Shown here one piece after another: positions 1 through 41,891 of a stretch of 41,891 bases of DNA. The stretch is taken from contig JAFYIE010000044.1 of NCBI GenBank assembly GCA_017538795.1, positions 1 to 41,891 on the forward strand, given 5' to 3'. Every line of letters starts with the position of its first letter. Position 1 is the stretch's first letter. Source of the stretch: Bacteroidales bacterium (GTDB lineage Bacteria > Bacteroidota > Bacteroidia > Bacteroidales > F082). A program made the translations under genes and the position numbers. The notes under the pieces are model-generated. The model worked only from the letters and a program-made list of their open reading frames with translations. It was not told the DNA's origin and did not search any database.

Positions 1-574
<574 letters not shown>

Positions 575-622
575 TTAATACGTTTATTAATCTTTCTGTT
601 AATTTCCTTTTGAAATTTTCTG

Positions 623-630
623 CAAAATTA
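623..630 (-). promoter_or_regulatory. Promoter -7 box of gdhA
   Basis: On the minus strand the sequence reads TAATTTTGCA, a match to the Bacteroidota -7 consensus TAnnTTTG. It predicts an A/T-rich 5' UTR of roughly 60-65 nt before the gdhA ATG. Confidence 0.7.
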
Positions 631-685
631 GTACTTTATTTTATAATTAACAATTATTTTCAAAAAATATTTTTATAATCGTCAT

Positions 686-1354
686 TTATTTTGCAACAGC
701 TTCATTTCCAACATATTCGCCATTGTCCCAAACTATGATTTCGGTGACATTTCCGTTTATGTCGTAATGAATCTCCTTACCGTGTTTCACGTTATCCTTG
801 TAATGAATCAAAGCGTTTTTGTAAAGTCCGCCCTCAGCAAAGCCATGCTGCACACCGGTTCCCATGTCGTAGACAGCATTGCTGCCGATGCTTCCGTCGG
901 GATAATACATAACCCAGCCGCCATGCATCATGCCGTCAAGATATTCACCTTCAACAAAAGGTTTTCCACTCTCATAATATTGAAAATACGGACCGTTCAA
1001 AACGCCGTCTTTGTAAGCCGATTTCTTCGTCAAAACGCCGAAAACATTGTACTCCTCCACCACTCCATCATACCGGTTGTCTTTATAAAAGGCCTTCTCC
1101 TCAAGAGAACCGTTCTCATACCATCTCGTGGCCTCGCCGTTCAAAACATTCATCGAATAGGTGACTTCCATCGAAGGCTTTCCGTTGCTGTAATACCATC
1201 TGCAAACGCCGTCAAGCTTGCCGTCGGTGTAACGAAGCTCTGATTTTAAAATTCCATCAGACCAATAAGACCTAACCACCCCGTCATCGTCTTTGCAAGA
1301 AAGAAGAAACACATTTATTATCAGCAATATCGATATTAAAATCTTATTCTTCAT
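686..1354 (-). CDS. MORN-repeat (YwqK-like) lipoprotein
   Basis: 222-residue predicted lipoprotein. The N-terminus MKNKILISILLIINVFLLSC is a type II signal peptide with lipobox LLSC (Cys about 20). The mature part is a run of about seven degenerate MORN_2 units, such as DGVCRWYYSNGKPSMEV, NGEATRWYENGSLEEKAF and HGGWVMYYPDGSIGSN, as in proteins often annotated as YwqK-family antitoxins. No toxin partner is visible, so I would not call it an antitoxin. The ATG at 1354 overlaps the end of the upstream gene by 11 nt, which implies translational coupling. It is the last gene of the probable guaA operon. The role is unknown; a surface or periplasmic binding scaffold is plausible. Confidence 0.8.
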   Translation of the reverse strand: MKNKILISILLIINVFLLSCKDDDGVVRSYWSDGILKSELRYTDGKLDGVCRWYYSNGKPSMEVTYSMNVLNGEATRWYENGSLEEKAFYKDNRYDGVVEEYNVFGVLTKKSAYKDGVLNGPYFQYYESGKPFVEGEYLDGMMHGGWVMYYPDGSIGSNAVYDMGTGVQHGFAEGGLYKNALIHYKDNVKHGKEIHYDINGNVTEIIVWDNGEYVGNEAVAK

Positions 1355-2678
1355 AACCAGTTTCTATCACGACTTTGTTGTAGCCTTTAAACTGATAAAC
1401 ATTCCAGAATGTGTTCTCATAACCTGAATTTTCGTCGTTTCTCTGGAATCGGAATTGTGTGTGAAGCAATGGAATCCTGTAATATGGCAGGTTTTCCGTC
1501 ATATAGTCGCCGAAGAAATTCAAGGCATTGAGGAAATACCAACCTATATCGAAGCCTTGGAACGCGTAATCCGCAGGCTCGGTGTTATATCTGTTTCTAA
1601 ACTTACAGATAAAGCTTTCCACTCTAATATTCTGATAATCAATATATTTATCATCAAAATAAATAGCGTGCATCTTCATCAGATTGTCGTTGAAAAGACG
1701 GTCAAACTTGCTCCATTCAGGCAGGGTGATAACCGTAATCGGATAATATTCAATGAGTTTGGTCACCTTATTGACAATTTCGTTGGCGAAAACCTTATCA
1801 TTACCATAAACGATGAAAAGGTTGTTTCGCATCGAAGAGGCGTAATCGCTCACAAAATTAAGGCTGTCGCGCTCATAATTGATGTTTATAATCCTGTTAT
1901 GGAAAGCCGTGCTGTCGTCTTTGTGTCTGCGCAACGAATCGATATCGAGGCTGATGTTATCGGTGAGATAATCCGATTCTTCAAAATCCACCTTCAAATA
2001 TTTCCATCTCATGTGATGACCATTGATTACCTTGATGATGTAATTGTTGTCAACATACGAGCAACTGTCGATGTTTCTCTGTGCTATCTCATTGATTTTG
2101 TTGATGATAGCCGTGTCGCTATACTTGTTTTCCCTCACGATAAAAATATTATTCGCATGATAATATTTTTTGATAATGCTGTCGAGAGGTCCCAGCTGGC
2201 TCTCCATCGACGGCTTTACTTTTATCACATTCGGCTGATTATCAACTATTTCCGAACGTTGAGTGATAGGATTCACTATCAGGATATTATGCTCGACGGC
2301 GAAGTTTTTCACCACGTTAAACGGCTTGAGATAGAACGGTCCGACAATCATATCGGCCTTGGCGAGCCATGGGTCTAAGATAGCCGAATCGGCCTTGCTC
2401 ACAGTGTTATCGACATCGTAAACTTTCAAGTCGAGATTCATGCCACGGCTGCTCGCCACAGAATCGGCGGCAATCATAAAGCCTTCGTAGAAATGAAGAA
2501 ACGAGAACGGCTTGGTGTTGAGTGTCTTGTTCGACGGCTCAGCCTCAAAAAACGCCCGGTCGACCTGCTCGAGGTACAAAGGCACCATCAGAGCGACGCG
2601 ACATGTGTCCTGTGCCCTGACTTCCGAAGAAGCCAGGACTATCAGGCAAATCGCAATATTTAAAAGTTTTTTCAACAT
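1344..2678 (-). CDS. Periplasmic binding protein-like (type 1 fold) secreted protein
   Basis: 444 residues with a Sec signal peptide (MLKKLLNIAICLIVLASSEVRA, cleavage near Ala-Gln). The mature sequence opens with RVALMVPLYLEQVDRAFF and continues with LHFYEGFMIAADS and LAKADMIVGPFYLKPF. This is the layout of Bacteroidetes type 1 periplasmic-binding-fold proteins that are usually annotated as amino-acid/branched-chain ABC-type receptors, often with a LysM domain. No LysM domain is visible here and no ABC permease or ATPase genes are adjacent, so a transport role is unproven and a cell-wall or signalling role is possible. The start codon overlaps the YitT stop by one base (TAATG), and the 3' end overlaps the MORN lipoprotein start. 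Confidence 0.7.
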   Translation of the reverse strand: MLKKLLNIAICLIVLASSEVRAQDTCRVALMVPLYLEQVDRAFFEAEPSNKTLNTKPFSFLHFYEGFMIAADSVASSRGMNLDLKVYDVDNTVSKADSAILDPWLAKADMIVGPFYLKPFNVVKNFAVEHNILIVNPITQRSEIVDNQPNVIKVKPSMESQLGPLDSIIKKYYHANNIFIVRENKYSDTAIINKINEIAQRNIDSCSYVDNNYIIKVINGHHMRWKYLKVDFEESDYLTDNISLDIDSLRRHKDDSTAFHNRIININYERDSLNFVSDYASSMRNNLFIVYGNDKVFANEIVNKVTKLIEYYPITVITLPEWSKFDRLFNDNLMKMHAIYFDDKYIDYQNIRVESFICKFRNRYNTEPADYAFQGFDIGWYFLNALNFFGDYMTENLPYYRIPLLHTQFRFQRNDENSGYENTFWNVYQFKGYNKVVIETGYEE

Positions 2679-3634
2679 TATTTGTCTTTATGCGGGAGCG
2701 GCACAAAGCCGTTGCCCATAACTTCGGCGCTCTCAATCACGTTGACGAAAGCGTTCGGGTCGATGTCGCGCAAGCTCATCTTGAGCTTAATCAAATCGGT
2801 GCGGTCGAGGTTGGTGTAAATCATCTTACGCTCCTGGCCTTTGAACAAGCCTGTGCCGACGAAGCATGTGCCGCCTCTGTCCAGATCTTCGATGATGTAT
2901 TTCCTCACATCATCAATCTTATCGGTGATGATAAACGCCGTCTTGTAGCTCTTGACACCGTCGACGATGAGGTCGATGATCTTGCTTTCAACCACAATCA
3001 GGAGGATTGAGTAGATTGGGAGACGGATCTCGCCGAGCAAGAGTGATGTCAACGTGATGCACGAGTCGACTATCATTACTAACGTTCCAAGAGAGATCTT
3101 AGTATATTTGTGCAAAATCATTGAGATGATGTCGCTGCCGCCCGATGTCGCGCCTGATTTGAACACGAAGCCGATAGCGAGACCGTAGATGCCGCCGGAA
3201 ACAAGAGTGTTCAGGAAGTAGTCAGGTTTGAAGTATGTGCCTGTGCCAAGGATTTCGAGCATTGACTTGTCGATAGCCTCGCCTTCGGCGAACACGTGTT
3301 TGAACTCGTAAATGACAGGTTCGTAGCCCCATGTCGACTCAAGCAGGAACGTGCATCCGAAGATAAGGATTGTCGAGAGAATGGTCTTGAATCCGAATTT
3401 CGGTCCGAGGATCCATGTTCCGATGATGAGCAGCGGAATATCCATGCAGATGGCGTACAATGACACTTTCCAAGGATACAACGCGTTGAGCACGTTGGAG
3501 AGACCGTATGTGCCGCCTGGCGCGAGGTGGTAAGGGTTAACGAACATCACGTCGCCGATGGCGAAGAGAGCGCTTCCGAAAATGAGGAATGCGTAGGAGA
3601 TTATTTCCTGTTTCCAGTTGATTTGTTTTGTCAT
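2678..3634 (-). CDS. YitT family membrane protein with C-terminal DUF2179
   Basis: 318-residue integral membrane protein. The N-terminal part has about five hydrophobic helices and the family-typical segment LFAIGDVMFVNPYHLAPGG, then GVSGG-like stretches (GGIYGLAIGFVFKSGATSGG) and SDIISMIL. The C-terminal about 80 residues (GGTCFVGTGLFKGQERKMIY onward) form the soluble DUF2179 domain. Substrate and function are not established for the family. It starts 12 nt after the guaA stop and shares one base with the next gene, so it sits inside the guaA operon. Length is close to the usual 280-300 residues. Confidence 0.9.
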   Translation of the reverse strand: MTKQINWKQEIISYAFLIFGSALFAIGDVMFVNPYHLAPGGTYGLSNVLNALYPWKVSLYAICMDIPLLIIGTWILGPKFGFKTILSTILIFGCTFLLESTWGYEPVIYEFKHVFAEGEAIDKSMLEILGTGTYFKPDYFLNTLVSGGIYGLAIGFVFKSGATSGGSDIISMILHKYTKISLGTLVMIVDSCITLTSLLLGEIRLPIYSILLIVVESKIIDLIVDGVKSYKTAFIITDKIDDVRKYIIEDLDRGGTCFVGTGLFKGQERKMIYTNLDRTDLIKLKMSLRDIDPNAFVNVIESAEVMGNGFVPLPHKDK

Positions 3635-3646
3635 AGTTGTAATATT

Positions 3647-5221
3647 TTATTCCCATTCGATGGTCGCTGGCGGTTTTGACGAGATATCGTAGCATACCCT
3701 GTTCACGCCTTTGACCTTATTAATTATGTCGTTTGAAACTTTTGCCATGAATTCGTACGGCAAGTGCACCCAGTCGGCGGTCATGCCGTCGGTTGAGATG
3801 ACAGCGCGCAGGGCGATGGTATATTCGTAGCTGCGCTCATCCCCCATCACGCCGACGCTCTTCACCGGAAGGAGCATTGTGCCGGCTTGCCAGATGCTGT
3901 CGTAGAGGTTGTCGGCCATCTCGTTTGGATACGACGCGCTCGGCAATTCACATTTCCACTCACGCAAGCCACGGATGAAGATATCGTCGGCATCGCGGAG
4001 GATGCGGAGTTTCTCTTCAGTCACCTCGCCGAGGATACGGATTCCGAGGCTCGGTCCCGGGAACGGATGACGACCCACGAGCTCGCGTTTGATGCCAAGA
4101 GCACGTCCCACACGGCGCACCTCGTCTTTGAACAATGTACGCAGAGGCTCCACTATTTTGAGGTTCATCTTCTCTGGGAGTCCGCCCACGTTGTGATGCG
4201 ACTTAATCTTGCAACTCGGTCCGTTGACACTCACACTCTCGATAACGTCAGGATAGATGGTGCCTTGAGCGAGCCATTTTGCGCCTTCAATTTTCTTGGC
4301 TTCAGCCTCGAAAATGTCGATGAATGTCGAGCCGATGGCTTTACGTTTTGCCTCAGGGTCGGTTACGCCAGCGAGTTTGCTAAGGAACAGATTGCCTGCA
4401 TGAACGCCTATCACGTTGAGACCCAAGTCTTTATATGAATCGAGAACGTCTTCAAATTCGTTTTTGCGAAGAAGTCCGTTGTCGACGAAGATACAAGTCA
4501 GGTTTTTACCGATAGCCTTGTTGAGCAACACCGCGGCCACAGTGCTGTCGACGCCGCCTGAAAGTCCCAGTATAACCTTGTCGTTTCCGAGTTTGGCGCG
4601 CATTGCCTCAACGGTGGTATCGATAAACGAGTCGGGAGTCCAGTTGCCGTGGCAGCCGCAGATGTTCATCGCGAAATTCTCGAGCATCTTCGGACCTTCC
4701 TTGCTGTGAAACACCTCCGGATGGAACTGCACCGCCCAAGTGTCCTCGCCGTCGATTTTATAAGCGGCGTTCTCCACGTCGTCGGTCTTGGCGATAACGT
4801 GAGCATTTTTTGGCAATTTAGCGATGGTGTCACCGTGCGACATCCACACTTGCGAAGTCTTTGAAACACCTTTGAAAAGAATGTTATCATCTTCAACAAC
4901 TGTCAGCATCGCGCGACCGTATTCGCGAGCCAGTGAAGAATTTACTTCGCCACCGAAATGATGAGCCATAAACTGTGCTCCGTAGCAAATTCCGAGCAGC
5001 GGCAGACGGCCTTTTATGTTCGACAAATCGGCGAAAGGAGCCTTTTCGTCGCGCACTGACGACGGGCTTCCGCTCAAAATCACGCCTTTGATATCGCTTG
5101 TAATCTCTGGGATTTTGTTGTATGGATGGATTTCACAATAAACGTTAAGTTCGCGCAAACGGCGACCGATGAGCTGCGTCACTTGTGAACCGAAATCTAA
5201 AATCAGAATTGTTTCCTGCAT
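3647..5221 (-). CDS. guaA: GMP synthase (glutamine-hydrolysing)
   Basis: Converts XMP, ATP and glutamine to GMP, the last step of guanine nucleotide synthesis, in the cytoplasm. The 524-residue protein has a class I glutamine amidotransferase domain with nucleophile Cys79 in GICYGAQ and His167/Glu169 in VQFHPEV. An ATP pyrophosphatase domain with the PP-loop SGGVDST (221-227) follows, then the dimerisation domain ending [15 protein letters not shown], the hallmark C-terminus of GuaA. Length matches the family. It is the first gene of a tight minus-strand cluster with YitT, the binding protein and the MORN lipoprotein, and has its own TAnnTTTG promoter 20 nt upstream of the ATG. Confidence 0.98.
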
Positions 5222-5241
5222 GGTCGTTAAATTTTCCGGTG

Positions 5242-5249
5242 CAAAATTA
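5242..5249 (-). promoter_or_regulatory. Promoter -7 box of guaA operon
   Basis: The minus strand reads TAATTTTGCA, matching TAnnTTTG. The predicted start of transcription lies about 15 nt before the guaA ATG, giving a very short leader. Confidence 0.7.
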
Positions 5250-5293
5250 CAAAATTTATGGTGATATTTTACGTTATTTTATAAAATTTTTGT

Positions 5294-5301
5294 TATTTTT
5301 G
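5294..5301 (+). promoter_or_regulatory. Promoter -7 box for the Lys-rich protein gene
   Basis: TATTTTTG matches TAnnTTTG and lies 24 nt before the ATG at 5326. It is divergent from the guaA promoter, about 45 bp apart. Confidence 0.65.
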
Positions 5302-5325
5302 TAGCGTCAATAAAATATAGTCATT

Positions 5326-5958
5326 ATGGCAAAAAAAAGCAAGAAACCGATAAGCAAGCCGAAGAAAAAAGGCAGCTCGAAAAAGAAATCAAGAAACATC
5401 ATCACTCGATTGATTGTCATCATTTTTGTGTTGATTTTCGCAGCCTTCTTTGTCTTGAAATTCACGAGAAACGCCAGTCCGAAAAATAAAAAGCATACTC
5501 AGAAAACTGAAATTGTCAAAGAACAGACGAAGAAGGATAAGATGGAGAAGAAGGATAGTAAAGAGGAGAAGAAAGATAAGGAGGAGAAGAAGGATAGGAA
5601 AGATAAGAAAGATAAGAAGAAAAAGAAAGCCGCTGAGACCAAAGTTGTGGAAAGAAGCATCTCCGGCATTTGGATGAGCACCACTGGCGGCGCGGTTCTC
5701 ACAATGAAAGACAAGGAATACCGTCTCGACTTCATGGGCGTCGACAGCGATGAGCCAATCATCGGAAAATATAGCGTTGACGGCGATTTGATAACTTTTG
5801 TAAATAAAAAAGACCCTTGCAAAGATGTCAAAGGTCTTTATGAGGTGAAGTTCAACAAGAACGAGAACGAGATCGGGTTCAAGCTCAAGAGTGACGAATG
5901 CACCAAGCGCAAAGCCACCCTCCCTACCGAGTGGGAATGGCTCGACACCGAGGAATAA
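5326..5958 (+). CDS. Lys-rich membrane-anchored protein with C-terminal lipocalin-like domain
   Basis: 210 residues, not recognised as a named family. Residues 1-25 are strongly basic (MAKKSKKPISKPKKK). A single membrane helix follows (about 26-47, IITRLIVIIFVLIFAAFFVL), then a low-complexity charged linker of KKD/EEKK repeats (about 65-105). The globular C-terminus of about 100 residues (ISGIWMSTTGGAVLTMKDKE onward) resembles small lipocalin-like domains, with a GIW start and alternating strands. Orientation is probably cytoplasmic N-terminus with the domain outside the inner membrane (positive-inside rule). The charged linker is encoded by nearly pure purine sequence. The stop codon is immediately followed by the convergent stop of the next gene. 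Confidence 0.75.
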   Translation: MAKKSKKPISKPKKKGSSKKKSRNIITRLIVIIFVLIFAAFFVLKFTRNASPKNKKHTQKTEIVKEQTKKDKMEKKDSKEEKKDKEEKKDRKDKKDKKKKKAAETKVVERSISGIWMSTTGGAVLTMKDKEYRLDFMGVDSDEPIIGKYSVDGDLITFVNKKDPCKDVKGLYEVKFNKNENEIGFKLKSDECTKRKATLPTEWEWLDTEE

Positions 5959-6261
5959 TTATTCCTCTGTCCATTGCTTCGATTTCACGAAAGTGTGATA
6001 ATAATACATTATTATCGAAATCACTATCAGTCCGACTCGCGAGAGTTTAAAATTGCTTTCCATATCGAAAACACAGAACTCATAGACGATGTAGCCAATC
6101 ATAGCTATTGTCACTATTAAATAACCGACATTCAACACTTTAAGTGTTTTAATTCTCGCTTCAGCGTCGCCAATCCCCTTGACTACAAACGGGATCATGA
6201 AATACATTCCGAATACAAGGATAATTAAAATCCATTCGATAATTGTCGCATTGTCAACCAT
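5959..6261 (-). CDS. Small three-helix membrane protein, unknown
   Basis: 100 residues with three predicted membrane helices (about 8-28, 42-62 and 75-92). No recognised family. It starts 2 nt after the stop of the ribbon-helix-helix gene and so is probably co-transcribed with it. Its stop abuts the stop of the convergent gene at 5958, leaving no intergenic base between them; both proteins end in Glu-Glu. Confidence 0.65.
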   Translation of the reverse strand: MVDNATIIEWILIILVFGMYFMIPFVVKGIGDAEARIKTLKVLNVGYLIVTIAMIGYIVYEFCVFDMESNFKLSRVGLIVISIIMYYYHTFVKSKQWTEE

Positions 6262-6263
6262 AA

Positions 6264-6422
6264 TTACATTCTTTTATTTTTCTTAAGTGCTTCATTTATA
6301 ATCCATTGGATCTGACCGTTGATGGAACGGAACTCGTCCGCCGCCCATTTCTCAACGGCATCCATCGTCTTCGCATCGAGGCGAAGGACAAAATTTTTCG
6401 TATTTTCTTTTTCTTTAGCCAT
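6264..6422 (-). CDS. Small Arc-like ribbon-helix-helix DNA-binding protein
   Basis: 52-residue protein starting MAKEKENTKNFVLRLDAKTM. The stretch KNFVLRLDAKTMDAVEKWA, then SINGQIQWIINEALKK, has the beta-strand/helix/helix pattern of the Arc/CopG family. The strand residues (N-F-V-L-R-L) would contact DNA and SINGQIQWII resembles the Arc SxNxxI helix B. Probably a transcriptional regulator, perhaps of its own operon; an inverted repeat lies directly upstream of the ATG. Association with SPFH and PH-like genes is, from memory, recurrent in Bacteroides-type genomes. Confidence 0.8.
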   Translation of the reverse strand: MAKEKENTKNFVLRLDAKTMDAVEKWAADEFRSINGQIQWIINEALKKNKRM

Positions 6423-6428
6423 AAAATT

Positions 6429-6457
6429 ACATTTGTAAAATGTTAAAAATTATTAAC
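6429..6457. promoter_or_regulatory. Inverted repeats upstream of the ribbon-helix-helix gene, candidate operator
   Basis: ACATTTGTAAAATGT (6429-6443) is a perfect 6-3-6 inverted repeat ending 7 nt upstream of the ATG at 6422. It overlaps an imperfect palindrome GTTAAAAATTATTAAC (6442-6457). Ribbon-helix-helix proteins bind such sites as dimers and usually autoregulate. Function is inferred from position only. Confidence 0.35.
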
Positions 6458-6482
6458 AATTATCGAAATTTTATTGCTTTTT

Positions 6483-7043
6483 TCATGATAATAATAATGG
6501 TATAATTACTGAAGGAATTAAAAGTACTGCGATGAAAACCACCACAACAACTATGCTTCTCTTTTGCGATGCGGTTTTCATATCGACTAATCTCGACTCA
6601 TCGACAAGCTTCACTGTTGCATTCATCTCATCGAAAAGCTGTGTCGTCTGCTCCGGACTTTTACAGTTAATGAAATATAAATCTTGCGTGGTCTGAATCT
6701 CGATAAACGGGGCTTTATAATGGTTTTCAAGATACAAAACGGCGCGTTTACGATAATCTTTGATTCTGAAAAAGCCTTTCCACATGAACGCTCCGCCGTA
6801 GCCATTGCTTCGCATGGTGACTTTTGGCATACTGTGAACCAGTTTTATCGACTTAATCGAATCATTAGGAATCGCTGTCGGATAAAGGAAATCCTTGAAG
6901 TAAATTCCGTCATGGAAAATTTGGATAATCGGCTTTCTGCAGACGAGGATCGTAAACGCAATGATAGTCGCTATCGTCAGTATCATGCTAAACCCGAGCT
7001 CCAAACCCATACCAACTGAAACTGCCAGCATATTTGAAATCAT
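6483..7043 (-). CDS. PH-like domain membrane protein (STM3941-like)
   Basis: 186 residues. Two hydrophobic helices flank a soluble part: one near the N-terminus (about 12-34) and one at the very C-terminus (about 163-183). The middle part (ISFKDFLYPTAIPNDSIKSI-like region, then YLENHYKAPFIEIQTTQDLY) has the strand-rich pattern of bacterial PH-like domains that are membrane-tethered on both sides. Function is unknown. It lies 35 nt downstream of the SPFH gene on the same strand and upstream of the ribbon-helix-helix gene, so it is probably one operon with the SPFH protein. Confidence 0.6.
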   Translation of the reverse strand: MISNMLAVSVGMGLELGFSMILTIATIIAFTILVCRKPIIQIFHDGIYFKDFLYPTAIPNDSIKSIKLVHSMPKVTMRSNGYGGAFMWKGFFRIKDYRKRAVLYLENHYKAPFIEIQTTQDLYFINCKSPEQTTQLFDEMNATVKLVDESRLVDMKTASQKRSIVVVVVFIAVLLIPSVIIPLLLS

Positions 7044-7078
7044 CTGTTTAATTTTAAATCTTAAATCTTTAAATCATA

Positions 7079-8032
7079 TTATTGATATAAAGTGCCAGTG
7101 TTTACTACAGGTTGAGCGGCATCGTCAGCGCAGAGCACGACCATCAGATTGCTGACCATGGCGGCTTTTTTGTCGTCGTCAAGTTCGACAACTTCCTTGT
7201 CTTTAAGCTTGTCGAGAGCCATTTTTACCATTGAGACGGCGCCTTCCACGATCTTTTCACGTGCCGCGATGATTGCGGCCGCCTGCTGACGACGAAGCAT
7301 AACCGCTGCAATTTCAGGAGAATATGCAAGATAGTTTATACGAGCCTCAATAACCTCGAGACCTGACATTGCCAGACGGTCGTTGAGCTTTTTCAAAAGA
7401 ATATCGTTGATTTCGGAACCGCCGGCACGAAGTGTCAAATCGCCATTGCTGATGTCACCATTCTCATCGTAAGCAAACATGCCCGCGACCTCACGCAAGG
7501 CAGCGTCGCTCTGCACTCTCACGAAGCTCTCGAAAGCACGCATACGGCTCATCACGGCAACACTATTGCCCACTCCCGAAGGATTGGCGGCCATAGTCTG
7601 AGAATCGATTTCGAACATCGCCTTGTAAGTGTCTTTCAGCTTCCACACGAGAATCTGACCGATCATAATCGGGTTACCGGTCTTGTCGTTCACCTTGATT
7701 GGATCAACATTCAGGTTACGAGCACGGAGAGAAACTTTTTTCGATGAATAGAATGGATTCACCCAGTTGAAACCGACTTTCGTCATGGTTCCCTGATATT
7801 TTCCAAAGAAAACCATAACCATTGCCTCATTCGGCTCAAGCATTCGGAAACCGAGACACATGATGAAATCGACGACCATCATCGCGATTCCGCCAAAGAG
7901 CAGCCACAGCGGCTCACCTTCTGTCAATTGTGTAAATCCATAAATTATCAAAGCAACGATTGCAATGACCACAAACAGCATCAAGAATCCATTGATTCTC
8001 AATCCTTTAAATTCAAATTCTTTATTTTCCAT
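7079..8032 (-). CDS. SPFH (band 7/stomatin-like) membrane protein
   Basis: 317 residues. Two N-terminal membrane helices (about 14-32 and 42-62) precede the SPFH domain. That domain begins FRMLEPNEAMVMVFFGKYQG and contains VGFNWVNPF, KVSLRARNLNVDPIKVNDK and the RVQSDAALREVAG segment. The C-terminal part with EVIEARINYLAYSPEIAAVM, RRQQAAAIIAARE and the helical tail is typical of the subgroup. SPFH proteins oligomerise into membrane microdomain cages and often act with proteases. First gene of a probable operon with the PH-like protein, the ribbon-helix-helix regulator and a small membrane protein. Confidence 0.93.
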   Translation of the reverse strand: MENKEFEFKGLRINGFLMLFVVIAIVALIIYGFTQLTEGEPLWLLFGGIAMMVVDFIMCLGFRMLEPNEAMVMVFFGKYQGTMTKVGFNWVNPFYSSKKVSLRARNLNVDPIKVNDKTGNPIMIGQILVWKLKDTYKAMFEIDSQTMAANPSGVGNSVAVMSRMRAFESFVRVQSDAALREVAGMFAYDENGDISNGDLTLRAGGSEINDILLKKLNDRLAMSGLEVIEARINYLAYSPEIAAVMLRRQQAAAIIAAREKIVEGAVSMVKMALDKLKDKEVVELDDDKKAAMVSNLMVVLCADDAAQPVVNTGTLYQ

Positions 8033-8096
8033 AGTTGTAATTTTAAGATGATTACTTTTTATTTTGTGATATTATTTTGATATCATTTTCACATCG

Positions 8097-8104
8097 CAAA
8101 TATA
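8097..8104 (-). promoter_or_regulatory. Promoter -7 box of the SPFH operon
   Basis: The minus strand reads TATATTTGCG, matching TAnnTTTG, about 65 nt upstream of the SPFH ATG at 8032. Confidence 0.65.
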
Positions 8105-8153
8105 CAACATATTTTCAATATGCAACAAAAAATTTAAAAATTTTTAAAAGAAA

Positions 8154-8669
8154 TTAAATAATGTGATTTTCAGCAAGTTTCGCGAATGCAATCTTAAACC
8201 AGGCGGTATAATTTGCAGGATTTTTCTCGATATCCTTAGCGATATTCGCAACCGTTTCGTATTTATACGACTCCACTTCTGCCCTATTAATAATAGGTGT
8301 CGCGTCAGTGGTGCCGATGAACACATGATCGAACTCATGCTCGGTGAGTCCCTGCATCACGTCGGCTTTGTAGATGAAGCTGAACGCCTCCTTGAGGTCG
8401 CACTCCATCCCCATCTCTTCCATCAGGCGGCGTTTTGTGGCATCTTGCAGCGACTCGCCGTCACGCGGATGACTGCAGCAGGTGTTGGTCCACAAGCCCG
8501 GGGTGTGGTATTTCGTGAGAGCACGCTGTTGTAGCAGCATCTCCCCTTTGCTGTTGAAGATGAAAATCGAGAAGGCACGATGCAGCGTCGGGTTGACGTG
8601 AGCGGCCTGCTTCTCCATCAATCCGATTTTATTATCTTGATTATCAACTAATACTACAAATTCGGGCAT
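8154..8669 (-). CDS. idi: Isopentenyl-diphosphate delta-isomerase, type I (Nudix)
   Basis: Interconverts IPP and DMAPP in isoprenoid synthesis. The 171-residue protein has the IDI-specific WTNTCCSHPRDGES segment, with the active-site cysteine about residue 65, the Nudix helix ATKRRLMEEMGMEC, and the second catalytic glutamate in LTEHEFDHVF (about E112). Length fits type I enzymes (about 170-180). No TAnnTTTG box is seen immediately upstream, so transcription probably reads through from ychF across the 84-nt gap, which holds a double palindrome. Confidence 0.95.
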   Translation of the reverse strand: MPEFVVLVDNQDNKIGLMEKQAAHVNPTLHRAFSIFIFNSKGEMLLQQRALTKYHTPGLWTNTCCSHPRDGESLQDATKRRLMEEMGMECDLKEAFSFIYKADVMQGLTEHEFDHVFIGTTDATPIINRAEVESYKYETVANIAKDIEKNPANYTAWFKIAFAKLAENHII

Positions 8670-8691
8670 TTTTTATTGTTTTTGACGTTTT

Positions 8692-8744
8692 GTAGAGACG
8701 TTTCAGGAAACGTCTCTACAGGGAGATGCGATGAATCGCATCTC
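8692..8744. repeat. Double intergenic palindrome with GTAGAGA ends
   Basis: Two hairpins back to back. GTAGAGACGTTT (8692-8703) pairs with AAACGTCTCTAC (8708-8719). GAGATGCGAT (8723-8732) pairs with ATCGCATCTC (8735-8744) and is followed by TAC. They share the GTAGAGA-type outer ends with palindromes at 16532-16559 and 16872-16899 but have different cores. Resembles REP/MITE-type dispersed palindromes. Confidence 0.75.
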
Positions 8745-8753
8745 TACGGGGAA

Positions 8754-9821
8754 TTACACGTTGAATCGTATATTAATGATATCACCGTCCTTGACTACAT
8801 AATTCTTTCCTTCGACGGCGAATTTTCCGGCTTCTTTGACGGCCTGTTCCGAGCCGTAGTGCAGGAAATCTTCGCAGCTCATCACCTCGGCGCGGATGAA
8901 GCCACGCTGGAGGTCGCTGTGGATAACGCCGGCAGCTTCAGGAGCAGTGTCACCGACATGGATGGTCCATGCACGAGTCTCGTCAGGACCTGTAGTGAAG
9001 AACGATTGCAATTTCAGTGTGCTGTAAGCGAGACGCACAAGCTTATTCACGCCAGGTTCAGTCAATCCTGCATCTTCCATAAACAGAGCGCGGTCGGCCT
9101 CGTCGAGTTCGGCAATCTCCGACTCGAGTTTTCCGGCAAGGATAATCATATCTTCTCCATGGAGAGAGGCTTTCACAGCCTCGGTGTATTTGTTTCCAGT
9201 GAGCGTCGATGCGTCGTCAACGTTGCAGACGTACATTATCGGCTTGACTGTAAGTAATTGAATATCTTGGATATACTTCTTATCTTCCTCAGGCACGTTA
9301 GCGGTGCGGGCGTTCTGCATATTCTCAAGCACCTCTTTGTAAATCGTGAGCACCTCAAATGCGCGTTTGTTGTCTTTATCGCCGTTTTTCAGCAGCTTCT
9401 CAACGCGTTGCAGCTTACGTGTCACGAGGTCGAGGTCGCGCACCTGAAGCTCAAGGTCAACGAGTTCCATATCGCGCACCGGGTCGATGCTGCCCTCGCT
9501 ATGCGGAACGTTAGGGTCGTCGAAACAGCGCAAGACATGGATGAGAGCGTCGACGGTCTGCACCTCGGCGAGAAGTTTGTTACCTACACCTTGTCCGCCC
9601 TTGCTCAGACCCGGAAGGTCAACGATTTCGACGGTGGCCGGCACGATACGCTTCGAATGCGAGATATTGTCGATAAGTTTGAGGCGTTCGTCACGCACCT
9701 CACACATTCCGATATTCGATTTCGTAGCGAATCCAATTTCCGCCTTAGTGTTTGATATACAATTAAATATGGTTGTTTTTCCTGTGTTGGAAAGTCCGAT
9801 AATACCGCAATTCAGTGCCAT
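8754..9821 (-). CDS. ychF: Redox-regulated ATPase YchF (Obg-related)
   Basis: P-loop ATPase that binds ribosomes and acts in stress and translation control. 355 residues from the ATG at 9821. It has the G1 loop GLSNTGKTT, the Switch/G3 region IVDLPGLSKGGQGVGNK and NVDD in place of the GTPase NKxD, the known reason YchF prefers ATP. The C-terminal TGS domain (IHVGDTAPEAAGVIHSDLQRG to DGDIINIRFNV) is complete. The frame remains open to an ATG at 9848, but the promoter -7 box (9838-9845) lies inside that extension, so 9821 is the start. YchF normally begins M-x-L-xCGIIGLPN, which fits. Confidence 0.96.
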   Translation of the reverse strand: MALNCGIIGLSNTGKTTIFNCISNTKAEIGFATKSNIGMCEVRDERLKLIDNISHSKRIVPATVEIVDLPGLSKGGQGVGNKLLAEVQTVDALIHVLRCFDDPNVPHSEGSIDPVRDMELVDLELQVRDLDLVTRKLQRVEKLLKNGDKDNKRAFEVLTIYKEVLENMQNARTANVPEEDKKYIQDIQLLTVKPIMYVCNVDDASTLTGNKYTEAVKASLHGEDMIILAGKLESEIAELDEADRALFMEDAGLTEPGVNKLVRLAYSTLKLQSFFTTGPDETRAWTIHVGDTAPEAAGVIHSDLQRGFIRAEVMSCEDFLHYGSEQAVKEAGKFAVEGKNYVVKDGDIINIRFNV

Positions 9822-9837
9822 AAAAATAAATTTTTGG

Positions 9838-9845
9838 CAAAGATA
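9838..9845 (-). promoter_or_regulatory. Promoter -7 box of ychF
   Basis: The minus strand reads TATCTTTGCC, matching TAnnTTTG. Transcription would start near 9831, only about 10 nt before the chosen ATG at 9821. This excludes the upstream in-frame ATG at 9848. Confidence 0.75.
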
Positions 9846-9890
9846 CAAAAAAGTTTGTAAAAATCAGGATTTTTGAAAAATTATCGTTTT

Positions 9891-10019
9891 GCCCTAACGG
9901 GCGGTTATTTGTCACTTTTCCCTTGATGGAAAAGTAATCAAAAGATCAAGCGCCAGCCGAAGCTCTAACCGCCGTCTGGCGCGGGCCCGTGCTGTAAACC
10001 ACGTGGGGGCGAAGCCATG
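9891..10019 (-). repeat. Dispersed intergenic repeat, copy 1
   Basis: About 129 bp, homologous in reverse complement to 30062-30198. Shared blocks read on the minus strand are CCCCCACGT, GCCCGCGC, GCGCTTGATCTTT, CCATCAAGGGAAA and CCGCCCGT-AGGGC. The two copies differ in the middle and carry short internal palindromes (CTTTTCCATCAAGGGAAAAG type). It looks like a non-coding mobile or recombinogenic repeat common to Bacteroidota; I see no protein in it. Confidence 0.75.
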
Positions 10020-10020
10020 T

Positions 10021-10095
10021 ATTGTTGATATATTATCAAACGATGATACAATTAAACAATTTAGATATGCTATTGATAATGTTGGTGTAGAATAA
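10021..10095 (+). pseudogene. Possible 3' remnant of a lost gene
   Basis: Immediately after the dispersed repeat, an open frame reads IVDILSNDDTIKQFRYAIDN followed by VGVE and a TAA stop at 10093. The composition looks protein-like, and it ends 3 nt before the convergent gene. There is no start codon; upstream lies only repeat sequence. This would fit a gene truncated by arrival of, or recombination at, the repeat. It is too short for a firm call. Confidence 0.25.
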
Positions 10096-10098
10096 TCA

Positions 10099-12318
10099 TT
10101 ATATCAAATTTCGCCGTTTCATTTCAAAGAAGCATTTCTTGGTGGCGGTAATATCGGCCATGGCATCATGTGCATCTTCAAAATCACAACCGAATAGCTT
10201 TCTGTGAAGTTCAATTAGTTTAGGCCATTTATAACCATAAGAACCTGGAATCTTGCAGTAATCTGTCGCGGCCTTCATGGTGTCTAAACTTCTAGCTGTA
10301 CTTATAGTATCGGCAATCCCCAATCTATATAGTTCTGCACCCACTACTTTTTGGTCAAATGACACATTATGACCAACAAAGAACTTTATTCCATTAGTGT
10401 CTTTTATAAATGCTTCAATCACCTGTTTAAGCGGTTTGCCATCGCGAAGAGCAACTTCGGTGGTTATACCATGAACGCAAGAAGCTTCGGAAGGAATAAC
10501 AAAACCATCTGGCTTTACAATCTCATTGCCTGAAGAAATTTCATTTCCAGATTCATCGGTCAATATCCATCCTAATTGAACCAACCTAGGCCAGTTTTTT
10601 GTATCACTTGCCGGTGCATTATAATCTTGTGGAACGCCTGTTGTTTCGGTATCGAAGAAAAGATAGTATGGCTTTATTATCGGTTCATATTCTTCAATAA
10701 TATTATTTATAAAAGGAACTCCTTCATTGAGTTTACTATGCAAATCTGGAGGTAATAATTCTTCAAAATAAGACTTCGTGTTTTGTGGAATATTAATATC
10801 GGATAGGCAGTCACAATGATTAAAAACTTTTTCTCCAAAATACGTCAAGCTTGATGGCAAAGATACACGATAAAGTATTGTACATAATTCAAATGCTTCA
10901 TCACCAATTTGGGTTAAACCATTAGCGAATTCTACTTCCCAAAGTCTTTCACATACTCTAAACGCCCCATTTTCTATAACTTGCAATGATTTAGGGAACT
11001 TGATTTTGTATAGATTGTTACACCAGCCAAAAGCTTCAAACCCAATATACCTTAAAGTGTTTGGTAGCGTAACACATGTAAGATTCTTACGTTCCATAAA
11101 AGCTCCACACCCAATATGTGTTATCCCTTCAGGTATAAGAATTTCTTTTTTATCAGACAAGAAAGCAATAAGTTTATGGGCTTTTATATCAATCAAACAT
11201 CCATTATCGAAAGCATATTGATCAGAATCACATTTAACTTCATTAATGCTTGTTGAGGCAAAAGCTGATTCTCCAATATGTTGTACACTGAATGGTATAT
11301 TTATGCTTTTTAGTTTATTACAGCCAAAGAACACCTTATCGCCAATAAACTGTAAGTCTTCTGGTAATTCGATTTCAAATAAGTGATTACAACAAGAAAA
11401 AGCTCCTTCTTCAATACGCGTTAAATTTGTGGAAAGTATTATGTTTGAAAGATGAGAGCATGTCTCGAATGCATTTTTTTCAATAACCATAATACTATTT
11501 GGTAGTATTACATTATCAAGATTATAGCAACTAGAACATAACTCTTCAGCAATCTTTGTTATGCGGGAGGGGAATACTATGTTTTTTAAATTTGAACAAC
11601 ATGAGAAAGCTTGGGGGCCTATGTAAATTATACTATCTGGTAATGTAATGCCATTAAGCTGTTCACAACTACCAAAAGCTCTTTCCCCTATATACGTTAA
11701 ACCATCAGTGAATGCTATTGATGCTAATTTTTCACATGAGTAAAAAGCCGATTTACCAATGTATTTTAAGTTTGACGGGAAGGAAACACTTGTAAGATTC
11801 CAACACCATTCAAATGCACTATCACTAATATATGTTAAACTTGATGGGTAAGTAATACAAGTCATATCATGGCAACTAGCAAAAGCAAAACTTCTTATTG
11901 TTTTACACCCGTCTTTTACTATACATTTTTCTATTTTATCATTGTTGCATTTTAAAAGTTGGGAACCATCCTTGCTATAAATGACACCATATTTATCTTC
12001 AATCCCATCAGATAATTCATCGTCTGATGGTTCATCAAGATTAATGTCCAATACCTTTGGGGTGGTAGGTATTTGTATTGATTCTGTAAAATTTGATTGT
12101 TTTATAAATAGCTGATAATCACAATCATTATCTTCTATAACATAAATTGTATGAAATAAACTTTGTGAATTTAATGTGCTCACAAATCGCAAATCTTGTT
12201 CACCTTTACGGACTTCAAGATTGAAGTATTTTCCAGGAGTAGCAATGCCTTTCTCTTCATCGAATAGGAATACTTTACATTCCACTTCTGTTTTGATATG
12301 TAATATAGATGTTCCCAT
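10099..12318 (-). CDS. BspA-type leucine-rich-repeat protein fused to a DEDDh 3'-5' exonuclease
   Basis: 739 residues with three parts. Residues 1-80 (MGTSILHIKTEVECKVFLFD onward) form a beta-rich N-terminal domain of a kind seen on repeat proteins of Bacteroidales. Residues about 110-530 hold about 16 LRR_5 (BspA-like) repeats of the type LPNTLRYIGFEAFGWCNNLY. Residues 551-739 are a DnaQ/RNase T-like exonuclease: DTETTG with D556/E558, HN-SFD with D655, and HDAMAD with H717/D722, so all DEDDh metal-site residues are present. There is no signal peptide, so the protein is probably cytoplasmic. LRR_5 arrays are usually secreted or surface proteins, so the fusion is unusual. It starts 5 nt after the preceding gene's stop. 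AT-rich relative to neighbours. Confidence 0.85.
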   Translation of the reverse strand: MGTSILHIKTEVECKVFLFDEEKGIATPGKYFNLEVRKGEQDLRFVSTLNSQSLFHTIYVIEDNDCDYQLFIKQSNFTESIQIPTTPKVLDINLDEPSDDELSDGIEDKYGVIYSKDGSQLLKCNNDKIEKCIVKDGCKTIRSFAFASCHDMTCITYPSSLTYISDSAFEWCWNLTSVSFPSNLKYIGKSAFYSCEKLASIAFTDGLTYIGERAFGSCEQLNGITLPDSIIYIGPQAFSCCSNLKNIVFPSRITKIAEELCSSCYNLDNVILPNSIMVIEKNAFETCSHLSNIILSTNLTRIEEGAFSCCNHLFEIELPEDLQFIGDKVFFGCNKLKSINIPFSVQHIGESAFASTSINEVKCDSDQYAFDNGCLIDIKAHKLIAFLSDKKEILIPEGITHIGCGAFMERKNLTCVTLPNTLRYIGFEAFGWCNNLYKIKFPKSLQVIENGAFRVCERLWEVEFANGLTQIGDEAFELCTILYRVSLPSSLTYFGEKVFNHCDCLSDINIPQNTKSYFEELLPPDLHSKLNEGVPFINNIIEEYEPIIKPYYLFFDTETTGVPQDYNAPASDTKNWPRLVQLGWILTDESGNEISSGNEIVKPDGFVIPSEASCVHGITTEVALRDGKPLKQVIEAFIKDTNGIKFFVGHNVSFDQKVVGAELYRLGIADTISTARSLDTMKAATDYCKIPGSYGYKWPKLIELHRKLFGCDFEDAHDAMADITATKKCFFEMKRRNLI

Positions 12319-12323
12319 AGTTA

Positions 12324-12884
12324 TTATGGCATTGAATTGTACATTAATAGACTTGTGCCTTTGGAGTGATAGACTTGATTGACAGTATCCATGAGCTGTT
12401 GACAGCTTTCCTCATTTGCGTCTTTTCCGTAAAGAGTTTCGATGACTTGACCGTTTATTGTATAGACAAAATATGGCGGATTTGCATCATGCCAAACTGC
12501 TTCGGTATGAAGGATTTCCGTAAAAACTCCTTTATTGAGTTCAAGAATGTGGTCACCATAATACCCATATTTTGCGTAACCATCATCTATTAAACCACTT
12601 CGTTCGATGTAATGTGGTGACCAATAACACTGGTGTTGGGTAACGGTTCCTGCATATTGTGACAAAATTATTGAACCTTCAAAATAACATGTGCCGAACA
12701 AACACAATTCGGGGATACTATCATCATCTACGTAACATGTTGAGATTGTTATATAAACGGTAGTATCAATGTTGTCGTAAATATAATTCTCATAAATAGA
12801 CATCCAATCTTCATTTTTGTCAAGATTGTAATCATATGAGATAAGAGATAATATTAACAATATAAGAATATATAGATATTTCAT
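12324..12884 (-). CDS. Small exported protein of unknown function
   Basis: 186 residues with an N-terminal hydrophobic segment (MKYLYILILLILSLISYDYN) that may be a signal peptide or anchor. The stretch YVDDDSIPELCLFG resembles the D-x-D-x-x-x-E-L calcium-site-like motif found in FG-GAP/VCBS-type and related extracellular proteins. The rest is not recognised. It is the first gene of a two-gene unit with the LRR-exonuclease, 5 nt apart. Confidence 0.6.
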   Translation of the reverse strand: MKYLYILILLILSLISYDYNLDKNEDWMSIYENYIYDNIDTTVYITISTCYVDDDSIPELCLFGTCYFEGSIILSQYAGTVTQHQCYWSPHYIERSGLIDDGYAKYGYYGDHILELNKGVFTEILHTEAVWHDANPPYFVYTINGQVIETLYGKDANEESCQQLMDTVNQVYHSKGTSLLMYNSMP

Positions 12885-12915
12885 GATATTAAACTGCTTA
12901 TTATTTAATCAGATG

Positions 12916-12923
12916 CAAAGTTA
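12916..12923 (-). promoter_or_regulatory. Promoter -7 box upstream of the exported protein / LRR-exonuclease unit
   Basis: The minus strand reads TAACTTTGCA, matching TAnnTTTG, about 32 nt before the ATG at 12884. Confidence 0.65.
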
Positions 12924-12981
12924 GACAAAGGAAAACATAAATCAAAATTAATTATTGCAAAGTTTTCAACATTTTTCAACC

Positions 12982-13077
12982 CGTGACAAAACGTCACGCT
13001 TTCAACAAGTTTCAGTCGGTTACAAAATGTAACCATCTCAGAACACTAATTTTCAGTTGGTAACGATTGTTACCAAC
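12982..13077. other. Three tandem palindromic units in a non-coding stretch
   Basis: The gene-free stretch 12924-13330 contains three hairpins at 36-40 bp spacing: CGTGAC/GTCACG (12982-12998), GGTTAC/GTAACC (13018-13034) and GTTGGTAAC/GTTACCAAC (13056-13077). Each has a short A- or T-containing loop and is preceded by TTTCA(A/G)-like sequence. The arms differ between units but remain fully complementary, as expected for selected structure. Nothing in the region codes convincingly; a 64-codon plus-strand frame at 13102-13296 is judged spurious. Confidence 0.6.
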
Positions 13078-13117
13078 TCGGCTAATCTTCTGTAAAACAA
13101 GGTGTTTGTGCTTACAT

Positions 13118-13200
13118 TATCATGTTGCTGGCGTCAGCAAGATGATACAGAACAACTATTCAAATTGCAAGACCATTTTGCTGACGTCCGCAAAATGGTC
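13118..13200. other. Two long hairpins sharing one core
   Basis: Hairpin 1 (13118-13147) has 13-nt arms TATCATGTTGCTG/CAGCAAGATGATA with one mismatch and a 4-nt loop. Hairpin 2 (13171-13200) has 11-bp arms GACCATTTTGC/GCAAAATGGTC. Both centre on the core TTGCTG-rCGTCm-GCAA with different outer arms. They follow directly after the three shorter palindromes. 13201-13330 shows nothing further that I can support. Confidence 0.55.
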
Positions 13201-13330
13201 TATCTCTGCAAACTGCTTATTTTAAAGGGATTCTGGCCACTCAATCTCCTTCACATGCGAGAATTTCTTCTCAAAATAATACATTTTTATCGTTAGGACA
13301 TAATCAATCAATTTCTTTATCCATTTTTCT

Positions 13331-14372
13331 CTATTGATAGTTTTCCTTGGCAATTGCAATAGCTTTCTTGAATTTTTCAGCTAAGAGCTTTTTGTCGGGC
13401 AACTGGGTGTAATACTGCGCCACTTTTATCGGGCTGTTTTTGTCAAGCATAAGATACTCAACATGTTCGGTATTGCCTTCGGAGCATAAAATCAATCCGA
13501 TTGGTGACTCTTCCCACTCTTTTCGCTCATTCTTATTGAGATATCTTAAATATAACAGCATCTGCCCTTCGTATTCAGGTTTAAACTTGCCCAATTTCAA
13601 ATCGATGGCAACAAGTCTGCGAAGCTCGCGATGGAAAAACAACAAATCTAGTTTATAATCAATAGAATCGACTGTTATCCGTTTTTGCCGCGCCACAAAA
13701 GTAAAATCCGAACCAAGTTCCTTAATAAAATCTTCAACTTGCGAAATAATGGCATCTTCCAATTCTTTTTCAGAAAAAATATCGGGCAAGCCAAGCATAT
13801 CAAGAAAATAGCTGCTTCGAAACACCAAATCCGGCAACAGTTGGTTTTTGTTTTTGGCTTCAACCAACTCCTTTTTAATAATCTCCTCCGGCTTTGTACT
13901 TATTGCGGTTCGCTGATACAATTGTTTGTCTATTTGTTCATCCAAAGTCCTTGTATCCCAATGTTCTTTGGCACACATTTGGGCATAAAACTGGCGCTCC
14001 AAAGAATCATTGATATAACTCAGACTCTTAATATGGGTCCATGTTAATTGGGTACGCGCTGCGTACCGAATTTCATCTTCTGAAAAAGTCTCCGCGCTGC
14101 GGAGACAATGTCTCAACTTTTTTCTCGCTCCACCCTTGCCCATACTTTTCTTGCAACTTAATCGCAAGATTTTTAACGATTTGCTTACCATAATCAGCTC
14201 TCTGATTATAAAGCACATCTTCCTTAATTCGCTTGCCGATATACCAATTGGTCATGCAAACTTCGGCATTCATGTAAGTCGCAACACGGCGGCGAACACC
14301 TTCAATTATTCCACATACATCTTTGTAAAGAGCATCTTCCTGAGGTACATTTTCTTGAACTATATTATCCAT
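13331..14372 (-). pseudogene. DUF1016 / YhcG-type PDDEXK nuclease gene, frameshifted
   Basis: The N-terminal part (from ATG 14372: MDNIVQENVPQEDALYKDVC to GQGWSEKK) is the DUF1016 N-terminal domain. The rest (LRHCLRSAETFSEDEIRYAA to the stop at 13331), in another frame, carries the HWDTRTLDEQIDKQLYQRTA and LDLLFFHRELRRLVAIDLKL segments with the PDDEXK core (D...DLK). The two frames meet at a run of six A on the coding strand (T6, 14118-14123). With five A the reading would be the expected WSEKKLRHCL. So one extra base breaks an otherwise full-length gene of about 345 codons. It could be a real mutation, slippage-dependent expression or an assembly error. YhcG proteins are linked to mobile and restriction loci. 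Confidence 0.85.
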
Positions 14373-14420
14373 AATTTAATTAAGTTAAAAAGTCCCACAA
14401 ACTTTTCTGTATCTTGCTTG

Positions 14421-14428
14421 CAAAGATA
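14421..14428 (-). promoter_or_regulatory. Promoter -7 box of the DUF1016 gene
   Basis: The minus strand reads TATCTTTGCA, matching TAnnTTTG, about 49 nt upstream of the ATG at 14372. Confidence 0.65.
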
Positions 14429-14506
14429 AACATTATTTTATGTTCTAACATCAAGATTATCAAAAAAATATTTATAAAAAATTGTTTCCATTATCAAAAC
14501 TTTTTG

Positions 14507-14514
14507 TATCTTTG
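14507..14514 (+). promoter_or_regulatory. Promoter -7 box of rpsA
   Basis: TATCTTTGCA matches TAnnTTTG. An upstream TTG at 14482-14484 could serve as the -33 element. The ATG at 14653 implies a 5' UTR of about 130 nt, long for this genome. Confidence 0.75.
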
Positions 14515-14534
14515 CAGTCCATTTTCGAGCCTTA

Positions 14535-14619
14535 TTCCGAAATTGGTTTTTGTAATTGAAAATCAATGACTTGAAATGGAAAAATAAAGTTTAACAATCC
14601 TCGATTGCCTAATTCGGAA
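14535..14619 (+). promoter_or_regulatory. Long-range complementary segments in the rpsA 5' UTR
   Basis: TTCCGAA (14535-14541) is complementary to TTCGGAA (14613-14619). The pairing extends with TT/AA and GG/CC after one-base bulges, enclosing about 65 nt. This would fold most of the rpsA leader into one domain ending some 35 nt before the start codon. An autoregulatory role for S1 is plausible but not shown. Confidence 0.35.
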
Positions 14620-14652
14620 GAGCCGTCGGGTACAATTTTTACAAAAAAAATA

Positions 14653-16482
14653 ATGAGCGAATTAGAAAACACCGAAAAAATCCAGAAAGTGAAACCGGTT
14701 CCATCAGAAGACTTCGACTGGAGCAGCGACGCTAAGAAACACGACAGCTACAAAGCTGAAGACCGTGCACGCATGGAAGAAATGTACGAGAAGACCATGA
14801 GTCAGATCGGCGATCATGAAGTTATCGAAGGAACAGTTGTCGCAAAGACTTCACGCGAAGTCGTCGTCAACATCGGATTCAAGTCAGATGGTGTTATTCC
14901 GATTTCAGAATTCCGTCACAACCCTGACCTTAAGGTGGGTGACAAAATCGAAGTCTATGTGGAGAACCAGGAAGGCATCAATGGCCAGCTCGTCCTTTCA
15001 CACAAGAAGGCTCGCCTTCTCAAGTCATGGGACCGCGTCAACGAGGCTTACGACAGCCAGGAGATCGTCCGCGGTTTCGTCAAGAGCCGTACAAAAGGCG
15101 GCTTGATCGTCGACGTGTTCGGCATCGAGGCATTCTTGCCAGGTTCACAGATCGATGTCAAACCTATCCGCGATTACGACGTATTCGTCAACAGCACAAT
15201 GGAATTCAAGGTTGTTAAGATCAACCAGGAGTACAAGAACGTGGTCGTTTCACACAAAGCCCTCATCGAAGACGAAATCGAGCAGCAGAAGAGCGAAATC
15301 ATCAGCAAGCTTGAAAAAGGTCAGGTTCTCGAAGGCGTTGTCAAGAACATCACCAACTACGGCGTGTTCATCGACCTCGGCGGTGTTGACGGTCTTATCC
15401 ACATCACCGACCTCTCATGGGGCCGCATCAACGATCCTAAGGAGATTGTACAACTCGACCAGCAGATCAAGGTCGTTATCCTCGACTTCGACGACAGCAA
15501 GAAACGCATCGCCCTCGGTCTCAAGCAGCTCACCCCACATCCATGGGATGCTCTCGACCCGAACCTCAAAGTTGGTGACGTCGTTAAGGGTAAAGTCGTT
15601 GTCTTGGCAGACTACGGCGCGTTCATCGAGATTGCTCCAGGCGTTGAAGGTTTGATCCATGTTTCAGAAATGTCATGGTCACAGCACCTCCGCACAGCTC
15701 AGGACTTCCTGAAGATTGGCGACGAAGTTGAAGCTAAGGTCCTCACACTTGACCGCGAAGAGCGCAAGATGAGCCTCGGTATGAAGCAGCTCGTCCCGGA
15801 TCCATGGGAGAACATCCAGGAGCGTTATCCAAAGGGTTCAAAACACACCGCTACAGTGCGCAACTTCACTAACTTCGGCATCTTTGTCGAACTTGAAGAA
15901 GGCGTTGACGGTATGATTCACATTTCAGACCTCAGCTGGTCGAAGAAGATCAAACATCCGGCAGAGTTCACCAAGATCGGTGACAAGATCGATGTCGTGG
16001 TCCTCGACGTTGACCAGGAGATCCGCCGCTTGAGCCTCGGCCACAAGCAGCTTGAAGAGAACCCATGGGATGTGTTCGAAAGCATCTTCACAGTCGGTTC
16101 AATCCAGCAGGGAACAATCATCAGCACAAGCGACAAGGGCGTTATCGTCTCATTGCCATACGGTGTTGAAGGTTTCTGCCCGAACCGTCATCTGAAGAAA
16201 GAAGACGGCACAACCGCTAAGGTTGACGAGACTTTGGATTTCAAGGTCATCGAGTTCTCGAAGGAAAACAAGAAGATCATCCTCTCACACTCACGCATTT
16301 GGGAAGACAAGCAGAACGCTGCTGCCGAAGTTGAGACCGCTGAGAAGGAGAAGGCTGCAAAGAACACCAAGCGTGCCGTGAAGCAGATCAACGACAACGT
16401 TGAGCGCACAACTCTCGGCGACCTCGATGTCCTCGCAACATTGAAAGAAAACCTCGAGAAAGAGGAAAAAGGCGGAAAATAA
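14653..16482 (+). CDS. rpsA: 30S ribosomal protein S1
   Basis: 609 residues from ATG 14653. Six S1 (OB-fold) repeats begin near residues 56, 136, 222, 308, 394 and 481; repeats 3-5 are the most canonical (YGVFIDLGGVDGLIHITDLS, YGAFIEIAPGVEGLIHVSEM, FGIFVELEEGVDGMIHISDL). S1 recruits mRNA to the 30S subunit, important in a phylum with few Shine-Dalgarno sites. The frame is open 16 codons upstream to an ATG at 14605, but that extension falls in the structured leader and MSELENTEK follows an A-rich stretch, so 14653 is preferred. The charged, Lys/Glu-rich C-terminus is usual for the family. Confidence 0.97.
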   Translation: MSELENTEKIQKVKPVPSEDFDWSSDAKKHDSYKAEDRARMEEMYEKTMSQIGDHEVIEGTVVAKTSREVVVNIGFKSDGVIPISEFRHNPDLKVGDKIEVYVENQEGINGQLVLSHKKARLLKSWDRVNEAYDSQEIVRGFVKSRTKGGLIVDVFGIEAFLPGSQIDVKPIRDYDVFVNSTMEFKVVKINQEYKNVVVSHKALIEDEIEQQKSEIISKLEKGQVLEGVVKNITNYGVFIDLGGVDGLIHITDLSWGRINDPKEIVQLDQQIKVVILDFDDSKKRIALGLKQLTPHPWDALDPNLKVGDVVKGKVVVLADYGAFIEIAPGVEGLIHVSEMSWSQHLRTAQDFLKIGDEVEAKVLTLDREERKMSLGMKQLVPDPWENIQERYPKGSKHTATVRNFTNFGIFVELEEGVDGMIHISDLSWSKKIKHPAEFTKIGDKIDVVVLDVDQEIRRLSLGHKQLEENPWDVFESIFTVGSIQQGTIISTSDKGVIVSLPYGVEGFCPNRHLKKEDGTTAKVDETLDFKVIEFSKENKKIILSHSRIWEDKQNAAAEVETAEKEKAAKNTKRAVKQINDNVERTTLGDLDVLATLKENLEKEEKGGK

Positions 16483-16486
16483 GACT

Positions 16487-16534
16487 TTAGACGTTAGTCG
16501 TTAGACCTTAGTCTTTAGACCTTAGACCTTAGTA
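16487..16534. repeat. Degenerate heptamer tandem repeat
   Basis: Six and a half units of TTAGAC(C/G)-type heptamers directly after rpsA: TTAGACG, TTAGTCG, TTAGACC, TTAGTCT, TTAGACC, TTAGACC, TTAG. A palindrome follows immediately. A related array in the opposite orientation lies at 21881-21908. Confidence 0.85.
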
Positions 16535-16559
16535 GAGACGTGCCATGGCGCGTCTCTAC
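16532..16559. repeat. Dispersed palindrome GTAGAGACG...CGTCTCTAC
   Basis: 28-bp near-perfect palindrome with core TGCCATGGCG and one mismatch. It shares its GTAGAGACG ends with the element at 8692-8719 and lies between rpsA and the GNAT gene. Confidence 0.8.
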
Positions 16560-16567
16560 ATTTTTTA

Positions 16568-16575
16568 TATATTTG
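16568..16575 (+). promoter_or_regulatory. Promoter -7 box of the GNAT gene
   Basis: TATATTTGCA, followed by AAAAAATTTTCATTATGG. Predicted transcription start is about 10 nt before the ATG at 16591. Nearly identical in sequence to the promoter-start region of the TfoX-like gene (19945-19971). Confidence 0.7.
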
Positions 16576-16590
16576 CAAAAAATTTTCATT

Positions 16591-16875
16591 ATGGAAATCA
16601 CTCACAAAAACAATTCAAAAGACGGCTTCTTCATTGCCGAGGAAAACGGCAAGCGGATGGGATACATTTCATACGAATGGATGAATGAGTCCATTTTTGC
16701 CATCATGCACACCGTTGTTGAACCGGCGTTTCAAGGCAAAGGCATCGCCAAAGCGCTCCTCGACGCCGCCGTCGCCTACGCCCGCGAAAACGGCCTCAAA
16801 ATCCATGCCGTCTGCTCGTATGTGGTAAGGCAGTTTGAGAAGAAGGAGTATGATGATGTGAATAGCAGGAAGTAG
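16591..16875 (+). CDS. Small GNAT-type N-acetyltransferase (YjdJ-like)
   Basis: 94 residues from ATG 16591 (MEITHKNNSKDGFFIAEENG). The acetyl-CoA-binding motif A is seen as HTVVEPAFQGKGIAKALLDA, with the Q-G-x-G-x-A loop, followed by AVAYARENGLKIHAVCSYVV. The size and layout fit the small Gcn5-related (GNAT_YjdJ) subgroup; the substrate is unknown. The open frame extends 17 codons upstream, but the -7 box lies in that extension. The stop codon TAG is formed by the first bases of the palindrome at 16872-16899. Confidence 0.9.
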   Translation: MEITHKNNSKDGFFIAEENGKRMGYISYEWMNESIFAIMHTVVEPAFQGKGIAKALLDAAVAYARENGLKIHAVCSYVVRQFEKKEYDDVNSRK

Positions 16876-16899
16876 AGGCGAATCATTATTCGCCCCTAC
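16872..16899. repeat. Dispersed palindrome GTAGAGGCGAAT...ATTCGCCCCTAC
   Basis: 28 bp, arms GTAGAGGCGAAT/ATTCGCCCCTAC with one mismatch and loop CATT. It overlaps the GNAT stop codon. Same family of GTAG(A/G)G-ended palindromes as 8692-8744 and 16532-16559, with a different core. Confidence 0.75.
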
Positions 16900-16927
16900 G
16901 ATTTTTACAAAAAAATCACCAAACCCC

Positions 16928-16958
16928 TTGACAAACGACAAAAATTGTTGTATCTTTG
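16928..16958 (+). promoter_or_regulatory. Strong promoter for small RNA S1
   Basis: TTGACA (16928-16933) and TATCTTTG (16951-16958), with TTGT just before the -7 box. The same arrangement, TTGACAAA...TTGTAT(C/T)TTTGCA, drives the other two small RNA candidates in the window. Confidence 0.75.
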
Positions 16959-16963
16959 CATCG

Positions 16964-17035
16964 TCAAGCGAGATGCTGGCGCCGTTGCGATTACTTCGGG
17001 AAGGTTGATGATCCCACAAAGCAGCGGCTTTTTTT
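16964..17035 (+). ncRNA. Candidate small RNA S1, convergent to the toxin-like gene
   Basis: About 72 nt from the predicted start to a hairpin plus T7. GCCGTTGC (16981-16988) pairs with GCAGCGGC (17021-17028, one T-G wobble), followed by TTTTTTT. Inside the arms, GGG (16998-17000) can pair with CCC (17013-17015). No start codon is followed by a credible frame. Its T-tract touches the stop codon of the convergent gene at 17034. Confidence 0.6.
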
Positions 17036-17510
17036 ATTCCAGTTGTGGAAGCGTCACTGAATACTGAAGAAACATCATTGAAGGATTTAGCCTCACCCCT
17101 ATTAACGTTTTTGCGACGCCATAGTCTTCAAGCATAGCTTTCAATCTGTAAACAAAAATAAAATGAAACTTTGATGTTTGGGTTCTGCTGACAGGAATAT
17201 CCATTCCGTCATAAACCGATTTTTCAATCAATTCAACCACATTCAATGCCGCAATTGTCGATTCTTTTGTGATTGCCGCATTTTCCGATGTTTCGACGAT
17301 GCTTTTAAGAATAATTAAAACATTCACTCCGAGTGACGGACAATAAATTGTTTTTCCATCAAGATTATTAAGATGTTTCTTGAGGAAATCCCTTCTTTCT
17401 GCCACCGATTCCGGGATAGAATCTATTAACTCTTTCGAAACTGTGTTTTTAACAACCGGATAAGTTGTAAAAACCTTGTCATTTTTCTCGTAAAACTCTT
17501 TTTTCGTCAT
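17034..17510 (-). CDS. Toxin-like protein, possibly LPD3/BECR-related nuclease domain
   Basis: 158 residues from ATG 17510 (MTKKEFYEKNDKVFTTYPVV). The C-terminal half runs GKTIYCPSLGVNVLIILKSI, ETSENAAITKESTIAALNVV, then TSKFHFIFVYRLKAML and QYSVT. This resembles the polyvalent-protein-associated (LPD3) and phage Barnase/EndoU/ColicinE5/RelE-like domains I remember from polymorphic-toxin literature, but the match is by pattern only. The frame can be read from a TTG at 17552, but that lies in the conserved leader hairpin, so 17510 is chosen. No antitoxin gene is adjacent; the convergent small RNA S1 abuts the stop. Confidence 0.5.
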   Translation of the reverse strand: MTKKEFYEKNDKVFTTYPVVKNTVSKELIDSIPESVAERRDFLKKHLNNLDGKTIYCPSLGVNVLIILKSIVETSENAAITKESTIAALNVVELIEKSVYDGMDIPVSRTQTSKFHFIFVYRLKAMLEDYGVAKTLIGVRLNPSMMFLQYSVTLPQLE

Positions 17511-17630
17511 ACATTTAATTTTAAAATTAAACAATAAAATATCCTTTCGCAATCCTGCGAACTCCCAATCCCATTAGTATTTTGTTTTACGATGCTCTTT
17601 TGTTATGGTTCTAAATCGGGTACAAAGATA
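17511..17630 (-). promoter_or_regulatory. Recurrent leader, copy A
   Basis: Minus-strand order: -7 box TATCTTTG (17623-17630), AACCATAAC, AGCATCGTAAAACA, AATGGGATTGGG, then hairpin TTCGC/GCGAA (17546-17561). A 15-residue upstream ORF, MGLGVRRIAKGYFIV, spans 17527-17574. Copies C and B match it over most of this length; copy D matches the central block and has a different but complementary hairpin. Confidence 0.8.
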
Positions 17631-17704
17631 AGGAAATTTTTGGTTTTGGCAAGAGAGGTCTAAGTGAAATTTTGAACATTTTATGGCAAATCCTATCTTA
17701 AAAC

Positions 17705-17734
17705 AAAAAAGCAGCGCTATTACAACGCTGCTTT
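17705..17734 (-). terminator. Rho-independent terminator after the lipoprotein gene
   Basis: On the minus strand AAAGCAGCG pairs with CGCTGCTTT across a 9-nt loop and runs into T6 (plus-strand A-tract 17705-17710). It ends the 18992-17762 unit just before leader A. Confidence 0.8.
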
Positions 17735-17761
17735 AAAGTTGACACATCTTAAAAATAATCA

Positions 17762-18565
17762 TTACTGATACAATTCACTGATAACTTTCGCTTTTTTAAG
17801 CAATCGCACCTCGTATCTTCCGTCTTTAAACTCCACAAAATCAATCAATGCATACCTCGTTTTTACTTTATCATCTTTAAGTTCATAGATTACATTATAA
17901 TCTTTAAAATTTTCACTATCAGTTGGGATTAGTTTCCATTCGAAAACTTGAATGCGTTCCATAGTCTGGGACTCATAAAATTGTTTGCGTAAATCCCACA
18001 ATTTGCAAATATCATCAATCAACATTTCAGGATTAGCGACATTTCTCGCTAATTTGTTTAGTTTTTTAATCTCATCAATCTTTTTAAATCGGTCACTATC
18101 CGACACACCTCTTATATCTTTAAAAAACGCCCAAGAGCCATATGTAGGATATTTATTCTCATATGATTTGTCTGCACCCAATTTAAAAAGAATACGATTC
18201 TTATAATCATCAACATTATAACTATTAGGATGAAAACCAGTAACTAAAAAACTTATTTCCTTATAATTATCAAATAATATTTTGCTAAAACCATCATTCC
18301 AAAAGAAGTATAGAACATCATCATAAATCACAACACCACGTTCACTTTTTAATGGATCAAGATACAGATTATCAAACAATTCATTAATCTCCTCATGATA
18401 ATAAAAAACCTCACTTCTTAACCAATTTTTTACCCAAAAATCTTCTGTATGCTGTGGTCCTTTCTGTTGTTTTGCCTCTTTAGGATTCTCTTCCTGCATG
18501 CACGACACTAATGTCATTGCAATGATTGCAAGCAAACTAATGCTTATTGTCTTCAACTTTCTCAT
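17762..18565 (-). CDS. Lipoprotein of unknown function
   Basis: 267 residues. Signal peptide MRKLKTISISLLAIIAMTLVSC with lipobox LVSC (Cys about 22), so a lipid-anchored envelope protein. The mature part is rich in Lys, Asp and aromatic residues and I do not recognise a domain. It starts 7 nt after the stop of the P-loop-like gene and is followed by a good terminator, so the two form one unit. The low G+C and lack of recognisable homologues suggest an accessory gene. Confidence 0.7.
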   Translation of the reverse strand: MRKLKTISISLLAIIAMTLVSCMQEENPKEAKQQKGPQHTEDFWVKNWLRSEVFYYHEEINELFDNLYLDPLKSERGVVIYDDVLYFFWNDGFSKILFDNYKEISFLVTGFHPNSYNVDDYKNRILFKLGADKSYENKYPTYGSWAFFKDIRGVSDSDRFKKIDEIKKLNKLARNVANPEMLIDDICKLWDLRKQFYESQTMERIQVFEWKLIPTDSENFKDYNVIYELKDDKVKTRYALIDFVEFKDGRYEVRLLKKAKVISELYQ

Positions 18566-18572
18566 GATTTTG

Positions 18573-18992
18573 TTATTTTTGATTACACAGTTTTTTAATT
18601 AATTTGATTATGGCTTCCGCCATTATATTATTCATATCATCAATAAATGGTGAATCCTTATCAGCATTGAAGTTTTGAAACCATATTTCATAGTATTCTT
18701 GTAATTCATCATATACGTTTTTAATTGTTTGTCCTTTTGAACGTGCTGCGCAAACAATAACATCTGCTCCTTTTTGAACAGCGAGTCTAAGCCATTCCGC
18801 TTGTGTTGAATCCGGATCTCCTTGCGTAACTATGGCAACTGTTTTGTCTTTAACTTTAAAACATGCAAAACTATCAATTCCATCAGATAAAATTGGCTCT
18901 AGTGGAACCCCTAATTTTGAAATGACTTTTTGCAAAACAGACGTCTTGCCCCAATTAGCATTAGCATAATCACAAATAAAATACTTTATCAT
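18573..18992 (-). CDS. Small P-loop-like protein, unknown
   Basis: 139 residues. The N-terminus YFICDYANANWGKTSVLQKV resembles a P-loop (NWGKTS in place of GxGKT/S), followed by a strand VAIVTQGDPDS and ADVIVCAARSKG, consistent with a minimal alpha/beta NTPase fold such as a kinase-like or ParA/MipZ-like core. Family not recognised. No TAnnTTTG box is obvious in the AT-rich sequence upstream. It is transcribed away from the 208-bp inverted element and upstream of the lipoprotein gene. Confidence 0.6.
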   Translation of the reverse strand: MIKYFICDYANANWGKTSVLQKVISKLGVPLEPILSDGIDSFACFKVKDKTVAIVTQGDPDSTQAEWLRLAVQKGADVIVCAARSKGQTIKNVYDELQEYYEIWFQNFNADKDSPFIDDMNNIMAEAIIKLIKKLCNQK

Positions 18993-19042
18993 ATTTATTA
19001 TTTTATTTTAACATTTCCAATCGTTTGATTTCACCTTTATTT

Positions 19043-19250
19043 TTTAAAGCGCACAAAAAAGCGTGGTGCTCTTCGCTTCGTTTGATTACTTGAGGTTCTG
19101 GACAACCTGTCATACCAAACTATACTAAAACCCCACGCATAGCGTGAGCGTTTTTTGCTTCATCTTGGTATGACTAATGAAATTGTCCAGATTTCAAGTA
19201 ATCAAGTATCAGCTTCTAACGCTTTTCCAATATGTCTTTAAAGTGTGCGC
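19043..19250. other. 208-bp imperfect inverted-repeat element in a 430-bp gene-free stretch
   Basis: Paired segments from the outside in: AAAAGCGT with ACGCTTTT, TTGATTACTTGA (19082-19093) with TCAAGTAATCAA (19194-19205), CTGGACAA (19098-19105) with TTGTCCAG (19183-19190), and GTCATACCA (19109-19117) with TGGTATGAC (19166-19174). The centre contains CACGC-ATA-GCGTG (19134-19146) followed closely by a run of six T. No coding frame is seen. The rest of 18993-19420 is AT-rich, plus the toxin-antitoxin promoter. Could be a structured RNA or a MITE-like element. Confidence 0.6.
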
Positions 19251-19388
19251 AACGAATTACGCTTTATATCATAGGCAAATATTTATTGTTAATAATCTTT
19301 TTATCGTTGCAAAGATAGTCGTTTTTTTGAAGAAAACAAAATTTCAATAAAAATTTTATTTACACAATCTTCAATTCAAAAATAATTG

Positions 19389-19396
19389 TAACTTTG
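19389..19396 (+). promoter_or_regulatory. Promoter -7 box of the RelE/ParE-type pair
   Basis: TAACTTTGCA matches TAnnTTTG, 24 nt before the ATG at 19421. Confidence 0.65.
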
Positions 19397-19420
19397 CAGA
19401 GTTAATAAAAAGAATCAAAA

Positions 19421-19615
19421 ATGTACACAATTGAGCGCAAAACCGGCGGAGTAACGGTCAAAAAAATTCCAGACGAGAGGCTCAGGGAAGAGTTGGACGG
19501 CCTGAAAAAAGGTACAAGACTCGAGCGCGAGCTTCGTGGGTGCGTCACCTGCACCGAATACTTTGATAAGCTCAGAGAAACTTATCTGGGCTTGCATCAA
19601 AATGAAAGAGTATAA
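19421..19615 (+). CDS. Small antitoxin-like protein paired with RelE/ParE-type toxin
   Basis: 64 residues (MYTIERKTGGVTVKKIPDER...), rich in Lys, Arg and Glu, and predicted to be mostly helical in its second half. I do not recognise a DNA-binding domain with certainty. Position and size fit an antitoxin: it is first in a two-gene unit, overlaps the toxin gene by 14 nt and sits behind a TAnnTTTG promoter. The functional call is inferred from the toxin downstream. Confidence 0.6.
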   Translation: MYTIERKTGGVTVKKIPDERLREELDGLKKGTRLERELRGCVTCTEYFDKLRETYLGLHQNERV

Positions 19616-19913
19616 AGTTGTTATCACTCAAGAGGTTTACGACAAACTTGTTGAGATAGCGCTTTATATTGATTCATTTAACATTTATCCTGCGGGGCTG
19701 AAATATATCAACGCTTTGGAAAAAGAGATTCGAACTCTTTCGTACAGAGCCGACACAATCCCCGAAATGAACTGGAAACCAAGAAAGAAACTTCGAAAAA
19801 ACACCCGAAGATTATTGGTTAAAAACCATAGGTTTGCAGTTCTGTTTCATACTTTTCAAGATTACGTCATTGTTGATGACATAATCCCTGCAAGTATGCT
19901 ATTACTTAATTAA
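19602..19913 (+). CDS. RelE/ParE-family toxin
   Basis: 103 residues from ATG 19602 (MKEYKVVITQEVYDKLVEIA). The family pattern is visible: an N-terminal strand (KVVIT), two helices (KLVEIALYIDSFNIYPAGLK and YINALEKEIRTL), then strands ending RFAVLFHTFQDYVIVDDIIP. The last block matches the ParE/RelE R-x-x-Y/F...V-x-I-x-D-I-x-H region, with P in place of H. ParE toxins target gyrase and RelE cleaves mRNA on ribosomes; I cannot tell which this is. The gene overlaps its antitoxin by 14 nt. A longer frame starting at 19536 runs through the antitoxin gene and is rejected. Confidence 0.8.
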   Translation: MKEYKVVITQEVYDKLVEIALYIDSFNIYPAGLKYINALEKEIRTLSYRADTIPEMNWKPRKKLRKNTRRLLVKNHRFAVLFHTFQDYVIVDDIIPASMLLLN

Positions 19914-19944
19914 GGGATGTCTTGCGATGGCATACCATTTTTCC

Positions 19945-19952
19945 TATCTTTG
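19945..19952 (+). promoter_or_regulatory. Promoter -7 box of the TfoX-like gene
   Basis: TATCTTTGCA, followed by AAAAAATTTTCATCATGG. Predicted start is about 9 nt before the ATG at 19968. Almost identical to the GNAT promoter-start region at 16568-16594. Confidence 0.75.
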
Positions 19953-19967
19953 CAAAAAATTTTCATC

Positions 19968-20288
19968 ATGGCAAGCAATCCCAATTTTGTACAATATATC
20001 GCCGACCAGTGCGAAGGGGCTGGCGAAATAATGGTCAAAAAGATGTTTGGCGACTACGGCATCTATTGCGACGGCATCATCTTCGGCCTAATTTGCGACA
20101 ACTGTTTCTATCTGAAACCGACAGAAGCCGGTCGTGCAATGCTCCGCATGGTCGATATGCGCCCACCCTACGACGGAGCGAAAGACTATTTCTTCATTGA
20201 AGATGTCGATGACCGCGACTACATGTCGGAACTGGTTAAAACGACATGCAAAGAATTGGCAATTCAGAAACCGAAAAAGAAAAAATAA
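19968..20288 (+). CDS. TfoX N-terminal-domain protein
   Basis: 106 residues from ATG 19968 (MASNPNFVQYIADQCEGAGE). The motif VKKMFGDYGIYCDGIIFGLI followed by FYLKPTEAGR is the signature of the TfoX/Sxy N-terminal domain (RxMFGGxGxYxxGxxFG type), present alone without the C-terminal domain. In gamma-proteobacteria Sxy promotes competence; stand-alone domains in Bacteroidota have no assigned role. The Lys-rich tail (KPKKKK) may bind nucleic acid. The open frame extends upstream to 19917, but the promoter lies inside that extension. Confidence 0.88.
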   Translation: MASNPNFVQYIADQCEGAGEIMVKKMFGDYGIYCDGIIFGLICDNCFYLKPTEAGRAMLRMVDMRPPYDGAKDYFFIEDVDDRDYMSELVKTTCKELAIQKPKKKK

Positions 20289-20299
20289 TTGATTTCATT

Positions 20300-21784
20300 A
20301 TGAAAAAATTCGTCCTGATAATCACAATAATCCTATCGTTGTTGTTCGCATCGTGTAGTAATAAATCATCAAATAACAAAATTGATGAAACCACCGAAAC
20401 CGCATTGAAAGAATTTCGCGCGGACCATTTCGGGATGTTCATTCATTTTGGGGTGTATTCGAAATTAGGTGGCATCTGGAAAGGCGAACATATTCCATAT
20501 TACGGCGAGCAGATAATGAACCATGCGAGGATTACCATTCCTGAATATGAGGCGGTGGCAAGGGAATTCAGCCCTTCCGATTTCAACGCCAATGAAATTG
20601 TGCTGCTCGCCAAAAACTCCGGCATGAAATATATCGTTTTCACCACGAAGCATCACGACGGATTCTGCATGTTCGACACACAAACCACTGATTATGATAT
20701 AGTTGACTTCACACCTTACGGCAAGGACATCGTGAAAGAGCTCGCCGACGCTTGTCACCGTCACGGGATGAAATTCGGTTTTTACTACTCCCTCCCCGAC
20801 TGGCATTTTCCTCACGGAATCCAGCGCCTCGAGCCGGATTCAACGACAAATTGCACCGAATACGTGAACCAGGTTTATTCGCCTCTCGAGATTATCACGC
20901 CCGAACTTGAAGATTATATCGTGGCTCAACTCACGGAACTTCTCACAAACTACGGCGAGATTTACACTATGTGGTTCGATATGGGGCTTATCACTCCAGA
21001 ACAGAGTCGTCGTTTCCGCGAGACAGTAAAAAGCCTTCAACCTCAATGCCTTATCAACGGCCGCATCATGAACAACATGGGCGATTATATGACACTACCC
21101 GACAACGGCAACATCTCGTCATACGGTGACATCTATTGGGACAACCCAGCATCGCTTTATAACTCATGGGGTTACAAATCGTGGATTGAGCGTCCAGAAC
21201 TCAGCCAACAGATTGAGACTCAAACACAACGCCTGCTGACAACCGTCGTCAACGGTGGAAATTTCCTTCTCAATATCGGTCCTGATGGCACTGGCAAAGT
21301 CATTGATTATGAGAAAGATGTATTAAATGGCATTGGTCAATTTTTACTAGAAAATCCAGATACTCTAAATCATCTCCAGCCCTGCCCTATCGACTGCATC
21401 ATCGGCGTTGGCAAAGACGGTCACATCCCCACTTTGACGCCTCAAGATTGCAAGCCTCACGCCGCCATCGACGGCACCGGCTACATGAGCGTGCAACCCA
21501 ATTCTTGGCTCTCATGGCAACTCGATTCACAAACATCAGGCGAATACGATGTTTTCATCGTCTATAAACCCGAAAACGATGCCAAAGAATACACTCTCAC
21601 ATGCAACGGAGTCTCAACCACACGTGTGCTTCCCGGCGTGGACCGCATGCTACAAACCTCCTATTTCGGCACATTATTAATAAAAGAGGGATATAATTAT
21701 ATCACCCTCGACCAGGCGGAACGCTGCAATCCACTGGATCCACTGGGAATAGAATTGAATCGTATTATTTTACGGAAACGTTAA
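20300..21784 (+). CDS. Alpha-L-fucosidase lipoprotein (GH29)
   Basis: Removes terminal alpha-L-fucose from glycans such as host mucin or plant polymers. 494 residues from ATG 20300. Signal peptide with lipobox LLFASC (Cys19), so a periplasmic or surface lipoprotein. The catalytic barrel shows FGMFIHFGVYS, YIVFTTKHHDGFCMFDT and YYSLPDWHFP, with the nucleophile Asp227 in YGEIYTMWFDMG, all GH29 hallmarks. The C-terminal about 120 residues look like a beta-sandwich accessory domain. The frame is open to 20246, but those codons overlap the TfoX end and precede the signal peptide. No SusC/D genes are nearby, so it is not in a visible polysaccharide-utilisation locus. Confidence 0.93.
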   Translation: MKKFVLIITIILSLLFASCSNKSSNNKIDETTETALKEFRADHFGMFIHFGVYSKLGGIWKGEHIPYYGEQIMNHARITIPEYEAVAREFSPSDFNANEIVLLAKNSGMKYIVFTTKHHDGFCMFDTQTTDYDIVDFTPYGKDIVKELADACHRHGMKFGFYYSLPDWHFPHGIQRLEPDSTTNCTEYVNQVYSPLEIITPELEDYIVAQLTELLTNYGEIYTMWFDMGLITPEQSRRFRETVKSLQPQCLINGRIMNNMGDYMTLPDNGNISSYGDIYWDNPASLYNSWGYKSWIERPELSQQIETQTQRLLTTVVNGGNFLLNIGPDGTGKVIDYEKDVLNGIGQFLLENPDTLNHLQPCPIDCIIGVGKDGHIPTLTPQDCKPHAAIDGTGYMSVQPNSWLSWQLDSQTSGEYDVFIVYKPENDAKEYTLTCNGVSTTRVLPGVDRMLQTSYFGTLLIKEGYNYITLDQAERCNPLDPLGIELNRIILRKR

Positions 21785-21792
21785 TAAAAACA

Positions 21793-21875
21793 AAAAGATT
21801 ATTGGTGTCATTCGCAGAATTACGACTTACCACAGGGTACTGAGAGTAATTCGAGAATGATACCAATAATCTTTT
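21793..21875. repeat. 83-bp long hairpin between convergent genes
   Basis: Outer arms AAAAGATTATTGGTGTCATTC and GAATGATACCAATAATCTTTT pair with one G-T wobble. Inside them GAATTAC pairs with GTAATTC, leaving a loop of about 22 nt. Short A/T tracts flank both sides, so it may act as a bidirectional terminator for the fucosidase and ferritin genes, but it is much longer than a normal terminator. Confidence 0.75.
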
Positions 21876-21880
21876 CAATC

Positions 21881-21908
21881 TATAGTCTAAGGTCTAAAGT
21901 CTAATGTC
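21881..21908. repeat. Degenerate heptamer tandem repeat
   Basis: Four units TATAGTC, TAAGGTC, TAAAGTC, TAATGTC ending exactly at the ferritin stop codon. The reverse complement (GACTTTA, GACCTTA) is the same motif as the array at 16487-16534. Confidence 0.75.
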
Positions 21909-22418
21909 TTACTTCAGCGCAGATGCCTGATGATACTGCCTTGCCCCCAATTCCTTATCGAACATAAACAGTCCTAATGCGTTGTCGCCGATAGCCTTCA
22001 AAGCCTCGAGGTTCTTGCCTGCCTCTTCCTCTTCTTCAACCTGCTCATCTACAAACCACACCATGCGGTTCTGGGTTGCATAGTCTTTTTCCTTAATAGC
22101 TAACTCATTGATTTTGTGAATCATTTCGGTCACTTTCTTCTCGTGAGCGAGTGTGTCTTCAAATGCCTCAACCGGCGATTTCCAATCGGTCTGCACCTTC
22201 GCGATAGGCTTCAAAACCACGCGTGCGCCACGGCTCTGCATGTATTTGTAGAAAATCATGGCGTGGTCCTGCTCCTCCTTGAACTGAACCTCAAACCAGT
22301 TGGCGATGCCGTCCAAACCCTTCGCGCGGAAGTTGGTTCCCATTGACAAATAAAGGTATGCCGACCATAACTCAGCATTAATCTGCGCATTAATTGCGTC
22401 TTCAATCTTCTTGTTCAT
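21909..22418 (-). CDS. ftnA: Non-haem ferritin
   Basis: Iron-storage protein forming a 24-mer cage in the cytoplasm. 169 residues. Ferroxidase-centre residues are all present, offset by one from E. coli FtnA: E16, E49, H52, E93, Q126 and E129. Other family features: NAELWSAYLYLSM with Tyr23 and EEQDHAMIFYKYMQSRGARV. It is monocistronic, with its own promoter about 40 nt upstream; the 3' side is bounded by the heptamer array and the long hairpin. Peroxide or iron control is likely by analogy but no Fur/OxyR-type site was identified. Confidence 0.96.
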   Translation of the reverse strand: MNKKIEDAINAQINAELWSAYLYLSMGTNFRAKGLDGIANWFEVQFKEEQDHAMIFYKYMQSRGARVVLKPIAKVQTDWKSPVEAFEDTLAHEKKVTEMIHKINELAIKEKDYATQNRMVWFVDEQVEEEEEAGKNLEALKAIGDNALGLFMFDKELGARQYHQASALK

Positions 22419-22455
22419 ATCATTAATTTTTAAAGTTAAACTTCATTTTGATACG

Positions 22456-22463
22456 CAAAATTA
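22456..22463 (-). promoter_or_regulatory. Promoter -7 box of ferritin gene
   Basis: The minus strand reads TAATTTTGCG, matching TAnnTTTG, about 38 nt upstream of the ATG at 22418. Confidence 0.7.
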
Positions 22464-22526
22464 CACCTATTTTCGAACTTTGTCAATATTTTTCAAAAAA
22501 TTTTTCTTTTTTCTCCAAAAATGATT

Positions 22527-22534
22527 TAACTTTG
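22527..22534 (+). promoter_or_regulatory. Promoter -7 box of the DUF4301 gene
   Basis: TAACTTTG matches TAnnTTTG, 21 nt before the ATG at 22556; divergent from the ferritin promoter. Confidence 0.7.
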
Positions 22535-22555
22535 TAAGGATAAAATTTTCGTATT

Positions 22556-24052
22556 ATGATAACACTCTCTTCTGCCGACAAACAGCAACTCGAAGCTTTA
22601 GGAATTTCAGCGCAACAAGTTGAAAATCAGATAGTTCAGTTTAAAAACGGATTTGCTTTCAGCGATTTAATCGCACCTGCCACAATCGGGAAAGGCATCT
22701 TCCGTTTCGATGAAAATGAGATAAAAGACCTTGTCAGGCAGTTCGACGAGGACAAAAAATACTACGACATCATCAAATTTGTGCCTGCTTCGGGCGCGGC
22801 AAGCCAAATGTTTAAGGACCTTTACGCCATGAAGCCCGAGGCGGTCGAGACTTTTATAAAAGGTATTCACAATTTCGCGTTTTTCAATGACTTGAAATGC
22901 CAGCTTCAGGCTAAGGGCAAAGATATCGAAAAGATGTTGGAAAACAAAGAGTATCAAGAGATTGTCGATACTCTTCTCAACGCCGACGGCATGAACTACG
23001 GTAACCTTCCGAAGGCATTGTTGAAGTTCCACAAATACGGCGATTCAGCCCGTCTCGCGATGGAGGAACATCTCGTGGAAGCCGCTGAATACAGCAACAA
23101 CGGCAAGGTGGCGAAGCTGCATTTCACTGTATCGCAGGAGCATCTCGACATCTTCAAGAAGATTGTGAATTACGTGTTGCCGAAATACGAGAAACAGTTC
23201 GGCATCAAATACGAGATCGGATTCTCGGTGCAGAAGCCTTCAACCGACACCATCGCAGTCGATATGAACAACGAGCCGTTCCGCGACAAGGACGGCAAGT
23301 TGGTGTTCCGTCCGGGCGGACACGGTGCTTTGATACAGAATCTCAACGACTTACACAAGGAAATCATCTTCATAAAGAACATCGATAACGTGGTTCCAGA
23401 CCGTATAAAGGACATCACATATAAATATAAAAAGGTGCTTGGCGGCTACCTCTTCCGCCTGCAGCAGCAACAGTTCGAGTATCTCGAGATGCTCGACGAC
23501 GGCAATGTCACCAATGAAGAACTCAACGAAATCACCGCTTTCGCAAAAGACAAGCTGATGATCGACATCCCCGATTTCTTCAGCACCTACAACGAAATCG
23601 AGAAAATCGACTTTCTTTATGGCAAGCTCAACCGCCCGATGCGCGTGTGCGGCATGGTGAAAAACGAGGGCGAGCCTGGCGGAGGTCCATATTTCACTCG
23701 CAACAGCAGCGACGAGATCTCGCTTCAGATAGTCGAGTCGTCGCAAATCGACCACAAAAACGAGAAGCAGGAGGCGATGTTCCGCTCATCGACCCACTTC
23801 AACCCGGTTGATTTGGTCTGCGCCACCCAGGATTTCAAGGGCAACTCGTTCAACCTCCCGGATTACGTCGATCCTGAAACCGGCTTCATCTCGATGAAGT
23901 CGAAAGACGGCAAAGACCTGAAAGCCATGGAGCTCCCCGGCCTCTGGAACGGCGCTATGGCCGACTGGATCACCATCTTCGTCGAAGTCCCGATTCTGAC
24001 GTTCAACCCAGTGAAAACGGTTAATGACTTGCTGAGAGAGACGCATCAGTAA
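22556..24052 (+). CDS. DUF4301 family protein, possible nucleotidyltransferase fold
   Basis: 498 residues, a Bacteroidota-typical conserved protein. The segment KFVPASGAASQMFKDLYAM looks like the N-terminal nucleotide-binding loop of sugar-phosphate nucleotidyltransferases (VPAAGxGxRM), and FRPGGHGALIQNLNDL resembles the UDPGP-family GGHGD stretch. RVCGMVKNEGEPGGGPYF is also conserved-looking. I therefore infer a GT-A-like UTP/sugar-phosphate transferase relative, but no activity is established. Monocistronic, with a TAnnTTTG promoter. A partial GTCATTTCGACCGAGG repeat-like fragment follows the stop (24057-24072). Confidence 0.85.
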   Translation: MITLSSADKQQLEALGISAQQVENQIVQFKNGFAFSDLIAPATIGKGIFRFDENEIKDLVRQFDEDKKYYDIIKFVPASGAASQMFKDLYAMKPEAVETFIKGIHNFAFFNDLKCQLQAKGKDIEKMLENKEYQEIVDTLLNADGMNYGNLPKALLKFHKYGDSARLAMEEHLVEAAEYSNNGKVAKLHFTVSQEHLDIFKKIVNYVLPKYEKQFGIKYEIGFSVQKPSTDTIAVDMNNEPFRDKDGKLVFRPGGHGALIQNLNDLHKEIIFIKNIDNVVPDRIKDITYKYKKVLGGYLFRLQQQQFEYLEMLDDGNVTNEELNEITAFAKDKLMIDIPDFFSTYNEIEKIDFLYGKLNRPMRVCGMVKNEGEPGGGPYFTRNSSDEISLQIVESSQIDHKNEKQEAMFRSSTHFNPVDLVCATQDFKGNSFNLPDYVDPETGFISMKSKDGKDLKAMELPGLWNGAMADWITIFVEVPILTFNPVKTVNDLLRETHQ

Positions 24053-24091
24053 TCTTGTCATTTCGACCGAGGATAGAGTTTTTAGTCATCA

Positions 24092-25498
24092 TTAATTGAC
24101 AAATCTATCAATTAAAGATATTTTATTTGTGAAATGGTATAACGGGCAATTCCCTCCCCGTGCACGATTATCACAAAACTCTATATATTCTAACAATTTA
24201 TTTGAAGGTATTTTATAAGTTTTAAAAGTTAATTGTTTATTTGGATTTTTGACTATTAATCCTTTATCTGTTTTATTCATATCTTGTGCATAAACAACCA
24301 ATAATCTAGCTATTGTAAATACAATATCTTTTGCATCGCCATCTGAATCTGTTTTTATCATAGAAGGTTCAATTAACTTCTCTATCTCATTTACTAAATC
24401 TTGTATTAGTAACGCTTTTTGTGAAATCAAATCAAATAAATTTGAATGACAAATTTTAATAAAAGATAGGAAGAAAAATAAATCTGGGAATAAATAATGA
24501 TTATAGTCAAAAGATTTTAAAGATAACCTAGTTAACGAAAATATTCTATCCAATTGTCGCAACGTAAGATGTTCATGTATAGTAATAAATTCTGCAGCTT
24601 CCAAGAAACTCGTTTCTTCTGCACTATAATAACTCATAGAAGAACGTCTTTGTGGATTTTGGAAAAAAGGTCTAAAGTCATAATAATCATACAAATACTC
24701 ACAAAATTCCTTTACATCAGGTTGCGGCAGATTATATATAATATCAATAAACCTACGTAAATACTCTTCTGTATTAATATCACTACCATAATAGCCTTTA
24801 ATGGAATTTGAAAGTTGTATTTTGTCTATAGAAAGAACAAAGACTATTCCTTCAATTTCAAATAGATGTTTTATGCGTTCCAATACTCTTACAGCATAAG
24901 TAGGGCAACATCTGTCAAGTTCATCAACAAAATATATCAAAGGTTTATCATCACAGATTTTACTTACATAATCACGCAATTCTCTTTTAAAATCATCCAT
25001 GCTCTTTGTCTGAGACGAGAAACTTTCTATTTGCTTCTTAAAAATATCATTAGTCTCGTTAGCAAGAGCATCTATACCAGATTTCAGTATGTCTGAGCCC
25101 AAAGAACCTATCAAGCCTTTACCCAAACCAATTGCTGTCGCTACTGCTAATCTTGATCCAACTTTTACAATTTTCTCAAATTGTTTTGTACTATTTTCAT
25201 CTATTCTTTCATGAGTTTTAAGATTTGCAATTAACGGAACCATTGGGTCATCTATATAATCAGATTCCCATGCATTAAAATATATTGTTGTAAATTTCTG
25301 GTTTTCAAGCAATTGTTGCCACTTTCTTATAAAAGTCGTTTTACCACTACCCCATTCTCCGTTTATTGCAATAACTGCGCCGTCGTTATACAAACGTAAA
25401 ACATTTGTTAAAATATTTGCATATTGTGCTCTATGAAGAAGATCCTCTTCAAAAGGGCTCTGTGGATTAATATCAATATTTAATAATCTTGATTTCAT
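24092..25498 (-). CDS. KAP family P-loop NTPase
   Basis: 468 residues. Walker A GEWGSGKTT (47-55) and Walker B LIYFVDELDRC (DELDR 192-196) are the KAP signature. Between them a Gly/Ala-rich hydrophobic segment (about 116-140) could be the membrane insertion found in the family. The rest (YLRRFIDIIYNLPQPDVKEF, HLTLRQLDRIF) fits the KAP C-terminal half. KAP NTPases are often found in mobile or defence loci, and some take part in phage defence. This gene is AT-rich and sits downstream of, and on the same strand as, the BglI-like restriction-modification pair, separated from it by 252 nt. The strand order allows co-transcription, but the gap makes this uncertain. Confidence 0.88.
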   Translation of the reverse strand: MKSRLLNIDINPQSPFEEDLLHRAQYANILTNVLRLYNDGAVIAINGEWGSGKTTFIRKWQQLLENQKFTTIYFNAWESDYIDDPMVPLIANLKTHERIDENSTKQFEKIVKVGSRLAVATAIGLGKGLIGSLGSDILKSGIDALANETNDIFKKQIESFSSQTKSMDDFKRELRDYVSKICDDKPLIYFVDELDRCCPTYAVRVLERIKHLFEIEGIVFVLSIDKIQLSNSIKGYYGSDINTEEYLRRFIDIIYNLPQPDVKEFCEYLYDYYDFRPFFQNPQRRSSMSYYSAEETSFLEAAEFITIHEHLTLRQLDRIFSLTRLSLKSFDYNHYLFPDLFFFLSFIKICHSNLFDLISQKALLIQDLVNEIEKLIEPSMIKTDSDGDAKDIVFTIARLLVVYAQDMNKTDKGLIVKNPNKQLTFKTYKIPSNKLLEYIEFCDNRARGGNCPLYHFTNKISLIDRFVN

Positions 25499-25750
25499 GA
25501 CAAAGCATTAATTATCTTTATTAGTCAAACTATTCTTATTACTTTTTACCCTAAATCTATATTAATGAATTTATCATATGTTAGATATTAAGATTAAACT
25601 AGGAAGTCAATAATCTTGTCGAAAACAAATTGTGGAAAACATTATTATGAATCAACAATCTCTTTACCTGATTATTACGACATAAACTATACACCAACAT
25701 ATATAATGCTAAAGCAACAATTCTATGCATTCCACAAAGCTCTTATCAGT

Positions 25751-26692
25751 TTACACAAAAATAAACTTTGGCGCTTTTAAAACATTTTCCACTCTTTTAC
25801 GTGCTAAATTTGCATATTTTTCCAACAATTCTATTCCTATATAACATCTATTTGCCTCTATAGCAGCCAATGCAGTTGTTCCACTACCAAGAAATGGGTC
25901 AAGGACAATGTCGCCTTCGTCTGTATAAAGCTTGATAACACGATAAGCTAATTCCATAGGAAACATTGCTTGATGTATATCATTAGCACGAACGCTCGGA
26001 ATATTCCAAACTTGACGCAATCCCCATTCTTTCCATTCGGAGGGTGTTAGGCGATCTCTATTCACCACGTATGCACCAGGTTTCCAAAAAATATAAAGGT
26101 CTTCTGTCTCACTTACAGCCTTTAATGTACTTGTCGTCCATTTACTGTTGGCCCATGCAGGGTCTTTTATCCATATTCTTTTGTCGTAAAGAAATAGACC
26201 TGATTGATATGCATATTCTTCAAGTTTCCCTCCCACAAGTTTTACATGTGTTCCAACAGCATGGCGACCGCCGCGTATATTATTCCCATTTAGTCTTCTG
26301 TCTATGGTTTGTTCACTACAATGAAGATATGCAGCCAATTCATTCCTATTATAATCAGGATATAGTCTTTTGGCTTCCTCAATCATTTCACGGGTCACTG
26401 AACATTTCTTGTTTGATGGATTATCAGCTTGTATACGAGGCATCATTTTATCTTGAAAAGCAAGTATGTCAGCTATATTAATCACCATAAAACCGCCAGG
26501 TTTGAGTATTTCATAATGCAACATTATGACTTCTTTGAGCATATCTTGCCATTGTTCATACGACACACCTTGTTCATAATCCTTACCCAGAAAATATGGT
26601 GGAGACCAAAAGGAAAGGGCTAGCGAATTATGATTTATTTGTCTCAGCAATTCGCGTGAATCTCCACAATATATGTTGTTAGGTTCTAACAT
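25751..26692 (-). CDS. Beta-class DNA methyltransferase of the BglI-like system (probably N4-cytosine)
   Basis: 313 residues. Motif IV SPPY (30-33) precedes motif I-like DPFLGSGTTALAA (265-277), so this is a beta-class enzyme; SPPY is usual for N4-cytosine methylases, though some N6-adenine enzymes have it. Between them about 50 residues (NPSNKKCSVTREMIEEAKRL to NGNNIRGGRHAVG) contain a helix-turn-helix-like stretch (RNELAAYLHCSEQTIDRRL), probably part of target recognition. The start lies 4 nt after the endonuclease stop, so the two are co-expressed. If it protects against the partner, its target should be GCCNNNNNGGC. Confidence 0.92.
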   Translation of the reverse strand: MLEPNNIYCGDSRELLRQINHNSLALSFWSPPYFLGKDYEQGVSYEQWQDMLKEVIMLHYEILKPGGFMVINIADILAFQDKMMPRIQADNPSNKKCSVTREMIEEAKRLYPDYNRNELAAYLHCSEQTIDRRLNGNNIRGGRHAVGTHVKLVGGKLEEYAYQSGLFLYDKRIWIKDPAWANSKWTTSTLKAVSETEDLYIFWKPGAYVVNRDRLTPSEWKEWGLRQVWNIPSVRANDIHQAMFPMELAYRVIKLYTDEGDIVLDPFLGSGTTALAAIEANRCYIGIELLEKYANLARKRVENVLKAPKFIFV

Positions 26693-26696
26693 ATGA

Positions 26697-27587
26697 TTAT
26701 TTTACTGAAATTTCCTTGATTCTCCAGTCTGCTATTTCTTTTAATAAGGTAAATGAAATACGAGCACGCATCTTGCGCTCATCTTTCGTCTGGTCATCTT
26801 TGCCAGGAAAGAAAAGACCAGGATGCTTCTTGTTATAGTTCGGATTTTTTGTTAACAATATCCCGTTAGGAATGCTTGCCAATTTTATTTTTGCAAGAGG
26901 CTGGCCTATGGTATTATCAGAACTCGTCTCTTTCACCATATCATAAACAGGCTTTATAACAAACGTCAGAAGTGGTGCAATCGTTCCGTCGCTCAAGACA
27001 TAAATTGGCGAAAGCGAGCAGAAAAAATTGTGAGTAACAATTTTTCCTTCCGCTTTGATAGGACTATTAGTTATGCCATCACCAACTTTGGCCCAATTTC
27101 CAGAACCAGAAATCTGATATGGTGACATAACAGCATGATCAAAATCGTCACGTGGGCCAGCAGATTTTATGTCAATAAACACCCAAACAGAATCAGTTAT
27201 ATCTAGTATCTGACGGATGCGTTCACTTGATATAATGCATCGGTCATCAGCCCCTGATGGCAAACCAGAATCCTTTACGGCGAAATTTGCATTGAAATGG
27301 CGTTGAAGTTTATTTCCAAAAACTTGTTCACCAACTTCAATCCAAGGATATTGGTCACCAACAGGTGCCCTACCACGGTCCAATGGAGGGTAATTTTTCC
27401 AGAAAGAATACAGATATGATGCTTCGTCATAATCACGTTTAATCTCTGGCTGGTGAATATCAATAAAATGGATTATTTCATTCATAACAAACTTCTCGGC
27501 CTCTATCAAACGTTGAGGATTCTGTTTGAAGAATTCATATGCTTTTTTATAAACCGAATACTGTGTATGTGCGTATTGTGTAAACAT
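26697..27587 (-). CDS. BglI-like type II restriction endonuclease
   Basis: 296 residues from ATG 27587; BglI itself is 299. The segments FWKNYPPLDRGRAPVGDQYP, WIEVGEQVFGNKL, the DIKSAGPRD block, LYILSDGTIAP-like YVLSDGTIAPLLTFVIKPVY and LAKIKLASIPNGILL correspond one-for-one to what I recall of BglI. Catalytic residues fit: D114 in GADDR, D139 and K141 in FIDIKS. BglI cuts GCCNNNNNGGC, so that specificity is inferred. The frame is open to 27710, but the promoter -7 box (27622-27629) lies inside the extension and BglI homology starts after it. Confidence 0.93.
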   Translation of the reverse strand: MFTQYAHTQYSVYKKAYEFFKQNPQRLIEAEKFVMNEIIHFIDIHQPEIKRDYDEASYLYSFWKNYPPLDRGRAPVGDQYPWIEVGEQVFGNKLQRHFNANFAVKDSGLPSGADDRCIISSERIRQILDITDSVWVFIDIKSAGPRDDFDHAVMSPYQISGSGNWAKVGDGITNSPIKAEGKIVTHNFFCSLSPIYVLSDGTIAPLLTFVIKPVYDMVKETSSDNTIGQPLAKIKLASIPNGILLTKNPNYNKKHPGLFFPGKDDQTKDERKMRARISFTLLKEIADWRIKEISVK

Positions 27588-27621
27588 ATTAAAACATTTA
27601 TCTACAATTCCTTTACTTCTG

Positions 27622-27629
27622 CAAAAATA
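27622..27629 (-). promoter_or_regulatory. Promoter -7 box of the restriction-modification operon
   Basis: The minus strand reads TATTTTTGCA, matching TAnnTTTG, about 35 nt before ATG 27587. It decides the start codon of the endonuclease. Confidence 0.65.
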
Positions 27630-27789
27630 ATAAAAAAATGGAAAAGATATATCTATTGACACAAAATAATTTACATAGCTCGGGAGCTCATTGTTAATTA
27701 TATAAACCAATTTAATAATTTGTATATTTTAGAATAAAGTACATAATAAAAATACGTCATAACATCTTGCCAAAACCAAAAATCTTTCG

Positions 27790-27924
27790 TATCTTTGCAC
27801 TCGTTATTGAACCATAACTAAAATAGCATCGTAAAACAAAATGACAAATGGGATGGGGAGTTCGCAGGATGGCGAAAGGAATTTTTATTGTGTAAAAAAA
27901 ATTAAAAGAAATGATGCTACTATT
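27790..27924 (+). promoter_or_regulatory. Recurrent leader, copy C
   Basis: Order: -7 box TATCTTTG (27790-27797), GAACCATAAC, AGCATCGTAAAACA, AATGGGATGGGG, hairpin TTCGC/GCGAA (27861-27876). The upstream ORF MGWGVRRMAKGIFIV occupies 27848-27895. Copies A and C also share TCTTGCCAAAACCAAAAAT upstream of the -7 box, so their promoters are related too. Confidence 0.8.
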
Positions 27925-28365
27925 ATGAAAAGTGTAATTAAGACTATTGAAATCGGAAAATTTGGACCTATTTATAGACAATTTGTAAGAAAACCAAAAG
28001 AAGCAATAAAACATCTCCGCAAAATGCAAAACGGAGAATGCACTAAAGCGCTTTATCGCGATGATATCGGATTCATTGATATCGTTTGGGGAGAAGTCAC
28101 CGATCCGATAAAACATAAGGGATATGGATTGGCTCATATAATTGATAAACATGAACCAGAAATAAATAGACTTGGGTTCAAAATAGAGGATTTTATCCCC
28201 ATCGTGGTTCAGTTCGGAGATTTCAACCTAAAAAAGTCTGACAATCAGAAAAAAGTATTTGAAAGCAAGGGATTCCGCTTTGTCATAGCATTACAAAAAG
28301 AGGCGCAAGGTCGCACAAAAAAGTGGCTACTTACAGCATTTGATATAATAAAAAGACCGAAGTAA
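27925..28365 (+). CDS. BECR-fold (phage Barnase/EndoU/ColicinE5/RelE-like) nuclease domain protein
   Basis: 146 residues from ATG 27925 (MKSVIKTIEIGKFGPIYRQF). The pattern GFIDIVWGEVTDP, GYGLAHIIDKHEPE, then RFVIALQKEAQGRTKKWLLT followed by AFDI matches the phage-associated BECR nuclease domains that I recall from MuF and polymorphic toxins. His and Lys in the HIIDKH block are likely active-site residues. No immunity or antitoxin gene is adjacent. The upstream frame from 27841 is only the leader. The last codons (K-R-P-K-stop) are part of the terminator hairpin of the convergent small RNA S2. Confidence 0.7.
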   Translation: MKSVIKTIEIGKFGPIYRQFVRKPKEAIKHLRKMQNGECTKALYRDDIGFIDIVWGEVTDPIKHKGYGLAHIIDKHEPEINRLGFKIEDFIPIVVQFGDFNLKKSDNQKKVFESKGFRFVIALQKEAQGRTKKWLLTAFDIIKRPK

Positions 28366-28445
28366 AACCTCGGTCTTATACTTTCGTCACTGTCAAAAAC
28401 ATCGACGCTGACAGTCTTCGTTACCTGCGCTGTATGGTAAAACGA
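28349..28445 (-). ncRNA. Candidate small RNA S2, convergent to the BECR gene
   Basis: About 97 nt on the minus strand. Hairpins: TTACC/GGTAA, ACTGTCA/TGACAGT, then the terminator AAGACCGA/TCGGTCTT (28353-28360 and 28370-28377) followed by a T-tract. No credible reading frame. The 3' end overlaps the last five codons of the BECR-like gene in antisense. Being bounded by a promoter and a terminator with no ORF, it has the same general format as the published Bacteroidales-1 RNA motif; I cannot confirm a match. Confidence 0.6.
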
Positions 28446-28450
28446 CACTG

Positions 28451-28481
28451 CAAAGATACAACAAATTTCAAATTTTGTCAA
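28451..28481 (-). promoter_or_regulatory. Strong promoter for small RNA S2
   Basis: Minus strand: TTGACA (28476-28481) and TATCTTTG (28451-28458), with TTGT before the -7 box, the same form as at S1 and S3. Confidence 0.75.
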
Positions 28482-28506
28482 GTGTTTTTTAATAAATTTT
28501 TAAAAT

Positions 28507-29202
28507 ATGAATAACAATAACGTGCCGAAAGGCTATTTCACAGAAAAAACGATGCTTCGATTGATACTTAACAATGCAATCGGATCAAACAGATTGATAT
28601 TGCGGTCGGTTGAGGCGATGCTGGCTTGCAAACTAACGCTCACCTATGGGGTGTATCATCAAATGATGGACTGGCGAACTTTGGCAATGAGTGAAGAGAC
28701 AATGTCATATAAACAAGCCGAGAATATGGCTGGTTTTCTTAACCAACTAGTACCTAAGCATTACACCGCTCCCACGGAATTGATGCATACTCAAGAAGAG
28801 AGCGAAAACGAAACCATTAAAAAGTACGAAGAATACAAAAGCTATTTGGATTTGTTTGAAGGAATGGCATTCGTTCCCAGAGTGGTTGACAAATTCTGCG
28901 AAACGGTTTATAACGCCGACGATTATTATACATTTAAGGCATTCTGCAATTTCAATTATTCCATATATGCCGAAATCCTGCTATTATATCAGATGCGCAG
29001 TATTGATTATCAAACATTTACAGAACAATTCCAAGAATTAAAATTATTTAGTGGCAAACGCGAGCCTGTCAATAGTTTTGAGCTCAAGCTATTTATCAAA
29101 ACAATGCGTAAAATGGTCGATTTATATAAAAAGATTATGGGAGAAATAGGAGCCTTAAGTGATTTTCCATTAAATTCAAAAAAAACTTACTTTATAAAGT
29201 AA
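28507..29202 (+). CDS. Unknown helical protein
   Basis: 231 residues, no recognised domain, predicted almost entirely helical, with no signal peptide or membrane segment. N-terminus MNNNNVPKGYFTEKTMLRLI. No TAnnTTTG box faces it; the only promoter upstream is that of S2, pointing away. The ATG follows an A/T-rich 25-nt stretch. AT-rich like the rest of the 24-30 kb region, so probably accessory. It is followed by a promoter of its own for the toxin-antitoxin pair. Confidence 0.6.
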   Translation: MNNNNVPKGYFTEKTMLRLILNNAIGSNRLILRSVEAMLACKLTLTYGVYHQMMDWRTLAMSEETMSYKQAENMAGFLNQLVPKHYTAPTELMHTQEESENETIKKYEEYKSYLDLFEGMAFVPRVVDKFCETVYNADDYYTFKAFCNFNYSIYAEILLLYQMRSIDYQTFTEQFQELKLFSGKREPVNSFELKLFIKTMRKMVDLYKKIMGEIGALSDFPLNSKKTYFIK

Positions 29203-29220
29203 ACTTTTGAAAAATTTTAT

Positions 29221-29228
29221 TATTTTTG
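29221..29228 (+). promoter_or_regulatory. Promoter -7 box of the toxin/XRE-antitoxin pair
   Basis: TATTTTTGCA matches TAnnTTTG; a TTG at 29207-29209 is close but probably too near for -33. The ATG at 29249 is 20 nt downstream. Confidence 0.65.
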
Positions 29229-29248
29229 CAACATAAAAAGTTAGAGAT

Positions 29249-29725
29249 ATGACAAAGGCTAGGATTTTATCGGTGGAACAGACGGAAAAAGCTGGGTTGT
29301 TTACAATTATTTTCGAGGGCGAGAATCAGTCGGAATTCGTAAGGTTTATTAACAAATTCAAAGATGACGCAGTGAGGCAGAATGACCTCAGAATCATACT
29401 TAATCAAATTGATACAATGCTTTCAAACGGTATCGCGGAAAGACGTTTTCGTCCGGAAGGAAAAATGAATGATGGCGTCTGTGCTTTGCCAGTTTACAAA
29501 AGCGGTTTAAGGCTTTATTGTCTAAGACTTTCAGACAGTGTACTGATTGTTGGCAATGGCGGAGCGAAAGACACAAAAACTTATCAGGAAAGCGATGATT
29601 TGAACGGCTATGTGATTAGTCTTCAAAAACTTGACGCATTATTGAAAGCCGATATCAAAAAAGGTATCGTTACAATAGAAAAAACAAAAATCATCGGTAT
29701 CGATGATAAAGAATACGACCTATGA
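29249..29725 (+). CDS. Putative RelE/HigB-like toxin, first gene of a TA pair
   Basis: 158 residues. The middle part (MNDGVCALPVYKSGLRLYCL, RLSDSVLIVGNGGAKDTKTY) has the strand pattern of RelE-fold toxins with a conserved Arg-Leu-Tyr strand and a GNGGAKDTK-like segment. Longer than classical HigB (about 90-100), with an N-terminal extension of about 60 residues. Next to it is an XRE antitoxin overlapping by 4 nt (ATGA), giving the toxin-first order of HigBA-type systems. Likely target is ribosome-associated mRNA, by family. Confidence 0.7.
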   Translation: MTKARILSVEQTEKAGLFTIIFEGENQSEFVRFINKFKDDAVRQNDLRIILNQIDTMLSNGIAERRFRPEGKMNDGVCALPVYKSGLRLYCLRLSDSVLIVGNGGAKDTKTYQESDDLNGYVISLQKLDALLKADIKKGIVTIEKTKIIGIDDKEYDL

Positions 29726-30063
29726 AACAAGACTTGGAAGGACAAAAACTGTTTCATCAGATAGTTGATGAAACTCCACTTGAACTGAAAACACAGCTCC
29801 GTTTTTCAGATGCCATTGCTGAAAAACTCGACAGGATGCTTCAAAAGAGAGGCATGACACAACGTGATTTGGCACGAAAAACAGGCAAAACTGAAGCCGA
29901 AGTTTCGCGCTGGCTTGGTGGCACTCACAATTTCACATTAAAGACCTTGGCTCTTATTTCAGTTGCTCTTGATGAAGATGTGATAACAATCTTAAATCAA
30001 TATAAATCAGCACCTGAAAGCTGTCCTATGGCTGCGGAAACTCAAGAATTATATGGGAAATAA
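29722..30063 (+). CDS. XRE-family helix-turn-helix antitoxin
   Basis: 113 residues. The helix-turn-helix spans about residues 35-90: LDRMLQKRGMTQRDLARKTG, KTEAEVSRWLGGTHNFTLKT, LALISVALDEDVITI. It overlaps the upstream toxin gene by 4 nt and so is translationally coupled. It should neutralise the toxin and repress the shared promoter at 29221. The stop is immediately followed by the dispersed repeat copy 2. Confidence 0.85.
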   Translation: MKQDLEGQKLFHQIVDETPLELKTQLRFSDAIAEKLDRMLQKRGMTQRDLARKTGKTEAEVSRWLGGTHNFTLKTLALISVALDEDVITILNQYKSAPESCPMAAETQELYGK

Positions 30064-30198
30064 TGCCGTAGGCATCTCCCCCACGTCGCTTCGCGGTGCG
30101 GTGGCCCGCGCAAAAAGTGCGGTTCGAGCTTATTTTTGCGCTTGATCTTTGGTTCTTTCCATCAAGGGAAAGAACAAGAAAAAACCGCCCGTCAGGGC
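30062..30198 (+). repeat. Dispersed intergenic repeat, copy 2
   Basis: About 137 bp homologous to the reverse complement of 9891-10019. Shared blocks: CCCCCACGT, GCCCGCGC, GCGCTTGATCTTT, CCATCAAGGGAAA, CCGCCCGT-AGGGC. It starts at the stop codon of the antitoxin gene. Confidence 0.75.
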
Positions 30199-30204
30199 AA
30201 CAAT

Positions 30205-30235
30205 AAAAAAGCCCGCCTCACGGCGGGCTTTTTTT
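30205..30235. terminator. Strong bidirectional terminator
   Basis: GCCCGCC (30211-30217), loop TCAC, GGCGGGC (30222-30228), with T7 on the plus side and A6 on the left, so both strands end in a U-tract. It separates the toxin-antitoxin region from the convergent rplT operon. Confidence 0.92.
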
Positions 30236-30256
30236 ACCACTCATTCTTTGAAAACA

Positions 30257-30601
30257 TTATTTTATTTTTTCAACAATAGCTTTGAAAGCTTCCGGGTTGT
30301 TCAAAGCCAGGTCGGCTAAAACCTTGCGGTTGAGGTCGATGTTGGCAGCATGAATCTTACCCATGAATGTACTGTATGTCATACCGTACTCGTGTGCGGC
30401 AGCGTTGATACGTACAATCCAAAGGCTTCTGAAATCACGTTTCTTGGCCTTTCTGTCACGATAGGCGTAGGTCAAACCCTTTTCCCAAGAGTTCTTGGCC
30501 ACTGTCCAGACGTTCTTACGTGCGCTGAACTGTCCCTTCGTCTGTTTTAATACTTTTTTGCGTCTTGCTCTTGAAGCGACTGCATTTACTGATCTTGGCA
30601 T
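30257..30601 (-). CDS. rplT: 50S ribosomal protein L20
   Basis: 114 residues, full length ([20 protein letters not shown]..., [40 protein letters not shown]). Binds 23S rRNA early in 50S assembly; in other bacteria it also represses its own operon. Last gene of thrS-infC-rpmI-rplT, 86 nt after rpmI; that gap holds a 45-nt hairpin. Confidence 0.98.
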
Positions 30602-30620
30602 AATTTTCTAATTTTTATCC

Positions 30621-30665
30621 GTTAGAGCGCCCCGCATCTTCCCGGGAACTTTCTTCCGCTCTAAC
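30621..30665 (-). promoter_or_regulatory. Hairpin in the rpmI-rplT gap, candidate L20 autoregulatory site
   Basis: Minus strand: GTTAGAGCG pairs with CGCTCTAAC (nine perfect base pairs), enclosing a purine-rich interior with TTCCCGGGAA. It ends about 20 nt before the rplT ATG and has no T-tract, so it is not a terminator. Position and purine-rich internal loops suit an r-protein binding site. Confidence 0.5.
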
Positions 30666-30687
30666 AAGAGTTAAACAATTTTGTTGA

Positions 30688-30882
30688 TTACATGAGAAGC
30701 ATTTCTCTTACAGCTGCCATGTTGGCCTGCTCCACAATTGTCTGATGACCTAAAGCGCGTTTACGTTTGTTGGTCTTCTTTGTCAAAATGTGGCTGTGAT
30801 AAGCGTGCTTTCTCTTTACTAAACCGGTGCCAGTGATTCTGAAACGTTTCTTGGCAGCGGATTTTGTTTTCATTTTAGGCAT
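30688..30882 (-). CDS. rpmI: 50S ribosomal protein L35
   Basis: 64 residues ([20 protein letters not shown]..., [20 protein letters not shown]). Full length and highly basic. In the classic infC-rpmI-rplT order, 40 nt after infC. Confidence 0.97.
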
Positions 30883-30922
30883 TTTAAAACTATTTTTTAA
30901 ATTTTACGAATGAGTGTCTTTC

Positions 30923-31486
30923 TTACTTCTTCGGAGCTATCATCATCAACATGCGCTTTCCCTCGAGCTTCGGCAACGACTCAACCTTGCCTACATCCTC
31001 CAAAGCCTGAGCAAATTTGAGCAAAATCAACTCTCCCTGCTCCTTGTAGGCGATGGAACGTCCGTGGAAGAACACATCGACTTTCACCTTAGCACCGTCC
31101 TCGAGGAACTTCTTGGCGTGGTTCAACTTGAACTCAAAGTCGCTGTCGCCAATCTGGGCTCCCAGACGTAACTCCTTGATAACCACTTTGGTAGCCTTAG
31201 CTTTGATTTCTTTCTGTTTCTTCTTCTGGTCGAAGAGGAACTTCTTGTAATCCATGATCTTACAGACCGGTGGATTTGCGCTTGGTGAAATCTCCACTAA
31301 ATCGAGACCTGCCTCGTCAGCCATTCTGATGGCCTCGCGAATCGGGTGTATCTCGTTGTCACCGGCCTCGCCGACGACTCTCACCATTGGTGCCGTGATC
31401 CTGTTGTTTATTCTATGCGGATTATCGTTCTGCTTGCTTTTCGGAGGTCTGTTCTGGTTGCCTCCGTTGTTTACTGGAAGTGCTAT
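30923..31486 (-). CDS. infC: Translation initiation factor IF-3, probable AUA start
   Basis: Keeps ribosomal subunits apart and checks start codons. The C-terminal domain is complete (LDLVEISPSANPPVCKIMDY, IKELRLGAQIGDSDFEFKLN, ...RMLMMIAPKK). The first ATG (31387) falls inside the conserved N-terminal domain, cutting off RINNRITAPMVRVVGEAGDN. The frame stays open upstream to a stop just beyond 31498 and contains no ATG, GTG or TTG at a suitable place. A clear GGAG (31496-31499, complement) lies 9 nt before an ATA at 31486, giving x-ALPVNNGGNQNRPPKSKQND and a 187-residue protein of normal length. E. coli infC likewise uses a rare start (AUU) for autoregulation. Confidence 0.9.
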   Translation of the reverse strand: MALPVNNGGNQNRPPKSKQNDNPHRINNRITAPMVRVVGEAGDNEIHPIREAIRMADEAGLDLVEISPSANPPVCKIMDYKKFLFDQKKKQKEIKAKATKVVIKELRLGAQIGDSDFEFKLNHAKKFLEDGAKVKVDVFFHGRSIAYKEQGELILLKFAQALEDVGKVESLPKLEGKRMLMMIAPKK

Positions 31487-31519
31487 GGTATGTATCTCCT
31501 ATATTAATTTAACAATATT

Positions 31520-33463
31520 TTAATATTCAACTTTTTGCTCTTCTGCCACCTGATTTTCAATCATCTTAGCGAAATCAGCGATTGGCATCGAACCGAGGTC
31601 GCCTGTACCGCGCTTACGCACAGATACCAAGCCCTCGCCTTCTTCCTTCTCACCCACGATGAGCATGTAAGGAATCTTCTTCAATTCGGCGTCACGGATC
31701 TTACGACCGATCTTCTCGCTTCTGTCGTCCAACAACACTCTGACTTCAGAATTCTTCAATGTCTCATACACCTTCTCGGCATATTCCTGATATTTCTCGC
31801 TGATAGGCAGGATGATAGCCTGGTCAGGAGCGAGCCACAACGGGAAGTCACCAGCGCAGTGCTCGAGCAACACAGCCACGAAACGTTCCATTGAGCCGAA
31901 TGGTGCTCTGTGAATCATCACCGGACGGTGTTTCTCGTTGTCCTTGCCGATATATGTGAGGTCGAAACGCTCAGGCAAGTTGTAGTCAACCTGGATGGTG
32001 CCGAGCTGCCAACGACGGCCGAGTGCGTCTTTCACCATGAAGTCCAACTTCGGACCGTAGAATGCAGCCTCGCCAAGCTCTTCTCTTGCCGGAAGGTTCT
32101 TCTCTGCGCAAGCTTCCTTGATGGCCTGCTCTGCTCTCTGCCAATTTTCGTCTGTTCCGACGTACTTTGTGGTATTTTTCGGGTCACGAAGTGAAATCTG
32201 TGCCTCAAAGTTCTGGAAATTCAAAGCCTTGAAGATGATTTCGATGATGTTCATCACGCGGATGAACTCGTCTTTCACCTGGTCAGGACGGCAGAAGATG
32301 TGAGCGTCGTCTTGTGTGAACGAACGAACACGTGTCAAGCCGTGCAACTCGCCGCTCTGCTCGTAACGATACACTGTACCGAATTCTGCCAAACGCAGCG
32401 GGAGGTCTTTGTATGAACGTGGTTGCCACTTGTAAATCATGCAGTGATGAGGGCAGTTCATAGGCTTCAGCAAGTAAATCTCGCCTTCCTCAGGTGTGGT
32501 GATTGGCTGGAAGCTGTCCTTGCCGTAATGATCCCAGTGACCTGATGTCACATAAAGATTCTTGTTTCCGATATGAGGAGTGATAACCTGCTCATAACCA
32601 TAGTGTTTCTGAATCTTTGTGAGATATTCCTGAAGACGGTTACGCAGAGCTGTACCTCTTGGGAGCCACATCGGGAGACCCTTGCCAACCATGTCGGTGA
32701 ACATGAAAAGCTCGAGTTCACGACCGAGTTTGCGGTGGTCGCGTTTCTTAGCTTCCTCAAGAAGAACGAGGTACTCCTCGAGTTCTTTCTGCTTCGGGAA
32801 GGTGATACCGTAGATACGTGTGAGCTGCTTGCGGTTCTCATCGCCACGCCAGTAAGCGCCAGCGATTGAAGTCAACTTCACAGCCTTGATGCATGAGGTA
32901 TCCGGGATATGCGGTCCGCGGCACAAATCGGTAAAACTTCCTGATTTATAATATGTTATGGTACCGTCTTCAAGCTCATTGATAAGCTCTACTTTGTACT
33001 CATCGCCTTTCTCGGTGAAATATTTCAGTGCGTCGGCCTTGCATACGTCAACACGCTCAAATGCCTGTTTTTCCTTGGCGAGCTCGAGCATCTTTTTCTC
33101 AATCTTCACGAGGTCGTCTTCGGTCAATGTCATATCGCCAGTGTCGATGTCATAGTAGAAACCGCTCTCGATAGCCGGACCGATGCCGAATTTCACGCCT
33201 TTGTAAAGTTGCTCGATAGCCTCTGCCATGAGGTGTGCCGATGAGTGCCAAACTGTAGCTTTTCCCTCAGGGTCGTTCCATGTAAACAACTGAATATTAG
33301 CGTCTTCGTTGATTGGACGAAGTGCATCCCACATCTTGTCATTCACCTTTGCTGACAACACGTTGCGAGCCAAGCCTTCGCTGATGCTTTTGGCAATGTC
33401 CATTGGCGTTACGCCCGCTTCAAACTGTCTGACTCCACCGTCAGGAAATGTAATATTTATCAT
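31520..33463 (-). CDS. thrS: Threonyl-tRNA synthetase
   Basis: 647 residues. N-terminal TGS domain ([20 protein letters not shown]), editing domain with [15 protein letters not shown] and [14 protein letters not shown], class II catalytic core, and C-terminal anticodon-binding domain ([19 protein letters not shown]). The zinc ligands are the Cys in [12 protein letters not shown], the His in DDAHIFC and the His in [15 protein letters not shown]; motif 2 is at [20 protein letters not shown]. First gene of the infC-rpmI-rplT operon, 33 nt from the proposed infC start, with its own promoter. Confidence 0.98.
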
Positions 33464-33492
33464 ATCAAATTATTTTTCGCAAAAAAGCGCTG

Positions 33493-33500
33493 CAAAATTA
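33493..33500 (-). promoter_or_regulatory. Promoter -7 box of the thrS-infC-rpmI-rplT operon
   Basis: The minus strand reads TAATTTTGCA, matching TAnnTTTG, about 30 nt before the thrS ATG at 33463. Confidence 0.7.
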
Positions 33501-33542
33501 CGAATTTTTTTAACACGAAATTCACTGATTATCAAAAATTTT

Positions 33543-35150
33543 TCAATCAATCTTAACTCTCCGCAAATCCAGCAAATTCACGGGGTTTCCGTCGAATCCG
33601 CTCACCCTTTTGTTGACAAACCGCAGCACCTCGTCGTAAAACAGTATCACAACTGGCGCCTCAGTCATCATCAAAGAGTCCATCTCGTGATATATTTCGG
33701 CTCTGGTTTTCAAGTCGTTAGTGGCAATCGCTTTCGCGTAAAGCTCGTCAAATTTCGGGTTCGAATAATGGGTGTAGTTCGGACCTTTCGGAGCAAAATT
33801 TTCGGTAGTGAAAAGTGAGAGATAATTCTCTGCATCGGGATAATCGGCAACCCACGAACTGCGGAAGAAAGGCAGACTGCATTGGGCACGTTTCTCACGC
33901 AATGCCGCCGGCATCATCTCCTCCACTTTGCACACCAGTCCAACATCGGTCACCGACGACTGCACAAACTTCGCCAAATCGATGTAATCCTTTGTGGTAT
34001 AAAGCTTTATCTCACTTCCTTGAAGCTGATATTTCCCGATAATCTCAAACGATTTCTGCTGGTTGAAAGCGTATCCGATTTGTCCCAAAGAATCGTATCC
34101 TGGCAGTCCCGCAGGAATAATTCCGCCGTTTCCAGGAGTTCCGATGCCGTTTCTCAGATATCGCAGCATCTTCTCCCTGTCGATCGAATAATTCACTGCC
34201 TGACGCAACGCCACTTGACGTTCTTTATAATCTCTTTCCTCTTGATTATCAATATAAAACGAAAGATATTCAGTATTCAGATACGGCTCCCGGATCAGAT
34301 AAAAAAGGTCTTCATATTTGCTTCTCAAAAAGCCGTCACGAGTCAGAAGTTCATCTTTGTAACGCGCATCGACGCCCGACATGAAATCGGTTTTTCCTTT
34401 CACGAACTCCATGAACGCCACCTGCTTGTCGATGAGAAAACTCACCGAAACCGCATCGATATATGGCAAACGTTCACCATTTTCAAACTCGAAATAGTCA
34501 GGATTTTTGCGCATCACGAGGCGCACACCTTCTTTCCAATACTGGAATTTAAATGGTCCGGTTCCAACAGGATGGCGACCGAAGTTCTCACCATAGAAAT
34601 CGACCGCTTCATGAGGCACCACCGAGGCGTAAGTCATTGATAATATGCCGAGAAAAGCCGGGAATGGCTCTTTCAATTCAACTTGAAAAACAGAATCATT
34701 TAATGCCTTGAAAGCATATCCGTTTTCATCTTGTTTCACCTGAGCAAAAATCCACGAGCCTGGCGAACTTAACTTTCTGTCAATCAATCGGTTGAATGAA
34801 TATTCAAAGTCCTGAGCCACCACTCGCCTACTCTTTCCGTTGAAGCAGCTATCGTTGTGGAAAAACACGTCGTCGCGAAGCAAGAAAGTGTATGTTTTTC
34901 CGTCCTCGGATATGTCCCAACTCTTCGCCACCGCCGGCACCACGTTCATCTCGTTGTCGAAGGCTACCAGGCTGTTATACAATTGGTTACAAGCCCAGAT
35001 ATGCGGCTGGTCCTTGGCATAAATCGGGTCCAAAGTCAAGATTCCCGCCGCCTCGTTGTACTTGAAAATCTTGAGGTTTTCGTCAGTCGCTTTCCTTCCG
35101 CAAGAAGCGAAAAGCAATATCGTTAATATAAAAATTTCCAGTTTTTTCAT
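33543..35150 (-). CDS. Peptide ABC transporter substrate-binding lipoprotein (SBP family 5)
   Basis: 535 residues. Lipoprotein signal MKKLEIFILTILLFASC. The mature protein follows the DppA/OppA plan: LTLDPIYAKDQPHIWACNQL, LVAFDNEMNVVPAVAKSWDI, SEDGKTYTFLLRDDVFFHND, VAQDFEYSFNRLIDRK, HPVGTGPFKFQYWKEGVRLV and the C-terminal lobe with FRSSWVADYPDAENYLSLFT. Binds oligopeptides or similar ligands; no permease or ATPase genes are adjacent, so the partner transporter is elsewhere. The frame runs on to 35393, but that part is antisense to the next gene and beyond the promoter. Start is 35150 or the ATG directly before it (35153); the transcript would begin about there, nearly leaderless. Confidence 0.93.
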   Translation of the reverse strand: MKKLEIFILTILLFASCGRKATDENLKIFKYNEAAGILTLDPIYAKDQPHIWACNQLYNSLVAFDNEMNVVPAVAKSWDISEDGKTYTFLLRDDVFFHNDSCFNGKSRRVVAQDFEYSFNRLIDRKLSSPGSWIFAQVKQDENGYAFKALNDSVFQVELKEPFPAFLGILSMTYASVVPHEAVDFYGENFGRHPVGTGPFKFQYWKEGVRLVMRKNPDYFEFENGERLPYIDAVSVSFLIDKQVAFMEFVKGKTDFMSGVDARYKDELLTRDGFLRSKYEDLFYLIREPYLNTEYLSFYIDNQEERDYKERQVALRQAVNYSIDREKMLRYLRNGIGTPGNGGIIPAGLPGYDSLGQIGYAFNQQKSFEIIGKYQLQGSEIKLYTTKDYIDLAKFVQSSVTDVGLVCKVEEMMPAALREKRAQCSLPFFRSSWVADYPDAENYLSLFTTENFAPKGPNYTHYSNPKFDELYAKAIATNDLKTRAEIYHEMDSLMMTEAPVVILFYDEVLRFVNKRVSGFDGNPVNLLDLRRVKID

Positions 35151-35155
35151 CATTG

Positions 35156-35163
35156 CAAAAATA
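35156..35163 (-). promoter_or_regulatory. Promoter -7 box of the SBP lipoprotein gene
   Basis: The minus strand reads TATTTTTGCA, followed at once by ATGATG. The predicted transcript starts at or within a few bases of the start codon. Confidence 0.65.
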
Positions 35164-35176
35164 TCAAAAAATTCTG

Positions 35177-35184
35177 TATTTTTG
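35177..35184 (+). promoter_or_regulatory. Promoter -7 box of the 35202 gene
   Basis: TATTTTTGCA matches TAnnTTTG, 17 nt before the ATG at 35202. It lies back to back with the divergent SBP promoter, only 13 bp apart. Confidence 0.65.
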
Positions 35185-35201
35185 CAAAAATTTTTCAAGA
35201 A

Positions 35202-35744
35202 ATGCGCATTAAAGAAATCCACAGCGACCGCGGCGTCCTCGTCATCACCGATTTCGGTGACCGCACGATAGTCATTCCTTTGAACAACCGCGACAAACTG
35301 CTGAGTTTCATGCGCTCGAATGCCACCAATGTGCCGCTCTTCCCGATGGAAGTGATTGACAGTCTTGCCGATGTGGCGTCGCACAAGGTGCAAATCAAGA
35401 TGGAGGCGAAGAAAATTCTTCCCGAATGGCCTTATTTCGTTTTAGACGTAAACTTCAGATACTCAAAGAGTTACGACATCTCTTTTGAGGAGCCGTTTTT
35501 CAAGCTCTCCCACCCTCTCGACGACGGCACCGATTTCTTCCGCGTCGAATACGAAGAGATTGAGAGCGACTTCACGCCCAACGGCAAATATCGTGGTGCC
35601 CACGCCCGCCGCTACCACCTCGACGAGATAATGGAAAGTCTAGAATATCTTGCAAAAGACACCCCAAACTTAAAACTTGAAGCTGTGATTCAGACAACCG
35701 CCGGCGAGGTTTATACCTCTGAGAAATTACCAATAATGTTTTAG
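35202..35744 (+). CDS. Conserved-looking cytoplasmic protein, unknown
   Basis: 180 residues, soluble, no signal peptide. Begins MRIKEIHSDRGVLVITDFGD with a beta-hairpin-like start, then KVQIKMEAKKILPEWPYFVL and FRVEYEEIESDFTPNGKYRG. Codon use matches the core genes (GC-rich third positions), so it is likely an old resident gene rather than recently acquired. Family not recognised. Shares a divergent promoter region with the SBP lipoprotein. Confidence 0.7.
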   Translation: MRIKEIHSDRGVLVITDFGDRTIVIPLNNRDKLLSFMRSNATNVPLFPMEVIDSLADVASHKVQIKMEAKKILPEWPYFVLDVNFRYSKSYDISFEEPFFKLSHPLDDGTDFFRVEYEEIESDFTPNGKYRGAHARRYHLDEIMESLEYLAKDTPNLKLEAVIQTTAGEVYTSEKLPIMF

Positions 35745-35872
35745 TTCTTACGCGAAGAGCGCACCGACCGCACGTATTGACAGCCGCCGCGGCCGAAACA
35801 AATCATATAAACGCAGCCCTAATAGATGTAGACTCCACAGCCGCCATACGTGGCGCTTGGTAGACACATAGA

Positions 35873-37270
35873 TTAATTCTCGGCAACACGCACAAGGCGA
35901 ACACTATGACCGTAGTATCTGTCGGCTGCTCCCATGATGAGACCCAAATCGTAGAAACGCAATCTATACGCTTTGTCGAAAATGTGTGTCTCAAACGTCC
36001 AGTAATAGCCGTCAGAACCCACACCGTAAACCGAAGTATCTTCCCGGTAGCCCGCAGCAGGCAGGAAGACTGCTCCTGCTTTCTCTAAGATGCTCCACTG
36101 GGAAGCAGTCAAGGTATTGCTGCTGAAACTGGCTTCGTCACTGTTGGTATTGCTTAAGCTATAGGTGCTGCTGCTCCAATCGTCAGGCAACATAATTACA
36201 CCATTAACATTGTTTACATTTGCCTTTGCATAACGGATACCTGAAGTGGTTGTTCTATCATTGAACACGTAGCCCCATTCGCGATCAGTCAGAGTATGCC
36301 ACTGGTACTTATTATTACCTCCGTTGCTTATCTGGTTATAATAACCCCAGTCATAGAAGTCAGCGTCCCATGAGGATTGACCTGGGGTTGGGCCATAGCC
36401 ATGGTAATAAGTCGCACCATAGTTAGTAGGGTAGAAACACACCTCCGAGGTAGATGTCGACCACGGCTGGTAGTTCACATTGTACGTGGCTTGGAATTTA
36501 TGGTAGCCGCTCGTCCCCCAGCCAAACAAGTCTATCCAGCCGCTGTAGGTGGATGAGATATTGCTGTTGTCGCTGCCGACATAGTCGTATTGATTCTCAG
36601 CAAACCTCCAAGTGTCCGTAGAAGCCTGGTATTGCAGGTTGCCTTGCGAGAACAAGGCTATTTTGTTTGCGCTCACCGAGAAGACGCCGTTGATGGCTCC
36701 TATGGGAGCGATGAAGTTCGCTACCAAACTCCTGTCTCCAGTCACTGTGAAAGCATATGTGGCCTCAGTGGATACCACCTCGTCATTTTCAGTCCAGTTG
36801 ACGAAAGTGTAGCCATATTTGGCAGTCGCTGTAAGTGTGCATTTAGTGCCTATACAGTATGTCCCAATACCTGCAATAGTACCACACAATTGCGGATTGG
36901 CTACAGCGTTTATACTAAAGAATACATCGTCGTAACTGAAGTTCGCCTCCAAAGTCCTGTCTCTAGTCACCAGGAAGGTATATCTGGCCGCATCGGATAC
37001 CACCTCACCGTTTTCGGTCCAGCACATAAAAACATAATAATCGTTAGCAGTCGCTGTAAGTGTGCATTCATCGCCTTGCTCGTATGTACCACTACCTGTA
37101 ACAGTGCCGCCATCAGCTGGATCGGCCATAGCATTAATATTAAAGGATGTGTCATTACCGCCACCATTGCCACCACCAGATTCTTCGCTATTGTCTTTCT
37201 TACATCCCACAGTAAACAGCATTGCTGTCATTAGCATCAAAACTGATAACACATTAATAAATCTATTCAT
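35873..37270 (-). CDS. Surface lipoprotein with two InlB-type beta-repeats and a FISUMP-like domain
   Basis: 465 residues. Lipobox TVGC (Cys about 23) then a Gly/Ser/Asn-rich spacer. Two divergent InlB B-repeats follow (about 44-112 and 113-190): each has GGTVTGSGTYEQGDECTLTA or CGTIAGIGTYCIGTKCTLTA, then W-x-ENDEVVS and a D-R-S/T-L-x-ANF end. The C-terminal 270 residues (INGVFSVSANKIALFSQGNL to YYGHSVRLVRVAEN) are the Trp/Tyr/Gly-rich domain of Bacteroidetes fibrobacter-succinogenes-major-paralogue type, ending in the typical GxSVRLVR. Probably an outer-membrane surface protein. The 35745-35872 gap downstream shows no gene. Confidence 0.8.
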   Translation of the reverse strand: MNRFINVLSVLMLMTAMLFTVGCKKDNSEESGGGNGGGNDTSFNINAMADPADGGTVTGSGTYEQGDECTLTATANDYYVFMCWTENGEVVSDAARYTFLVTRDRTLEANFSYDDVFFSINAVANPQLCGTIAGIGTYCIGTKCTLTATAKYGYTFVNWTENDEVVSTEATYAFTVTGDRSLVANFIAPIGAINGVFSVSANKIALFSQGNLQYQASTDTWRFAENQYDYVGSDNSNISSTYSGWIDLFGWGTSGYHKFQATYNVNYQPWSTSTSEVCFYPTNYGATYYHGYGPTPGQSSWDADFYDWGYYNQISNGGNNKYQWHTLTDREWGYVFNDRTTTSGIRYAKANVNNVNGVIMLPDDWSSSTYSLSNTNSDEASFSSNTLTASQWSILEKAGAVFLPAAGYREDTSVYGVGSDGYYWTFETHIFDKAYRLRFYDLGLIMGAADRYYGHSVRLVRVAEN

Positions 37271-37342
37271 AACAAACGCCTTTTTATGTCTTTTATCTAT
37301 CTAAATGTCTGTTACTTAATAATATTTGTTAGTTTGACAAGG

Positions 37343-37350
37343 CAAAGATA
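37343..37350 (-). promoter_or_regulatory. Promoter -7 box of the InlB-repeat lipoprotein gene
   Basis: The minus strand reads TATCTTTGCC, matching TAnnTTTG, about 73 nt before the ATG at 37270; divergent from leader D. Confidence 0.7.
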
Positions 37351-37412
37351 GTAATTTTTTGTAAGACATGAAGATTTTTCTGCTATTTTTTGCTTTATTA
37401 TCACAAAAGTTG

Positions 37413-37510
37413 TATCTTTGCATCGTATTCATAACCGAAAACAGCAGAGTATCGTAAAACATTTATTGGAATTGGGAAGTCACTGATCTGAGCAGTGATT
37501 GGTATTGATT
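37413..37510 (+). promoter_or_regulatory. Recurrent leader, copy D, without a gene
   Basis: Order: -7 box TATCTTTG (37413-37420), CATAACCGAAAACAGCAGAG, TATCGTAAAACA, GGAATTGGGAAG, hairpin TCACTG/CAGTGA (37480-37485 and 37493-37498). The block and spacing match copies A-C, but the hairpin arms are replaced by a different complementary pair and the short upstream ORF is absent. Downstream comes only the terminator of small RNA S3, so there is no gene to serve. Confidence 0.65.
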
Positions 37511-37519
37511 TGTAAAATG

Positions 37520-37641
37520 AAAAAGGAGACCGAAGTCTCCCTTTATATCGTAGTCGCCCCTGCTACGAGGCCGCTTGCTCGACCTGTCTGTTAGCCACCC
37601 AACGCATAATATAGCAAGGTGCGAGGGCCTGGGCGCTCCAG
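37520..37641 (-). ncRNA. Candidate small RNA S3
   Basis: About 120 nt on the minus strand, G+C-rich compared with its surroundings. Contains CGTAG/CTACG and other hairpins and ends in GGAGAC-TTCG-GTCTCC-TTTTT (37525-37540), a UUCG-tetraloop terminator. No credible reading frame. It converges on leader D and lies downstream of the ORF6N gene on the same strand. Possible relation to Bacteroidales-1-type RNAs untested. Confidence 0.65.
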
Positions 37642-37647
37642 ACGATG

Positions 37648-37677
37648 CAAAAATACAAAATATTTTTGATTTGTCAA
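37648..37677 (-). promoter_or_regulatory. Strong promoter for small RNA S3
   Basis: Minus strand: TTGACA (37672-37677) and TATTTTTG (37648-37655) followed by CATCGTC, the same form as the S1 promoter (which is also followed by CATCGTC). Confidence 0.75.
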
Positions 37678-37716
37678 GAGGTTTTCGGAAAAAATATTTT
37701 CAGACAGAATCCCCTT

Positions 37717-38763
37717 CTATTTCGTCAAATTCTTCTCCAAACTGCTGATAATATTCCTATAAAGCATCACGTCTTCAACTTTTGTGATCGAAGTCACTCG
37801 TTTGCCAGCGTCTTTTGATGAACCTCCACAATGAAAAATCATCTCGTTTTTGGTGTCATAATCAATGAAAATATACCTGTCGTGATAAATACCACCTATT
37901 GTGTTCAAAGTAATATCGACATTCGGATATTCTCGTTTGAAATCGTCAATTTCAGTCTGATGAAGACCATGATTGACATTGTCGCTAAATATTATCACCT
38001 TCACTCCTATCGCCACCGATTTCAGCAAAACCAAAGTTTTCAAACTTATATAATTATCAATGATATGAATGGTTTTCTTCGCGTTGGAATAAATCTCCGC
38101 GTATGCAATATCAGCTTCAACAGTTTGCCCGTTATAGAAAAGATAATCCTTTTTGATATTCGGGTCGGTGAAATCTTTAATAACCAAAGACAATTCATCA
38201 CGGGTCACCATATTTTGCTTTATATAATGGATGTCATTTGTGTTGTTTTTAGTCTGTATAGCCAGAACATGCAATTCAACATCCGGCAAAACATTAGTGG
38301 TTTGAATGGCGAAATCTTTTAGTTTCTTAAAAAGTCTGATTAGCTTTTTACTCTGCTTTACTGCAAGATCGCCTTTCAGCACCATCATTAGAGAATAGAT
38401 ACCGAGTTCTGTAAAAGCGTAAGGAAGATATTGACGACCGCCTCTTTTTTCAGGTTTTGAGGTCAAAAATTTTGACCTCAAAACAGACTCTTTATCGTAT
38501 ATTACTGAATCACTGTTAGTTACAAATTCGTTTGAGGTGCAAAAATTGCACCTCAAACTTTCATACTCGCTATTAGTAAGTTGAAATCGCATATCATCAT
38601 CAAATCGTTCAATATTGTTTTTAACTTGTTGATTGAATGATTTTGTTGAATATCCATAAATCTCCGCCAAATCGGCATCAAGCATCACCTGCACCCCTCT
38701 GATGATGTAAATCTTTGATTTTAAATAATTTTCGTCATAAATTGACAATTCATTGTTTACCAT
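37717..38763 (-). CDS. ORF6N domain protein with PLD-like C-terminal domain
   Basis: 348 residues from ATG 38763 (MVNNELSIYDENYLKSKIYI). The ORF6N domain covers about 10-120: IYIIRGVQVMLDADLAEIYG, STKSFNQQVKNNIERF, DDDMRFQLTNSEYE, then PYAFTELGIYSLMMVLKGD. The C-terminal half (FYNGQTVEADIAYAEIYSNA, IHIIDNYISLKTLVLL, GGIYHDRYIFIDYDTKNE, FHCGGSSKDAGKR) resembles a single phospholipase-D-like domain with HDRYIFID at the place of HxKxxxxD. ORF6N proteins are phage- or mobile-element-associated and probably bind DNA. The frame starts 11 codons earlier, in the leader; 38763 is preferred. The central region (about 65-90) looks like a variable insert. Confidence 0.85.
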   Translation of the reverse strand: MVNNELSIYDENYLKSKIYIIRGVQVMLDADLAEIYGYSTKSFNQQVKNNIERFDDDMRFQLTNSEYESLRCNFCTSNEFVTNSDSVIYDKESVLRSKFLTSKPEKRGGRQYLPYAFTELGIYSLMMVLKGDLAVKQSKKLIRLFKKLKDFAIQTTNVLPDVELHVLAIQTKNNTNDIHYIKQNMVTRDELSLVIKDFTDPNIKKDYLFYNGQTVEADIAYAEIYSNAKKTIHIIDNYISLKTLVLLKSVAIGVKVIIFSDNVNHGLHQTEIDDFKREYPNVDITLNTIGGIYHDRYIFIDYDTKNEMIFHCGGSSKDAGKRVTSITKVEDVMLYRNIISSLEKNLTK

Positions 38764-38880
38764 ATTTTTAAAATTTAAAACATAATACAATCCCATTTCG
38801 CCTCTATGCGAACACCCAATCCCATTTGTATTCTGTTTTACAATGCTTTTCAGTTATGGCTCAAATCGGCTACAAATATA
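38764..38880 (-). promoter_or_regulatory. Recurrent leader, copy B
   Basis: Minus-strand order: -7 box TATATTTG (38873-38880), GAGCCATAAC, AGCATTGTAAAACA, AATGGGATTGGG, hairpin TTCGC/GCGAA (38797-38812). The upstream ORF MGLGVRIEAKWDCIMF occupies 38775-38825. Closest to copies A and C in the first 80 nt. Confidence 0.8.
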
Positions 38881-38912
38881 CAATATTTTTTAAACAAACA
38901 ACAAAATTAATG

Positions 38913-38940
38913 CAAAAAAAAGACGGATAATTCCGTCTTT
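38913..38940 (-). terminator. Rho-independent terminator of lon
   Basis: Minus strand: AAAGACGGA, loop ATTA, TCCGTCTTT followed by T-tract (plus-strand A8 at 38913-38920). Separates lon from leader B. Confidence 0.9.
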
Positions 38941-38944
38941 ACTA

Positions 38945-38983
38945 TAAACTTTAAACTTAAAACTACTCTCAACTCTAAACTAA
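38945..38983. repeat. Degenerate heptamer tandem repeat
   Basis: Period-7 array between the lon stop and its terminator: TAAACTT, TAAACTT, AAAACTA, CTCTCAA, CTCTAAA, CTAAT. Same period as the arrays at 16487 and 21881, with a different unit. Confidence 0.6.
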
Positions 38984-41479
38984 TCAGGATTTGAATCCCG
39001 TAATTTTACGGTGCGAATCCACTAAAAACTTATTGTAATCCAACGCGTTAACCTCTTGCTCCTTCTCCAAGGCGAGGTCCAATACCTCGAGCATGTTGTC
39101 AACAAAATGGAACTGCAGGCCTTCGATGTATTCAGGCTTGATGTCCATGAAATCGCGCTCGTTGTCACGTGACAAAATGACATCTGTCACGGCGTTGCGC
39201 TTGGCTGCCAACATCTTCTCCTGAATGCCTCCAACCGGCAACACCCTGCCACGGAGCGTGATTTCACCTGTCATAGCGAGCTTGTCCTTGACACGACGCT
39301 GCGTGAATGCCGACGTTAACGCGGTCAGCATGGTGATGCCAGCTGAAGGACCGTCTTTAGGCGTAGCACCTTCCGGAACATGAATGTGAACATTCCATTC
39401 CTCAAACACTATCGGATTGATTTTCAACTCGTTGGCATGTGCTTTTATAAACTCGTATGCTATCGTTGCCGATTCCTTCATCACATCGCCGAGGTTACCT
39501 GTCATGTTAAGCTGACCATGTCCCCTGCTCAAGCTGACTTCAATCGACAAAATCTCTCCACCGACCGGTGTCCAAGCCAATCCGATGGCAACGCCAGGCA
39601 TCGTATGTTTCACCTCTTCCTCGTCGTGATGCATAGGCACGCCAAGGGCTTTCTTCAAATCTTCTTCAGTAACTTTCTTTTCGTAATCGCCGCCAATGAC
39701 AATAGCTTTCGCTTTCTTACGAATCACGTTAGCGATTTTGCGCTCCAGCGAACGGACGCCGGCCTCACGGGTGTAATCGTCAATGATTTTATAGACGATT
39801 TCTTCAGAAAACACTACATCTTTCGACTTCAAACCATGCTCCTTCAATTGCTTAGGAATCAAATGGCGCTTGGCAATCTCATATTTTTCCTCACGCAGAT
39901 AGCCGTTCAAATCGATGATTTCCATTCTGTCGCGCAAGGCCGGGTGGATGGTCTGGAGGTTATTTGCAGTGGCGATAAACATCACCTTCGAGAGGTCGTA
40001 ATCCAACTCGATGAAGTTATCGTTGAATGTGTTATTCTGTTCAGGATCAAGGATTTCGAGCAATGCAGCCTGCGGGTCTCCGTTGATGTTGTTGCCGCTC
40101 ACCTTGTCGATTTCGTCAAGCACAAAAACTGGGTTCGACGACTTCGCCTTCTTCAAATTTTGGATGATACGTCCAGGCATTGCACCAATATATGTCTTAC
40201 GATGTCCACGAAGCTCTGATTCGTCTCTAACGCCACCTAACGACATGCGTATATATTTGCGGCCCAACGCTTTAGCTATCGACTTACCCAGCGAAGTCTT
40301 ACCAACGCCTGGAGGTCCGACCAAGCACAAAATCGGGGCTTTCATGTCGTTTTTCAGCTTCAAAACAGCCAGATGTTCAACGATTCTGTCCTTGATTTTT
40401 TCAAGACCGAAATGGTCTTTGTCGAGCACTTTTTGAGCGTGTTCGAGGTCAAAATTATCCTTTGTATATTCGTTCCACGGCAGCTCTACCAGATATTCGA
40501 GATAATTATGCTGAACGCCGTAATCAGCGGCTTGAGGGTTCATTCTTTGCAGCTTCTGAAGCTCTTTGTCGAACACTTCTGCCACCTCTTTGCTCCATTT
40601 TTTCTTCGCAGCCTTCGCCTTCAAATCCTTCACATCCTGCTCGTTAGGCGTTCCGCCAAGCTCTTCCTGAATGGTTCTAAGTTGTTGATTCAGAAGATAT
40701 TCGCGCTGCTGCTTGTCGAGGTCGGTCTTCACCTTGCTCTGAATCTGCTGTTTCAAATCGACCATCTGCATCTCGTTGTTGAGAAGCTTCAACAATTCAT
40801 TTGCAAACTTAGTTATATCGTTGATTTCCAGCAGTTTCTGACGGTCTTCCATCTTCGCCACGAGGTTGCTTCCGATGAAGTTGACCATAAACCATGGACT
40901 CTCGATATTGCGAATGGCGAAAGTAGCCTCAAACGGCACCGCTCCCGACTTCTGCACTATCTGCATCGCCATATCCTTGATGCTCTGTATCAAAGCTTTG
41001 AACTGGCGGTCGCGTGGCACTGGTGAGCTATCGCCAAACGGGGTGATTCTGCCACGCAGATAAGGCTCTGTGGCAGTTAACTCCTCCAGCTTGAAGCGGC
41101 GTTTTCCCTGAATGATGACGGTGGTGTTTCCATCAGGCATCTGAAGCGTTTTCATCACCTGTGCTATGGTTCCGATCTCAAAAAGGTCGGCCTGCATCGG
41201 TTCCTCCACCTTTGCGTCGCGTTGGGTGATGACACCGATGTCCATACCTTTTTTATATGCGTCCTTCACAAGGCGGATGGTCTTGTTTCGACCGACAGTA
41301 ATCGGGATGACAACACCTGGAAACAGCACAGCGTTACGCAATGCCATAATTGGCAGTTCCTCAGGCAGTTGCGCGTCGATCATGCGTTTCTCGTCTTCCG
41401 GCGAAAAAAGCGGAATGTATTCTGTATCAGCCTCAATGATGTCGCTGAAGATTATATCGTGGTTGACTTGATTATCCAT
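38984..41479 (-). CDS. lon: ATP-dependent protease Lon
   Basis: 831 residues. N-terminal LON substrate-binding domain ([20 protein letters not shown]), AAA+ domain with Walker [10 protein letters not shown] (about 384-392) and Walker [10 protein letters not shown], and C-terminal protease domain with catalytic Ser in PKDGPSAG (about 711) and Lys in [12 protein letters not shown] (about 753). Degrades misfolded and regulatory proteins in the cytoplasm. Length is normal. Transcribed alone: terminators lie on both sides. No TAnnTTTG box is visible in the 40 nt upstream that precede the rpmE2 terminator, so its promoter is unclear. Confidence 0.98.
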
Positions 41480-41536
41480 AAAAATGTTTTTTCCGAGAGG
41501 TCTCTATCAAAAATCGTGCCAGAAGTTTTTGTCACG

Positions 41537-41565
41537 AAAAAGCCCTTGTCAAGACTGACAAGGGC
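41537..41565 (-). terminator. Rho-independent terminator of rpmE2
   Basis: Minus strand: GCCCTTGTC, loop AGTCTT, GACAAGGGC, then T5. Nine perfect base pairs. Confidence 0.92.
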
Positions 41566-41605
41566 AAAACTTCATTATGAAAAATTTAACAAACCTATTC
41601 TTGGA

Positions 41606-41872
41606 TTATTTCTTTTTTGCATCCTGGAATTTTTTGTACTTGTTGTTGAATTTATCAACGCGACCTGCTGTGTCAACAAGTTTCATCTTACCAGTGTAGA
41701 ATGGGTGTGATGTGTTTGAAATTTCAAGTTTCACCAATGGATACTCATTGCCGTCTTCCCAAACGATAGTGTCCTTTGTATTGATGGTGGAACGTGACAT
41801 GAATGCTTGGTCGTTTGACATGTCTTTAAACACGACCAGTCTGTAATTCTTTGGATGTATGTCTTTTTTCAT
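41606..41872 (-). CDS. rpmE2: 50S ribosomal protein L31 type B
   Basis: 88 residues ([20 protein letters not shown]..., [20 protein letters not shown]). The CxxC zinc motif of type A L31 is absent, so this is the zinc-independent paralogue form; in Bacteroidota it is often the only L31. The start is complete and the upstream promoter lies outside the window. Confidence 0.96.
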
Positions 41873-41891
41873 TGCTGTATAATTTTCTTTC

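Follow-up and report, generated by a model that had tools for sequence, protein, structure and literature searches.

The stretch of DNA analysed here, called the window in the following, is the whole 41,891-nt contig JAFYIE010000044.1 of a Bacteroidales bacterium (family F082, assembly GCA_017538795.1). It carries four copies, A to D, of a leader of about 110 bases that comprises a promoter and an RNA part (Table 1). Copy A precedes an LPD3-like gene, copy B a PBECR1 gene and copy D an ORF6N gene, and copy C stands without a gene; a relative has a 143-aa gene at the site of copy C (L050), and in the window leader and trailer are joined there. A sequence-only reading of this DNA had claimed that four regions share a series of blocks in the same order and spacing and that the genes behind them are unrelated. 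Copies A-D are all found at the places given in that reading, with the blocks in the order and spacing it described, and the genes are indeed unrelated. Model R1, whose rows are copies A, B and D and one copy from a relative, finds the held-out copy C at 39.7 bits (E 3e-7 for the window, 1.8e-5 for the genome), and in the same genome it finds two further convincing copies, C22:80099 (64 bits) and C22:24697 (46 bits). In the blastp cluster of gene A, L046 (30.8), L102 (32.3) and L065 (30) exceed the cut-off for LPD3 (PF18798), and L075 is without a match.

Table 1. Leaders, genes and predicted small RNAs in the window
Feature	Position	Strand	Remarks
Promoter-like site behind gene A, convergent	16928..16958	+
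Predicted small RNA convergent to gene A	16965..17038	+	terminator-like end 17018-17038; predicted start
Gene A	17034..17510	-	158 aa; LPD3-like, 21.2 bits, under the Pfam cut-off of 27
Copy A, partner of core GTTTTACGA	17488..17496	-	codons 5-8 of gene A
Copy A, hairpin TTCGC-AGGATT-GCGAA	17546..17561	-	covariation of the leader hairpin
Copy A, core AGCATCGTAAAAC	17584..17596	-	most conserved block together with the -7 box (72 distinct rows)
Copy A, promoter	17623..17652	-	-33-like TTGCCAAA 17645-17652; -7 box TATCTTTG 17623-17630
Copy B, -7 box TATCTTTG	27790..27797	+
Copy B, core AGCATCGTAAAAC	27825..27837	+
Copy B, hairpin	27861..27876	+	covariation of the leader hairpin
Copy B, partner of core ATGATGCT	27911..27918	+	7-14 nt before ATG
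Gene B	27925..28365	+	PBECR1 (PF18809), 73.2 bits against a cut-off of 27.6, E 2.7e-20
Predicted small RNA convergent to gene B	28352..28446	-	scores 101.8 bits with model R3, of whose twelve rows it is one
Promoter-like site belonging to the small RNA behind gene B	28451..28481	-
Copy C, leader	37413..37498	+	-7 box TATCTTTG 37413-37420; core AGTATCGTAAAAC 37448-37460; hairpin 37480-37498; gene missing
Predicted small RNA left at copy C	37520..37642	-	intrinsic-terminator-like end 37520-37541; promoter-like site 37648-37677; predicted start
Gene D	37717..38763	-	ORF6N (E 2.6e-29); PADLOC candidate PDC-S05 (E 2.5e-98)
Copy D, possible partner of core, ACAATG	38751..38756	-	not significant, p 0.44
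Copy D, hairpin	38797..38812	-	covariation of the leader hairpin
Copy D, core AGCATTGTAAAAC	38835..38847	-
Copy D, -7 box TATATTTG	38873..38880	-

Anatomy and distribution of the leader

Copies of the leader generally have a -7 box, then the core AGCATCGTAAAAC at a distance of about 27 nt, a five-pair hairpin, and TATTGTTTAA ahead of the start; the -33 and -7 boxes are named after the Bacteroidetes promoter consensus. Among the blocks that the sequence-only reading had called common, the -7 box, the core and the hairpin are general, but GGGATTGGG and CATAAC mark only the subgroup of copies A, B and D. A conserved leader peptide after TATTGTTTAA was considered and rejected, as the reading frames differ among the copies when compared by eye.

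In 41 copies, each of the five hairpin pairs has changed on both sides (5/5) and 94.8% of the cells pair, a result that is reached by none of 500 shuffles and lost when the partner is slid, in an alignment that was fitted to the hairpin and is thereby biased towards it. When the set is enlarged to 79 distinct rows, with false and doubtful ones kept in, 91.0% of the cells pair and 42 cells hold double changes, and 35 of 500 shuffles equal the count of pairs changed on both sides. The arms of copy C (TCACTG/CAGTGA, against TTCGC/GCGAA) show a compensating change that is seen by eye. The hairpin is supported by these sequences as an RNA fold with covarying pairs.

Copies beyond A-D, for which the sequence-only reading had proposed a search, occur both in the same genome and in the genomes of relatives. 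Sixty sampled genomes of the genus were searched with R1, and 14 of them gave a match, at 44 places; 12 of 60 remain after removing L035 and L036, which were judged false. A broader model, R2, was built from 41 copies. Across the family it matches 18 of 173 genomes, all of its own genus (1 of 16 genera), and across the order 4 of 393, where the sole match outside the genus is weak and without a gene (G220/L074, 43.9 bits); these wide searches score few candidates per genome, so that weak copies may escape. A strict leader pattern is present in 25 stretches of genome contigs, 19 of which are titled Bacteroidales and several after ruminant stomach samples; eight of the 25 were run against R2, and L082, L085, L097 and L100 went unmatched. 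Rfam 15 has no gathering match in the window, and in 12 loci it has three matches, with E 0.12-0.22, all below the gathering score. As judged from these collections, the leader family is clade-specific, belonging to one genus of gut bacteria.

The 84 matches of R2 were reduced by ten to the 74 copies analysed. L081, L092, L089:5897, L091 and L032 were dropped as second views of other loci, L035, L011 and L060 as judged false, and L089:800 and L075:1799 as weak second rows; the doubtful L074 and L041:1628 are kept among the 74, and L036, judged false, lies outside the set. One contig (G005:C28, L045) holds three leaders in about 2 kb, two before tandem LPD3-like paralogues and one, facing the opposite way, before an ORF6N gene. 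At G000:C40:41862 (L120) there is a degenerate leader without promoter, with a different hairpin after the exact core.

Pairing of the core with the gene start

Between the core AGCATCGTAAAAC, which hardly varies, and the start region of the gene, 65-110 nt further on, base pairing is possible, at a place that depends on the family. The partner lies in codons 5-8 in the EFYE group, directly before the ATG in PBECR1-B and L058, in codons 8-11 in L059 and L117, and over the ATG in L045, L009 and L116, as it does, without significance, in L043 and L049. An N-terminus M...EFYE is common to members of four unrelated families (LPD3, ORF6N, DUF1016 and four-helix), and its codons hold the partner. 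Compared with shuffles, the best contiguous pairing has p < 0.05 in 13 of 32 representatives (Fisher 2.7e-10), or in 10 of 29 with a single EFYE representative (Fisher 2e-7), these Fisher values being optimistic since the representatives are related; in 19 of the 32, copy D included, it is not significant. Both controls are flat, with the reversed core giving 0/32 and the leader segment upstream of the core 1/32. The position of the partner is not one fixed place: 12 of the 13 significant representatives have its beginning between -14 and +22, and the other, L044, at -54 relative to the called start; there, as in L040 and L064, the first-ATG rule for gene starts may miss the true start. When the search is extended to ATG+300, the best partner is at -30..+35 in 18 of 28 cases, and in 14 of 24 with one EFYE row.

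Nineteen altered cores were compared with the standard core on their own gene: six score higher (own/standard: L009 19/16, L045 23/20, L116 24/12, L050 18/11, L114 19/13, L076 12/10), eleven tie and two score lower (L117 20/21, L111 12/17). Because ensemble folding of 33 sequences gives more pairs between the arms (13.6 vs 6.4, Fisher 6e-8; p < 0.05 in 10 of 33), core and partner probably meet, and the helix they form would silence translation. The footprint of the 30S subunit would cover most partner positions. Start codons (+-12 nt) are no less accessible than in shuffles (0.482 vs 0.476, Fisher 0.27), and masking of the start codon in its simple form is rejected as a general statement on this ground. 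RNA-based control was among the explanations offered in the sequence-only reading; it gains from the covariation of the hairpin and the core-to-start pairing but not from the unchanged accessibility, and falls short of proof.

A shared regulator was another of those explanations. The core could be a DNA operator or an RNA site of one trans regulator, for example the ORF6N protein, the match to the start being secondary. Such a regulator would fit a core that is nearly invariant while its partner moves, an invariance that pairing alone would not demand, and no cargo family is larger than ORF6N (20 of 64 genes). However, the one pattern search found none, the hairpin pairs are kept while their letters change, which fits an RNA fold over a protein operator, and the core changes in L009, L045, L116, L050 and L114 accompany matching start regions. 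The genome moreover has only four exact 12-nt core sites, namely copies A and B, one coding-like site and the degenerate leader L120. A regulator of this kind is unlikely in my view, and an RNA acting in trans with the complement of the core is rejected on the same four sites.

It is very improbable that the leader reflects common descent alone, with a recent spread in which fold and pairing have no role. The family search, with all its matches in one genus, would be in keeping with this, but the blockwise conservation, the hairpin covariation and the pairing with different starts under flat controls disfavour it.

Exchangeable cargo and convergent small RNAs

By a script rule, 64 of the 74 copies have an open frame behind them. 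The first genes belong to at least eight families and not to one, as the sequence-only reading of a leader independent of gene ancestry had implied. As assigned by scanning chosen members, they are ORF6N (20), LPD3-like (19), PBECR1 (11), four-helix (4) and DUF1016 (3) genes and, more rarely, CL5 (unknown; 2), HicA (2), AlbA_2, RecQ-like and RhuM genes (1 each). A DUF1016 gene (L104) matches PADLOC candidate PDC-S02. In both HicA cassettes an extra -7 box separates the leader from the gene, and the core of the RecQ leader is aberrant. The cargo is made up of toxin-like or defence-like genes, whose products may be toxic.

The same site can hold different cargo. At the GNAT/rpsA site in eight genomes, including the own genome, the leader is followed by LPD3 in four, four-helix in three and HicA in one, and one of the LPD3 genomes has an additional HicA copy 2 kb upstream. 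At the infC-side site, also in eight genomes, it is followed by PBECR1 in four (one of them broken), LPD3 in two and an ORF6N-like fragment, named by eye, in two. When 23 leaders are compared, the one nearest to each of the 16 at these two chromosomal sites is from the same site in 16 of 16 cases, with or without the upstream flank. It has the same cargo in 4 of 16 when 40 nt of the flank are taken along, and in 5 of 16 when they are not. From the core onwards only, these values are 14/16 and, ties counted, 9/16, and the leader tree is poorly resolved, with 13 of 20 inner branches open. Because the nearest leader shares the site, often before other cargo, at both sites the leader looks resident and its gene looks exchanged; some exchange looks to extend into the 3' half of the leader.

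It is quite improbable that the leader is itself a recombination or mobility site, integron-like or acting as a single-strand hairpin, whose fold serves DNA exchange. The differing cargo behind leaders at one site would agree with this, as would the lon site, where a CL5 gene lies between leader and trailer in a relative but is missing from the window, which has cassette D alongside, so that the gene of one cassette went missing and a second cassette came in, and the EFYE subgroup, in which the shared sequence stops about 11 nt past the partner of the core (L062). However, copies lie scattered across contigs and not in arrays, the promoter is part of the conserved block, the core fails the attC box rule, and plain homologous recombination would account for the exchange as well. 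The leader of copy A also lacks a blastn match (distant) in plasmid or phage collections, and the strict leader pattern occurs in none of the viral contigs. Of the mobile cassette boundary that the sequence-only reading had offered as a further explanation, the part that stands is that the gene behind the leader differs between genomes, but at two sites the leader is the resident part. A dispersed G+C-rich intergenic repeat is present at 9905-10026 and 30103-30182 of the window, and the first of these is matched in L029, L045, L049, L064, L069, L116 and L118.

A convergent -7 box lies 20-150 nt past the stop codon in 15 of 18 LPD3, 10 of 11 PBECR1 and 2 of 2 CL5 genes. By the same test it is found in 1 of 18 ORF6N genes and in none of the four-helix (0/4), DUF1016 (0/3), HicA (0/2), RhuM (0/1) and unassigned (0/1) genes, four of the 64 genes having been left out since their trailers are too short. 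The sense-strand control gives 3/18 for LPD3, 1/11 for PBECR1, 0/2 for CL5 and 4/18 for ORF6N. With intactness judged by length, all 25 intact LPD3, PBECR1 and CL5 genes have the convergent box, against 2 of 6 broken ones. When PBECR1 genes are collected by their Pfam family, the box lies within 36-134 nt at 35 of 38 loci (sense control 2/38); 29 of these loci are without a leader by their place, two are the same gene, and the box at 43 in L144 may be due to chance. The three loci without a convergent box are parts of large proteins. For 30 LPD3 loci collected by family, the box is 20-150 nt past the stop in 19, at 158-168 in eight, and absent within 230 nt in three. A reading of the two promoters as terminal inverted repeats is rejected, the 3' promoter more likely driving a small RNA; leader and small RNA would both be transcribed.

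The predicted PBECR1 RNA has three helices, in which 12 of 16 pairs have changed on both sides and 94.7% pair, a result reached by 0 of 500 shuffles (12 rows), and the stop codon of the gene lies inside its terminator, so that RNA and gene overlap at the 3' end. Model R3 matches 30 of 171 genomes of the family and 11 of 384 genomes of the order (8 of 205 genera). Outside the genus it finds seven loci, each of another family of the order. In four of these a PBECR1 frame ends inside the RNA (L239, L243, L245 and, truncated, L244), where the genomes of L239 and L243 are represented in the twelve rows of R3 and L245 and L244 are the independent ones; L241, L242 and L246 match R3 without a PBECR1 frame. 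The RNA is retained without an intact gene at copy C, L217, L229 and L244, and retention where the gene is broken or gone is the pattern expected of an antitoxin. One PBECR1-type RNA stands behind an LPD3 gene. The convergent RNA is probably an antitoxin for the LPD3, PBECR1 and CL5 cargo.

Alternatively, the convergent RNAs could be antisense regulators, type I like, that base-pair with the toxin mRNA and are not folded antitoxins. The overlap of the terminator region with the stop codon gives them the 3' complementarity this calls for, and such a role is possible, if somewhat doubtful: in 27 cassettes the RNA pairs no better with its own 5' region than with mismatched ones (mean 18.3 vs 19.5), and the PBECR1 RNA keeps its covarying three-helix fold across families. 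In particular, the idea that the convergent RNA pairs with the leader in a type-I-like manner is rejected, as mismatched pairs do just as well.

Several variants of these modules were also observed. A second variant of the PBECR1 RNA (L146 and others) lies outside the 12-row count. In the genus, PBECR1 and LPD3 genes without the leader (L146-L155, L182, L186, L190, L191, L200) have a different 5' region in common, in which AAACGTTTAATCAACGG or a near variant precedes a promoter-like site, and the LPD3 genes of the genus (L182-L211) end in several RNA types, for example with GGGATGAGAGAACACCGG or with TTGGATTGTAGTTCCAAGAACCAG. The own genome has a distant second PBECR1 gene (G000:C107:17256-17564, L181), where a convergent box stands 108 nt beyond the stop. 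At L237 (G061:C3:68400-70300), LPD3 and PBECR1 modules lie in tandem, both with a PBECR1-type RNA, the first partial, and an IMG/VR contig (L238) carries a PBECR1 relative (56%) whose stop is followed after 64 nt by a convergent -7 box; a GCAGTG-loop hairpin is present there too.

Proposed mechanism and known systems

I propose, with a probability of roughly 0.55, that the leader is a clade-specific, RNA-controlled expression site for exchangeable toxin-like or defence-like genes, three kinds of which probably come with an RNA antitoxin. The promoter and the structured 5' leader would stay at a chromosomal site, the gene behind them being exchanged; in one subgroup the resident part would also take in the first ~11 codons. 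Outside the small covarying hairpin, the core would be held by its long-range pairing to the start region, and this helix would keep the toxin-like or defence-like genes at low translation, and ribosome loading would probably stay restricted until processing, a protein or another RNA releases the core. For the three cargo kinds, a convergent, separately promoted small RNA that ends at the stop codon of the gene would act as a second safety. The leader family, its hairpin, the pairing potential, the differing cargo, the convergent promoter-like sites and, for one RNA type, covariation can be read from the sequences themselves, from which translational control and antitoxin action are predicted. 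More tentatively, and at a little less than even odds, the leader would be a resident, RNA-controlled one with a repressing arm fitted to the start of each gene, and the stand-alone PBECR1, LPD3 and CL5 toxins would be neutralised by a new, folded, convergent RNA antitoxin across several Bacteroidales families.

In type I toxin-antitoxin systems with a convergent RNA, of the par/Fst and txpA/RatA type, a toxin gene likewise faces a small RNA with which it has the terminator region in common, and a structured 5' leader is present. The RNA and the gene overlap at the 3' end here as well (PBECR1). However, the type I toxins are small hydrophobic peptides, whereas the proteins here have 137-177 aa and RNase-like or unknown domains, and the RNA shows no own-specific pairing with the 5' region of the toxin mRNA. 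Type III systems of the ToxIN type resemble the present case in that a structured RNA adjoins a predicted RNase, but there a repeat-array RNA lies upstream in the transcript of the toxin, whereas here the RNA lies downstream, faces the gene and has a promoter-like site of its own; Pfam scans of LPD3, PBECR1 and CL5 proteins found no ToxN-type family. The start-associated repeats SAS/ESAS of mycobacteriophages also place one sequence before many genes, in that case phage genes. The leader differs from them by its promoter-like site, covarying hairpin and start pairing, and the leader of copy A has no match in the phage records searched; from integrons and their attC sites it differs by the lack of a cassette array.

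The PADLOC candidates PDC-S05 and PDC-S02, which are known here by the profile matches of gene D and L104 only, are counted among the common systems in rumen genomes (PMC13356809), and the available part of that paper does not mention a shared leader. PBECR1 and LPD3 were defined as domains of polyvalent proteins, and the same domains stand here as genes of their own with a convergent RNA; the main text of that work, as available, does not contain the word 'noncoding' (PMC5512222). Among the literature matches listed for Bacteroid- ORF6N, LPD3, RNA antitoxins, convergent RNAs and shared leaders, a scope with most subscription papers and preprints outside it, neither element is described.

If the proposed reading is true, one leader with swappable cargo governs unrelated defence-like and toxin-like genes, and it would help to track down further genes of this sort and to study what turns silent defence genes on. 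The PBECR1 and LPD3 RNA modules would then add a type of RNA antitoxin in the Bacteroidales, and the stand-alone domains of polyvalent proteins would gain a role.
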